From the NCBI GenBank assembly GCA_022822375.1, contig JAJEBU010000051.1:1-46018 (forward strand): a stretch of 46,018 bases of DNA. The letters are read 5' to 3'. The DNA comes from Dehalococcoidia bacterium (lineage in GTDB: Bacteria; Chloroflexota; Dehalococcoidia; Bin125). The translations under genes were made by a program, and so were the position numbers. The notes below the pieces were generated by a model that had not been told where the DNA came from, did no database searches, and saw nothing but the letters and a program-made list of their open reading frames with translations. Shown here in pieces: positions 1 to 46,018 of this stretch (within the stretch, counting starts at the first letter, position 1; each line of letters opens with the position of its first letter).

Positions 1-85
1 GACACGCGACGCCACTGGCTGCGATGATACAGATCGCGCCGTCGCGAGCGCAGACGACGCGAGTCAGAGGGGAAGGGCGGCGAAC

Positions 86-1501
86 ATGTCAGAGCTTCGC
101 TGGGACCCGCCGGCCGGCGGCAGCGCCAACGTCGGAGAGCCGCAACGGGGCGGATCGAGCGGCGGATCCGGCGGCGCGAGCCGATGGACCATCGGCTTGC
201 TCATCTTCGTGATGATCGGCGCCGCCTTCGCGCTGGGCATCGGCGTGATGCGGATCGTGGACGCGTCGGACGGCTATCCGGCATCGCTCCGCAGCTCACG
301 AGATCTCAGCCCGCCAACCGCGGCGCCATCCGTGGTCGCACCGTCCAATGACGACCAACAACAGGCCGCCACGACGCCAGGGCGCGAGTCGCGCTTCGCG
401 ATCCTCGATGAGATCGTCGAGATTCTGGACGAGGACTTCGTCGAGCCGGACAAGTTCGCATCGATTGACACACGCGAGGCCGCCATCAGGGGCATCATCG
501 AGGCATTGGAGGACGAGCACACGGTCTTCATCGACGCTGAGCGCTACCGGCTCGCGTCGGAGGACATCGGCGGATCGTTCGAAGGCATCGGGGCGACCGT
601 GAACATCGTCGATGAGGCGATCGTGATCGTGCGGCCGTTCCGCAACTCGCCGGCGGAGCAGTCCGGGATTCGCGCGGGAGATGTGATCCTCGAGGTCGAT
701 GGCGAGTCGACATCCGGCTGGAGCTTGCAGCAGGCCGTGGCCGTGATTCGCGGGCCGCGCGGGACCGACGTCGCACTGCTCGTCCGCCATGCGGACGGCG
801 AGGAAGAGCTGGTTGTGGTCACACGCGATCGGATCGTGGTGCCCAGCGTGGAGTCGTTGCCGATCACGGACCGCTCGGGCAATCCGGTCGCAGACATTGG
901 CTACATCCTGATTCAGCAGTTCACGGAGGACACTCGCACAGAGCTGCTGGAACTGCTTGACGGCGCGCGCAACGCGGGCTTGGAACAGCTCATTGTCGAC
1001 TTGCGCAACAATCCCGGCGGCTTGCTCAGCGCCACAGTCGAGACAACCGGGGAGTTCGTGGATGAGGAGATCATCCTGCGCCAGATTGACCGTATGGGCG
1101 AGGAAGAGATCTTCCGCGACCGTTCGGGCGGGGCCGGCGTCGACCTGCAACTGGTCGTGCTGATCAACGAGCACTCGGCCTCGGGCTCGGAAGTGATGGC
1201 GGCGGCGCTGCGCGATCACGGCCGCGCCGTCCTGATCGGCGTCACCACGACCGGCAAGGGCACCGTCAACGTGCCGCGCCGGTTGTCCGACGGCAGCGTG
1301 CTCTACGTCAGCATCGCGCGCTATCTGACGCCGAACGGCCAGCAGGTCGAGGGTGTCGGGATCACGCCCGACATTGAGATTGCGATTCCCGACACCGGCT
1401 TTGAGGCCGGCCAGGACATCCAGCTGTTCGTCGCGATTGAGTATCTGCGCGGCGAGTATGATCCGTCCGCCGCGACGGAAGAGGAAGGCGATGATTCATG
1501 A
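86..1501 (+). CDS. S41 family C-terminal processing peptidase (Ctp)
   Basis: A 471-residue membrane-anchored serine protease of the tail-specific/CtpA family, which cleaves proteins near their C-termini in the cell envelope. A Gly/Ser-rich cytoplasmic N-terminus is followed by one transmembrane segment (about residues 34-58), a Gln/Ser/Thr linker, a PDZ domain (about 160-240, with GIGATV and GIRAGDVILEVDG) and the S41 catalytic domain. The motif SASGSE at 364-369 holds the likely nucleophile Ser366, and TTGKGT holds the likely general base Lys391. Their 25-residue spacing is that of the Ser/Lys dyad in E. coli Prc. The ATG at 86 follows a purine-rich GAGGGGAAGG. The stop overlaps the start of the downstream sulfurtransferase (ATGA), so the two are probably translated together. 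The family call is secure; the substrate is unknown. Confidence 0.93.
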   Translation: MSELRWDPPAGGSANVGEPQRGGSSGGSGGASRWTIGLLIFVMIGAAFALGIGVMRIVDASDGYPASLRSSRDLSPPTAAPSVVAPSNDDQQQAATTPGRESRFAILDEIVEILDEDFVEPDKFASIDTREAAIRGIIEALEDEHTVFIDAERYRLASEDIGGSFEGIGATVNIVDEAIVIVRPFRNSPAEQSGIRAGDVILEVDGESTSGWSLQQAVAVIRGPRGTDVALLVRHADGEEELVVVTRDRIVVPSVESLPITDRSGNPVADIGYILIQQFTEDTRTELLELLDGARNAGLEQLIVDLRNNPGGLLSATVETTGEFVDEEIILRQIDRMGEEEIFRDRSGGAGVDLQLVVLINEHSASGSEVMAAALRDHGRAVLIGVTTTGKGTVNVPRRLSDGSVLYVSIARYLTPNGQQVEGVGITPDIEIAIPDTGFEAGQDIQLFVAIEYLRGEYDPSAATEEEGDDS

Positions 1502-2349
1502 CGAGTCAATCCGACGGTTGGGCGCGTCCCGAGCTAATCTGCGAGACCGATTGGCTGGCCGAACACATTGACGACCCGGATGTGGTCGTGCTCGACTGCG
1601 ATCTGATCGATGCGTATCTGCGCCTGCACATCCCTGGGGCGGTCTGGTCGTTGTCGCGCTATTGGAAGACCGATCCTCGCGACGATTCGCAGATCTACGG
1701 CATGTCCGATCCGGAACAGTGGGCGCGCTTGGTCGGCCGGCTCGGCATTACGCCAGACACGACCGTCGTCGGTTACGACGGATCGGGTTCGCTCTACGCC
1801 GCGCGGACGTGGTGGACGTTCGACCGTTTCGGCCACACCAACTTCAAGATTCTCGACGGCGGACTGGACAAGTGGTACGCCGAGGGCCGCTCGCTCTCGC
1901 GCGAGAACTTCCGTCCGCAGGCGGTCGAGTATCCGACGCCGTCAGCACCGCACGACGACTCGATCTGCCGGATTGACGAGATTCCCGAAGCGATCGCTGA
2001 CGACAACCATGTCTTCTGGGACGTGCGCTCGGACGGCGAGTGGACCGGCGCCAACAAGCGCGGCACGCAGCGCGGCGGCCGCATTCCTGGCGCGGTGCAT
2101 CTGGAGTGGCTGCACACGCTGGACAGCCCGGTGCGCACGCTGAAGCCGGCCTCGGAGCTGCGCCAAATGCTGGGTGATCTGGGTATCACGCCCGAGAAGA
2201 CGGTGACCACCTATTGACAGGGCGGCATCCGTGCGGCGCACGGATACTGGCTCCTGCAACTGCTCGGCTACAACAACAGCCGCAACTACGACGCGTCCTG
2301 GCACGAGTACGGCAACGCGCTCGACCAGCCGATTGAGACGGAAGACTAG
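1498..2349 (+). CDS. two-domain rhodanese (thiosulfate/3-mercaptopyruvate sulfurtransferase), probable selenoprotein with Sec at codon 240
   Basis: Sulfurtransferase of tandem-rhodanese type. The N-terminal non-catalytic domain (about residues 15-135) carries IPGAVWSL, VVGYDGSG and ILDGGLDKW. The catalytic domain (about 155-275) carries VFWDVRSDGEW, GRIPGAVHLEW, then TTY-TGA-QGGIRAAHGYW and NYDASWHEYGN. In this family the residue after the TTY-like strand, just before the QGG(I/V)RAAH loop, is the catalytic Cys. Here its codon is TGA (2215-2217). The same frame runs on for 43 residues to TAG at 2347-2349, giving 283 residues, the usual family length. Read as stopping at TGA, the protein would lack its active site and last helices. 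A SECIS-like hairpin follows the TGA. Selenocysteine is my preferred reading; a sequencing error at one base or a nonsense mutation are the alternatives. The ATG overlaps the ctp stop. Confidence 0.8.
2218..2256 (+). promoter_or_regulatory. candidate bacterial SECIS element after the in-frame TGA
   Basis: Directly after the TGA at 2215-2217 the RNA can fold an upper stem of 8 perfect base pairs (2227-2234, ATCCGTGC, with 2238-2245, GCACGGAT) closed by a 3-nt loop GGC. A short lower stem, CAGG (2218-2221) with CCTG (2253-2256), lies across an internal loop. There are 17 nt between the TGA and the apical loop, and the loop begins with G. From established knowledge, bacterial SECIS elements lie inside the reading frame with the loop roughly 16-37 nt after UGA and a G among the first two loop bases. 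The same bases also encode the conserved GIRAAHGY segment, so part of the pairing could be coincidence. Confidence 0.6.
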
Positions 2350-3548
2350 CCGTCGAGCAGGCCGCCGAGCGCGGCGTCGACTTCGGCGAGCGGGGCGAAG
2401 GCTTCGAATCGGGCGGTGACGACTCCATCGGCGTCCACGACGAACGTCCACTCGTCGGTGTGCAACCCCCATTCCTCCAGAATGGGGGTCTCGATCGGTT
2501 CCTCACCGAGCCTGACCTGCTCGGGGTTCTCGTAGAGGTCGACGTGCACGTAGTTGGCCGCGTCCCCGTAGATCTGGCGGACTTCGGAGAGCACTTCGGC
2601 CTGCGGGCCGCAGAATGCGTTGGTGCAGAAGCCGGGCGAGGCGAACACGACGACGAACGGCTTGTCGTCGGCGACCGCGTCGGCGATGGACACGAGATAG
2701 AGGCCGGGGTCAGGAGTCTCACCAGTCGATAGGTCAACAATGTTGGCGACATCGGTCAGCGTCCGGCTGTCTGACGCCGGCGCGGATGCTCCGACAGACG
2801 GCGCGGACGTGGCTTCGGGGACGTCGAGGGCGATGCCGAGATCGGTGAAGCCGTCGCCGGCGGGCACACGCAGAATCAGGTTCCAGCGGCCGGCGTGGGT
2901 GAAGTCGATCGAGGTGACGTGAAAGCCGCGGACGCCATCGGGGAAGCGCGCGAATCGGGCGACGACTTCATGCGCGCTGCCCTCCGCAGCATCAGGCGCG
3001 ACGCTGACCGCGATCGCAGGGAACTCGACCAGGCCTTGCGGCCCCTCGATCACGACCGAGATGCGGTGCTCGCCCGGCGAAATGTCGGGAGTTCCCAGTG
3101 CCAGTGTGTAGTCGTTGTCAAAGACGTAGACCGGATATCCGCCGTCTCGCAACAGCTGCAAGCGCGGGCTCAGGGCGTCGTAGTCCGCTGGTTCGACGAT
3201 CGGGATCGAGCCGCCGGGACTTGATGCTTGCGAGGCGTGCTGGTCGGACGCGCCAGAGTCGGCGGTGGACTGTGGTTGATCATCTGCGACCTGCGCCTGT
3301 TCTTGCGCCTGCCCATCTTCTTGCGATTGCGATGGTGTTGCCTGCGATTGTGGCTGAGCGCTCGACTCGTTCGAGGAACGGTCCTGCGCATCTGTGGACT
3401 GCTCTGATTGCCGCTGTTCCGTCTGCTGCGGCTGATCCGCCGTGGTCTCCTGCTGGGCCCCGTCGGAGCTGTCGGAGCCGCTGGAGCAGGCGGCGAGCGC
3501 CAGCATCGCGGCGGTTACGGCGGCGATGGTGATCAATGATCGGATCAT
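2346..3548 (-). CDS. secreted lipoprotein with C-terminal thioredoxin-like domain
   Basis: A 400-residue predicted lipoprotein. A short signal peptide ends in a lipobox (LALAAC). About 90 Ser/Gln/Asp-rich residues of low complexity follow as a tether. Next comes a beta-rich module with PVYVFDNDYTLALGTPDI and PGEHRISVVIEG. The C-terminal thioredoxin-like domain has FVVVFASPGFCTNAFC with two cysteines four residues apart (CTNAFC), then VHVDLYENPEQ and TFVVDADGVVTARFE. The spacing differs from the classical CxxC, so a redox, metal-binding or purely structural role is possible. The ATG at 3548 follows GAGGACCACC; an upstream TTG in frame is less likely. Its stop shares CTAG with the convergent rhodanese. 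It lies 39 nt after the DipZ-like lipoprotein gene and is probably co-transcribed with it. Confidence 0.8.
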   Translation of the reverse strand: MIRSLITIAAVTAAMLALAACSSGSDSSDGAQQETTADQPQQTEQRQSEQSTDAQDRSSNESSAQPQSQATPSQSQEDGQAQEQAQVADDQPQSTADSGASDQHASQASSPGGSIPIVEPADYDALSPRLQLLRDGGYPVYVFDNDYTLALGTPDISPGEHRISVVIEGPQGLVEFPAIAVSVAPDAAEGSAHEVVARFARFPDGVRGFHVTSIDFTHAGRWNLILRVPAGDGFTDLGIALDVPEATSAPSVGASAPASDSRTLTDVANIVDLSTGETPDPGLYLVSIADAVADDKPFVVVFASPGFCTNAFCGPQAEVLSEVRQIYGDAANYVHVDLYENPEQVRLGEEPIETPILEEWGLHTDEWTFVVDADGVVTARFEAFAPLAEVDAALGGLLDG

Positions 3549-3587
3549 GGTGGTCCTCAATGGTCGGGCGTTGGTTCTGTGCTGAGA

Positions 3588-5180
3588 TTACTCGCCGCCG
3601 ACGTAGGCGCCGAAGGTGTAGGCAAAGACGCGGAACTGGTCCGAGTTCGAGCGCAGGATCAGCTCGCCCTCGCCGAACTCAGGCAGGAAGATCAGCCGGT
3701 AGAGATCGTTCTCGGTGACGCGGATGAACGAGCGCCCGTCGGCGTCCCATTTGATGTGTTCCGCGGCGATCGAGCGGTCCAGCCAGTCGCCGTCCCACTG
3801 CACGTAGACGTCGTAGGGGTCGCCGTCCTCTGCGACGGTCAGGACGACGTTGGCCGTTCTCCCGCGCACGAGCAGCGCCATGTAGTCCTCGAGATTCTTC
3901 GTTTCGCGCGCATGCACGATGGCCTGGGTTTCGGTCGTCCACAGACCCTCGAGGTACCAGAGGTTGTGCTCGCGGTCGTCGGTGTCAATGTCGCGATAGT
4001 GCGTGGGGATGCCGGGCCCAGCCAGGAAGTAAGTCTCCTGACCGGCGTAAGGGCCGCCTGAGCCGGTGTTGCGGCTCCAACCGGCGTAGAGCTCGCGAGT
4101 CTGACGCGGATTCCCGCTCTCGCGCGTGGGGACCGCCGCGTTCACCCCGAATGGGACGTCGGAGAGGTCCTTCCCGACCGCTTCCAGCGCTTCGCGAATC
4201 TCCTGCTCGGTCTCCTCATAGTGGCCCTCGCCGAAGTGGGAGTAGCGGATGCCCATCGGCGACCCGTCGTCGGTCGGACCGATCAGATACTTGGCGGGCC
4301 AGTAGCGGTTGCGAAATGCGCGCCAAGTGCGGTAGTCGTTGTCGATCGGCACGTCGTACTGGATGCCGTGCTCGGCGATGGCTGCGCTGATGTTGGCGGG
4401 CAGCTTCTCGAACTCGAACTCGGGCGTGTGCACGCCGAGGATGACCAGCCCATGATCGCGGTACTTCGCGTCCCACGCGGTCAGGAAGGGCAGCGTGCGA
4501 ACGCAGTTGATGCAGGTGTAGGTCCAGAAGTCGATCAGTACGACATTGCCCTTGGCCAGTTCGAGCGCGATCGAGGTCTCCTCGCCGTTCAGCCAACCGT
4601 TCAGTCCGGTCAGCTCTGGGGCGGTGGCTTGAGCGAGGATCTCCTCCGCTCGCAGGGTCAACGCATCTCGTTCCGGCGGCTCTGAGGGCTCGGAGTCTTG
4701 CGTCTGCTGAATCTGCTGCGCTGCCTGCTCGGACTGCTGTGGTGCCTCCTGCTGCGACTGCTGGGCGGGTTGGTCTTGCGCGGCTGACTGCTGATCAGTC
4801 GACTCTGTCGTCTGCTGTTGGGATTCCGTCTGTTCGGATGGCTGGGAGTCAGCCGCTGGCGAGTCGTCCTGCTGCTGATCGCTGGAGGTTGTCTGTGCGG
4901 CTGCGGTCGGCTCATCGCCGTCGTCATCCGACTGACGCTGTTGTGCCGCAGGTGGGTCGTCGGCCTGTTGCTGCTGCTCCGCGCCGTCCGAGCGGATCTC
5001 GACGGCAGCTTGTTGCCGCTGTTCCTCTTGCTCCTCTTGCTCCTCTTGCGCCGAGGTCTGTGGTTGTTGTTGCTGCTGCTGCTGTTGCTGCTGTGGGTCG
5101 TCGTCCGAAGCGCAGGCGAGCAGGAACGCGCTGAGCAGGAAGAGGACGGCGGCGAGGGAAATGGATCTGAGTGTCATCAT
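3588..5180 (-). CDS. thioredoxin-fold lipoprotein, soluble part of DipZ type
   Basis: A 530-residue envelope protein. The signal peptide ends in a lipobox (FLLAC), followed by DDD, a run of ten Gln, and about 140 residues rich in Gln, Glu, Ser and Asp. The thioredoxin-like domain begins near residue 195 and contains VVLIDFWTYTCINCVRTLPF, with the CINC redox pair, then GLVILGVHTPEFEFEK and the cis-Pro region YWPAKYLI. After it comes the DipZ C-terminal carbohydrate-binding-like domain (TETYFLAG-type strand, LWYLEGLW, IKWDADGRSFIRVTENDLY, VFAYTFGAYVGG). Mycobacterial DipZ has these two domains fused to a CcdA membrane part, which is absent here and replaced by a lipid anchor. Likely role: extracytoplasmic thiol-disulfide exchange. 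ATG at 5180 or 5177; no strong ribosome binding site is visible. Confidence 0.85.
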   Translation of the reverse strand: MMTLRSISLAAVLFLLSAFLLACASDDDPQQQQQQQQQQPQTSAQEEQEEQEEQRQQAAVEIRSDGAEQQQQADDPPAAQQRQSDDDGDEPTAAAQTTSSDQQQDDSPAADSQPSEQTESQQQTTESTDQQSAAQDQPAQQSQQEAPQQSEQAAQQIQQTQDSEPSEPPERDALTLRAEEILAQATAPELTGLNGWLNGEETSIALELAKGNVVLIDFWTYTCINCVRTLPFLTAWDAKYRDHGLVILGVHTPEFEFEKLPANISAAIAEHGIQYDVPIDNDYRTWRAFRNRYWPAKYLIGPTDDGSPMGIRYSHFGEGHYEETEQEIREALEAVGKDLSDVPFGVNAAVPTRESGNPRQTRELYAGWSRNTGSGGPYAGQETYFLAGPGIPTHYRDIDTDDREHNLWYLEGLWTTETQAIVHARETKNLEDYMALLVRGRTANVVLTVAEDGDPYDVYVQWDGDWLDRSIAAEHIKWDADGRSFIRVTENDLYRLIFLPEFGEGELILRSNSDQFRVFAYTFGAYVGGE

Positions 5181-5206
5181 GCCGATGATCGTAATCGGGA
5201 TTCGTC

Positions 5207-5234
5207 AGAAAGAAGGTGACGTACTACACGTCAC
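5207..5234 (-). terminator. intrinsic terminator after nudC
   Basis: Read on the minus strand, GTGACGT-GTAGT-ACGTCAC forms a 7-bp perfect stem with a 5-nt loop (5234 to 5216), followed by CTTCTTTCT (5215 to 5207). It lies just past the nudC stop and before the next gene start at 5180. The right arm on the plus strand is part of a 7-bp direct repeat (ACGTCAC twice plus ACGTC, 5228-5246). Confidence 0.6.
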
Positions 5235-5237
5235 ACG

Positions 5238-6182
5238 TCACACGTCGCCGTTGGCCCAGGCGGTGATCAAGGTGTGCGCAATCGCCATCGGGCCGGGCAG
5301 TGAGAGCGATCCGTCGGGCAGACCGGGCTGACCCAGCTGCGCCGCCGGCTTGGACAGCGAGTCGTTGATTTCAGCGCGGGTAAACCACTGGACATCGTCC
5401 ATCTCCCAGTCGTCGTAGTTGATGTCCGACGAGCCGGCGTCGGCGTGACAGCCGATCATCAGCGAGGAGGGGAACGGCCAAGGCTGCGATGAGTGATAGC
5501 GAACATTGACGGCGTCGATGCCGGATTCTTCTGCCACTTCGCGGCGCACGGCGTCTTCAATCGACTCGCCGTGGTCGATGAATCCGGCCAGCGCCGAGAA
5601 CATGCCGGGCGGCCAGGACGCCTGGCGGCCGAGCAGGCATCGGTCGCGCTCGCGGTCGATCACGACGGTGATCACGACCGGGTCGGTCCGCGGGAAGTGC
5701 TCGGCGGGGCAGGCGGTGCACTTGCGCGAGATGCCGCCCTGAATGGCTGAGGTCTCGGCGCCGCAGACCGCGCAGTGCCGGTGCCGCTCGTGCCAGTCGA
5801 GGAAGGCTCGCGCTTGCGCAGCGATGCCGGCATCGTCAGCGTCGAGCACTGGCGCGGCGGCTCTGAGGTCCTGGAACTCGGCGTCATCGGGCAGCTGGAA
5901 GCGGTTCGGCGCGGCAGCTTCATTGATCGCAAAGCGCGCCGCGCCGTCGGATGAGCCGAGCAGCAGCAGGGGGTGACGTTCGATGTCCGCGCCGGCCGGC
6001 AGCGGTGACCAGCACAGGCGCACTGCACCTTCGGTCTGGCGCATCGGAAAGGTCAGGTTGCGCAGCGGTAGCACGAGCGCGTCGACAGAGTCGATCTGTT
6101 TCGAGACCCAGTCCTCGTCGCGGCGGTGCGCCGCTTCGCGGTCGAGTGGGTTGCCGGCGAAGACGTTACGGAACTCAGGCAT
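5238..6182 (-). CDS. nudC: NAD(+)/NADH diphosphatase, Nudix family
   Basis: A 314-residue Nudix hydrolase that splits NAD(H) to NMN(H) and AMP and can remove NAD caps from RNA. An N-terminal substrate-side domain (about 1-130) is followed by a zinc ribbon with CAVCGAET and CTACPAEHFPRTDP, the two Cys pairs of the family. The Nudix box is split as GFIDHGESIEDAVRREVAEE followed by SGI, with the metal-binding REVAEE glutamates. It is followed by SQPWPFPSSLM, the motif that separates NudC-type enzymes from other Nudix proteins. It starts 20 nt after the fhs stop, so fhs-nudC is probably one transcript that ends at the hairpin just downstream. Confidence 0.95.
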   Translation of the reverse strand: MPEFRNVFAGNPLDREAAHRRDEDWVSKQIDSVDALVLPLRNLTFPMRQTEGAVRLCWSPLPAGADIERHPLLLLGSSDGAARFAINEAAAPNRFQLPDDAEFQDLRAAAPVLDADDAGIAAQARAFLDWHERHRHCAVCGAETSAIQGGISRKCTACPAEHFPRTDPVVITVVIDRERDRCLLGRQASWPPGMFSALAGFIDHGESIEDAVRREVAEESGIDAVNVRYHSSQPWPFPSSLMIGCHADAGSSDINYDDWEMDDVQWFTRAEINDSLSKPAAQLGQPGLPDGSLSLPGPMAIAHTLITAWANGDV

Positions 6183-6201
6183 GGCATTCAGTCATGGCGG
6201 C

Positions 6202-7830
6202 TCAGCTGGTGTGCGTTTGGGCGGATGGATCGAACTGCGTCGCGGCAGGATTGCGGGGCAAGCCCGGCATGGTCATGATCTCGCCCGAGATGATCACCAC
6301 GAATCCCGCGCCGGCCGACGGTCGCACGTCGCGCACCGTGAATTCGTGAGCTCGTGGACGCCCGAGCTGCGCGGGATCGTCGGAGAGCGAGTACTGGGTC
6401 TTGGCGATGCAGACGGGCCAGTCGGCTTGCCCCAGCCGACGGGCGCGGCGCAGCGTCAGCTCGGCGCGCCGCAGGTACGAGACGCTGCCGGCGCCGTAGA
6501 CCTCGCGGGCAATCGCTTCGATCTTCTCAGTCAGCGGCTGCTCCAGCTCGTAGAGGCGCTGGAAGGCCGGCCGGTCGCCGCTCAACGCCTCTTGCACTTC
6601 GCGGGCCAAGTCGAGACAGGCCTCGCCGCCTTCGAATGGATTGGCGACCGACGCGCGGACGCCGCGCGCGCGACAATGCGCGCCGATCGCGTCGAGCTCG
6701 GCCTCGGTGTCGGATGGGAATCGGTTGACGGCCACGATTGGCGTCACGCCGTGACGCTGCACGTTGTCGATATGCGCGTCGAGATTGGGCAGTCCCGCTT
6801 CGAGCGCATCGAGGTCTTCGGTCTCCAGGTCCCGCGCGTTGCGTCCGCCGTGGCGCTTGATCGCGCGGGCGGTGGCGACGATCACCGCCGCCTGCGGCTC
6901 GAAGCCGCCGATTCTTGAGTAAATGTTGAAGAACTTCTCCGCGCCGAGGTCGGAACCGAATCCGGCTTCGGTGACGGTGATGTCGGCCGTGGCCATCGCG
7001 GCGCGTGTGGCGGCGATCGAGTTGCAGCCCAGGGCGATGTTGGCGAAGGGTCCGCCATGCACGAACGCGGGCCCGCCCTCCGATGTCTGGACGAGGTTGG
7101 GGCGAATCGCGTCCTCGAGCAGCACGGTCATCGCACCGTCGACTTCGAGCTCGCGACAGGTGATTGGTTCGATTGGGGAGCCGCCGGTGTAGCCGACGAT
7201 CACATTGCCGAGCCGTTCGTGCAGGTCATCGAGGTCGGAGGCGACGGAGAGGATCGCCATCACTTCGGAGGCCGGGGTGATGTCGAAGCCCTCTTCGCGC
7301 GGGACGCCATCCGTCGTGCCACCCATGCCGATCACGGCGCCTCTGAGCGCGCGATCGTTCATGTCGATGCAGCGCCGCCAAGTGATTCGGCGAGGATCGA
7401 GCCCGAGCGGGTTGCCGTGGAAGATCGAGTTATCAATCGACGCCGCGAGCAAGTTGTTGGCGGCGGTCACGGCGTGCAGGTCGCCGGTGAAGTGCAGGTT
7501 GATGTCGTCGGCTGGCAGCACCTGCGATCCGCCGCCGCCGGTGCCGCCGCCCTTGATGCCGAAGACCGGCCCCATCGACGGTTCGCGCAGAGCCGCCGCG
7601 GCGTTGGCGCCTGCCAGCCTGAGCGCCTGTGTCAGGCCGATCGCCGTGGTGGTCTTGCCTTCGCCGGCGGTGGTTGGGGTCATGCCGGTGACCAGCACCA
7701 GATCGCCGGCAGGACGATCGGCCAGTTGCGCCAATGCGTCGGCCGTCAGTTTGGCTTTGCGGTGTCCGTACTGATCGATCTCGTCCGCCGTGAGCCCCAG
7801 ATCGGCTGCCACGTCCACGATTGGCCGCAT
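6202..7830 (-). CDS. fhs: formate--tetrahydrofolate ligase
   Basis: A 542-residue ATP-dependent enzyme that makes 10-formyl-tetrahydrofolate from formate and THF (one-carbon metabolism; methyl branch of the Wood-Ljungdahl pathway in organisms that have it). The nucleotide-binding loop MTPTTAGEGKTTTAIG lies near residue 50. Further family motifs are REPSMGPVFGIKGG, NLHFTGDLHAV, NNLLAASIDN, ITVTEAGFGSDLGAEKFFNI and TQYSLSDDP near the end. Length is close to the usual 550-560. ATG at 7830 preceded by GGGGGAAG. It is followed by nudC. A NuoE/NuoF-like pair of the kind found in NAD-linked formate dehydrogenases lies elsewhere in the window, so a formate link is plausible but unproven. Confidence 0.95.
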   Translation of the reverse strand: MRPIVDVAADLGLTADEIDQYGHRKAKLTADALAQLADRPAGDLVLVTGMTPTTAGEGKTTTAIGLTQALRLAGANAAAALREPSMGPVFGIKGGGTGGGGSQVLPADDINLHFTGDLHAVTAANNLLAASIDNSIFHGNPLGLDPRRITWRRCIDMNDRALRGAVIGMGGTTDGVPREEGFDITPASEVMAILSVASDLDDLHERLGNVIVGYTGGSPIEPITCRELEVDGAMTVLLEDAIRPNLVQTSEGGPAFVHGGPFANIALGCNSIAATRAAMATADITVTEAGFGSDLGAEKFFNIYSRIGGFEPQAAVIVATARAIKRHGGRNARDLETEDLDALEAGLPNLDAHIDNVQRHGVTPIVAVNRFPSDTEAELDAIGAHCRARGVRASVANPFEGGEACLDLAREVQEALSGDRPAFQRLYELEQPLTEKIEAIAREVYGAGSVSYLRRAELTLRRARRLGQADWPVCIAKTQYSLSDDPAQLGRPRAHEFTVRDVRPSAGAGFVVIISGEIMTMPGLPRNPAATQFDPSAQTHTS

Positions 7831-7957
7831 GTCGCTTCCCCCTCAACGCTTCCAGCGGCAAGGGTAGCGCAGCCGTTCAGCTGAGTAATCGTGGCCCCGT
7901 ACACGTACTCTGGCACGGGCGTGACCGCGCGAGCGGGGGCTGCCCCAGCCGCAGCCG

Positions 7958-8395
7958 CTAATGCTCGACCGAGAGCTTGACGTCGGTCACTTTGCGGGAG
8001 TTGACGATCAGGGCGATGTTGAAGTCGCCGTCGTCGGTCAGGGCCAGTGGAATCGCCGCGACCTGCCAGGGCGGCTCGACGCCGCGATACTCGAAGTCGC
8101 GCAGCTCGAAGTACTCCCGCGCGCCGGCGTCGTACTCGACGCGGACCACAATATGGTCGGCGTCGACTGGCTCATTCATCTCCAGCCGAATCCAGAATCG
8201 TTCATCGAGCGCGAGCGGGCGGTTGAGCGGGGTGAGCACGGCCAGGTCGTCGGCGGCCTCGTCAATGTGCAGCGCGGCCACGGCGGAGCCGCCCACGCCG
8301 GAGAAGATCCCGGCGCCCGATCCGCTGCATCCGAGCGCGGACGCGGCGAGAGCGAGCAACGAGACAGTCAGCAGCAGGAATCTTGCGGAGGACAT
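7958..8395 (-). CDS. putative small lipoprotein of unknown function
   Basis: A 145-residue protein. The first 23 residues form a hydrophobic signal peptide ending ASALGC, an imperfect lipobox. The mature part has alternating polar and hydrophobic strands (RFWIRLEMNEP, HIVVRVEYDAG, FNIALIVNSRKVTDVKLSV) that suggest a beta-sandwich. I recognise no family. The reading frame stays open upstream to 9052, but the ATG at 8395 is chosen because it gives the signal peptide and avoids crossing the neighbouring gene. A small GGGG-CTG-CCCC hairpin lies just past its stop in the 127-nt gap before fhs. Confidence 0.6.
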   Translation of the reverse strand: MSSARFLLLTVSLLALAASALGCSGSGAGIFSGVGGSAVAALHIDEAADDLAVLTPLNRPLALDERFWIRLEMNEPVDADHIVVRVEYDAGAREYFELRDFEYRGVEPPWQVAAIPLALTDDGDFNIALIVNSRKVTDVKLSVEH

Positions 8396-8433
8396 CGAAT
8401 CCAGCGTAGCCGCGCTATGGCGGTCTCGGCGGT

Positions 8434-8667
8434 CTAACTGTTGCGTCCCCAGAGCAGCCAGTAGCCGGCAGCAGTGGAGCAGAGTCCGACGGCGGCCAGG
8501 GCCGGCCACCAGGGCCGCAGGTCGCCGAACAGCGGTGGATGAACGAGCACGGCCGCTCCCGCGCCCAACGAGACCGCCAGCCCCGCGGCAGCCGCGACTG
8601 TCAGCACGGCGATCGCGAGCTTCGTCCAGGTCAACGCGCGCAGAGCCACGGTGCGGGATTCGTTCAT
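8434..8667 (-). CDS. small two-helix membrane protein
   Basis: A 77-residue hypothetical protein with two predicted transmembrane helices: about 16-42 (KLAIAVLTVAAAAGLAV and on) and about 52-72 (WWPALAAVGLCSTAAGYWLL). The pattern resembles many short uncharacterised membrane proteins. It lies upstream of the putative lipoprotein gene on the same strand with a 38-nt gap. I see no other clue to function. Confidence 0.5.
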   Translation of the reverse strand: MNESRTVALRALTWTKLAIAVLTVAAAAGLAVSLGAGAAVLVHPPLFGDLRPWWPALAAVGLCSTAAGYWLLWGRNS

Positions 8668-8749
8668 CTCGGCATGCTACGCGCCCAATCATGAGTCCAA
8701 TCATGCGTCGAGTCACCCCTCGGACGCGGTACCCGCGTAAGCTTTCGCT

Positions 8750-9247
8750 ATGGCCAAGCGCAAATCGAAACAGTCGTCGAACGGGCCGAACGGGTCGCAG
8801 CCCAACGACCGCACGGTCGCGTCCAATCGGCGTGCCCTGCGCAACTACGAGATCCTGCGTCGCTATGAGGCAGGACTGGCGCTGAGCGGATCGGAAATCA
8901 AAAGCATCCGTGCCGGTCGAGCGTCCATCGCCGAGGCCTACTGTCGGCCTCGCGCGGACGGTATGGCGCTGGTTGGGGCGCACATTGCGCGCTATGAGCC
9001 GTCGGGCGAGGCGAACCATGAACCCACGCGCGATCGGCGTCTGCTGCTCCACCGACGCGAGATCGCGCAGCTCGAACAGGCCTTCGAGCAGAAGGGTCAG
9101 ACGTTGGTGCCGCTGCGGCTCTATCTCACGCGCGGGCTGGCCAAGCTGGAAGTGGGCATCGGACGCTCGCGCCGGCAGTACGAGAAGCGCCAGCTGCTAG
9201 CGGAGCGCGACGTGAAGCGTCAGATCGAACGGGCGCTGAGAGGCTGA
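8750..9247 (+). CDS. smpB: SsrA-binding protein SmpB
   Basis: A 165-residue partner of tmRNA in ribosome rescue (trans-translation). The core begins near residue 24 (ASNRRALRNYEILRRYEAGL) and has the family signatures LSGSEIKSIRAGRASIAEAY, ARYEPSG, HEPTRDRRLLLHRREI, LVPLRLYLTRGLAKLEVGIG and a basic C-terminal tail (YEKRQLLAERDVKRQIERAL) that enters the mRNA channel. The Lys/Ser/Asn-rich N-terminal extension is variable in this family. ssrA lies 1.7 kb downstream on the same strand, separated by one opposite-strand gene. No clear Shine-Dalgarno sequence precedes the ATG. Confidence 0.96.
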   Translation: MAKRKSKQSSNGPNGSQPNDRTVASNRRALRNYEILRRYEAGLALSGSEIKSIRAGRASIAEAYCRPRADGMALVGAHIARYEPSGEANHEPTRDRRLLLHRREIAQLEQAFEQKGQTLVPLRLYLTRGLAKLEVGIGRSRRQYEKRQLLAERDVKRQIERALRG

Positions 9248-9265
9248 ACGTCAAGCCCGACCCGG

Positions 9266-10789
9266 CTAGCTGCGGCTGGTCTCCAGGTGGCGTCCGACGT
9301 GTCCGACTTCGATCTTGGCGGCGGCCGAGTTCCAGCGAAAGTGAATTCGGCACCAGGCATCGGCGCTGCCGCCGCCGCCCAGCTTGATGTGCAACTGCAT
9401 CTCCACCAAATCTCCGTCGGCGTTGCGAAAGCGGCGCTCTGCGCCGAAGCGGCGCATCGTGTCCGACGACTCGGTCGAGACATCCACGTTGCGCGTCCGC
9501 AACCAGCCGACGATCTGCGCCTCGTCCATGCCGTCAGCGAGCGCCTGTCCCAGGTTGTCCAGGCGTCGGAGGCTCTCCCAGACCGCGCTCGCCGGCTGGT
9601 ATCGCGACGCTGCGGCGCTCTCGTGGGCGTTGGCGAACAGGTCGAGGTGTGCACAATAGGCCTCAGCCAGCTGCACCGCATCGACGGTGCTATCCGGGTC
9701 ATCGGGCGGCGGTGGAGCCTCAAGCGATGCCTGATGCGCCGCAACCACATCCAGGGCCTGATCCAACCGTTCCGCCTGGCCGCGCCAGCGATCGCGTTCC
9801 TGCTCCACTCGCCGCAGCTGAGACTGCAGCGCCAGGATCGTCTCGTTGAGCGACTCGGAACGTTCCGCGCCGACCCCGATCTTCGTCTGCAGCGCGCGGG
9901 ACAGTTCCTCGACCTGGGAGGCCAACCGCGCTCGTTCCTGCAGCCGGATGCGATCGGCGATCTCATCGCAGCGGCCGTCGCTCGGCAGTTCGCGGTTGAC
10001 GCTCGCGGCGAAGTGTCGAATCTCCTGAGCGAACTGAGCCTGCAATGCCCGCGAACGCAGGACGTAGCGGTGTCGCGAGGGCGAGTCGGCGCGCGACAGA
10101 ATGGGGCGGTAGACGCGCACAGCGCCGCCGTAGCAGGCATATTGATTGCCCAGCAAGCCGGCGATGCGCCTGGAGGCCGCGGATCCCCAGACTGCCACGA
10201 GCGCCAGCCCGGCGAGGTCGCGTTGTAGTGAGCGCGGATCGAACGCGGTCTGGTTGCTGTCATCGAGAGACACCGCGATCAGCGGCAGCGTTCGATCCGC
10301 ACGGGCCAACACCTGACCAACGAAGTCCGCCGCGTGCTCTGGTCCGACCGTCGTCGGTTCGCTGCTGAGCACGATGCCGCCGCTGCGGCACTCGAACTGG
10401 TCGATGACCTGCCGAACGAAGCTCAGCTTGCGGAATCCCGCTGCCCGCGCCGAGCGCGGGTCGGCAGCGTCCAAGCGCACCACGGCCTCAATCGTGGTCT
10501 GGGCGTCCTGCTCACCGCTGCGCCCATCGCAGGCGGCAGCGATCTCAATCAACCAGCGGTCGCCAGGCTCGTCACTGGGCAATGTCCAGCGCAGCTCGAA
10601 CGCCGTGTCTGAGTCGTGCGCCCCGGACCAAACCTCCAGCTGCTGATCGGCATTGCGCCAGACGCCCGACTCGGTCTCGATCGCTCCTGCGTCGGCGCCG
10701 AACACGTCCGCTGCCCAGCGTCGCGCGAAGCGGGCGACCTCGCCGTGTGCGGCAGTCGTCGTGAGCACGGTGCGGTAGAAGTCGGGCAT
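9266..10789 (-). CDS. coiled-coil protein of unknown family
   Basis: A 507-residue, apparently cytoplasmic protein with no signal or membrane segment. By eye it has three parts. An N-terminal alpha/beta region (about 1-265) includes FRKLSFVRQVIDQF, GGIVLSSEPTTVG, RTLPLIAVSLDDS, DLAGLALVAVWGS and YACYGGAVRVYRP. A central coiled coil (about 285-375) is rich in Arg/Glu/Gln with leucine heptads (ARLASQVEELSRALQTKI, LALQSQLRRVEQERDRW). A C-terminal domain (about 390-507) has FRNADGDLVEMQLHIKLGGG, CRIHFRW and KIEVGHVGRHL. I do not recognise a named family. The arrangement recalls uncharacterised proteins of accessory or defence neighbourhoods, but that is an impression only. It sits between smpB and ssrA on the opposite strand. 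Confidence 0.7.
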   Translation of the reverse strand: MPDFYRTVLTTTAAHGEVARFARRWAADVFGADAGAIETESGVWRNADQQLEVWSGAHDSDTAFELRWTLPSDEPGDRWLIEIAAACDGRSGEQDAQTTIEAVVRLDAADPRSARAAGFRKLSFVRQVIDQFECRSGGIVLSSEPTTVGPEHAADFVGQVLARADRTLPLIAVSLDDSNQTAFDPRSLQRDLAGLALVAVWGSAASRRIAGLLGNQYACYGGAVRVYRPILSRADSPSRHRYVLRSRALQAQFAQEIRHFAASVNRELPSDGRCDEIADRIRLQERARLASQVEELSRALQTKIGVGAERSESLNETILALQSQLRRVEQERDRWRGQAERLDQALDVVAAHQASLEAPPPPDDPDSTVDAVQLAEAYCAHLDLFANAHESAAASRYQPASAVWESLRRLDNLGQALADGMDEAQIVGWLRTRNVDVSTESSDTMRRFGAERRFRNADGDLVEMQLHIKLGGGGSADAWCRIHFRWNSAAAKIEVGHVGRHLETSRS

Positions 10790-10945
10790 TTGCTTCGGAG
10801 CCCCTCTGCTGCGCTGCCAGTGCGCTCCTCCAACTCAGCCGCTGTCTGCAAGATAGTCAACCAATGCGCGACCGCCGGTGCTGCCATGCCAGCGGTGATG
10901 CGGTCTGTGTTGCGATCTGTTCAGCCTGCGGGCGACGGTCTGGCT

Positions 10946-10951
10946 ATATTG
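10946..10951 (+). promoter_or_regulatory. possible -10 box of the ssrA promoter
   Basis: TATATT is the best -10-like hexamer upstream of ssrA, 35 nt before the mature 5' end, which would leave a short leader to be trimmed. No convincing -35 lies 16-18 nt further upstream, so this is weak. Confidence 0.2.
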
Positions 10952-10985
10952 ATTGTCAGCGTCGGCGTCCGCCGGCGTCCAACAT

Positions 10986-11342
10986 GGGGACGAAAGGGTT
11001 CGACAGCGGTTGACTGCGCATTGCTGCGTGCCGAGCTGGCGTAACTCGAAAACTGCGCCAACCTTCCTATACACGGCGAATCCAAGGAGTTTGCCCTCGC
11101 TGCCTAACCGCGGCGACGTCACCCTGAACTGAATCCGAACAGCGACGGGACTGGCGCCGACCAAACCGGATGCCCGCTGCGCGATGTCGGGAGCGCGGCG
11201 GAAAGACCACTCCGACTGACCTGTCCGTAACGGTAGGCCGACGCGCCGGCGTTCAGGGACACCGCAAGCGACGGACACGCACGTAGACGCACTGGGAAGC
11301 GGCCGTCTGGACGGGGAGTTCGATTCTCCCCCGTCTCCACCA
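10986..11342 (+). ncRNA. ssrA: transfer-messenger RNA (tmRNA), one-piece
   Basis: A 357-nt tmRNA for rescue of stalled ribosomes. The 5' end GGGGACG (10986-10992) pairs fully, with one G-U, with CGTCTCC near the 3' end (11332-11338), followed by A and an encoded CCA (11340-11342). The 5' GGGTTCGAC and the 3' T-arm GAGTTCGATTCTC are the usual tRNA-like elements. The tag frame ends at TAA (11105-11107) and reads back as ANLPIHGESKEFALAA if the resume codon is GCC at 11057; a start at GAA 11048 is also possible. The terminal ALAA is the standard protease degron. smpB lies upstream. Confidence 0.96.
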
Positions 11343-11350
11343 GCAAACAG

Positions 11351-11388
11351 AGCGCCCTCCCGAGCCAAGCAGTGCTCGGGAGGGCGCT
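11351..11388 (+). terminator. strong hairpin terminator after ssrA
   Basis: A perfect 15-bp inverted repeat (AGCGCCCTCCCGAGC at 11351-11365 with its complement at 11374-11388) and an 8-nt loop, starting 9 nt after the tmRNA 3' end. Only a weak GTTGT tail follows, so termination may rely on stem strength. Confidence 0.8.
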
Positions 11389-11497
11389 GTTGTGATGTCG
11401 CAGGTGGTTGAGAGAGGAAACGTACGAGTTGGAGAACGAATCGTTTGCATGACGTGAGGAGATGGATCGTCGTGTAGTAGGATTCACTGAACTCGGT

Positions 11498-11526
11498 TTG
11501 ACGACTCAGACCGGGCAACTGAGATT
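11498..11526 (+). promoter_or_regulatory. possible promoter of the peptide-transport locus
   Basis: TTGACG (11498-11503), a 17-nt spacer and GAGATT (11521-11526), 31 nt before the ATG of the first binding-protein gene. The -35 is good and the -10 poor. The gap from the ssrA terminator to the gene holds nothing else I can name. Confidence 0.3.
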
Positions 11527-11557
11527 GCGGCGCGAGCCGCCCGTCCCGGAGGACACG

Positions 11558-13600
11558 ATGAGCGAACGGAATTACTGGACTCGGATGCGCCGTCGACAGC
11601 TGTCACGCCGTGCGCTGCTGGGCGCATCGGCGCGTGCCGGCGTCGGCGCGGCCGGCCTGGCATTGGTCGGCTGTGGCGATGATGACGACGACGGCCAGCA
11701 GGCCGCCGCGCAGGTGCAGCAGCAAGCCCAGCAGCAACAGCAGGCGATGCAGCAGCAGCAGGCCGACCAACAGGCCATGCAGGCTGCAGATCAGGAAGAC
11801 CAGCAGGATCAGGCGGCTACCGCGACGGCGCAGCAAGCTTCGAGCGTGCCGGGCCCGGGCCAGGGCGGCGACTCGGTCGCGTCGTACTACGGCCTCAACT
11901 CGGGCGACCTGCCGACGCTGGACCCGTACGAGAACCTGACCTATCGCACGCAGACAGGTTCGGGCTACCACTACGCGAAGCTGATTCGCGAGGTCGAAGG
12001 CGGCCCCGGCGTGTCGCCGACCTACCACGGCGAGCAGACGCCCGACGCCTCGGAGCTGCCTGAGGTCGTGGACGAGACGACCTACGTCTTCAACATTCGC
12101 GATGACGTCTTCTGGCACGACGTTGAGCCGCTCAACGGTCGCCAGCTGACCATCGACGACATCATGTACACCTACGACCGCTTCCGCGAGGTCTCGCCGA
12201 ACGGCGCGAGCTGGGACAAGGTCGTGGCCTCGTTCGAGCCAGGTCAGGACAACGCGATCACGGCGAAGCTGCACCGGCCGCACGCGCCGTTCGTGATTCT
12301 CGCCTCCTCGTCGCAGCACCTGTACCTGATTCCGCCCGAGATTGTGGACGACGGCACGGTCGCCGAGCGACCCGTCGGCGCGGGTCCGTTCATCTTCGAG
12401 GAGTACGAGCCGGGCGTGGCGCTGCGCTGGCGTCACAACCCGAACTGGCACAACGGCTACAACGGCAACGGTGCGCCGTACCTCAACACGATCACGCGGA
12501 CGCTGAACGCGGACCCGAACGTGATCATCCAGGCCGTGGCCGACGGCAGCTTCGACTTCTCGCGGCTGTCCGCTTCGGTCTACGCGCAGATGGACGGCGC
12601 GCTGCCCGAAGAGTACGACCGCGACCGCGCCTTCGTGTTGACGCCGACGGCGACGCCGGGCGGCTTCTACTTCAACTTCTCGATTCCACCCTGGAACGAC
12701 GTGCGGATGCGTTTGGCGCTGTCCATGGCGCTCGACCGCGACGGCGTCCTGCAGGGCACCGACGACACCGGCCAGGGCGTCTGGCAGTCTGGTATCTCGC
12801 CGATGGCTCCGTACTGGCTCGACCCCAAGTCGGACGACTTCGGTCCGAACGCGAAGTACTTCCAGCTCAACCTGGCAGAGTCGCAGAAGCTGCTTGATGC
12901 GGCTGGGTACCCGGACGGGATTCAGGCCACGATCCACAACACGGCCGACTACGGCGCGACGGCGAACAACTTCTTCGCCGCGAACGTCGCATCGGTCGCT
13001 GAGGGCGGCTTCCAGTTCGAGATCTTCTCGAAGGAATACGCGGCCTACATCGCCTCGATCTTCCGCGGGAACTTCCCGGACTCGTGGGACGGCGAGTCGA
13101 GCCACCTGGCCATCGGGCCGTTCTACGGCGGCGCGACCGACCCCGAGGACCTCTTCGCCGCGGTCTACTCGCGCAACTCCGGCCGCCACAACTGGGGCTC
13201 GTCGAGCCGCACGCCGGCCAACCGCGACGCCGTGCTGGCGCTGGACACCGGCGGCAACGCCGAGGCCTGGTCGCCGGTCGACTCGGACACCTTCGGCCAC
13301 CCGAACTCCGCGATCGGCGGCGGTCCGGAAGAGGACGAAGAGCTGCACCGGTTGATGGACGAGCAGCGCGGCATCCTCGACTTCGAGGAGCGCGTGCAGA
13401 AGATCCACGACATCCAGCGCTACATGGCGGAAAAGATGTACACGGTGCCCTACACTGCGGCGCCCGAGACGTACGTCTACAACCCATGGGTGCGTCACAA
13501 CGACTTCGACAAGGTCCACCCGAAGATCAGCTACGGCACGGGCAATGCGTTCGAGCCGTTCCTCTGGATCGACGAGGACCTCAAGGACGAGCTGACCTAG
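11558..13600 (+). CDS. ABC transporter substrate-binding protein, family 5 (peptide/nickel type), copy 1
   Basis: A 680-residue Tat-exported lipoprotein. The N-terminus has the twin-arginine motif (QLSRRALLGASARAG) and a lipobox (LALVGC). It is followed by GDDDDDG and about 60 residues dominated by Gln and Ala, then the solute-binding fold: YYGLNSGDLPTLDPYENLTY, VFWHDVEPLNGRQLTIDDI, AERPVGAGPFIFEEYEPG, MRLALSMALDRDGVL and a C-terminal VPYTAAPETYVYNPW. The start is the ATG at 11558, which has GGAGG 6 nt upstream and matches the paralogue's N-terminus; the frame is open further upstream to 11462 but that extension looks non-coding. It delivers a peptide-like or other organic substrate to the two permeases downstream. 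It is very similar to the binding protein at 16307-18358. Confidence 0.93.
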   Translation: MSERNYWTRMRRRQLSRRALLGASARAGVGAAGLALVGCGDDDDDGQQAAAQVQQQAQQQQQAMQQQQADQQAMQAADQEDQQDQAATATAQQASSVPGPGQGGDSVASYYGLNSGDLPTLDPYENLTYRTQTGSGYHYAKLIREVEGGPGVSPTYHGEQTPDASELPEVVDETTYVFNIRDDVFWHDVEPLNGRQLTIDDIMYTYDRFREVSPNGASWDKVVASFEPGQDNAITAKLHRPHAPFVILASSSQHLYLIPPEIVDDGTVAERPVGAGPFIFEEYEPGVALRWRHNPNWHNGYNGNGAPYLNTITRTLNADPNVIIQAVADGSFDFSRLSASVYAQMDGALPEEYDRDRAFVLTPTATPGGFYFNFSIPPWNDVRMRLALSMALDRDGVLQGTDDTGQGVWQSGISPMAPYWLDPKSDDFGPNAKYFQLNLAESQKLLDAAGYPDGIQATIHNTADYGATANNFFAANVASVAEGGFQFEIFSKEYAAYIASIFRGNFPDSWDGESSHLAIGPFYGGATDPEDLFAAVYSRNSGRHNWGSSSRTPANRDAVLALDTGGNAEAWSPVDSDTFGHPNSAIGGGPEEDEELHRLMDEQRGILDFEERVQKIHDIQRYMAEKMYTVPYTAAPETYVYNPWVRHNDFDKVHPKISYGTGNAFEPFLWIDEDLKDELT

Positions 13601-13615
13601 CGTTCGAGATGCGCT

Positions 13616-13652
13616 CGGCGCGCCCGGCGGCTCAGGCCGTGCGGGCGCGCCG
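13616..13652 (+). promoter_or_regulatory. intercistronic hairpin between binding protein and permease
   Basis: CGGCGCGCCCG (13616-13626) pairs over 11 bp with CGGGCGCGCCG (13642-13652), with a 15-nt loop that can itself pair CGG with CCG. It lies 15 nt past the binding-protein stop and 57 nt before the permease start. Such hairpins often stabilise the upstream message or partly terminate, keeping binding protein in excess over permease. That role is inferred. Confidence 0.55.
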
Positions 13653-13709
13653 GACGCGCCCGGCGCTCGCTGTGCCGAGAGCGATGGACACTGTGATGGA
13701 CAGGGCCGC

Positions 13710-14675
13710 ATGAACCAGTACGTCATCCGCCGCCTGCTGCTGATCATCCCGACCCTGCTGGGGGTGACCATCCTGGTTTCCCTGCTGGTCGAGCTCCTGC
13801 CCGGCGACTTCGTCGACACCTTGCTCGAGGAGTACACCGGCCAGGGCGAGAGTGTGCAGGAGTTCCGCGCTCGGATTGAGGCGCAGCTGGGGCTCGATCG
13901 GCCCTGGCACGAACGCTACGGCGATTGGCTCTGGAACGCGCTGCAGGGCGACCTCGGCACGTCGTTGCAGGGCTCCTTCCGGACCGTGAATGAAGAGCTG
14001 CAGAGCCGCATTCCGGTGACGATGGAGCTCGGCTTCCTGGCGCTCGTCGTGGGAACGATTGTCGCGCTGCCGGTCGGCGTGATCTCGGCCGTGCGGCAGG
14101 ACTCGGCGGCCGACTACATCCTCAGGGGGCTGGCCGTGCTCGCGTTGGCCGTGCCTGGATTCTGGTTGGCGGTGATCGTGATCAGCATCGTCTTCCCGAC
14201 GCTCGGCTTACCGGCGTTACCCGTCACCTACTCCACGCCGACCGAGGACTTACCCGAGAACTTACGCAAGATGTATGTGCCCGCGATCCTGCTGGGCGTG
14301 GCGCTGGCTGGTCCGATGATGCGGCTCACGCGAGGCGAAATGCTCGAGGTGCTGCGACAGGACTACGTGCGCACGGCGCGCGCCAAGGGTCTGCAGGAGA
14401 ATGCCGTGATCGTGCAGCACGCAATGCGCAACGCGCTGATTCCGGTGCTGACCGTGATCGGTCTGCAGGCGTCATTGCTGATCGGCGGATCGGTGATCAT
14501 GGAGAGCATCTTCAACCTGCCGGGTATGGGGCTCAAGATGATTGAGGCGCTCAAGCGCCGCGACATTCCGATCGTGATGGGCATCATGGTCGTGATCGCG
14601 CTGTTCGTGATCGTCGTCAACCTCGTGGTCGATCTCGCCTACTCGCTGGTCGATCCGCGCATCCGTTACTCCTAG
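13710..14675 (+). CDS. ABC transporter permease, DppB/OppB type
   Basis: A 321-residue inner-membrane permease of the peptide/nickel family. It opens with MNQYVIRRLLLIIPTLLGVT, the typical first helix, then a periplasmic loop with LGLDRPWHERYGDWLWNALQ and GDLGTSLQ. The cytoplasmic EAA loop that contacts the ATPase reads YVRTARAKGLQENAVIVQHA, followed by NALIPVLTVIGLQ, then FNLPGMGLKMIEALKRRDIP and a last helix ending in LVDPRIRYS. About six helices, normal length. The next gene encodes its partner permease. No ATPase gene is present in the window, so the pair must use one encoded elsewhere. Confidence 0.94.
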   Translation: MNQYVIRRLLLIIPTLLGVTILVSLLVELLPGDFVDTLLEEYTGQGESVQEFRARIEAQLGLDRPWHERYGDWLWNALQGDLGTSLQGSFRTVNEELQSRIPVTMELGFLALVVGTIVALPVGVISAVRQDSAADYILRGLAVLALAVPGFWLAVIVISIVFPTLGLPALPVTYSTPTEDLPENLRKMYVPAILLGVALAGPMMRLTRGEMLEVLRQDYVRTARAKGLQENAVIVQHAMRNALIPVLTVIGLQASLLIGGSVIMESIFNLPGMGLKMIEALKRRDIPIVMGIMVVIALFVIVVNLVVDLAYSLVDPRIRYS

Positions 14676-14708
14676 CCGAGAGCGGTTGAGGGGCGAAGGG
14701 ACAGGGCC

Positions 14709-16064
14709 GTGTCCGAATCCACCACACTCGACGACGTTGTCGTCATTGGCCGTCGCGAAGGCATCGCCGAACGTGCGCGGGACCTGATCGAGACGCTGAT
14801 CAACCGCGCGCTGGAGAGCCCGATCGGCTTTATCACCGCGCTCGTCGGGCTGATCGTGCTCGGCTCGTTCGGCTTCCTTGTGGCGGTCGTGATCATGCCC
14901 TATTGGATGTACCGGCGGCGCAAGTATCTGGGTGCCTTCGGTGCCGTGATCCTGCTCGCCTGCGTGCTCGTGGCCTTCTTCGCGCCCCTCATTCAGACGA
15001 CCGATACCGGCGGCAACGCCAACATCGTGCCCTATGCCAAGGCGACCTTCTCGGACCGCTTCATCGGCCCGACCTGGGACCACGTGCTGGGCACGGACAA
15101 TCTCGGCCGCGACTACACCACGCGGATCGTCTACGGCGCCGAGGTGACGGTGCTGGTCGGTGTGGGGACCGTGCTGCTGACCGCCTTCCTGGCGACTGGG
15201 ATCGGGCTCGTCTCGGGCTACTTCGCCGGGGCCGGGCTGACCTGGAGCATGCGCGCGCCACCTCAGGTGCTCGGACTGCCTGGGCCGCTGTGGTGGTTCG
15301 CCGCGCTGCCCTTCTCGCTGTTCTTCCTCGCCATTCAGCTCGCGATCCGCTTAGCCGACCTGGCCACGCTGGGGCTGCTCCATGACCAATGGGAGCGGCT
15401 GTCTGAGATAGCTGGGCTCGGCTTGCCCACGAAGCCCGGGCCGTTGCCCGACATCGACCTGGTGATCCAGCGCGTCGTTGACGTCTGGAACGCCTTCCCT
15501 GCAATCTTCCTGATCCTCGGCATCCTGGCGGTGCTCGGCTCCGGCGGCGACGGCTTCTTCGGGCTCGGCCGCGGCCCCGACATCGGCCCCCAGGCAGACT
15601 TCGGCGACGAATGGCTGTGGGAAGTCTTCCCCCGCACCACCGTCGTGATCGTCACGCTCGCTGTCGTGCTCGCGGCCGGCAACTCACGGATCGTCAGAGG
15701 CGCCGTGCTCTCGACCCGCGCCACGCAGTACGTCGAAGCGGCGCGCGCGCTGGGCGCCAACAACGCGCGGATCATGCTCGCTCACATCATCCCCAACGTG
15801 ATGGCGACGATCATCATCCTCTCCTCGATCAACCTCGGCGTCGCCGTACTGGCCGAGGCGGCCATCTCGTTCCTCGGCTTCGGCATTCCCGAGCCGTTCC
15901 CAACCTGGGGCCGCGACGCCGGTGGTCTGGCGCTGACCTACGGCGCTCAGTACTGGTGGATGGCCGTCTTCCCGGGCCTGGCGATTGCGATTGCCGTGTT
16001 CGGCTTCAACATGATGGGCGACGCGCTGCGGGACATTCTCGACCCGCGCTTGCGCGGCACCTAA
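14709..16064 (+). CDS. ABC transporter permease, DppC/OppC type, enlarged
   Basis: A 451-residue permease, about 150 residues longer than usual DppC. GTG start 33 nt after the dppB-type stop. The N-terminal 90 residues add a cytoplasmic segment and an extra hydrophobic helix (FITALVGLIVLGSFGFLVAV) before the usual first helix (FGAVILLACVLVAFFAPLIQ). HVLGTDNLGRDYTTRIVYGA is the classic DppC motif. A further insertion of roughly 70 residues with an additional hydrophobic stretch (WWFAALPFSLFFLAIQLAIR) follows before DVWNAFPAIFLILGILAVLG. The EAA loop is YVEAARALGANNARIMLAHI, followed by ISFLGFGIPEPFPTWG. Family assignment is secure; the role of the extra segments is unknown. Confidence 0.92.
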   Translation: MSESTTLDDVVVIGRREGIAERARDLIETLINRALESPIGFITALVGLIVLGSFGFLVAVVIMPYWMYRRRKYLGAFGAVILLACVLVAFFAPLIQTTDTGGNANIVPYAKATFSDRFIGPTWDHVLGTDNLGRDYTTRIVYGAEVTVLVGVGTVLLTAFLATGIGLVSGYFAGAGLTWSMRAPPQVLGLPGPLWWFAALPFSLFFLAIQLAIRLADLATLGLLHDQWERLSEIAGLGLPTKPGPLPDIDLVIQRVVDVWNAFPAIFLILGILAVLGSGGDGFFGLGRGPDIGPQADFGDEWLWEVFPRTTVVIVTLAVVLAAGNSRIVRGAVLSTRATQYVEAARALGANNARIMLAHIIPNVMATIIILSSINLGVAVLAEAAISFLGFGIPEPFPTWGRDAGGLALTYGAQYWWMAVFPGLAIAIAVFGFNMMGDALRDILDPRLRGT

Positions 16065-16166
16065 GCTCAGAAGCTGGCCGAAAGCTGGTCGCAGGCGGCC
16101 AATCCACGCCGCGATCGCCACGCCGCATCACACGGCCGGTCGATTTGATCGGCAGACGCGAACAGT

Positions 16167-16195
16167 ACGCGCGGGCGAAACACACCCGCGCGTTT
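16167..16195 (+). terminator. terminator after the permease genes
   Basis: ACGCGCGGG (16167-16175) and CCCGCGCGT (16185-16193) form a 9-bp perfect stem with a 9-nt loop, ending in TTTCT. It lies about 100 nt after the second permease and 110 nt before the second binding-protein gene, which suggests that the latter has its own promoter. Confidence 0.65.
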
Positions 16196-16306
16196 CTGTA
16201 TCATCTGCGTTACATTGTCGCGAAGGCTCGAAACTCGGGTTGCCCGAGCGGAGCGCTTCGCACTCAGCAATGGACGGGCCGATCCCGTCCCCAGAGGAGG
16301 CACAGC

Positions 16307-18358
16307 ATGAGCGAACGGAACTATTGGCAACGAATGCGGCGTCGACAGCTCTCGCGGCGCGCGCTTTTGGGAGCGTCCGCTCGTGCCGGTGTCGGCGCGG
16401 CCGGCCTGGCATTGGTCGGCTGCGGCGACGATGACGATGACGGCCAGCAGGCCGCCGCGCAGGTGCAGCAGCAGGACCAGCAGCAACAGCAGGCGATGCA
16501 GCAGCAGGCGCAACAGCAACAGGCACAGCAGGCTGCCCAGCAGGCCGCGCAGCAAGAGGGTGACGACCAGGACGCGGCGATGCAGCAGCAGGCCGTCTCG
16601 GCGCTGCCCGCACCGGGCGCCGGCGGCACCGGCGTCTCGCCCTACGTCGGCCTCAGCTCGGGCGACCCGCCCACGCTCGACCCGTATGAGAACCTGACCT
16701 ACCGCACGCAGATCGGCTCGGCCTATCACTACGCCAAGCTGATCCGCGAGGTTGAGGGTGCACCCGGCATCTCGCCGATCAACACCGCCGAGATCTCTGA
16801 GGACGCCTCGCGGCTGCCCGAGGTGATTGACGCCACGACCTACGTGTTCAACCTGCGTGAGGATGTCCACTGGCACGACGTCGAGCCGCTCAACGGCCGG
16901 CAGCTCGTGATGGACGACATCATGTACACCTACGACCGCTTCCGCGAGGTGTCGCCGAACGCGGCCGGCTGGGACAAGGTCGTCGCCTCGTTCGAAGGCG
17001 GCGAGGACAACGCGATCACGGTCGGTCTGCACCGTCCGCACGCGCCCTTCCTGACGCTCGCCTCGTCCTCGCAGCACCTCTGGTTCATCCCGCCCGAGAT
17101 CGTCGACGACGGCACGGTCGCCTCGCGCCCGGTCGGCGCGGGTCCGTGGATCTTCGAGGAGTTTGAGCCGGGCGTGGCGCTGCGCTGGCGCCGCAACCCG
17201 AACTGGCACATCGGCAACGACACGGGCGGCGCGCCCTTCCAGGAGACCATCACCAAGACGATGCAGAATGATCCGAACGTGATCATTCAGGCGATCGCCG
17301 ACGGCAACCTCGATATGTCGCTGCTCTCGGCGGCCGTCTACCGCCAGATGGAAGACGCGATTCCGGACACTTACGACCTCGACCGCTACTTCGTCTTCAC
17401 GCCCAACACGGTGCCGGGCGGCTTCTACTTCAACTTCTCGATTCCGCCCTGGAACGACGTGCGGATGCGCTTGGCGCTGTCGATGGCGATGGACCGCGAC
17501 GGCGTCCTGTCGGCCACCGACGACACGGGTCAAGGCGGCTGGCAGTCGGGTATCTCGCAGCTGCCGCCGTTCTGGCTCGACCCCAAGTCGGACGAGTTCG
17601 GTCCCAACTCGCAGTACTTCCATCTGAACCGGGCCGAGGCGCAGAAGTTGATGGACGCGGCCGGCTATCCGGACGGTGTGCAGGCGCTGGTCCACAACAC
17701 GGCCGACTACGGCGCGGCGACGAACAACCTCTACGCCGCCTGCATCGCGACCGTGGCCGAGTCAGGCTTTCAGATGGAGATCTTCTCCAAGGAGTACGCG
17801 GCCTACATCGCCTCGATCTTCCGCGGCAACTTCCCCGATCAGTGGGACGGCGAGTCGAGCCACTTGGCGATCGGCCCCTTCTACGGCGGCGCGACCGACC
17901 CGGAGGACCTCTTCGCGGCGGTCTACTCGCGCACATCGGGTCGGCACAACTGGGGTTCGTCGAGCCGGACGCCCGACAACCGCGACGGTGTGCTGGCGCT
18001 GGACACCGGCGGCAACGCCGAGGGCTGGTCGCCGGTCGACGCCGACACGTTCGGCCATCCGAACTCGGCGATCGGCGGCGGTCCCGAGCTGGACGAGACG
18101 CTGCACCAGATGTTCGACGACCAGCGAGCGCTGCTCGACCTCGAAGAGCGGATCGAAGCGATCAACGACATCCAGCGCTACCTGGCCGAGCAGATGTACT
18201 ACGTGCCCTACGTCGCGACGCCGGGCGTGTACGCCTTCAACCCCTGGGTCAAGCAGAACGACTTCGAGAACATCCACCCCAAGACCACCTACGGCTGGGG
18301 TGGCGCGTTCGAGCCGTACGTCTGGATGGACCAGGCGCTCAAGGACGAGCTCACCTAG
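16307..18358 (+). CDS. ABC transporter substrate-binding protein, family 5, copy 2
   Basis: A 683-residue Tat lipoprotein, close paralogue of the protein at 11558-13600 (roughly three quarters identical by eye; signal peptide and lipobox nearly identical). Order: twin-arginine signal QLSRRALLGASARAG, lipobox LALVGC, GDDDDDG, about 60 residues of Gln/Ala repeats, then the binding fold (YVGLSSGDPPTLDPYENLTY, VHWHDVEPLNGRQLVMDDI, ASRPVGAGPWIFEEFEPG, MRLALSMAMDRDGVL). Differences cluster in short patches such as 'AAVYRQMEDAIPDTYDLDRYF' shortened here to AAVYRQMEDAIPDTY. The ATG at 16307 has GAGGAGG upstream; the frame is open back to 15611 but overlaps the permease gene and is not used. Probably a duplicate with altered ligand preference serving the same permeases. 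Confidence 0.93.
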   Translation: MSERNYWQRMRRRQLSRRALLGASARAGVGAAGLALVGCGDDDDDGQQAAAQVQQQDQQQQQAMQQQAQQQQAQQAAQQAAQQEGDDQDAAMQQQAVSALPAPGAGGTGVSPYVGLSSGDPPTLDPYENLTYRTQIGSAYHYAKLIREVEGAPGISPINTAEISEDASRLPEVIDATTYVFNLREDVHWHDVEPLNGRQLVMDDIMYTYDRFREVSPNAAGWDKVVASFEGGEDNAITVGLHRPHAPFLTLASSSQHLWFIPPEIVDDGTVASRPVGAGPWIFEEFEPGVALRWRRNPNWHIGNDTGGAPFQETITKTMQNDPNVIIQAIADGNLDMSLLSAAVYRQMEDAIPDTYDLDRYFVFTPNTVPGGFYFNFSIPPWNDVRMRLALSMAMDRDGVLSATDDTGQGGWQSGISQLPPFWLDPKSDEFGPNSQYFHLNRAEAQKLMDAAGYPDGVQALVHNTADYGAATNNLYAACIATVAESGFQMEIFSKEYAAYIASIFRGNFPDQWDGESSHLAIGPFYGGATDPEDLFAAVYSRTSGRHNWGSSSRTPDNRDGVLALDTGGNAEGWSPVDADTFGHPNSAIGGGPELDETLHQMFDDQRALLDLEERIEAINDIQRYLAEQMYYVPYVATPGVYAFNPWVKQNDFENIHPKTTYGWGGAFEPYVWMDQALKDELT

Positions 18359-18668
18359 CGGCCGTCCACCGCGCACGCGGAACCAACCAAGCGCCCGCCC
18401 GGCTCGCCGGGCGGGCGCTTCGCGTTCTGGCCGAACACGCGCTTACGCGGCTCGGTGATTGCGTCGCCGTCGGTGTTGTTGGAGTCGCGCTGCAACCGCC
18501 CCTCCAATGCCGGGAGGCGCGACAGCGGTGCCGATGAGCTTCCTGCCTGTGCCCATTTCGCCGCCGACGGTCGCGTCGCCCTGCGAGCTGCGCGGATGCG
18601 CCGCGCCTCGAATCGCATCCTCCTGCGCGCCCAGCGGTGAGTCAGGGAGTTGTGAGATCGGGCGTCGG
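18359..18668. other. 310-nt stretch without a supported gene
   Basis: It holds the terminator at 18391-18420 and the first copy of a 40-nt dispersed repeat (18439-18478). Several frames are open on both strands, as expected at this GC content, but none has a credible start, ribosome binding site or recognisable protein. It may be the decayed 3' part of a duplicate of the neighbouring coiled-coil gene. Confidence 0.4.
18391..18420 (+). terminator. strong intrinsic terminator after binding protein copy 2
   Basis: GCGCCCGCCCGG (18391-18402), tetraloop CTCG, CCGGGCGGGCGC (18407-18418): a 12-bp perfect GC stem followed by TT. It starts 32 nt after the stop codon. Confidence 0.85.
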
Positions 18669-18778
18669 TCACTGGCCGGGCGGTCGCTCGGTGGGTCGGG
18701 CGCGCTCACTGGCCGGGCGGTCGCTCGGTGGGTCGGACGCGCTCACGCGGCTCGGTGATTGCGTCTCAGTCGGTGTTG
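18439..18778. repeat. 40-nt direct repeat, two copies exactly 300 nt apart
   Basis: Copies at 18439-18478 and 18739-18778 share GCGCTNACGCGGCTCGGTGA and the following ATTGCGTC, then GTCGGTGTTG, with about four mismatches. The second copy covers part of the 3' coding region of the small coiled-coil gene; the first is intergenic. This suggests duplication of the gene's 3' end. Confidence 0.7.
18669..18742. repeat. 37-nt tandem repeat, two copies
   Basis: Units at 18669-18705 and 18706-18742 both read TCACTGGCCGGGCGGTCGCT and CGGTGGGTCGG(G/A)CGCGC, differing at one base. They code, on the minus strand, for the Pro/Arg-rich C-terminus of the gene ending at 18669, whose stop codon is the first triplet of the left unit. 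Confidence 0.85.
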
Positions 18779-19031
18779 ACTCTCTAATCGTTTGCTGGAG
18801 GAACTCGACGTCTTGCTGCAGTCCGTCGACGATTCTCGCCAACTGGTAGATCGCGTGCTCGAACTCGCTGTTGAGCTGTGCCTGGTAGCTTTCAAGCCTC
18901 ATGAGTGCGTCCTCAACTGCTCCGTCGGAGGATCCTGGGAGTAACGTCTCGGGGCGGCGTAGCAGAAGCGCCTCGAGGCGCCTGCTTGTGTTGTCGAGGT
19001 ATGGTTGCCACCAGGGAGCGTTCTGAGTCAT
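18669..19031 (-). CDS. small coiled-coil protein with repeat-derived tail
   Basis: A 120-residue protein of unknown function. The first 90 residues look like a helical hairpin or coiled coil (WWQPYLDNTSRRLEALLLRR, VEDALMRLESYQAQLNSEFE, IYQLARIVDGLQQDVEFLQQ). The last 30 are low-complexity Ser/Pro/Arg (SASDPPSDRPASERARPTER) encoded by the 37-nt tandem repeat. The ATG at 19031 has AGAGGATCC upstream; a longer frame to 19073 lacks this. The N-terminal part reads like a genuine protein and the tail looks like a recent extension. It lies just downstream of mutL on the same strand. Confidence 0.6.
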   Translation of the reverse strand: MTQNAPWWQPYLDNTSRRLEALLLRRPETLLPGSSDGAVEDALMRLESYQAQLNSEFEHAIYQLARIVDGLQQDVEFLQQTIRESTPTETQSPSRVSASDPPSDRPASERARPTERPPGQ

Positions 19032-19202
19032 GCTTGGATCCTCTCGATGTGGCGGCGCACGTCGCTGACGCACTCATTCAGGCGGTCATAGTAGCTTCCG
19101 CGACTGCTGCAGTTGGCTCACTCGAGGGCGCTGAGCAGGATGGGGTCCACACTGCGGGCGGCGTCAGGCGGAGGGGCTCGTGTCCGCCGGTCGCGGAGAC
19201 GG

Positions 19203-21236
19203 TTACTTGCGGCCGAACTCGCGCAGGACGTCGTCGGCGGCAATCTCGATCAGCGTGGGCCGACCGTGCGGGCAGGCGTGCGGATGGCGCGTCTGTTCGA
19301 GGTCTCTGAGCAGCGCCGCCATCGCCGGCGGGTCGAGCGCCTGACCGCGCCGAATCGCGCCGTGGCAGGCAGCCGACGCGGCCGCGCGGTCAAAGCGCTC
19401 GGGCTCGGTATCGGCCTGGCCCGACAAGTCGTCGAGCACGGCTCTCACGATCCGCTCGGCGTCTGTGGCCGTGCAGAAGCCGGGCAGCGCCCGCAGCCGC
19501 AAGACGCGCGCCCCGAACGGGTCGGCGTCGAATCCGAGCGCCTCGAGCTCGGCCGCCGCCAGCTCCCAGTTGGCCGCCTGCTCGGCATCGAGCGAGACGA
19601 GCAGCGGATCCAAGAGCGGCTGCTGCGCCGGCGCCGCGCCGCGCCGGCGGGCGTCCAGGATTCGCTCGTAGACCACCCGCTCGTGCGCCGCGTGCTGGTC
19701 GACCAGGACGAGTCCGTCCGGCCCCTCGGCGATGATGAAGGTGCGGTGCAGCTGACCGACCATCCGCAGCGGCGGCAGCCCCAGCGGTCCCGAACGCGGC
19801 GCGCCCTGATTCGGGCGGGCGTCAACATCGGCGCGCATCGATTCGGAGCGCATGGACCCGGCGGGTGTGGACTCGGCCACCGCGAGCGGCCTTGACCGCG
19901 CCCGCGGCAGGGCGCGCAGGGACGAGGTCCGCCGTTCAGGCAACAGCGGTTCGTCACTGGCCGGCTCGACCTGCGCAACGCCGGCCGCGGCGGGCGCGTC
20001 GTCCGCATACTCGAGGTCGGGCCGGCGTCCGCCCAGCACGTTCAGCCGCCGCGGTTGGGCGGCGTGCTGTCGCGAGAGCGCCTCGCGGATGCTGCGGCCG
20101 ACGAGCGAGAAGGCCGCAGCGGGATCTTTCAGCTTGACTTCGGTCTTGGCCGGGTGCACGTTCACGTCGACGGCGTTGGGCGGGACCTCGATGCGGACCA
20201 CGGCCAGCGGAAAGCGGCCCGCACCGAGCCAGCCCTGATAGGCCTCCTGGACGGCGAACGAGAGCCGCCGGTCGTGGATCGGCCGGTCGTTCACGAACAG
20301 CCGCAGTCGGTCGCGCGAGCCTCGCGCGTCACGCGGATCGCCGGCCAGCCCGTCGAGCGCGAGCTGGGCGCGCTCCGAGTGCGCCTCGAGCCAGATCGCA
20401 CGTTGCGCCGCGTCCGCCGAGAAAGCGGCCGCGGCCGCCTCGCGCAGCAACCGCTCTCGAACGGCCGACAGATCGACCGCACCGTCGACCGCTCGGCCGG
20501 TCAGGGCGTCCGGCGGAGGCTCATGCGCGAGCACGCGGCGGCCGTCGATCTCGAGCCGCAGCGCCAGCGCCGGCTGAGCCAGCACGAGGTCCGAGCAGGC
20601 GCGCGCCAGCGCGGCGCGCTCGGAGCGTTCGCCGGCCAGGAAGGCGCGCCGGGCCGGCTGCCCGCGGAACAGATCGATCACCTCGACCGTCGTGCCCTCG
20701 GCCCGCGCCGCCGGCCGCAGCGGCTGCGCGCGGCCCAGCTCGTACTCGATGGCCGCCGCCGCCGCGCCGCGCGGGCGAGAGGTGAGGATGAAGCGCCCGG
20801 CCGCCGCCGCGATAGCGGGCAGTGCCTCGCCGCGGAACCCGTAGCTGCGCACCCGCATCAGGTCCGCGGCGTCGGTCAGCTTCGAGGTCGCGTGGCGCAT
20901 GCAGGCCAGCGCCAGCTCGCCCTGGGGGATGCCCGCGCCGTCATCGTGCACACCGATCCGCTCACGGCCGGCCTGGACGATCTCGACCGTGATCCGGCGC
21001 GCGCCGGCGTCGACGGCGTTCTCCAACAGTTCCTTGAGCACCGCCGCCGGGCGCTCGATCACCTCGCCCGCCGCAATCTGCGCCGCGACCGGCTCGGACA
21101 GCGCCCGGATCGGCCGCCGTCCCCGTCCCGCCTCAGCACTGCCAGTGTCAGCACCGCCGGCGTCCTGCGCTGGACGCCGTTCACTGCGGCCGAGCGCCGG
21201 ACGCACGGGATCCCGGACGGTCGGCTCGGTCGTCAT
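19203..21236 (-). CDS. mutL: DNA mismatch repair protein MutL, endonuclease type
   Basis: A 677-residue GHKL ATPase that links MutS to downstream repair. After about 45 variable residues the ATPase domain begins: AQIAAGEVIERPAAVLKELL, NAVDAGA, DDGAGIP, ATSKL and SYGFRGEAL. A long Pro/Ala/Arg linker (about 385-490) is followed by the C-terminal dimerisation domain. This contains DQHAAHERVVYE, the DQHA(x)2E(x)4E metal-binding endonuclease motif, ACHGAIRRGQ, and CPHGRPT near the end. E. coli MutL lacks the endonuclease motif, so repair here is expected to be methylation-independent with MutL nicking. The start overlaps the mutS stop (ATGA). Confidence 0.96.
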   Translation of the reverse strand: MTTEPTVRDPVRPALGRSERRPAQDAGGADTGSAEAGRGRRPIRALSEPVAAQIAAGEVIERPAAVLKELLENAVDAGARRITVEIVQAGRERIGVHDDGAGIPQGELALACMRHATSKLTDAADLMRVRSYGFRGEALPAIAAAAGRFILTSRPRGAAAAAIEYELGRAQPLRPAARAEGTTVEVIDLFRGQPARRAFLAGERSERAALARACSDLVLAQPALALRLEIDGRRVLAHEPPPDALTGRAVDGAVDLSAVRERLLREAAAAAFSADAAQRAIWLEAHSERAQLALDGLAGDPRDARGSRDRLRLFVNDRPIHDRRLSFAVQEAYQGWLGAGRFPLAVVRIEVPPNAVDVNVHPAKTEVKLKDPAAAFSLVGRSIREALSRQHAAQPRRLNVLGGRRPDLEYADDAPAAAGVAQVEPASDEPLLPERRTSSLRALPRARSRPLAVAESTPAGSMRSESMRADVDARPNQGAPRSGPLGLPPLRMVGQLHRTFIIAEGPDGLVLVDQHAAHERVVYERILDARRRGAAPAQQPLLDPLLVSLDAEQAANWELAAAELEALGFDADPFGARVLRLRALPGFCTATDAERIVRAVLDDLSGQADTEPERFDRAAASAACHGAIRRGQALDPPAMAALLRDLEQTRHPHACPHGRPTLIEIAADDVLREFGRK

Positions 21237-24200
21237 GATCCGGCCTCCGCGGTCTGCGGACGCGCCTCATCGCGCCGGCCGCGCAGCTCGTTGCGCGCCT
21301 CATCGCGCAGGGCGTACAAGGCCGAAATCGCCTCGAGCGGCGTGATCCCGTCCACATCCAGGTCGGCCAGGTCGTGGACGAGCGGATGCCAGAGCGGCGC
21401 GGGTTCCGGCCCCGGCTCGAGCGGCGGCATCAGCATCAGCTGGGGCGGCGGCGGATCGGCTGGGACTGCGGCGGCCGGCGCCGGGCCGCGCTCGAGCGCG
21501 GCCAGCAGCTCGGCCGCTCGGGCCACGACGGGCTGAGGCAGCCCCGCCTGCGCGGCGACCTGCACGCCGTAGGAGCGGTCGGCCGCGCCCGGCGCCACCT
21601 GGTAGCGGAACTCGAGCCCGCCGTCTGCACGCTCCTCGACCTGGACCGAGCAGTTGGAGACGCGCGGCAGCTGGCCGGCCAGGGCCGTGAGCTCGTGGAA
21701 GTGGGTCGCGAACAGCGTCCGCGGGCCACGCCCTGACGGGGCCGGCTCCTTCCCCGAACGGGCGCGGGTGTTGCCCGAACGGGCCCGGGCGTCATCTGCG
21801 GGCGGGCAGCCGCCGGCCAGCGCTTCGGTCACCGCCTGGGCGATGGCCAGACCGTCCCAGGTCGAGGTGCCGCGCCCGATCTCGTCCAGCAGCAGCAGCG
21901 AGCGATCGGTCGCGCCGCGCAGCAGCCGCGCGGTCTCGAGCATCTCGACCATGAACGTCGAGCGACCCTCTGCGAGGTCGTCGTGGGCGCCGACCCGCGC
22001 GAAGATGCGGTCGACCAGGCCCACCCGCGCGCGCCGCGCGGGCACGAACGAGCCCAGCTGGGCGAGGACGACGATGAGCGCCTGCTGGCGCAGGTAGGTC
22101 GACTTGCCGGCCATGTTCGGTCCGGTCACGAGCAACAGCTGGGGCGCGCGCACGCCGTCGTCTGAGAGCCGCAGATCGTTGGGCACGAACGCGCCCTCGG
22201 CGGCCGCGGCCTCGACCACCGGATGGCGGCCGCCCTCGATCTCGAGCTCGCCCGTGTGGTCCAGCTCGGGCCGCGTCCAGCCGCGCTCGGCCGCGGCGCG
22301 GGCCAGCGCGGCCGCCGCGTCGAGCCGGGCCAAGGCGCCCGCGATCTCACGCACCCGCGCCGCCTCGCCCGTCAGCTGCGCCCGCAGCCGGTCGACGACC
22401 GCGCGCTCGGCCGCGGCCAGCGCCGCCTCGGCCGCCTCCAGCGTGCGCTCGAGCCCCAGCAGCGCGGGCTCGGTGAAGCGTTCGCGGTCGCGCAGCGACT
22501 GGCGCCGCTGCCAGTGCTCGGGCGCGCGCGCGGTCTGGCTGCGCGGCACGTCGATCAGGTAGCCGAAGGTGCGGTGATAGGACACCTTCAGGTTCGCGAT
22601 GCCGCTCTCCGCGCGGAGCGCGTCCTCACGCTCGGCGATCGCGAGCCGCGCCGCCTCCGTCTCGGCGCGCGCCACATCGACCGCGCGGTCGACGCCGGCC
22701 TGCACCACACCGCGGCCGTAGTCCTGGGCCGGCTCAGGCTCGAGCGCGGCCGAGAGCGCCGCCGCGGCTCGAGGGGCCGGCCCCAGGCGGCGCGCCAGCT
22801 CGGCGAGCGCGGCCAGATCCGGAGCCCCGTCTCCAGCGTCGTGCGCCGCTCCCTGGGCCGCCCCCTGCGCTATCCCCTGTGCCGCGTCGTTCGGCGCGCC
22901 GGCTCCAGCGCGGTCGTCCGCCGCCGCGGACGGCGGCGGCCCAGGGGGCGGTCCGGTGAACTGCCCGTCCACCTGCGCGGCCACCTGCGCGCCCAGTCGT
23001 GCCGCGCGGTCCAGCCCGTGGGCGAGCGCGGCCAGTTCGGGCGGAGCGGCCAGGTCCGAGACGGTGCGGGCGAAGAGCCGCTCGAGATCGGGCGCGCCCT
23101 TGAGGCCAGCCTCGACCGTGCGGCGCACGGACGGACGCCGGGTCAGCGCCTCGACGCGGTCCAGCCGCCGCCCGATCCGTTCGAGGTCGAGCAGCGGCGC
23201 GGCCACCGCGGCCCGCAGCCAACGTCGGCCGGGCGCTGTGGCGCAGCGGTCCAGGACATCCAGCAGCGTGCGCGGCCGTCGCCGTCCCGATCCGGCCGGC
23301 GCCTCGCGGCCGGCGCGCCCGCCCGGGCTGCCCGGCTCGACCAGCGCCAGCGCTCGCTGGGTGGCCGCATCCCACTCCAGCCGCGCGCCCGGCTCGAGCC
23401 AGCGTGGCGGGCCCAGCTGCAGCGCCGCCGGACATCCCTCCCCACGGGCCAGCGCGCCGTTCGAGACCTGCAGAGGTGCATGATCTGGCGCACGGTCTGG
23501 CGCATGGTCTGGAGCATGGTCTGGAGCATCGTCTCGTGCCGTGCCGTGCACCGTGTCTGGCGCATGGTCGTGGCTGGGGTCGTGGCTGGGGCCCGGCGGG
23601 GCGGGCACGGCGCTCGACAGATAGCGGACCAGCGCACCCAGCGCACCCAGGGCGGCCGGCCGCTCGTCCAGGCCGAAGGCGGCCGGCGGTGCGTGCCACT
23701 GTTGATCGAGCATCCGCGCCGCCTCGTCCGCGCGGAAATCGGCCGCCGGCCGCGGGCGCACCGCCAGTTCCAGCGCGTCAGGCGCGTCTGTCGCCTCAGG
23801 CAGGACCAGCTCGCGCGCGCCCAACCGCTCGAGCAGCGCGGCCGCTTCCTGCCACAGCTCAGCCTCAGGCGCGGCGGACTCCCCGCGGCCCGGTTCGCGG
23901 CCTTGGTCGCGCGAGACCTCGCTGACGTGGCACTGGCCGGTCGTGATGTCGGCCGCGGCCAGACCCAGCGTCCAGCGCCGACCCCGCCGCGTCAGCTGCG
24001 CGGCGGCGCAGGCCGACGCTTGCCCCGCTTCGAGCAGGGCCGGCTCGAGCGCCGTGCCCGGCGAGACCACGCGCACCACGCCGCGCCGCACCAGCGAACG
24101 CGAAGCGCGCGCCTCGCGGGGATCTTCGAGCTGCTCGCAGATCGCGACCCGGTGCCCGGCCTCGACGAGCCGCGCCAGATGCTGGTCGACCGAGCGGACC

Positions 24201-24391
24201 GGCACGCCGGCCAAGGGCGAGCGCAGCCCGCCGCCCATCGGCTTCGAGGTCAGCTGGATGCCCAGCTCGCCCGCGACCAGCTTGGCGTCCTCGTCGAACG
24301 TCTCGTAGAAATCGCCCAGCCGGAAGAACAGGATCGCGTCCGGGTGGCGCGCCTTCATGTCCAGGTACTGGCGCCTGACCGGCGTTACCAT
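21233..24391 (-). CDS. mutS: DNA mismatch repair protein MutS with expanded insert
   Basis: A 1052-residue mismatch-recognition ATPase, against about 850-900 usually. The mismatch-binding domain has LFFRLGDFYETF with the Phe-x-Glu wedge, then KPMGGGLRSPLAGVPVRSVD. The ATPase domain has GPNMAGKSTYLRQ (Walker A), LLLLDEIGRGTSTWDGLA (Walker B) and FATHFHELTAL. The extra length comes from low-complexity inserts: around residues 270-310 with repeated DHAP/DRAP units encoded by a 12-bp tandem repeat, around 500-530 (GIAQGAAQGAAHDAG), and an Arg/Ser-rich stretch after Walker B (RARSGNTRARSGKEPAPSG). The ATG at 24391 is chosen because MVTPVRRQYLDMKARHPDAI aligns with family N-termini; the frame is open to 24625. 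Translationally coupled to mutL. Confidence 0.95.
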   Translation of the reverse strand: MVTPVRRQYLDMKARHPDAILFFRLGDFYETFDEDAKLVAGELGIQLTSKPMGGGLRSPLAGVPVRSVDQHLARLVEAGHRVAICEQLEDPREARASRSLVRRGVVRVVSPGTALEPALLEAGQASACAAAQLTRRGRRWTLGLAAADITTGQCHVSEVSRDQGREPGRGESAAPEAELWQEAAALLERLGARELVLPEATDAPDALELAVRPRPAADFRADEAARMLDQQWHAPPAAFGLDERPAALGALGALVRYLSSAVPAPPGPSHDPSHDHAPDTVHGTARDDAPDHAPDHAPDRAPDHAPLQVSNGALARGEGCPAALQLGPPRWLEPGARLEWDAATQRALALVEPGSPGGRAGREAPAGSGRRRPRTLLDVLDRCATAPGRRWLRAAVAAPLLDLERIGRRLDRVEALTRRPSVRRTVEAGLKGAPDLERLFARTVSDLAAPPELAALAHGLDRAARLGAQVAAQVDGQFTGPPPGPPPSAAADDRAGAGAPNDAAQGIAQGAAQGAAHDAGDGAPDLAALAELARRLGPAPRAAAALSAALEPEPAQDYGRGVVQAGVDRAVDVARAETEAARLAIAEREDALRAESGIANLKVSYHRTFGYLIDVPRSQTARAPEHWQRRQSLRDRERFTEPALLGLERTLEAAEAALAAAERAVVDRLRAQLTGEAARVREIAGALARLDAAAALARAAAERGWTRPELDHTGELEIEGGRHPVVEAAAAEGAFVPNDLRLSDDGVRAPQLLLVTGPNMAGKSTYLRQQALIVVLAQLGSFVPARRARVGLVDRIFARVGAHDDLAEGRSTFMVEMLETARLLRGATDRSLLLLDEIGRGTSTWDGLAIAQAVTEALAGGCPPADDARARSGNTRARSGKEPAPSGRGPRTLFATHFHELTALAGQLPRVSNCSVQVEERADGGLEFRYQVAPGAADRSYGVQVAAQAGLPQPVVARAAELLAALERGPAPAAAVPADPPPPQLMLMPPLEPGPEPAPLWHPLVHDLADLDVDGITPLEAISALYALRDEARNELRGRRDEARPQTAEAGS
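23478..23537 (-). repeat. mutS: 12-bp tandem repeat inside mutS
   Basis: Five units of the type GCATGGTCTGGC (plus-strand reading), units 3 and 4 identical and the others with one to four changes. They code for repeated Asp-His-Ala-Pro on the minus strand. More degenerate units continue to about 23600. The period is a multiple of three, so gain or loss of units keeps the frame. Confidence 0.85.
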
Positions 24392-24700
24392 CTCTACCCC
24401 ACACCGTTTCCAGCCCTCAGCAGTGCACGCATGATACACGGTTCCGTGTAGCGGTTCCGCAACCGGTCCATCCGCCACGCCGGCGACGCGCGCTGTTGCC
24501 TGGCAGCGCGCATCGCCTATGGATGATCTGATCAAACAGTTTATCAGTTTCCGGCCCGCCGAACGTCCGCTTGCGCCAGGCTGTGGACAATCAGAAACGG
24601 GTGCGCCACCGGGTAGTGTCGTCAAGCAGCGCCACCCGGCCGCGCCGTCGGTGCGGACCGGATCAGGCCTGCCTGCTGGCCTGCGCGGGGTGTCCGGGCG
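24392..24700. other. 309-nt intergenic region upstream of mutS
   Basis: No gene is supported. It holds the paired hairpins at 24435-24460, a minus-strand TATCAT (24431-24436) that could be a mutS -10 box with TTGCGG (24457-24462) 20 nt upstream, a single DnaA-box-like TGTGGACAA (24592-24600), and a 6-bp hairpin CAGGCC/GGCCTG (24664-24683) shortly after the NuoF-like stop that may terminate that operon weakly. Confidence 0.4.
24435..24460. promoter_or_regulatory. two adjacent TT-loop palindromes upstream of mutS
   Basis: TACACGG-TT-CCGTGTA (24435-24450, 7-bp arms) is followed without a gap by GCGG-TT-CCGC (24451-24460, 4-bp arms). They sit 44-69 nt before the mutS start and overlap the best promoter candidate, so they could be an operator or structured leader. 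Function inferred only. Confidence 0.4.
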
Positions 24701-26626
24701 TCAGACCGCTTCGAGCGGGGCGAGGAAGCGGTCGACGACGCGCACGGCTTGGGGCGCGAGCTCGCGGCAGACGTCGCAGCGGATGCAGCGGGCGTCGTCG
24801 ATCGTGAGGCCGGCCGGCTCGATCTCTGCACGCTCGCCCTCTTCAGCCGCGTGATCAGCGGGCGGCGCCGCGCGGTCCACGATCGCCCCTGTCGGGCAGA
24901 GCGGGCGGGCGCCCGCGAGCTCGGCCGAGTGCGGATCGGTGACCAGATAGCGGGTCAGGCCGGGCGCGGCGAGCGCCGGGTCGCGACGCTGCTCGATGTG
25001 CACGTCGAGCTCGGAGCGGAAGTAGTTGACCAGCCCGCGCACCGCGTAGGGCGTGAACTGCCCGTGCAGACAGTTGGCGTTCTGCAGCGTCTGGTCGATC
25101 ACCCCGATCCGTTCCAGATCCTCTGCCCGCCCGTCGCCGTGCAAGATCCGCTCGAGCACCTCGACCAGCCGCTGCGATCCGCCGTGGCAGGTCGTGCAGC
25201 GGCCGCAGGACTCATCCTCGCAGAACTCCGAGAAGTACTTGGTCAGGTCGACCGCGGAGGCGCGATCGTCGAACAGGATCAGCCCGCCCGAGCCGAGCAG
25301 CACGCCGCGCTCGGTGAAGGGCGGACGCTCCAGCTTGAGCCTGAGGTCGGAGGCCGGCAAGAGGCCGCCCAGGGGGCCGCCGGGCTGGATGCCCTTGGGC
25401 TCACGGCCCTCGGGCGGGCCGCCGCCGCAGCCCAGGAGCAGCTCGTCCATGCCCATCCCGAACGGGACCTCGAGGATGCCGGGCCGCACGAGCGCGCCCG
25501 AGATCGAGAACATCTTGGTGCCCGGGTCGGATTCAGTGCCGTGCTGGCGGTACCAATCGGCGCCGCGCCGCACGATCAGCGGCACGTTGGCGTAGGTCTC
25601 GGTGTTGTTGACGTTGGACGGTTCGGCGAAGACGCCCTTCTGGGCGGGGAACGGCGGGCGGATCTTGGGCATCCCGCGCAGCCCCTCGACCGACGCGATC
25701 AGGCCCGTTTCCTCGCCGCAGACGTAGGATCCCGCGCCGCGCGTGATCTCGAGATCGAAGCTGAAATCCGAGCCGAGGATGTCCTCGCCCAACAGGCCGC
25801 GCTCGCGCGCCTGGACGAGCGCCAGCTCCATCCGCGCGATCGCCAGCGGGTACTCGTCGCGGATGTAGATGAAGCCGTACTCCGCACCGGTCGCCTTGCC
25901 GGCGATCGCCATGCCCTCGATCACGAGATGCGGGTCGGACTCCATCAGGACGCGGTTGACGAACGCGCCCGGGTCACCCTCGTCGGCGTTGCAGACCAGG
26001 TACTTGGTCGGTCCCGGCGCACCGAGCAGGAACTTCCATTTCTGGCCGGCCGGGAAGCCGCCGCCGCCGCGCCCGCCGACGCCGGCCGCCAAGACCAGGT
26101 CGCAGATCGCCATCGGTTCCATGCCGATCGCGCGATCGAGCGCCTCGTAGGCGCCCTCGGCGATCGCATCGTCGAGCGATTCCGGGTCGATCACGCCCAT
26201 CGAGCGCATCAGCCGCCGCTCCTGCGGCGCCCAGAAGGGATGCGCGTCGAGCGAGGGGACGCCCGCCTCAGGCGTTCGGGCGCCGATCAGCCAGCGCGCC
26301 GCTGCCTCTGCGGGATCAGCCGAGAGCGCCGCATCGAGAAATTCTGCCGCCTCAGCCGGCGGGACGGGGCCGTAGACGACGGCACCCGCGCCGGGCCGCT
26401 CGAGCTCGACGACCGGCTGCAGCCAGCTCAGGCCCAGCGTGCCGACGCGGATCAGATCGACGCCGCGCTCGGCGCAGAGCGGCACGAGTGCCTCCCAGAG
26501 TCGGTCGGCCTCGGCCGCGATCGAGGACGTCGAGAGGTCGACGCGCAAGAGCGGGCGCTCGGGCGCCCGGCGCGGGGCGGCGGCCAGCTCGGCGGCTTCG
26601 CGAATCTCCTCGTAGCTGCTGCTCAT
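24701..26626 (-). CDS. NuoF/HndC-like NAD(P)H-oxidising flavoprotein subunit
   Basis: A 641-residue diaphorase subunit of the complex I 51-kDa family, as in soluble hydrogenases and NAD-linked formate dehydrogenases. The FMN/NADH core has GRGGGGFPAGQKW, CNADEGDPGAFVNR, GAGSYVCGEETGLIASVEGL, KIRPPFPAQ and NVNNTETYANVP. The 4Fe-4S N3 ligands are ESCGRCTTCHGG plus a Cys in NANCLHG. The N-terminal thioredoxin-like domain (1-100) has LSTSSIAAEA where HndC-type proteins carry 2Fe-2S cysteines, so that cluster appears lost. The C-terminal ferredoxin-like part keeps LCPTGAI and CIRCDVCRELAP, enough ligands for one 4Fe-4S cluster only. The start overlaps the NuoE-like stop. No catalytic partner subunit is in the window. 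Confidence 0.9.
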   Translation of the reverse strand: MSSSYEEIREAAELAAAPRRAPERPLLRVDLSTSSIAAEADRLWEALVPLCAERGVDLIRVGTLGLSWLQPVVELERPGAGAVVYGPVPPAEAAEFLDAALSADPAEAAARWLIGARTPEAGVPSLDAHPFWAPQERRLMRSMGVIDPESLDDAIAEGAYEALDRAIGMEPMAICDLVLAAGVGGRGGGGFPAGQKWKFLLGAPGPTKYLVCNADEGDPGAFVNRVLMESDPHLVIEGMAIAGKATGAEYGFIYIRDEYPLAIARMELALVQARERGLLGEDILGSDFSFDLEITRGAGSYVCGEETGLIASVEGLRGMPKIRPPFPAQKGVFAEPSNVNNTETYANVPLIVRRGADWYRQHGTESDPGTKMFSISGALVRPGILEVPFGMGMDELLLGCGGGPPEGREPKGIQPGGPLGGLLPASDLRLKLERPPFTERGVLLGSGGLILFDDRASAVDLTKYFSEFCEDESCGRCTTCHGGSQRLVEVLERILHGDGRAEDLERIGVIDQTLQNANCLHGQFTPYAVRGLVNYFRSELDVHIEQRRDPALAAPGLTRYLVTDPHSAELAGARPLCPTGAIVDRAAPPADHAAEEGERAEIEPAGLTIDDARCIRCDVCRELAPQAVRVVDRFLAPLEAV

Positions 26627-27189
26627 CTGGCCGCTCCATCCAGTTCGGCGGCGTGCGCCGATCCGTAGACCTCTTCCGCGCCCGTGAACGTCGCCGGCGC
26701 GATCTTGATCGGCTGTTCGGGCCAGTCGATCGGATCTTCGCCGTCCTTCAGGCGCCGCGCCAGCCGGACGGTGTCGACCATCGTCAAAGGGCCCACGACG
26801 CGGCCGTTGACCCAGACCATCGGCGCGCGCTCACAGGTGCCGTTGCACTGGCCCAGCCAGAGTCCGAGCGCGTCGTCGGCGGTGTTCTCGCCCAGCCGGC
26901 AGCCGAACTCGGCCTCGAAGATGCGGCGGATGCGGTCGCCACCGACAACCCGGCAGGACGGCCCCGAGCACCAGGTGACGAGCGTCTGCGGCGGCGGCGA
27001 GTGGCGGAACTCGGCGTAGAAGGTGGCCGGCCCGTAGACCTGCGCCTCGGAGACGCGTAGGTGCCGCGCGATCAGCCGGATCGCGTCGCGCGAAATCCAG
27101 CCCAACTCTTCCTGCGCCAGGTGCAGCGCGCGCAGCATCTGACCCTGCTCGCGGGGCAGCTGCCCCAGCAGTCCGGCGAAGCGTTCCAT
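26623..27189 (-). CDS. NuoE-like 2Fe-2S subunit
   Basis: A 188-residue partner of the NuoF-like protein (24-kDa complex I subunit family). It has a helical N-terminus (MLRALHLAQEELGWISRDAI), the VYGPATFYAEF segment, and a thioredoxin-like fold whose four cysteines fit the N1a-type cluster: CSGPSC (CxxxxC) and GQCNGTCERAP (CxxxC). The downstream VNGRVVGPLTM matches family. Strong ribosome binding site (GGGAGGGG) 8 nt before the ATG. The overlap ATGA with the NuoF-like gene implies equimolar synthesis. Likely role: electron transfer between NAD(P)H and an oxidoreductase encoded elsewhere, such as formate dehydrogenase or hydrogenase. Confidence 0.9.
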   Translation of the reverse strand: MERFAGLLGQLPREQGQMLRALHLAQEELGWISRDAIRLIARHLRVSEAQVYGPATFYAEFRHSPPPQTLVTWCSGPSCRVVGGDRIRRIFEAEFGCRLGENTADDALGLWLGQCNGTCERAPMVWVNGRVVGPLTMVDTVRLARRLKDGEDPIDWPEQPIKIAPATFTGAEEVYGSAHAAELDGAAR

Positions 27190-27300
27190 CGCGGCGCCCC
27201 TCCCCGCTGTGTGATCCAGCGCCGAGCCGCAGCTCGGCCTGCCTTGATGCTATCCGCGCCCCAGATCAGGAACAACCACCCAGCCGCCAGTCTGGCCGTC

Positions 27301-27340
27301 CCTTGCCGTGCCTTGCCGTGCTTGGCCGTGCTTGGCCGTG
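27301..27340. repeat. 10-bp tandem repeat, four copies
   Basis: CCTTGCCGTG twice, then CTTGGCCGTG twice. It lies in the 172-nt gap between the NuoE-like start and the stop of the SMP-30 gene. Confidence 0.85.
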
Positions 27341-27361
27341 CTCGATGCAGCCGGCCGCCGT

Positions 27362-28279
27362 TCAGCCGTGCGCGAGCCGCAGGCCGGGCCGCGGCCAACG
27401 GCAGCTGACCAGCCGACCGGTCGTGGACAGCGTGATGTAGGCCGTCTGCATGTCCGCGCCGCCGAAGCAGATATTGGTCGTGAGCGGATCGTCGCCGACC
27501 GCCACGTGCTCGACCTCGCGCGAGGCGGGATCGATCACGGTCACGCCGCCCGCGCCGATCGAGGCGACGCAGACCCTGCCCGACGCTTCGACCGCGAGCG
27601 AGTCGAACATCGTGAACCCTGCTGCGCCCGCGATGTAGGCGTTGAAGCCGGCCGCGGCGCGGTCGTCGGCCAGCCGTCCAGGTTCAGCCACTTGCCAGCC
27701 GAACAGGCGGCCGGTCGGCGTTTCGGCGGCGTAGACGATCGAACCGTCGGGCGAGAGGCCGATCCCGTTGGCCCCGCCCATGACCGGGAAGACTTGCCGC
27801 GAGATGTGTGATCCGTCCGCCGCGGCGTAGTACACCGCGCCCAGGTCGCGGTCGAACTCGCGGTTCTTGCCCAGGTCCGAGAACCAGAACCCGCCGTGCC
27901 CGTCAAAGACGATGTCGTTGGGTCCCTTGAGCGGGATGCCGTCGCACTCGGTGTAGACCGTCTCGACCGCGCCGCTGTCCAGGTTGACGCGCTGGATCGA
28001 GCCGCCCTGGTAGTCGTCGGGCGTGCCGGCGGGCATGATGCGTCCGCCTGATCGATCCCACTTGAAGCCGCCGTTGTTCGTGATCCAGACGTGGCCGTCT
28101 GGCCCCAACGCGGCGCCGTTGGGCCCGCCGCCGGTCTCGGCCACGACCGAGACATCGCCGTTCGGCGCGACGCGGGTCAGCGTCCCGCGCGCAATCTCGA
28201 CCAACAGGACGGTTCCGTCCTCAAGCGCGATCGGCCCTTCGGGGAACTCCAGCCCCGACGCGAGTTCCGTGATCTGCAT
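27362..28279 (-). CDS. SMP-30/gluconolactonase family protein
   Basis: A 305-residue six-bladed beta-propeller, usually a metal-dependent lactone hydrolase in sugar or aromatic catabolism. Likely metal ligands are the Glu in LEFPEGPI (near residue 14), the Asn in GPNDIVFDGHGGFWFSD (about 140-155) and an Asp in a later blade (TMFDSLAVEASGRVCVASIG). The repeated blade signature G-P-N-G/A-D-x-x-G-x-x-W/Y appears as GPNGAALGPDGHVWITNNGG and ANGIGLSPDGSIVYAAET. Full length for the family. Substrate unknown. The neighbouring SDR and dienelactone hydrolase genes on the other strand fit a catabolic setting. Confidence 0.9.
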   Translation of the reverse strand: MQITELASGLEFPEGPIALEDGTVLLVEIARGTLTRVAPNGDVSVVAETGGGPNGAALGPDGHVWITNNGGFKWDRSGGRIMPAGTPDDYQGGSIQRVNLDSGAVETVYTECDGIPLKGPNDIVFDGHGGFWFSDLGKNREFDRDLGAVYYAAADGSHISRQVFPVMGGANGIGLSPDGSIVYAAETPTGRLFGWQVAEPGRLADDRAAAGFNAYIAGAAGFTMFDSLAVEASGRVCVASIGAGGVTVIDPASREVEHVAVGDDPLTTNICFGGADMQTAYITLSTTGRLVSCRWPRPGLRLAHG

Positions 28280-28389
28280 GGATGCCAGCCATCTAGAGCG
28301 GATGATCCGCTGCTGCCCAGTCGTTGTGACCCGCGAAGTCTAGCGAACGGAGCGCCTTCGACACACGCCGTCGCTGCCCGCGGGTGCGC

Positions 28390-28788
28390 TTAGCTGGGCG
28401 GCTGGAGGATGAACTCGCGTCGCTGCGGCGGACCGACAATGGCGTCGATGCGCAAGGCCAGCTGGGCCTCGAGCGGCGTGCGGAGCACGATCTGCTGGCC
28501 GGAGTGGTGGATCGGTTCGAGCGCGCCGCGCGGCTCGACGCCGGTGACGACGATCTCGAGCGGGTCGGCGTCCGACTGGCGCGGACGCGTCTGCGCGACG
28601 GCGCGGGCGATGACCGAGCCTGACGAGGTGAGGATCGTGCAGGCGAGCGCCTCCGGCGCGGTCGTTCCAGTGGCTGTGGCGGCGGCTGGGACGGCGGTAG
28701 GGACGGATGAATCGTTCGCGAACTGATTGGGCGCTGGCGCCGACACGGCGCCCATGCTCAGATTCGGGGCGGCTGCGGATGTGACCAT
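28390..28788 (-). CDS. hypothetical protein
   Basis: A 132-residue protein. The first 45 residues are Ala/Ser/Pro/Thr-rich and disordered-looking. The remainder (ALACTILTSSGSVIARAVAQ, LEIVVTGVEPRG, GQQIVLRTPLEAQLALRIDA, RREFILQPPS) has regular beta-strand alternation and a conserved feel, but I cannot assign a family. The ATG at 28788 has GAGGGATCA upstream, supporting a real gene. It is co-directional with the SMP-30 gene, 110 nt upstream of it. Confidence 0.5.
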   Translation of the reverse strand: MVTSAAAPNLSMGAVSAPAPNQFANDSSVPTAVPAAATATGTTAPEALACTILTSSGSVIARAVAQTRPRQSDADPLEIVVTGVEPRGALEPIHHSGQQIVLRTPLEAQLALRIDAIVGPPQRREFILQPPS

Positions 28789-28877
28789 TGATCCCTCGCT
28801 TTGCTCTGTGTGGCGGAGATTCCGTGCGCGTGTTCTCTGCTAACGCTCTAGCAAGCCGCGCGCCGTTCCGTCAAGTA

Positions 28878-28898
28878 CGGACTCCGCGAACGAGTCCG
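28878..28898. promoter_or_regulatory. 7-bp inverted repeat upstream of the SDR gene
   Basis: CGGACTC (28878-28884) and GAGTCCG (28892-28898) with a 7-nt loop, about 90 nt before the SDR start and in the divergent gap between two genes. A possible operator; no tail of T residues for a terminator. Confidence 0.35.
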
Positions 28899-28989
28899 CT
28901 GCGGCCTGTATCCTGCGTCCAACTCAGCTGTTGGCGGCGGACTGGGCGTCCGCCGCGGCACAGACCAACCACTGGAGAGGGTCCAACGC

Positions 28990-29937
28990 ATGGGCAATCG
29001 ACTTGAGGGCCGCGTCGCGATCGTGACGGGCGCCGGACGCGGGATCGGGCGCGGACACGCGCTGCTGCTGGCCGAAGAGGGCGCCAAGGTCGTGGTCAAC
29101 GACTTCGGCGGATCGCAAGGCGGCGAGCTGGACGGCCAGGCGGCGCCGGCCGACGAGGTCGTCGCGGCGATCCGAGACGCCGGCGGCGAGGCCGCGGCCA
29201 ACTACGACTCCGTCTCGGACATGGACGCCGGCGAGCGAATGGTGCAGCAGGCGCTGGACGAGTTCGGCCGGCTGGACATTCTGATCAACAACGCGGGCAT
29301 CTTGCGCGACCGCATGGTCTTCAACATGACCGAGGAAGAGTGGGACGTCGTGGTCGCGGTGCACCTCAAGGGGCACTTCACCGTGACCAAGTTCGCCTCG
29401 CAGGTCTTCCGCCAGCAGCGCTCGGGGCGGATCGTCAACACGTCCTCCGAGTCCGGGCTCGGCAACATGGGTCAGGCCAACTATGCCGCGGCCAAGGAGG
29501 GCATCGTCGGACTGACCCGCACGCTGGCCCGCGACCTGGGACGCTACGGCGTGACCGCGAACGCGATCCGTCCGCGCGCGGGCACACGCCTCACGCTGAC
29601 CGAGGAGTTGGCCGAAGCGCAGCGCCGGGCGCGCGAGGCGGGGCTGGCGGCCGGCGATGCTGGCGATATCGACTTCGGCGCCGATCGCGAGGCGATGATG
29701 GCGCCCGAGAACGTCTCGCCGTTTACGGTCTGGCTCTGCACCGACGCCGCGGCCAACATCAACGGCCGCGACTTTCTCGTCTGGGGCAACGAGGTGGGCA
29801 TGTACTCGCTGCCCACGGTCGAGGCCGCGGTGTTCGGCTCGGGTACGGGCTTCACGCTCGACGAGCTGGATCGCGTCGCGGCAGGCTCGTACCTCTCGCA
29901 GCAGAAGAATCCCTGGCCTGGCCAGGCCCCGCGTTGA
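28990..29937 (+). CDS. short-chain dehydrogenase/reductase
   Basis: A 315-residue NAD(P)-dependent oxidoreductase with the classical SDR fold. The cofactor loop is VTGAGRGIGRGHAL (TGxxxGxG) near residue 13, the NNAG motif is LINNAGILRDRMVFNM, the catalytic Ser lies in NTSSESG and the YxxxK pair in NYAAAKEG. It resembles the hydroxyacyl-CoA dehydrogenase-like SDRs with an extended C-terminus (about 60 residues more than minimal SDRs), so a fatty-acyl or sterol-type substrate is possible. A clear GAGAGGG ribosome binding site precedes the ATG. A dienelactone hydrolase gene follows after 93 nt of repeats. Confidence 0.93.
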   Translation: MGNRLEGRVAIVTGAGRGIGRGHALLLAEEGAKVVVNDFGGSQGGELDGQAAPADEVVAAIRDAGGEAAANYDSVSDMDAGERMVQQALDEFGRLDILINNAGILRDRMVFNMTEEEWDVVVAVHLKGHFTVTKFASQVFRQQRSGRIVNTSSESGLGNMGQANYAAAKEGIVGLTRTLARDLGRYGVTANAIRPRAGTRLTLTEELAEAQRRAREAGLAAGDAGDIDFGADREAMMAPENVSPFTVWLCTDAAANINGRDFLVWGNEVGMYSLPTVEAAVFGSGTGFTLDELDRVAAGSYLSQQKNPWPGQAPR

Positions 29938-29999
29938 GCCTGCACAGGCCCCGCGTTAAGCCTGGCCAGGCGCCTCGCTCAGCCGGCCCCGCGCTCAAC
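29923..29999. repeat. 22-nt-period degenerate tandem repeat
   Basis: CAGGCCCCGCGTT(G/A)AGCCTG at 29923-29942 and 29945-29964, then a diverged unit at 29967-29984 and a partial one (GGCCCCGCGCTCAAC) to 29999. The first unit contains the SDR stop codon; the rest fills the gap before the dienelactone hydrolase gene. Confidence 0.75.
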
Positions 30000-30030
30000 T
30001 TGTACTGATCCCACCCGTTAGGAGTCCAAG

Positions 30031-30726
30031 ATGGCAATCCTCAGCCACGAACACATCCAGTTTGCCGCCAACGGCGGCAGCGCCTCGGGCTACCTCGCGC
30101 GGCCCGTCGACGGCGGACCGTATCCAGGCGTGGTGGTGATCCAGGAGTGGTGGGGGCTGAACCCCAACATCTGTGACATCGCCAACCGCATCGCCGCCGA
30201 GGGTTATGTCGCGCTCGCACCCGACCTCTTCCACGGCGCGGTCACGGCCGAGCCTGACGAGGCGCAGAAGCTGATGATGACGTTGCAGGAGCCCAATGCG
30301 CTGACCGATATGTCGGGCGCGGTGGCGGCGCTGCAGTCGCGCGGCGACGTGCGCTCGGACCGGATCGGCGTGACCGGCTTCTGTCTGGGCGGCGGGATGT
30401 CGCTGCTGCTGGCGATGAACAATCCGGCGGTGCGAGCGGCTGCGCCGTTCTACGGCGTGCCGGGCGCGGGCATGGACAACGCCGCGCAGATTCAAGGCGC
30501 GGTGCTCGGCTTCTACGCCGGTCACGACGATTGGATCACGTCAGAGGTGGTTTCGGGCATCGAGGGTGCGCTCGCCGGCGCGAACGTGCGGCACGAGATT
30601 CACATGTACCCCGACTCGCACCACGGCTTCTTCAACGACACCAGCCCTGAGGTTCACGATCCCGAAGCCGCCGCCGACGCCTGGGAAAAGCTCAAGGCCT
30701 TCTTCGCCGCCGAGCTGCAGGCCTAG
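30031..30726 (+). CDS. dienelactone hydrolase family protein
   Basis: A 231-residue alpha/beta hydrolase of the dienelactone hydrolase family. The oxyanion/entry motif is VIQEWWGLNPNI. The nucleophile elbow GFCLGGG gives the catalytic Cys (near residue 118), and the rest of the triad is the Asp in YAGHDDW and the His in DSHHGFFND. These enzymes open lactones such as dienelactone from chlorocatechol breakdown; many homologues have other ester substrates. The AGGAG site lies 7 nt before the ATG. Expected to be co-transcribed with the SDR gene. Confidence 0.93.
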   Translation: MAILSHEHIQFAANGGSASGYLARPVDGGPYPGVVVIQEWWGLNPNICDIANRIAAEGYVALAPDLFHGAVTAEPDEAQKLMMTLQEPNALTDMSGAVAALQSRGDVRSDRIGVTGFCLGGGMSLLLAMNNPAVRAAAPFYGVPGAGMDNAAQIQGAVLGFYAGHDDWITSEVVSGIEGALAGANVRHEIHMYPDSHHGFFNDTSPEVHDPEAAADAWEKLKAFFAAELQA

Positions 30727-30839
30727 AGCGGTCGCGGCCGCTTCGCACTCGCCCCGCTTTGGATGCCGTTGCAGCTGTGCTGCGTGAGTGTTTCGCGGTA
30801 CCCGCAAGGAAGGGGCAACCGCACCGTGTCGCGCTTCGG

Positions 30840-31453
30840 ATGAGTCAGTTCGACGTTGCCCTGCCGCTCGAGGTCGACCAGAAGGTCGTCCGCGAGCACA
30901 ACCGGCGCGTCATCGCGTCGCACGCCAAGGACATCGAAGATGATCTGGCGACCCAAGAGTCCTGGGTACTCGGGCCTGTGACTTTGAGCATCGATCCAAC
31001 GCACGTCGAAATGGTGGAAGTCAATGGCTCCACTGTCAGCCGTGGCAGCGAGAGGTGGATCGGGACGACGAGCAGTTGGTCCAGGCGGGTCTTGACTGGG
31101 TTGATGAGTTCTTGCCTGCCTGCCGGGAAGAGTACTCAGCCCTGGCAAATCTCGAGATCGACCCCGATTACATACCGAAGCAGCGGCGCAATACGTTTGC
31201 CTACAGCGGAACCATGCTGCGGATTCTGGCTGGTTGCTGCCACGAATGGCGCAACGTGCATCCGGATGGGTCAACGGAGCAGCTCGAGCGCTACGTTCGC
31301 GCGATGGACTTCCGAACGAATCGGCGAAGATCGCTGCTGTTCAAAAGCGGCGTGGTCGACAACGAGGGTTACAGCCTGCGGGGAGGCCGGCGGGAGATTG
31401 GCTTAGCGATTCGACAGATCGTCGGCGAGGCGTCGCGCTCTGCGGCGAGTTAA
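30840..31453 (+). pseudogene. broken DGQHR/DndB-like gene
   Basis: Two protein-like segments in different frames. From the ATG at 30840 one frame reads FDVALPLEVDQKVVREHNRR then SHAKDIEDDLATQESWVLGP, similar in pattern to the N-terminus of DGQHR/DndB-type proteins. After about 31050 sense moves to another frame, which runs to 31453 (LQVAG-like start, then LDWVDEFLPACREEYSALAN, RRNTFAYSGTMLRILAGCCH, ending REIGLAIRQIVGEA) and resembles the C-terminus of the same proteins. The central part with the DGQHR signature, over 100 residues, is missing. I read this as an internal deletion with frameshift. The family link is by eye and tentative; two small intact genes is the alternative. Confidence 0.45.
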
Positions 31454-31475
31454 CGGCGCGGGAGGCTTGGTGCTT

Positions 31476-31811
31476 CTAGAGCTCGAGCATGCCGGATTCG
31501 GCTTCGTCCTCGTCGGCGTCGTCCGCTGCTTTGTCGGCGCCGAGTCCGACGCCGATGTAGACGAATCCGCCGGCGGCCAAGCCGAGGAAGAGGCCGGCGG
31601 CGATGATGATCCAGAGCAGCCAGGCGTCGAATCCGCCGTCGGCCGAAGACAGGTGCTGGTTGCCGGCGCCGAGGTTGACGAGGATGGCGTGGACGACGAT
31701 GCCGACGACGCCGCCGACGATCATGCCGGGCAGCAGCAGGATCATCTGCAGCGGTGCTGGCGCGTCTTTGAGCCACTGCGGCAGCATGAAGGACGGAACC
31801 AGAGGCGGCAT
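31476..31811 (-). CDS. small two-helix membrane protein
   Basis: A 111-residue hypothetical protein with two predicted membrane helices (about 20-48, MILLLPGMIVGGVVGIVVHA; and about 63-88, WLLWIIIAAGLFLGLAAGGF) and an acidic C-terminus (ADDADEDEAESGMLEL). AAGGGA lies 9 nt before the ATG. I recognise no family. It stands alone between the broken gene and the third binding-protein gene. Confidence 0.55.
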   Translation of the reverse strand: MPPLVPSFMLPQWLKDAPAPLQMILLLPGMIVGGVVGIVVHAILVNLGAGNQHLSSADGGFDAWLLWIIIAAGLFLGLAAGGFVYIGVGLGADKAADDADEDEAESGMLEL

Positions 31812-31984
31812 CGTGGCATCCCTTCGCCGACGCGCATGGGCGTCGCGGGTCGTCAGAGCGGTTGCCCACAGTATCGCCTCCGCTCGCGTTGGCGTCTAGC
31901 GGTTTGACGAGAATTGTTCAGGCGGGTGAACAAATGCAGCGGGCTGCATCCCGTCAGAGCCGATTTGCCGATACGATCTGAGAC

Positions 31985-33949
31985 ATGTCACCGCAACGAT
32001 CGCGTCGCCAGACTCCGCTCCGCCGTACCGCCATGTCCCGTCGAACGCTGCTCGCTGCCTCGGCCCGTGCCGGCGTCGGCGCGACGGGACTGCTGTTGGT
32101 CGGCTGCTCGGACGACGATGCAGAGCAGGAGGCGCAGGCCCAAGAGCAGCAGGCGGCGCAACAGGATGTTCAGGACGAGTCTGCTCAGCAGGGTCAGCAA
32201 ACTCAACAGGCTGGCCAGGCCATGCAGCAGCAGTCCGCTGGGCAAGCGCAGTCCGAGCAGCAGCAGTCACAGGAGGCTGAACCGCCGGCGGAGCCGAGTG
32301 GACCGTCGCGCGGCGGGATCATCCGCGCCTGGCTTGCGCTCGAACGGATCGATTCCTGGGATCCGCATCGCTCGCGGGATCGTCGGATGCAGGCGCTGCA
32401 CAGTTTGATGTATCAACGGCTGATTCAGCCGGCCTCGAACCACACGGGCGAGTTGACGTCCGACCTGGCCAGCCTGCCTGAGACTCCTGACGCGACGAGC
32501 TACATCTTTGCGCTGGACGCGAATGCCCGCTTCTGGGATCGGGAGCCGACCAACGGTCGCGCCATTTCGTCGCACGACATCGTTTGGAACTTCAAGCGTC
32601 AGCGCGACGCGTTGGACGCCGCCGGCTCGGTTGATCCATCGTTCTTCCGGCGCTCGGCCTACGAGCGCACGGAAAGCGCGGAGGCGCCGGACGACGGCAC
32701 CCTGCTGCTGACGACCGCGTCCCCCGACGCCGCCTATCTGGGTTCCGTGCATGCCTCGCCGTTCGCCTGGATCACCAGTCCCGAGGCAGCTGGACTGTAC
32801 GGCGACGACTGGCGCGACGATCCGTCCGACGTGATGCGCAACAGCGGAACGGGAGCGTTCGCGCCGCACAGCGGCGATGGATTCGAAGTCACGCTGGCTC
32901 GGTCGGATCACTGGCCGCGCGCCGAGCTCGGCTGGGCTGACGGCATCGTGTTCAGTTCGGGCAACGCAGACACACTGGCGAGCATCTACCAGACGGGCGG
33001 GTTGGACATCGCCGACTTCCCGCTGTCGAATGAGTCGATCGAAGCGCTGCGCGATGAGTATCCCGAGCATGATGTGTTCGAGCGTCCGCTTGGGGCGCCG
33101 GTTGAGCTGGTCACGCCGATGGCGCTGGGGGACGATGCGCCGGACGGTGCGCCGCTGAACGATCCGCGAATCGTCCGAGCGATCGCGCTTGCGGTGGATC
33201 GTCAGACGCTGATCGAACGCCTCTACGACGGGCACGGACGCGTCAGCGGCCCGCTGCCTTGGTACCTGGACGGCTGGAGCCTGACGGCGTCGCAGCTTGA
33301 GGCCTTGCCCGGCACCAGTTCGGATCGCGCAGGCGCGATGTCGGAGATATCAGGGTTGGTTGACGCCGCTGGCGGCGGCGCCGCGATTCCGCTCGTGGCG
33401 GCTGATTTGTTTGAGGGATTCTTCCCTGGCGCCGGGGAAGCGGTGCGTTCGATGATCGCTGACGCGACCGGTCTGGAAGTCGAGCTCGAGTTCCGCGACT
33501 GGGCGGCGGCGGTCGATCAGTTGCGATCGGGCGAGCGATTCTGCCTGCTGGGCTGGGGTCCGGCGCCGACTCAGGCCGATCCGACCGACGACTGGCGCCG
33601 CACGCTGCATTCGGCCGGCCCCGATCGCTGGAGCGGCGGCGGGAACCCTGACTTGGACGCGCTGATCGAGCAGATGGGCATGACCTTCGATCTTGAAACG
33701 CGTCGCGGGATCGCCCAGGACGTGCAGATTCAGCTGCTGAGCGGTGAGGCGGTCCAATGGCGCGTGCCGCTGGCGGGTGGCGTGCAGTTGGGCCTGCATC
33801 AGCCGTGGCTGCGGCCCGATCCCAGATTGTTCGAGTACGCCTGGTCGACGCAATACCTGAGCAACAGCTGGGTCGACGTGTCGCGCGAGGGATATCCGCT
33901 GGAGCGCGAGTTGCCGGTGCGTGAGGCCGAGTCGGACGGCTCGGAATAG
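31985..33949 (+). CDS. ABC transporter substrate-binding protein, family 5, divergent orphan
   Basis: A 654-residue Tat lipoprotein. The signal has MSRRTLLAASARAG and a lipobox (LLLVGC), followed by SDDD and about 60 Gln/Glu/Ala-rich residues, the same layout as the two binding proteins at 11.6-18.4 kb. The mature fold has GGIIRAWLALERIDSWDPHR, RFWDREPTNGRAISSHDIVW and IVRAIALAVDRQTLIERLYD. Similarity to the other two is confined to fold-level motifs, so it is an older paralogue. No permease or ATPase gene is near; it may share transporters encoded elsewhere. An internal ATG at 32033 (MSRRTLL) is an alternative start that would still keep the Tat signal. Confidence 0.9.
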   Translation: MSPQRSRRQTPLRRTAMSRRTLLAASARAGVGATGLLLVGCSDDDAEQEAQAQEQQAAQQDVQDESAQQGQQTQQAGQAMQQQSAGQAQSEQQQSQEAEPPAEPSGPSRGGIIRAWLALERIDSWDPHRSRDRRMQALHSLMYQRLIQPASNHTGELTSDLASLPETPDATSYIFALDANARFWDREPTNGRAISSHDIVWNFKRQRDALDAAGSVDPSFFRRSAYERTESAEAPDDGTLLLTTASPDAAYLGSVHASPFAWITSPEAAGLYGDDWRDDPSDVMRNSGTGAFAPHSGDGFEVTLARSDHWPRAELGWADGIVFSSGNADTLASIYQTGGLDIADFPLSNESIEALRDEYPEHDVFERPLGAPVELVTPMALGDDAPDGAPLNDPRIVRAIALAVDRQTLIERLYDGHGRVSGPLPWYLDGWSLTASQLEALPGTSSDRAGAMSEISGLVDAAGGGAAIPLVAADLFEGFFPGAGEAVRSMIADATGLEVELEFRDWAAAVDQLRSGERFCLLGWGPAPTQADPTDDWRRTLHSAGPDRWSGGGNPDLDALIEQMGMTFDLETRRGIAQDVQIQLLSGEAVQWRVPLAGGVQLGLHQPWLRPDPRLFEYAWSTQYLSNSWVDVSREGYPLERELPVREAESDGSE

Positions 33950-33958
33950 CGGAAGGCG

Positions 33959-34366
33959 TCAGGTCCAGCGGCGCTGGTGATCGCGTTCGAACTCGAGAAT
34001 GCGGCGGTAGACGCCGACCATCTCTCTGTCGCGGTCGAGCGGTTCGCGTGGCGGCTTGATCACGGCGCCGCCGAGGGCGTCGACGATCTCGCGGTGGTCG
34101 TCGATGATGAAGTCGGGCACGATGTCGGTGAAGAGATGCAGGCGCTGACGGTACTGGAAGATCGGCTTGCCCATGATCCCGGCCAGCAGCGGCCAGAGAT
34201 CGTGCTTGTCCGCGACCTCGCGTCGGGCGCCGTAGCCCGACCACATGTAGACGTGATGCCCGCGATCCTGGAGGCGTTCGAGCACCTCGCGGGCGTAGGG
34301 CCGAAGGTGCAGGTTCCAGGAGACGAGACAGCCGTCGACGTCGAAGAAGATGTTGAGCGGTCGCAC
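33959..34366 (-). CDS. HAD-superfamily hydrolase
   Basis: A 135-residue compact haloacid-dehalogenase-type phosphatase. Motif I is IFFDVDGCLVSW with the nucleophile Asp and the second DxD acid. Motif II is near VYMWSGYG. The C-terminal acidic site is FIIDDHREIVDALGG. There is no room for a large cap domain, as in small nucleotide or polynucleotide phosphatases. The GTG at 34366 is preferred because it places motif I near the N-terminus; the frame stays open to 34549 but runs through the divergent gene. Convergent with the binding-protein gene, whose stop is 9 nt away. Confidence 0.75.
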   Translation of the reverse strand: MRPLNIFFDVDGCLVSWNLHLRPYAREVLERLQDRGHHVYMWSGYGARREVADKHDLWPLLAGIMGKPIFQYRQRLHLFTDIVPDFIIDDHREIVDALGGAVIKPPREPLDRDREMVGVYRRILEFERDHQRRWT

Positions 34367-34442
34367 AGCCGTTAGCGTACCGCCTATGGGCGCTGAGACA
34401 TGTCTGCATCTGCCGAGTCCGCTGCGGGGCGGCCACTTTCGC

Positions 34443-34709
34443 ATGGCGGCGCGTCTGGAGTGTTGGCGCTGCGCGGTGCGCAATCGTCGGATGCTGAGGC
34501 GATCGGTGCTGACGTCGGCGGTGGTGGGGACGATCCTGGTGGCGATCAATCAGGGCACGGTGATCGCGGGCGGCGACGCCGCGTGGGACCTCGCCTGGAA
34601 GGTTCCGCTGACCTACTGCGTCCCCTTCCTGGTGGCGTCGTGGGGTGCGTTGGGCAACGCGTGGGTGCGGGGCTCTGGTGAGTGTGTTCTGGGCGATAGT
34701 GAGGTCTGA
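34443..34709 (+). CDS. NrtS-like small membrane protein
   Basis: An 88-residue protein with two membrane helices: SVLTSAVVGTILVAINQGTV and VPLTYCVPFLVASWGALGNA. The pattern (a basic RRMLRRS before helix one, INQG at its end, a short acidic loop, then WKVPLTYCVPFLVASWGAL) fits the NrtS nitrate/nitrite-transporter family as I remember it; I cannot run a search. A start at ATG 34386 in the same frame would add 19 residues but leaves almost no room for a promoter against the divergent HAD gene. It is directly followed by a toxin-antitoxin pair. Confidence 0.55.
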   Translation: MAARLECWRCAVRNRRMLRRSVLTSAVVGTILVAINQGTVIAGGDAAWDLAWKVPLTYCVPFLVASWGALGNAWVRGSGECVLGDSEV

Positions 34710-34732
34710 AGGGACACCGCATGTACTTGACA

Positions 34733-34754
34733 GCATATGCACTGAAAGGCATAT
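34733..34754. promoter_or_regulatory. possible operator of the higBA pair
   Basis: GCATATGC, a perfect 8-bp palindrome (34733-34740), is followed by a second GCATAT (34749-34754) next to the toxin ATG, with TTGACA just upstream (34727-34732). HigA-type antitoxins repress their own promoters through such sites. The spacing would put transcription very close to the start codon, so the assignment is uncertain. Confidence 0.3.
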
Positions 34755-34755
34755 C

Positions 34756-35130
34756 ATGACTGAGGCGTGGATCGTTGAGTTCCATCCAGCCTTCGACGCA
34801 GAGTTCGATGCGCTGGCAGACGCCGTACAGGACGAGATGTTGGCGCACGCGAGGCTGCTCGAGCAACTTGGCCCGTCGCTTGGCCGGCCGAGGGTGGACA
34901 CGCTGGGCGGGTCGCGGCACGCCAACATGAAGGAGCTGCGCTTCGACGCCGACCGGGGCGTCTGGCGCGTCGCATTTGCGTTTGACCCGGACCGGCGAGC
35001 CATCCTGCTCGTAGCCGGAGACAAGCGCGGAGCGAACCAGCGCCGCTTCTACAAGCGGCTGATTCGACAGGCGGACCAGCGGTTTGAAGACCATCTGGGC
35101 CGCCTCCAACAGAACAGGAGTCGGAAATGA
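34756..35130 (+). CDS. higB: HigB/RelE-superfamily toxin
   Basis: A 124-residue toxin of the phage-derived Gp49-like HigB family, which are ribosome-dependent mRNA endonucleases. It has the signature core HPAFDAEFDALADAVQDEML, LGRPRVDTLGGSRHANMKEL, RVAFAFDPDRRAILLVAGDK and RFYKRLIRQADQRFEDHL. The GAAAGG ribosome binding site is 6 nt before the ATG. The toxin gene comes first and overlaps the antitoxin gene by ATGA, the order typical of higBA. Confidence 0.88.
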   Translation: MTEAWIVEFHPAFDAEFDALADAVQDEMLAHARLLEQLGPSLGRPRVDTLGGSRHANMKELRFDADRGVWRVAFAFDPDRRAILLVAGDKRGANQRRFYKRLIRQADQRFEDHLGRLQQNRSRK

Positions 35131-35498
35131 CCACGCTCAAGGACAAGCTCGAGCGGCTGCCGGCTGAGCGCCGCGCCTGGATCGAGCAGCGCGCTGCGGC
35201 GCTCATCGACGAGGAGCTCAGCCTGCGCCAACTGCGCCGTGCGACGCAGCAGACCCAGACGGATCTCGCCCGCAAACTCGGCATTGGGCAGGACGGCGTC
35301 TCTCGAATCGAACAGCGAGACGACATGTTGGTGTCGACGCTGCGCCGCTACGTCGCCGCCGCGGGCGGCGAGCTGCGGCTCATGGCCGATTTTCCAGACA
35401 AGCCGTCAGTCTTGCTCAGCGAGCTCGGCCAGACGGCGGACGATCTGTCGGTCCAGGCCGTGGGGGAAGATCCTGCGGAGTACGAAGCGGGAGGCTGA
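35127..35498 (+). CDS. higA: HigA-type antitoxin, XRE family
   Basis: A 123-residue antitoxin. The helix-turn-helix of XRE type spans about residues 35-75 (LRQLRRATQQTQTDLARKLG, IGQDGVSRIEQRDDMLVSTL, RRYVAAAGGELRLMADF), the same domain layout as other antitoxins paired with Gp49-like toxins. It would neutralise HigB and repress the operon through an upstream operator. Its start overlaps the toxin stop. Confidence 0.88.
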   Translation: MTTLKDKLERLPAERRAWIEQRAAALIDEELSLRQLRRATQQTQTDLARKLGIGQDGVSRIEQRDDMLVSTLRRYVAAAGGELRLMADFPDKPSVLLSELGQTADDLSVQAVGEDPAEYEAGG

Positions 35499-35514
35499 GC
35501 GGGGCCGCAAGGCT

Positions 35515-37290
35515 CTAAATCTTGTCCGGCGGCGGCCAGATTTCAATGGCCAGGTCGGCAAGGCGCACTGAGCGCTCATGAATCTTGGACTCCGACCAAC
35601 CTCCCTTGCCCATCTCTAACGCTTGATTCGTCAACATCATCAGCCCGAACTTCTTGAGGTTGTGCTGCTTCTTGTTCCAAGCCTCGTCACCCATTTGTGC
35701 ACCGAGCTTGGAAGTCGATAGAGTCAGGTTTCCGATTGTGTGGAGGACGACGTCCCGATCGTCTGCGGCAACGGTACGCGCCTTCTCAGTTCGCTGGCTG
35801 AGAGGCCAGTTCTTCCGCCAGTTCTGAGGCATGATGTGTTCGATTGTCAATCCACTCTTGGGAGTCATTGGGACTTTGCCCTGCCCCAGCGAGACTTCCA
35901 TTGCCTCGAGTATCGTGCGAAGCCGAGTGCGCGGGCTCAGCTCTCGATACACAGGCTTGGTCTTTAGCGCTTCTGCGAAATCACTGTCCGCCGGCCAGAT
36001 GCGGTTTGAACGCGGAGAGTTGCCTAGCTCACCAATCAGGACGTCGAAGGCGGTCGCCGTGTTCCTGTGTTCCAACTTCGCTAGTATCTGTGGAAACCAG
36101 TTGTTCAAGCCCATCACGCCGATGCCGCATACCATCCGTCGAACAAAGAAACTCTCAATGGCTTGAAGGGATCGCTCCAGTTCGGTGCCACCGGTGTTTT
36201 CAAGGAGCCACAAAATCAATGGCGTGCTCACGCCAATGTCTAGGCCTCTCCACTGTCGTAGCCGCTCGTCAATTGTGGAGCACACCCCTCCAAGCATCAT
36301 CTTTCTGTACAGGTCTGCCGATCCGGCAAGATCAGCAGCCACTGCTACTGGAGTAAGTGGACGAGCATAAGCTTGAAACTCAGTGTAAGTGTCGGCGAAG
36401 CGAACCTGACGTGTAGTCCGAGTGATCAGCCAGTAAAAGATGAAGTTATCAATGTCCTGGGAGCCCTGCTGAACTCTTGCAGACCACCAAGAATTCTGCT
36501 CTACTGGCTCCAGGAAGTTCTGATAGAGTGCGGTTTCGTTGCCGCCCTGCTCGCGTTCCTCGAACAGCAAGTAGTTCTTGACGAGATCCCACGCCTGCAA
36601 AGGGGTTCCTCGAGCGTTTAGAGTCTCGAAGATCCAGTTAGGATGATCGTTCGGACCTATCGTTATCGTGACAAGCCTTAGGCCGTTGAGCAGGGTGTCG
36701 GCTAGTGCATTGGCCCGTGCCGCCTTCTGCTCTTCTCGCTCCTTCAGCCAATCGCTAACGGCACCTCTGAAGTACTCGTGCGCTTGCCCAATGAGGTCCC
36801 CATCCATTGACTGGTTCTTTTGGTCCCTATTGCTCATGGCGGAAGCGAAGCTCGGCAGATCGGAACCCCCTGGCTTGAGTTTTAGCCAAGAGGTTGAGTC
36901 CTTTGGATTCTGAAATGCATTCGGGTTCTCGATCAGGGTGTGGATCTGGGCAGCAGCATTGGCTGCGCTGTCCCCTGCCTCGTTTAGGGCGAGCTCTGAT
37001 GCGTCTAGAAGAAGCTGGAAGGTTGTGAGGCGTTGCTGCCCATCAATCACACTCCATTGCGCTATGCCACCTGGTGCGGGGTTCTCTGCCCGTACGATTA
37101 TCGCGCCTAAGAAGTGCTCTCTGTTGGATGATGGATTAGCCATCCTGAGTTCTGTCGTCCGTTGGACATCAGCCCACAGCTTTTCCCATTGCCTCTTTCG
37201 GGTCCAAACATACCGCCTCTGGAAGATCGGTATGACGTATTGGATTGGTACCCCAAACAGGTTGAATAGGGTTTGAGATAGAGGGAGCAT
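35515..37290 (-). CDS. DUF262/DUF1524 nuclease (GmrSD-type type IV restriction)
   Basis: A 591-residue protein fusing the two GmrSD halves. The N-terminal DUF262 (ParB-like) part has YVIPIFQRRYVW and SVIDGQQRLTTFQLLLDA, the IDGQQR nucleotide-handling motif, with FETLNARGTPLQAWDLVKNY after it. The C-terminal DUF1524 His-Me nuclease part has LTIEHIMPQNWRKNW, VLHTIGNLTLSTSKLGAQMG and WNKKQHNLKKFG. Known members cut DNA with glucosylated or otherwise modified bases; others act in further phage-defence systems. Its GC content is near 50-58% in the lines I counted, against about 70% in flanking genes, which indicates acquisition. It is convergent with higBA and lies downstream of the acyl-CoA dehydrogenase gene. 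Confidence 0.9.
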   Translation of the reverse strand: MLPLSQTLFNLFGVPIQYVIPIFQRRYVWTRKRQWEKLWADVQRTTELRMANPSSNREHFLGAIIVRAENPAPGGIAQWSVIDGQQRLTTFQLLLDASELALNEAGDSAANAAAQIHTLIENPNAFQNPKDSTSWLKLKPGGSDLPSFASAMSNRDQKNQSMDGDLIGQAHEYFRGAVSDWLKEREEQKAARANALADTLLNGLRLVTITIGPNDHPNWIFETLNARGTPLQAWDLVKNYLLFEEREQGGNETALYQNFLEPVEQNSWWSARVQQGSQDIDNFIFYWLITRTTRQVRFADTYTEFQAYARPLTPVAVAADLAGSADLYRKMMLGGVCSTIDERLRQWRGLDIGVSTPLILWLLENTGGTELERSLQAIESFFVRRMVCGIGVMGLNNWFPQILAKLEHRNTATAFDVLIGELGNSPRSNRIWPADSDFAEALKTKPVYRELSPRTRLRTILEAMEVSLGQGKVPMTPKSGLTIEHIMPQNWRKNWPLSQRTEKARTVAADDRDVVLHTIGNLTLSTSKLGAQMGDEAWNKKQHNLKKFGLMMLTNQALEMGKGGWSESKIHERSVRLADLAIEIWPPPDKI

Positions 37291-37327
37291 GATGTTTTCC
37301 GTATTGCTGTTATGAGACTAGCGCCCC

Positions 37328-38512
37328 CTAACGCGGCAGGCCGAGGCCGCGGGTGGCGATGATGTTTCTCATGATCTCGCTGGTGCCGGCGGCGATGGTG
37401 AGTGGGACGCTGTTCAGATACTCGTCGGGCAGGCGGCCGTTGAGTGGTGCGTGGGTTTGCTCGCCGGAGAGCCCGCCGCTGAGGCCGAACATGTTGATCA
37501 TGCCGGCCAGCCGCTGATTGATCATCGTGCCGTACAGCTTCGACATCGACGCCTCGTGGTTCGGCACCAGTCCCTGCGACTGCATCCAGGCGACGCGGTA
37601 GGCGAGCCAGCGGCCGACCGTGAACTCGATCTGCAGGTCGGCCAACTTGTGGCGCACACGCGAATCCTCGTCGGGTCGCCGGCCGTCTGGGCCGGGCTGG
37701 CTGGCCAGCGCCGTCAGCTCGCCGAGCAGGCGCACGCCCGAGACCACGCGGCTGATCCCGGAGCGCTCGAAGTCGAGCGTGGTCGTGGCGACGTACCAGC
37801 CGCGATTCTCCTCGCCGACCATGTTCGAGGCCGGCACTCGCACGTCCTCGAAGAAGACCTCGTTGAAATGATGTCGATTCGCCATATTGACCAGCGGCCG
37901 CACGGTGATGCCCGGAGTCTTCATGTCGAGCAGGAAGAACGAAATCCCTCGATGCTTGGGCGCGTCGGGCTCGGTGCGGGCGAGCATGAAGATGTAATCG
38001 GCGTGCTGCGCGCCTGAGGTCCAGATCTTCTGTCCGTTGATGATGTAGTCGTCGCCGTCGCGCTGCGCGCGGGTCTGCAACGAGGCGAGGTCGGAGCCCG
38101 AGCCGGGCTCGGAGAAGCCCTGGCACCACTGGATGTCGGCCGAGCGGATGCGGGGCAGGAAGAAGTCCTTTTGCTCGTCCGAGCCGTACATGATGATCGT
38201 GGGGCCGACGCGGTCGACGCCCTGGTTGTAGACCGGCGCTCGGTGGTGGGCCATGGTCTCGTTGAACATCGCTTGGCGGATCGGGCCGGCGCCGGCGCCG
38301 CCGTGCTCGACGGGCCAGCCCAGCGTGAGCCAGCCACGATCGGCCAGCGCGCGGTGGAATCCGCGCGTGAACTCCCAGCGCTCTCGGTTGGCCGCGCCGT
38401 CTTCCGCTGGACCCTCTGACAGATCTGCCCAGCCGGGCGGCAACTGTTCGCCCAGGAAGTCCAGCACTTCCTCTCGGAACGCCTGATCTTCGGCGGAGAA
38501 CTTGAAATCCAT
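37328..38512 (-). CDS. acyl-CoA dehydrogenase
   Basis: A 394-residue FAD-dependent enzyme introducing an alpha-beta double bond into an acyl-CoA. Family motifs: MDFKFSAEDQAFREEVLDFL at the start, WCQGFSEPGSGSDLASLQTR (the substrate/FAD region), YIINGQKIWTSGAQHADYIF, NEVFFEDVRVPASNMVGEEN and TIAAGTSEIMRNIIATRGLG at the end. The ATG at 38512 has GGGAGAGG 8 nt upstream; the GTG at 38521 would be too close to it. It is divergent from two CoA-transferase genes, which suggests that the three serve one acyl-CoA pathway. Confidence 0.94.
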   Translation of the reverse strand: MDFKFSAEDQAFREEVLDFLGEQLPPGWADLSEGPAEDGAANRERWEFTRGFHRALADRGWLTLGWPVEHGGAGAGPIRQAMFNETMAHHRAPVYNQGVDRVGPTIIMYGSDEQKDFFLPRIRSADIQWCQGFSEPGSGSDLASLQTRAQRDGDDYIINGQKIWTSGAQHADYIFMLARTEPDAPKHRGISFFLLDMKTPGITVRPLVNMANRHHFNEVFFEDVRVPASNMVGEENRGWYVATTTLDFERSGISRVVSGVRLLGELTALASQPGPDGRRPDEDSRVRHKLADLQIEFTVGRWLAYRVAWMQSQGLVPNHEASMSKLYGTMINQRLAGMINMFGLSGGLSGEQTHAPLNGRLPDEYLNSVPLTIAAGTSEIMRNIIATRGLGLPR

Positions 38513-38591
38513 GGCAGGCACCTCTCCCTGTTGGGCATCGTTGGACGGCTTGGAATCAGGCTAGCAAAGGGTCGGAGCTAGACTCTGAACC

Positions 38592-39761
38592 ATGACGTCC
38601 GATGGCGCCGTTGATGCAGTGGGAGATGGAGCCGGAGCAGGCGCGCTCGCGGGCGTGAGGGTGCTCGACCTGACGGACGACCGGGCGATCTACGCGGGCA
38701 AACTGCTCGGCGATCTGGGTGCGGACGTGCTGCGGGTCGAGCCTGGCGGCGGTGACCCGCTGCGCGAGCGGTCGCCGCGTCTGGAAGATGGCGAGTCGTT
38801 GTGGCATGCGTTCTTCGGCAGCTCGCGTCGGTTCCTGCAGACGGATGATGCAGCCATCATCGAACGGCTGGCGGCTGGAGCGGAAATCGTGCTGGACTGC
38901 GGCCGACTGTTGGACGCCGACGCCCTGCACTCTGCGCAGCCTGGCCTGGTGATCGTGGACGTATCGTCGTTCGGTTCGACCGGACCGTGGCGGGACTATC
39001 TGGCGCCGGGCCTGGTTGCGGAAGCGCTGGGCGGCGTCGCGGCGACCTCGGGCGACAGCGGCACGCCGCCGCTGCAGCTGCATGGCGACCAGTATGCCTT
39101 TGTCGGCGGCGTCTATGCCGCAATCGGGGCGTTGGCGGCGCTGCGCCATGCGCGGGAGTCAGGCGAGGGGCAGGTGGTTCGCCTCAGTCTGCACGAGGCG
39201 CTCGCAAGCGTGCTTGAGCACGTGCTGATGTGGGCCTGGTATCACGATCGGCTGCCGTTCGCTGAGGGTCCGGTGCTGCCGCGCCAGGGATCGCTGCATT
39301 GGTCGGGCGCGTACGTCGTCATGCAAGCGGTGGGCGGGTCGATCATGATCACGCCGACGCCGGACTTCTCGAAACAGGCGGCGTGGTTGGTCGAGGAGGG
39401 GCGAGGAATCGAGTTGCTCGATGAGCGCTTCATGGATCCCGCCAATGTGGCGGAGCTGGTCGACTTGACGATGACCACGCTGCGTGAATGGGTCGCGACG
39501 AAGGATGTCGAGCCGTTCTTCCATGAGGCGCAGGCTCGGCATCATCCGTACGGCTGGGTGATGACGACGCCGGAAGTCGCGGGCAATCCGCAGCTGGAGG
39601 CTCGCGAGTGGTGGACGGGCTACCGCGTCGGCGGCGGCGATGTGCCTGGTCCCGGCGCCCCGTATCACTTCTCGGAGTCGGCGTGGGCAGTCTCGGATGG
39701 GGGCGATGCGGTCGTGCTTGATGGCGGAGATGCGCTCGACGCCGTTGGTTGGAGCGATTGA
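38592..39761 (+). CDS. CaiB/BaiF class III CoA-transferase subunit lacking the catalytic Asp
   Basis: A 389-residue member of the class III CoA-transferase family. It has LAGVRVLDLTDDRAIYAGKL, GDLGADVLRVEPGGGDPLRE, SSFGSTGPWRDYLAPG and QYAFVGGVYAAIGALAALRH. At the site where active members carry the acyl-anhydride-forming Asp (GxGQxVDxS), this protein reads GEGQVVRLSLHEAL, with Arg at residue 197. It therefore probably works as the non-catalytic partner of the overlapping downstream gene, as in two-subunit enzymes such as BbsEF-type transferases. The stop overlaps the next start (TGATG). Confidence 0.88.
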   Translation: MTSDGAVDAVGDGAGAGALAGVRVLDLTDDRAIYAGKLLGDLGADVLRVEPGGGDPLRERSPRLEDGESLWHAFFGSSRRFLQTDDAAIIERLAAGAEIVLDCGRLLDADALHSAQPGLVIVDVSSFGSTGPWRDYLAPGLVAEALGGVAATSGDSGTPPLQLHGDQYAFVGGVYAAIGALAALRHARESGEGQVVRLSLHEALASVLEHVLMWAWYHDRLPFAEGPVLPRQGSLHWSGAYVVMQAVGGSIMITPTPDFSKQAAWLVEEGRGIELLDERFMDPANVAELVDLTMTTLREWVATKDVEPFFHEAQARHHPYGWVMTTPEVAGNPQLEAREWWTGYRVGGGDVPGPGAPYHFSESAWAVSDGGDAVVLDGGDALDAVGWSD

Positions 39762-40963
39762 TGGCCGCCGCGACTGGTCCGCTTGAGGGCATTCGAGTCC
39801 TTGACTTCACGCATGTGCTGGCCGGGCCGTTTGCGACGCGGATGATGGGCGACATGGGCGCAGACGTGGTGAAGGTGATGTCGGCCACGCGGGCAGGATT
39901 GGCCGGCGGGGTGGATCATCCGTATCACGCGATGTGGAACCGCAACAAGCGGGTGCTGCAGTTGGATTTGAGCCGCACGGTGGCGCGTGACATCGCACGG
40001 CAGCTGGCGCTCAAGGCCGACCTGGTGATCGACAACTTCTCGGTCGGCGTGCTCGACCGCTGGGGGCTGGGGTACGAGGCTGTGTCGCCGGAGCACCCGG
40101 GCGTCATCTATCTGGGCATGTCTGGCATGGGTGTGACGGGTCCGTGGTCGAAGTATGTGACGTATGCGCCGACCGTTCATGCGCTCGCGGGGTTGACGTA
40201 TCTGACCGGCGTTCCGCGACGCAATGATCTGGGGATCGGCTTCAGCTACAACGATCACATGGCCGGCTTGCACGGCGTCGTGGCGGCGCTTTCGGCGATC
40301 GAGGCGCGGCGCCGCACGGGTCGAGGCCAGCAGATTGACATGAGCCAGTTTGAGGTCGGGGTCAGTTTCAGCGGTCCGTCGCTGCTGGACTGGTTCGCCA
40401 ACGGCGTCGCTGCGGAGCCGGTCGGCAATGCGCATGCATGGGAGTCATGGACGCCACACGGCGTCTATCGCTGCGCCGGCGACGATCAGTGGTGCGCGAT
40501 TGCGGTGGTCTCGGACGAGCAATGGCTGTCGCTGTGTGGGCTGATGGACGCCCACGACTGGCTGGACGATGCGTCGCTGTCTTCGACAGATGGGCGCCGA
40601 TTGCGCCACGAGGAGATTGACGCCCGAGTCTCGGAGTGGACGCTCGGACAGGATCGCTATGAGGTCATGCGGCGTTGCCAGGCAGCGGGCGTGCCAGCCG
40701 GCGTCGTGCAGACTGGCGTTGACCTGACGCAGAACGATCCGCAGCTGCAGCACACGCAGATGTTCTTCGACTTCGAGGACGACCACCCCACGATCGGCCA
40801 GCTCAAGGGAGATCGGTTGGCGTTGCAGTTCGGGCGCACACCGTCGACGGTGTACAACCGCTCCGAGGTCTTCGGCGAGTCCAACAAATCGGTCGCAAGG
40901 GACTGGCTGGGGATGTCGGCGGCGGAGGTCGAGCGGTTGGAGTCGGAGGGGGTGATGGAGTAG
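39761..40963 (+). CDS. CaiB/BaiF class III CoA-transferase, catalytic subunit
   Basis: A 400-residue class III CoA-transferase. Motifs: GIRVLDFTHVLAGPFATRMM, GDMGADVVKVMS, RNKRVLQLDLSRTVARDIAR, DLVIDNFSVGVLDRWGLGYE, LGMSGMGVTGPWSKYVTYAP and GRGQQIDMSQFEVG, which keeps the catalytic Asp (residue 193). It moves CoA between an organic acid and a CoA ester. The ATG at 39761 overlaps the stop of the partner gene; a TTG 12 nt upstream is in frame but less likely. Together with the preceding gene it looks like a heteromeric transferase; substrate unknown. Confidence 0.92.
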   Translation: MAAATGPLEGIRVLDFTHVLAGPFATRMMGDMGADVVKVMSATRAGLAGGVDHPYHAMWNRNKRVLQLDLSRTVARDIARQLALKADLVIDNFSVGVLDRWGLGYEAVSPEHPGVIYLGMSGMGVTGPWSKYVTYAPTVHALAGLTYLTGVPRRNDLGIGFSYNDHMAGLHGVVAALSAIEARRRTGRGQQIDMSQFEVGVSFSGPSLLDWFANGVAAEPVGNAHAWESWTPHGVYRCAGDDQWCAIAVVSDEQWLSLCGLMDAHDWLDDASLSSTDGRRLRHEEIDARVSEWTLGQDRYEVMRRCQAAGVPAGVVQTGVDLTQNDPQLQHTQMFFDFEDDHPTIGQLKGDRLALQFGRTPSTVYNRSEVFGESNKSVARDWLGMSAAEVERLESEGVME

Positions 40964-40990
40964 GTCGGGCGGCGGCTATTGGGCGGGGCT

Positions 40991-41968
40991 CTACGCAGGT
41001 ACGAGGATCGGCTTGAGTCCCAGTGCGCTGCGGAACTCATCGGGAATGTCGTTCCAGTGCTGGGTCAGCAAGTCAACTAGCTGCTCGCCGTTGATAAGGC
41101 CAACACGGGCGAACCCTTCTTCCTCTGCGACACGGCGAGCCTCTTTGGTGTAGTCCGAGGTGGTGACGAACGTGCCCTGCGCCCCAATTGGAATGCGGCC
41201 ACGAAGATCACGTACCGGTTTGGCACTTATCTTCGAGCCTCGTTTGTAGCGCTTGACTTGCCCGGTAATGCTGATCTGGGCTGCATTCGAGAGGTTTAAC
41301 GTGCCACGGAAGTCAACGCCACCATCAGCCACGGGCTGAGTCACTTCAATGTCAAATCCGATTGCGGTCAGGAGATGGCCAGCGAGCTCCTCGAACTCGA
41401 TAGGCGATAACTCTAGAAGGTGCTCGATAGCCAACTCATACGGCTTCAGCTGTTCAGTTGGGGGAACTGTGCTGCCTGATGCTGCCGGAACTGCCTGTCC
41501 AATCTTTTCGAGGAATTCGTTGACGTGGCTGACATTGAAGACGGTTACTGCCGAACCCAACGTGTTCTGAAACGCGACTGAAACTGAGTGTCGATCCAAT
41601 GTGCTAGCCGACCACTCGACATCGCGACGATGCCGGTAGGGGCACGTCTCTTCTGCTTGGGGAATCCAACGGTACTCGCCTACCACCTTGCCAAAGTGAA
41701 GAAGGCGTCGATTCTTGCCCGGGGTGATGACCCAGTCACCAAGTGTAATCGCCGTCAGAAAGCGCCAAATGGTGCTGACGTTGGTGTTGATCGTTCCTTT
41801 ACCTTCGCCGGGATAATGGTTTTCCTCGTAAGCCGCAGCTAGCTCTGCCTTGTCAGCTACTCCAGTTAAGTCGCCGACGTTGTCCCACCCAATGCCGGTG
41901 AAGCCGCCGTCGACACAGGCTTGGGTGTACTCGCCGCTGTCGGCGCGGACGACCCAGACTCTTGGCAC
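40991..41968 (-). CDS. Mrr-like restriction endonuclease
   Basis: A 325-residue predicted type IV restriction enzyme. The N-terminal half (RVWVVRADSGEYTQACVDGG, FTGIGWDNVGDL, TLGDWVITPGKNRRLLHFGK, VVGEYRWIP) resembles the recognition module found in several Mrr-type proteins. The C-terminal Mrr domain (about 190-310) has LSPIEFEELAGHLLTAIGFD, then VTQPVADGGVDFRGTL and ITGQVKRYKRG, which supply the D...QxK catalytic core, and GTFVTTSDYTKEARRVAEEE. GTG start at 41968 with an excellent GAGGAGG 6 nt upstream. GC content is lower than in its neighbours (about 57% in a line I counted). It begins 17 nt after the ThDP-enzyme stop. Confidence 0.88.
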   Translation of the reverse strand: MPRVWVVRADSGEYTQACVDGGFTGIGWDNVGDLTGVADKAELAAAYEENHYPGEGKGTINTNVSTIWRFLTAITLGDWVITPGKNRRLLHFGKVVGEYRWIPQAEETCPYRHRRDVEWSASTLDRHSVSVAFQNTLGSAVTVFNVSHVNEFLEKIGQAVPAASGSTVPPTEQLKPYELAIEHLLELSPIEFEELAGHLLTAIGFDIEVTQPVADGGVDFRGTLNLSNAAQISITGQVKRYKRGSKISAKPVRDLRGRIPIGAQGTFVTTSDYTKEARRVAEEEGFARVGLINGEQLVDLLTQHWNDIPDEFRSALGLKPILVPA

Positions 41969-41985
41969 GCTCTGCCTCCTCACCT

Positions 41986-43632
41986 TTAGCGGAAGACTGA
42001 GTAGTCGATCTCTTTGCTGGTGATTACCTCGATCAGGGCGGCTTGGCCTTCTTCGGTGGCTCGGATGCCTCGTTTGAAGGCTTCTTTGAGGTCTTCGGGC
42101 GACTCGACGCGTTCGCCGTAGCCGCCGAAGGCCTTGGCCATGTCGGCGTAGTGACCGGAGATGTCGGTGGCTCGGTACTTTTCGGTGGCGGTCTGCATGA
42201 TCGGCAGCTCGATGGCCATTGAGAAGTTGTTGAGCAGCACGCTGAGGATCGGGATGTTCTCGCGGACGGCGGTCTCGAAGTCCATGCCGGTCATGCCGAT
42301 GGCGGCATCGCCCCAGACGTTGAGGCAGGTCTTGTCTGGGCTGGCGACTTTGGCGCCCATTGCATAGCCGAGTCCGGTGCCGAGCTGGGTGGTCTTGCCC
42401 CAGCCGATGTAGCTGAGCGGCGTGGTGGAGTTCCAGAACGGCGACATCTGGTCCCGCGGCGAGCCGGCGTCGTGGGTGGCGACGACGTTGTCGATGCCCA
42501 CCGTCTCGTCGAGCGTGGCGTGCAGGTCCTTGAGCGCGCGGTAGGGATTGATGGGCGCGTCGTTGTTGTCGCTCTTGTGCGACCAATCCTGTCGCCACTG
42601 GCCGTTGGTTTCAGCGATGCGCGCGGCGATGGCGTCGGCGCGACCGCGCGGACCGGAGATCAGTTCGCGCACCTCGCCAATGATCGCGTCGAGCACGAGG
42701 GCGGCGTCGCCGACGACGCCTTCGGAGATTTCGACTTCGTTGTTGAAGTCCTCGGGGTCGAGCGTGGCGTGGATGTAGTACGGACCCTTGGGCATCTGCA
42801 GGCCGAAGCCGGTCTTGGCGAAGGAGCAGCCGATGCCAAAGACGACGTCGGCATCCTGCAGGAACTCGTGGACGGCTTTGGGGAAGGCTCGACCGCCGGA
42901 GCCGAGCGAGAGCGGATGCGTCTCGGGGAAGGCGCTCTTGCCCTGCAGCGATGTGGTGACGGGCGCTTCGAGGAGTTCGGCGAGCTCGCGCAGCTGATCC
43001 CAGGCTTTGGCGTAGTGGACGCCTTGTCCGGCGTAGATCACGGGCCGCTCGGCGTTGACGAGCGTTTGTGCGGCCTTGCGCGCGTCGGCCGGATCGGGAC
43101 CGCTGCGGTGCTTGGGCGTGGGCGTGTAGTTGATCGGCTCGTCAATCTCAGCGCCCCAGAGGTCGCCGGGGATTTCGAGCACGACGGGCCGCTGGCGGCC
43201 GTTCTTGGCGTGCGTGAAGGCGCGGCGGACGGCGTTGGCGAGGTCGTTGGCGTCGGTCAGCTGCTCGGTCCACTTGCTGACGTGCTGGAAGTTGACGAGA
43301 CCGGAGAAGTTTGGCGCGACATTGGTCTGTGCGCGGGCGTAGCCGCCGGGGATCGCGACGAGCGGCGCGGACTCACTCCAGGCCTGGGCGAGGCCGCCGA
43401 ACGAGTTCTCGGCGCCGGGACCGTTCTGAGTGAGGTAGACGCCGATCTGGTCGCCCGAGGTCATTCGCGCGAAGGCGTCGGCCATGTGGATGGCCGTGCG
43501 CTCCTGGCGGACGACGATCGTGCGAATGTCGGCCTGGGCGGCGGCTTCGAAGATGGGGTTGACGGGATAGCCGACGACGAAGTCGACGCCTTCGCGCTTG
43601 AGCATTTCGGCAATGGCGTTCGCGGTTCTCAT
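41986..43632 (-). CDS. thiamine diphosphate-dependent enzyme, acetolactate synthase-like
   Basis: A 548-residue ThDP enzyme of the acetohydroxyacid synthase/decarboxylase superfamily. The N-terminal PYR domain has GVDFVVGYPVNPIFEAAAQA and the activating Glu in VRQERTAIHMADAFARM. The central domain follows (PVIYAGQGVHYAKAWDQLRE). The C-terminal PP domain has WGKTTQLGTGLGYAMGAKV and the metal/ThDP motif GDAAIGMTGMDFETAV through to LLNN. It is distinct from a housekeeping IlvB in its short, simple sequence, so an organic-acid decarboxylase or ligase role is possible. The ATG at 43632 with AAGGAGA is preferred over an in-frame start at 43665. Confidence 0.88.
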   Translation of the reverse strand: MRTANAIAEMLKREGVDFVVGYPVNPIFEAAAQADIRTIVVRQERTAIHMADAFARMTSGDQIGVYLTQNGPGAENSFGGLAQAWSESAPLVAIPGGYARAQTNVAPNFSGLVNFQHVSKWTEQLTDANDLANAVRRAFTHAKNGRQRPVVLEIPGDLWGAEIDEPINYTPTPKHRSGPDPADARKAAQTLVNAERPVIYAGQGVHYAKAWDQLRELAELLEAPVTTSLQGKSAFPETHPLSLGSGGRAFPKAVHEFLQDADVVFGIGCSFAKTGFGLQMPKGPYYIHATLDPEDFNNEVEISEGVVGDAALVLDAIIGEVRELISGPRGRADAIAARIAETNGQWRQDWSHKSDNNDAPINPYRALKDLHATLDETVGIDNVVATHDAGSPRDQMSPFWNSTTPLSYIGWGKTTQLGTGLGYAMGAKVASPDKTCLNVWGDAAIGMTGMDFETAVRENIPILSVLLNNFSMAIELPIMQTATEKYRATDISGHYADMAKAFGGYGERVESPEDLKEAFKRGIRATEEGQAALIEVITSKEIDYSVFR

Positions 43633-43654
43633 TGATGTGTCTCCTTGGTTGCTA

Positions 43655-43702
43655 GTGGCCCTCACCCTAACCCTCTCCCGGAGGGAGAGGGGACGTGGCC
43701 CT
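43655..43702. repeat. short palindromic element flanked by 8-bp direct repeats
   Basis: CCCTCACCCTAA precedes CCCTCTCCC-GGA-GGGAGAGGG (9-bp stem, 43671-43691), a motif known from many unrelated genomes as a scattered intergenic palindrome. GTGGCCCT occurs at both borders (43655-43662 and 43695-43702), like a target-site duplication. The amidase stop codon overlaps the right border. It could also act as a terminator. Confidence 0.6.
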
Positions 43703-45146
43703 ACGCGTCAGAGTGTACGGGCGGTTTGCGGTTGGCCCACGGCTGGGCTTGTTCGAGTTGCGCGCCGATGCGGAAGAGCGTTGCCTCGTCGGCGTAGGGC
43801 GCGACGAACATGGTGCCGATGGGGAGGCCGTCCTCGCTCCAGTAGAGCGGCACGGACGCGGCTGGGTTGCCAGAGGCGTTGAGGAGCGACGTGAAGCCAA
43901 CGGTGCGCTGGACGTCGTTGCCTTGCGCGGCGAGGTCGTCGCGGTCGAGCGCCAGTCGGCCCAGCTCCAGCGGCGGCACGGCCATCGTGGGTGTCAGCAT
44001 CAGGTCGTAGCCGGGACCGTCGACGCCGGCGAACCAGCGGGCGACGTGGCGACCGATGGCGTGGACGGCCTGGGTGGCGGCGATGTAGTCGCTGGCGGTC
44101 GGCATGTCACCGGAGATCATCCGCCAGGTGAGCGGCTCGACGTCTTCGGGGTTGGCGGTGCGGCCGAGTTCGGCGGCGCGCCGGTCGATCAGCAGCTTGG
44201 TCGCGGGACGGATGATGTCGAACAGAGGGTTGCGGACCTCCTCGGGGATGACGAGCGAGGCGTCTTCGACCTCGTGCCCGAGCGAGGCGCAGAGGTCAGC
44301 GGCGTGTTGGACGGCTTCGAGACAGACGCCGTCGACCTCGCACTCGTTGAAGGGCAGGCGGATCACGCCGATGCGCAGCTTGCCGGGGTCGCGGCCGACT
44401 TCTTCGGCGAAGGGGCGCTCGGGCGGCGGTGCGAAGTAGGGCGCGCCGATGTCGGGTCCGCAGGTGGCGTCGAGCAGGACAGCGGAGTCGCGTACCGAGC
44501 GCGAGACCGCGTGGACGGTCGACATGCCGGCCCAGCCCTCGCCGACGTCGGGTCCGGAGGGCGTGCGTGCGCGCGTCGGCTTGAGTCCGTACAGGCCGTT
44601 GCAGGAGGCGGGGATCCGGATCGATCCGCCGCCGTCAGAGGCGTTGGCGACGGGGATCACGCCGGCCGCGACGGCTGCGGCGGCGCCGCCCGACGATCCG
44701 CCGGCGGTGTGATCCAGGTTCCAGGGGTTGCGGGTCTTGCCGTGCAGCTGAGACTCGGTGGTGGAGGTGATCCCGAACTCTGGCGAGGTGGAGCGGCCGA
44801 AGATCGAGAGACCGGCCGCCTTGTAGCGGATCACCATTTCGGAGTCGTGATCGGGCACGTAGTCGGCGAAGATCTTGGAGCCGGAGGAGATCTTCTGACC
44901 GGTGTAGTAGGTGCCGAGGTCCTTGAGCAGGAAGGGCACGCCGTGCAGCGGACCCTCGGGCAGACCGCGCAGGGCGCTCTCGCGGGCGTGGTCGTACCAG
45001 GGATAGACGACGGCGTTGAGCTGGGGATTGACGCGTTCGGCGCGTTCGATCGCCTCTTCCAGCAGCTCGGCAGCGGTCACCTCGCGGTCGCGGACCATCC
45101 GCGCGAGCTCGACGCCGTCCAGGTCGGAGTAGTTCTGGATTGCCAT
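43701..45146 (-). CDS. amidase (amidase-signature family)
   Basis: A 481-residue amide hydrolase with the Ser-cisSer-Lys triad. The Lys lies in VPFLLKDLG (near residue 74), the two serines in [17 protein letters not shown] (near 150) and the following [18 protein letters not shown]. The C-terminal [15 protein letters not shown] and [20 protein letters not shown] are standard for the family. The ATG at 45146 has GAGGA just upstream; the longer frame to 45590 overlaps the divergent rph gene. Substrate unknown: the family covers aryl and aliphatic amides as well as GatA, but the lack of gatB/gatC nearby argues against GatA. Confidence 0.92.
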
Positions 45147-45201
45147 GGATTCCTCATTCCAGCGTTGCCAATGTTGGGCGCTTGGGGCATAAGCTCTACG
45201 C

Positions 45202-45906
45202 ATGGTACGCACTGACGGTCGAGACCCCAACGCGCTGCGTCCGCTGGCGTTCGAGTTGGGCGTGCAGAAGCATGCGGACGGCTCGTGCATCGTGTCGCTG
45301 GGCGATACGCGCGTGCTCTGCGCGGTGACGGTGGAGGAGCGCGTCCCACGCTGGATGCGTGGCCAGGGACGCGGCTGGTTGACGGCCGAGTACAACATGC
45401 TCCCCGCCGCGACGAACACGAGATCGGACCGGGAACGGGTGTTGTCGGCTGGTCGGACGAAGGAGATCCAGCGGCTGATTGGTCGCAGCCTGCGCGCAGC
45501 GCTGGACTTGAGCGCCGTCGGCGAGCGGACGTTCAACGTCGACTGCGACGTGATCGATGCCGACGGCGGCACTCGCACGGCTGCGGTCACGGGCGCGTTC
45601 GTGGCGCTGAGTCTGGCCGTCCGAGCGCTGGCCTATGACGTCTCGCCGATATCGTCGGCCGTGGCTGCAGTCAGCGTTGGCATCATCGACGGCGAGGTTC
45701 TCGTTGACCTCAACTATGGCGAGGATTCCAGCGCCGATGTCGACTGCAATGTTGTGGGTCTGTCCAATGGCGGATTGGTCGAGGTGCAGGGCACTGCGGA
45801 GGGCGAGGCGTTCTCGGCAGAGCAGCTGAGCGAGATTGTTGCGGCGGCGCAGGACGCGTTGTCGGAGATGTTCGCGACGCAAGCCGCCGCGCTGTCCGAG
45901 AACTAG
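45202..45906 (+). CDS. rph: ribonuclease PH
   Basis: A 234-residue phosphate-dependent exoribonuclease that trims tRNA 3' ends. Motifs: RTDGRDPNALRPLAFELGVQ, GSCIVSLGDTRVLCAVTVEE, GWLTAEYNMLPAATNTR (the phosphate-binding loop region), TKEIQRLIGRSLRAALDL, DCDVIDADGGTRTAAVTGAF and DLNYGEDSSADVDCNVVG. Full length. Divergent from the amidase gene with a 55-nt gap; its stop shares CTAG with a convergent gene. Confidence 0.96.
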   Translation: MVRTDGRDPNALRPLAFELGVQKHADGSCIVSLGDTRVLCAVTVEERVPRWMRGQGRGWLTAEYNMLPAATNTRSDRERVLSAGRTKEIQRLIGRSLRAALDLSAVGERTFNVDCDVIDADGGTRTAAVTGAFVALSLAVRALAYDVSPISSAVAAVSVGIIDGEVLVDLNYGEDSSADVDCNVVGLSNGGLVEVQGTAEGEAFSAEQLSEIVAAAQDALSEMFATQAAALSEN

Positions 45907-46018
45907 TAGTAGTCGGCGTAGAGGCCGAGGTGGCTGCCGCCGAGCAGCAGGACGTGAGCGGACCCGTAGCCCTGGTCGATCTGCTGACCGGGGAAGTTGC
46001 TCATCACTCGGAATCCGC
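45903..46018 (-). CDS. C-terminal end of an unidentified gene (partial)
   Basis: Only the last 37 codons are in the window, running off the right edge: GFRVMSNFPGQQIDQGYGSA and HVLLLGGSHLGLYADYY, then TAG. The frame is open throughout, and the stop overlaps the rph stop in a convergent CTAG. Gly/Tyr-rich with no recognisable motif. Confidence 0.5.
   Translation of the reverse strand, partial: GFRVMSNFPGQQIDQGYGSAHVLLLGGSHLGLYADYY

Follow-up and report, generated by a model that had tools for sequence, protein, structure and literature searches.

Rhodanese-related sulfurtransferases of the COG2897 type were first recognised as a selenoprotein family in 2005, from three Sargasso Sea sequences with a predicted SECIS (PMC1088965), and the family was met again in GOS in 2008 (PMC2398784). 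Two reviews list it since then, each time as predicted: that of 2022 gives a COG2897/SseA rhodanese selenoprotein, MQG53192.1 (PMC9312934), and that of 2026 designates the COG2897 rhodanese selenoprotein 'form 4', with the motif UxxG (PMC13188914). The initial annotation of the gene studied here was thus right that rhodanese-like selenoproteins had been reported in marine metagenome surveys (PMC1088965, PMC2398784). A rhodanese with selenocysteine (Sec) is a kind already described in 2005, and the present gene, although real and well supported, is not a new kind.

In this work, we analyzed a window of 46,018 nucleotides (the whole stretch of DNA under study), which is contig C8 of a 2.7-Mb Dehalococcoidia assembly, 95.6% complete. 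Judged by its domains, its motif, its SECIS and the published descriptions, the rhodanese gene that it carries fits the known COG2897/SseA selenoprotein family. What is added here, from sequence comparison, is that predicted Sec is widespread in this enzyme across the class, that it is linked to Cys by at least seven well-supported switches, and that a sister pair exists in which the SECIS has decayed.

The rhodanese gene and its surroundings

The features under consideration are collected in Table 1. The rhodanese frame runs from ATG 1498 to TAG 2347-2349 and contains a sole interior stop, the TGA at 2215-2217 (codon 240); translating this TGA as Sec gives 283 residues with U240. Pfam Rhodanese (PF00581) matches two stretches of this protein (8e-34), and phmmer aligns residue 240 opposite the catalytic Cys of the Thermus rhodanese 1UAR and of Mycobacterium tuberculosis CysA2 (3HWI). 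The open reading frames and this alignment bear out the initial annotation, which had placed the TGA exactly at the rhodanese catalytic Cys and the frame as open onward to TAG 2347.

Table 1. Features of the rhodanese locus, in window positions
Feature	Positions	Strand	Basis or remark
S41 (CtpA-like) peptidase with PDZ domain, directly upstream	86..1501	+	4-nt overlap with rhodanese
Tandem rhodanese-domain sulfurtransferase, 283 aa, predicted Sec at residue 240	1498..2349	+	ORF, Pfam, phmmer, AF2
In-frame TGA, predicted to encode Sec240, in place of the catalytic Cys codon of the Y-U-QGGIR active-site loop	2215..2217	+	120 aligned homologues
Bacterial SECIS-like hairpin, AUCCGUGC-GGC-GCACGGAU	2227..2245	+	Model fit, synonymous freezing, covariation
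Putative lipoprotein gene, convergent, no Pfam match	2346..3560	-	Conserved neighbour in genus

The predicted Sec lies in the active-site loop of the second domain, where the UxxG motif is present as U240-Q-G-G. An AlphaFold2 model of the 283-residue protein has a mean pLDDT of 92.3, and its nearest fold in the PDB is 1UAR (TM 0.88); this and the other near folds, 1E0C and 3AAX, are tandem-domain thiosulfate sulfurtransferases. Around the loop, G243 and R245 are invariant in the homologue alignment; no resolving Cys adjoins Sec240 in the translated protein. With the 3-mercaptopyruvate sulfurtransferase equivalog NF008557 the protein scores 109.9 bits, below the curated cut-off of 250, and it was therefore not filed as an MST proper. 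The whole window was scanned for in-frame TGA codons that are flanked on either side by a GC3 signal and accompanied by a SECIS-like hairpin, which returned four sites, 2215-2217 among them; of the other three, all elsewhere in the window, two coincide with the ends of ordinary genes listed as ORFs.

The rhodanese ATG overlaps the stop of the S41 peptidase gene, itself a TGA, by 4 nt. The order S41-rhodanese-lipoprotein is kept in the genus and in one other genome of the family and not beyond, so it says little about rhodanese function. Elsewhere in the window, several lipoprotein-like genes encode long stretches rich in Gln/Ala immediately past the N-terminal signal region (2346-5180 on the minus strand; 11462-13600, 15611-18358 and 31985-33949 on the plus strand), and positions 8750-9247 and 10986-11342 hold, by reading of the sequence, an SmpB-like ORF near a tmRNA gene with the tag GESKEFALAA.

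Decoding of the in-frame TGA

UGA 2215-2217 is almost certainly decoded as selenocysteine, given that the codon is conserved, that the machinery genes are present and that the RNA hairpin is conserved. The organism's own SelA, SelB, SelC and SelD would decode this UGA as Sec, the hairpin just downstream would direct the insertion, and the product would be a 283-residue two-domain rhodanese of the COG2897/SseA type with a catalytic Sec240 in U-Q-G-G-I-R.

A search of 393 genomes of the class found a match at 1e-50 or better in 162 of them. The relatives named are metagenome-assembled Dehalococcoidia/Chloroflexota, and the genomes compared are probably mostly MAGs. In 120 aligned homologues, the codon at the Sec240 column is TGA in 77, TGC or TGT in 43, and never anything else. 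Exactly one TGA, always at the same codon, is present in 14 of 14 copies read from the genus (our own included) and in 5 of 5 further copies from the family, and TGA at this column recurs in dozens more genomes across the class. Relatives sharing the codon, which the initial annotation had proposed to look for, thus exist at the level of genus, family and class, and the sequence after the TGA is intact in the close ones. For the confirmation of the base in separate reads, which it had also proposed, these independent genomes serve as a substitute. Beyond the class TGA copies are rare: they were seen in two genomes from other parts of the phylum (L166, L167) and, outside the phylum, in a MAG of the SAR324 cluster (L080), whose rhodanese has an in-frame TGA in place of the catalytic Cys codon (F-U-QGGYRSSH) and is without the GGC-loop hairpin. 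Divergent rhodanese genes with TGA, with the loops UQGGIRSSV and UQTGQRSSV and a different, possibly bulged hairpin, were also seen in L158 and at G028:C52:27622-29698, where two neighbouring ones (L119/L120) lie on one strand. No copy of the Sec rhodanese is visible in G012 (88% complete), and a fragment on its contig C157 was discarded as a candidate, as it encodes the CGGGIAAS paralogue.

The published model of the bacterial SECIS calls for a loop of 3-9 nt with a G in its first two positions, a spacing of 16-37 nt and an energy of at most -7.5 (PMC13188914). The hairpin at 2227-2245 satisfies every one of these constraints, with 8 perfect base pairs, a GGC loop (2235-2237) placed 17 nt past the UGA, and -11.0 kcal/mol. 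The SECIS test was passed by 71 of the 77 TGA copies versus 7 of the 43 Cys copies, the compared sequences being related rather than independent, so that the statistics overstate certainty. The six TGA copies that fail this simple contiguous-stem test include L082, with a broken pair, and several very divergent ones. At amino-acid-invariant codons of four- or sixfold degeneracy, the 14 genus copies vary synonymously at 114 of 117 codons outside the hairpin and at 0 of 4 inside it. One stem pair joins an Ile wobble position to the second position of a Gly codon: in distinct TGA rows it is C-G in 54, G-C in 11 and A-U in 3 (68 of 75 paired), whereas it is paired in 7 of 43 Cys rows. Its changes need seven steps on the tree, and some of them also alter the protein, from Gly to Ala or Gly to Val. 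Over all eight stem pairs the paired fraction is 0.85 for TGA versus 0.49 for Cys. Such compensatory changes point to selection on the RNA and are otherwise hard to explain.

The initial annotation had suggested a search of the same genome for the Sec machinery, and all four genes were found: selA (C145, 515.8 bits), selB (C149, above the curated cut-off), tRNA-Sec, or selC (C24:6442-6535, 66.4 bits versus a gathering threshold of 47; called tRNA-SeC with anticodon tca, that is UCA, by ARAGORN), and selD (C110, 350 bits). The selD gene (G000:C110:7468-8409, L051/L162) has an in-frame TGA within NCGG-U-GSKFG and is therefore probably a selenoprotein gene as well. The selB match sits in a 984-codon open frame, but the SelB itself is of the ordinary kind and the frame simply happens to be open ahead of it. 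In genomes with a completeness of 90% or more, selA exceeds the cut-off in 47 of 48 with TGA versus 18 of 25 with Cys (Fisher p 0.002, relatedness ignored). G356, a TGA genome without selA over the cut-off, has a partial match. No selA match was obtained in G141, G152 and G162, which are Cys genomes of one genus, G162 being a single contig; in G028 (TGA, 81% complete) neither selA nor a strong tRNA-Sec was found.

TGA is the normal stop in most bacteria, and the codon might accordingly be read as a nonsense mutation, an assembly error or a real stop that leaves a 239-residue truncated protein or a pseudogene. This is very improbable. The truncated product would be without the catalytic residue, the same TGA recurs in independent genomes across the class, the hairpin is conserved and the genome has the Sec machinery; moreover, the sequence past the TGA is conserved and intact, with a low pN/pS in most comparisons (range 0.07-0.69 over 43 codons, a noisy measure taken as supporting evidence only). 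Nonsense mutation, sequencing error and pseudogene were rejected on the strength of conservation in independent genomes, and the argument of the initial annotation against a random nonsense hit stands, the same codon being TGA in independent genomes with conserved sequence downstream. Genome-wide reassignment of TGA, for example to Trp or Gly, or suppressor read-through would likewise keep the frame open, and is more improbable still. Homologues carry Cys at this position, never Trp or Gly, and the neighbouring S41 gene terminates at TGA, two observations on which reassignment was rejected; the full Sec machinery, including a tRNA-Sec with a UCA anticodon, and the specific downstream hairpin also speak for Sec.

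Proposed function and Sec/Cys switching

With decoding as Sec, the protein is probably a Sec version of the CQGGIR-type sulfurtransferase, a putative enzyme carrying sulfane sulfur on Sec240. The selenolate would accept sulfane sulfur from, for example, thiosulfate, mercaptopyruvate or a persulfide, and the resulting Sec-Se-S(H) intermediate would hand it on to an acceptor thiol, for instance that of thioredoxin. With selenium, the intermediate would be expected to form and to be reductively discharged faster, and irreversible oxidation to be resisted. The initial annotation had likewise conjectured a perselenide/persulfide-carrying enzyme with altered kinetics. The Sec enzyme is probably specialised and not the only sulfurtransferase of its genome, because two further ordinary Cys paralogues are encoded there, with the loops CRIGERSSH (C66) and CGGGIAASN (C101).

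Two other roles are compatible with Sec incorporation, and we hold both to be unlikely. The protein could be mainly a selenium carrier, holding Se as a diselenide or perselenide and supplying it to SelD rather than transferring sulfur. According to a review (PMC9369223, citing Ogasawara 2001 and Melino 2003), ordinary Cys rhodaneses take up selenium 1:1 in the form of a perselenide and are proposed to feed selenophosphate synthesis, which makes selenium delivery a real, if less likely, alternative. Against such a role, none of the genome's own selA, selB, selC and selD is on the contig of the rhodanese, and many selA-bearing relatives have the Cys version, so that Sec at this position is not needed for Sec synthesis. 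The enzyme could also be an oxidoreductase or a peroxide scavenger, characterised selenoproteins being mostly redox enzymes. Sulfurtransferases are also known to form sulfenates that thioredoxin can reduce (PMC3276061). This second role appears slightly less probable than the first. Against it, the rhodanese loop and the catalytic surroundings are kept, G243 and R245 included, and Sec has no resolving Cys beside it.

How Sec and Cys versions relate was examined on a maximum-likelihood tree of 119 proteins, from which locus L058 is absent. The tree needs 11 Sec/Cys changes, and branches with strong support impose at least seven of these. One sister pair joins the Sec copy L109 of genome G075 to the Cys copy L154 of genome G119, with 232 of 280 aligned positions identical; L109 has TGA and the intact hairpin GCGUGC-GUC-GCACGC, whereas L154 has TGC and GCGUGC-AUC-CCAUAC, in which full pairing is lost. 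As read from these sequences, the pair displays SECIS decay in the Cys copy. Tentatively, and with less than even confidence, we suggest that Sec may be the old or default state of the sulfurtransferase of this class, the Cys versions having arisen by repeated loss with SECIS decay, some of them in genomes that keep selA. On this reading, the enzyme may also connect the metabolism of sulfane sulfur with that of selenium. In genome G348 a Sec version (L102) occurs together with a Cys version (L155), possibly as a natural backup pair.

Comparison with known sulfurtransferases

In the natural Sec/Cys switches of this family, the RNA signal is present or decayed in step with the codon, so that close Sec/Cys pairs make it testable why selenium is used in sulfurtransferases. 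A pipeline that takes UGA solely as a stop would cut the gene at the TGA and drop the catalytic residue, and this widespread predicted selenoenzyme of the class is for that reason probably often mis-annotated.

Among enzymes with Cys, Thermus thermophilus 1UAR and M. tuberculosis CysA2/CysA3 (3HWI, 3AAX) share with the present protein the two rhodanese domains, the fold (TM 0.88) and the catalytic position, but theirs is a Cys in a different loop, and identity is about 33-36%. The Cys-type CQGGIR sulfurtransferases of the class (for example G051, G107 and G162) are closer, with the same loop and about 42-43% identity; unlike the present gene, they have a TGC or TGT codon and are without the conserved SECIS hairpin. 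Further rhodanese selenoproteins (COG0607 forms 1-3 and TsoB) also have a rhodanese domain with Sec, and form 2 shares UxxG, but they are listed separately, under different motifs (UxxS, CxU, UxxxxU) or families (PMC13188914, PMC9312934). The COG2897/SseA rhodanese selenoprotein, with whose published representatives our gene was compared by description and from which no functional difference is known, is the system that it resembles: COG2897-type, with Sec in place of Cys, UxxG (here UQGG) and a predicted SECIS directly past the UGA.

Follow-up and report, generated by a model that had tools for sequence, protein, structure and literature searches.

A predicted SECIS hairpin that accompanies UGA in the selenocysteine-containing rhodanese genes of Chloroflexota

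Selenocysteine (Sec)-containing rhodaneses of the COG2897/cd01449 type have been predicted since 2005, in Sargasso Sea data (PMC1088965) and in GOS data (PMC2398784), and are included in reviews (PMC9312934; PMC13188914, as 'form 4', UxxG). These earlier entries also had predicted SECIS elements (PMC1088965, PMC2398784, PMC13188914). The bacterial SECIS (bSECIS) model allows an apical loop of 3-9 nt, an upper stem of 4-16 bp, a G within the first two loop positions, usually as G[G/U], a UGA-to-loop spacing of 16-37 nt and a folding energy of at most -7.5 kcal/mol (PMC13188914). Among the papers searched, none analyses the rhodanese SECIS element in Chloroflexota. Because a bacterial SECIS lies inside coding sequence, selection on the RNA is usually hard to tell from selection on the protein. 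The rhodanese family provides a clean natural control, as the same peptide occurs in Sec and Cys forms, over wide divergence and with repeated switching between them.

The DNA analysed (the window) is a stretch of 46,018 nt from a Dehalococcoidia bacterium. The ORF at 1498-2349 has 283 codons with a TGA in frame. When translated with read-through, its product matched PF00581 (8e-34) over two stretches, corresponding to two rhodanese domains, and also matched solved thiosulfate sulfurtransferases, the best being PDB 1uar (2e-44). In the alignment to 1uar, residue 240, encoded by the TGA, lies opposite the Cys of the C-terminal domain. The sequence thus predicts two rhodanese domains, the second with Sec in the position of its catalytic Cys, and the protein is probably a selenocysteine-containing rhodanese in which Sec takes the place of the sulfur-carrying Cys. 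Under standard annotation the ORF would close at 2217, ahead of the active site; the Sec reading corrects the gene. The closest records are metagenome genomes of Dehalococcoidia/Chloroflexota, some of them sponge-associated. The features of the gene, and of the hairpin downstream of the TGA, are as follows.

1498-2349 (+): predicted Sec-containing two-domain rhodanese (SseA/COG2897 type), Sec at residue 240; 283 aa, TAG stop
2215-2217 (+): in-frame TGA, the catalytic Cys codon, predicted from the TGA/Cys column in homologues to be read as selenocysteine
2218-2226 (+): spacer CAGGGCGGC between TGA and stem, by direct reading
2227-2234 (+): 5' arm of the putative SECIS stem, ATCCGTGC; conserved core CCGTGC at 2229-2234, paired in homologues
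2235-2237 (+): loop at the stem apex, GGC here and GUC in some relatives; its first base, 2235, is the third, synonymous base of the Ala246 codon
2238-2245 (+): 3' arm of the putative SECIS stem, GCACGGAT; conserved core GCACGG at 2238-2243, paired in homologues
2218-2221 (+): suggested outer stem, its 5' arm CAGG; seen in the sequence, RNA role unsupported
2253-2256 (+): suggested outer stem, its 3' arm CCTG; seen in the sequence, RNA role unsupported

Two ORFs beside the rhodanese on the opposite strand, 2346-3560 (-) and 3588-5180 (-), encode what look like redox lipoproteins with a thioredoxin fold and linkers rich in Gln. Their motifs are CxxxxC (FCTNAFC) and CxxC (CINC), and Cys is used in both proteins.

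The genome to which the window belongs contains the complete set of genes expected of a Sec-decoding host: tRNA-Sec (66.4 bits, anticodon tca), SelA (516 bits), SelB (323 bits) and SelD (350 bits), the last with its own in-frame TGA in the context CGGUGSK. SelD (G000:C110:7468-8409, L018) would itself be a Sec protein, and its predicted hairpin loop likewise lies 17 nt past the TGA. SelA was found in all 48 good-quality genomes with a Sec-rhodanese, against 22 of 32 good-quality genomes with a Cys form.

An earlier note on the window had described a perfect 8-bp stem beginning 9 nt past the TGA, with 17 nt from TGA to loop and a G as the first loop base. Reading of 2215-2245 confirmed each of these, the arms being 2227-2234 and 2238-2245. 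The same note placed these values inside the ranges for bacterial SECIS elements, and the 3-nt loop, 8-bp stem and 17-nt spacing do lie within every limit of the model (PMC13188914), as does the GGC loop with its leading G. The RNA fold of the UGA plus 42 nt has an energy of -22.4 kcal/mol, matched by one of 200 dinucleotide-shuffled sequences (z -2.96), and a 36 nt version of the hairpin region gave -18.4, both below the threshold of -7.5 kcal/mol. When the peptide was held fixed and its codons were resampled by local usage, perfect stems of 8 bp within the permitted zone arose in 41 of 20,000 sequences (0.2%), but an overall stability at least equal to the native one was reached in 971 of 20,000 (4.9%). 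The lone hairpin is therefore moderately striking, its stability is unremarkable for a GC-rich peptide, and because of this 4.9% it is insufficient by itself; the decisive evidence is comparative.

Homologues were sought in 400 genomes of the phylum and 393 of the class, all homologues coming from genome or metagenome assemblies, and their regions were then retrieved. In the alignment column of the catalytic Cys, 91 Chloroflexota genes have TGA and 60 have TGC or TGT; these counts exclude one SAR324 and two gammaproteobacterial sequences, and the 91 include close relatives and the same genomes recorded twice via two routes. Statistics on synonymous sites and covariation were therefore restricted to representatives less than 80% identical (51 Sec and 40 Cys). 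The loose published SECIS rules were satisfied by 90/91 Sec genes and also by 48/60 Cys genes. As they fail to separate the two groups, a register-specific test was used, in which the stem had to have 5 bp or more and its G[G/U]C loop had to lie 17 nt past the codon, neither more nor less. By this strict criterion, which was set after the sequences had been seen, the hairpin is present in 84 of the 91 TGA genes and in none of the 60 Cys genes.

All 14 close relatives have the TGA and a nearly letter-perfect hairpin, and Sec genes down to 40% identity with the window gene carry ATCCGTGCGGCGCACGG or a compensated version of it, with GGC or GUC as the loop in 84/91. Cys genes encoding the same Gln-Gly-Gly-Ile-Arg-Ala-Ala-His use many different codon combinations. 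The earlier note had named two observations that would speak against a SECIS, TGA orthologues with no foldable stem and Cys relatives that keep the stem equally well. In Chloroflexota, the 84 TGA genes have the stem in the same register and several of the others have a shifted one; no Cys gene has the strict hairpin. The exact hairpin is missing in seven of the 91 TGA genes, one of which (L098) has a mismatch in the stem. Four related Sec-rhodaneses of one family (f92; L119, L121, L124 and L127) have another hairpin, whose loop of 4 nt lies 20 nt past the TGA. Their stems are placed like those of some Cys genes, and their own genomes or relatives hold Cys versions too; the assignment of these four as SECIS elements is less certain.

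The earlier note had proposed a comparison of third codon positions with Cys homologues. This showed that the synonymous sites of the stem and the loop G are frozen in the Sec genes only. Codons 244-248 have a synonymous identity of 0.88 in the 51 Sec representatives, the highest of any five-codon window (gene median 0.45); in the 40 Cys representatives the values for the same codons are 0.53, 0.26, 0.28, 0.36 and 0.57, or about 0.40 overall. The third base of Ala246, which is unpaired, synonymous and the first base of the loop, is G in 49/51 Sec against 10/30 Cys genes. Arg245 is encoded by CGT, a locally rare codon (16 of 164 Arg codons), in 43/44 Sec genes with His248 against 5/27 Cys genes.

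Covariance analysis of the orthologues, also proposed in the earlier note, revealed covariation of the pair 2229-2243, which is C-G in 34, G-C in 10 and A-U in 2 of the 51 Sec representatives. On the proposed structure 18 double-change cells were counted in the Sec genes compared with 6.8 in shuffles, none of 500 shuffles reaching as high; the same count showed no excess in the Cys genes. Complementarity between the third base of codon 244 and the second base of codon 249 is seen in 43 of 48 Sec genes and in 6 of 36 Cys genes. In codons, this couples ATC (Ile) to GGN (Gly), GTG (Val) or ATG (Met) to GCN (Ala), and ATA (Ile) to GTA (Val). The six inner pairs of the stem are kept in 46-51 of the 51 Sec representatives and the two outermost pairs in only 12 and 35. 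The outer CAGG/CCTG stem, which the earlier note had added to the hairpin, can be read in the letters at 2218-2221 and 2253-2256 but was rejected as an RNA feature: it is paired in 74.5% of Sec and 67.6% of Cys genes, which is not distinctive, and its closing pair is kept in 23/51 Sec genes. The functional core, as judged from the alignment, is thus about 6 bp plus the loop. The Sec/Cys contrast shows in this way which bases the RNA needs: some 6 bp and the G of the loop, but not the lower stem.

The sequence is nearly frozen because the same bases must both encode I/V-R-A-A-H-G/A and form the stem. Few codon solutions remain: CGT, GCG, GCG and CAC, together with a codon at residue 244 that matches residue 249. 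Pairing and peptide together suffice, and no special recognition is needed. That the frozen CGUGC-G[G/U]C-GCACG at a fixed 17 nt might reflect a lineage-specific, sequence-reading SelB of Chloroflexota is unlikely.

Natural switches between Sec and Cys provide a further comparison. On a protein tree built without the Sec/Cys column, at least 8 changes, counted without regard to direction, fall on well-supported branches and 12 in all. In independent pairs taken over the well-supported branches, the Sec partner was the one with the strict hairpin in 6 cases against 0, and 2 were undecided (median p 0.03); for a looser hairpin the ratio was about 7:0. One pair of sisters is a clean natural experiment. 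L052 (Sec) and L173 (Cys) are 78% identical and both encode Arg-Ala-Ser-His; with Arg245-His248 unchanged, what removes the stem from L173 is mainly a set of synonymous differences: GCG/GCA, TCG/TCC and CAC/CAT. The L173 genome (G470) still has SelA, so the hairpin difference tracks codon 240 and not the whole machinery. Synonymous sites, covariation and switches all point to a stem-loop that is selected at the RNA level and accompanies UGA rather than Cys.

Could the hairpin arise merely as a by-product, from high GC content and from the peptide IRAAHG, whose Arg-Ala-Ala-His codons are near-palindromic? The 4.9% of resamplings with equal stability and the 48/60 Cys genes that pass the loose rule would fit this, but Cys genes with the same peptide freely use CGC, CGG or AGG, GCC or GCT, and CAT, and none of the 60 has the hairpin. 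In Sec genes, by contrast, the rare CGT (43/44), GCG and the unpaired loop G are fixed. The Sec/Cys contrast in these alignments already refutes the by-product explanation, leaving it next to no probability. It is just as improbable that the TGA is a true stop, a sequencing error or a pseudogene mutation ending a truncated rhodanese of 239 aa. Closing the ORF at 2217 is what standard annotation would do, but the TGA is common to 91 homologues and the catalytic residue would be lost. Codons 250-283 after it are still in frame and conserved, and the changes downstream of it in close relatives are mostly synonymous (in L025, for example, 7 synonymous and 2 non-synonymous); SelA, moreover, is present in 48/48 good-quality genomes.

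The different hairpins of some TGA homologues might suggest that the element serves in frameshifting, pausing or mRNA stability, Sec being decoded via other signals. But the hairpin comes and goes with the UGA and has the published SECIS distance and the published G[G/U]N loop, and this explanation too has only a very slight chance of being correct. The hairpin at 2227-2245 is thus most probably a bacterial SECIS within the coding sequence of a Sec-rhodanese, a reading to which we give a probability of about 0.95.

In a search of the genome with a covariance model, the rhodanese hairpin was the sole match (E 2e-6). The next (E 3.1), at window positions 23116-23130 (+), is a CCGTGCGGCGCACGG hairpin 18 nt past a TGA; it lies on the antisense strand of a MutS-like ORF, and we regard it as a chance match. 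Such a match illustrates that hairpin rules alone yield false matches in GC-rich genomes. An Rfam scan of the window reported a tmRNA only, its gene lying at 10986-11342 (+) with the tag peptide GESKEFALAA. Outside Chloroflexota, six SAR324 rhodaneses (L037, L183, L188, L189, L203 and L204) have TGA at the catalytic Cys, in the peptide QGGYRSS[HL]AY. No clear common standard SECIS hairpin was found among these six, and SelA was not found in G739, the single SAR324 assembly checked. Possibly they represent an atypical SECIS class.

In the proposed mechanism the mRNA, which can fold into a short stem of 8 bp (about 6 of them conserved), bears a G[G/U]C loop 17 nt past the UGA. By analogy with what is established for Sec insertion in bacteria, SelB together with GTP and Sec-tRNA(Sec) would bind the loop and upper stem, and Sec would be delivered to the UGA while the ribosome stands there; without delivery by SelB, translation would halt ahead of the catalytic residue. 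The enzyme would then carry sulfur on selenium.

The SECIS of the E. coli fdhF type is a stem-loop inside the ORF past the UGA, with a G in the loop and a bulged U. The rhodanese hairpin is similarly a stem-loop within the ORF after the UGA and has the loop G, but the bulged U is not seen in it; sequence similarity is not claimed. With the bSECIS consensus (PMC13188914 Fig. 2 / bSECISearch) it shares the 3-nt G[G/U]N loop, a stem in the 4-16 bp range, the 17-nt spacing and a fold below -7.5 kcal/mol. It differs in having the minimal 3-nt loop without a conserved lower stem, and in a sequence that is almost frozen among proteins just ~40-50% identical. Compared by description with the known Sec-rhodaneses (COG2897/SseA/cd01449), the protein encoded in the window likewise has two domains and Sec at the catalytic Cys, and its UQGG fits the UxxG pattern. 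Those reports are predictions from few sequences, whereas here 91 Chloroflexota genes were compared at codon level and by covariation. This kind of Sec-rhodanese with a SECIS is already known; the depth of the evidence is new.
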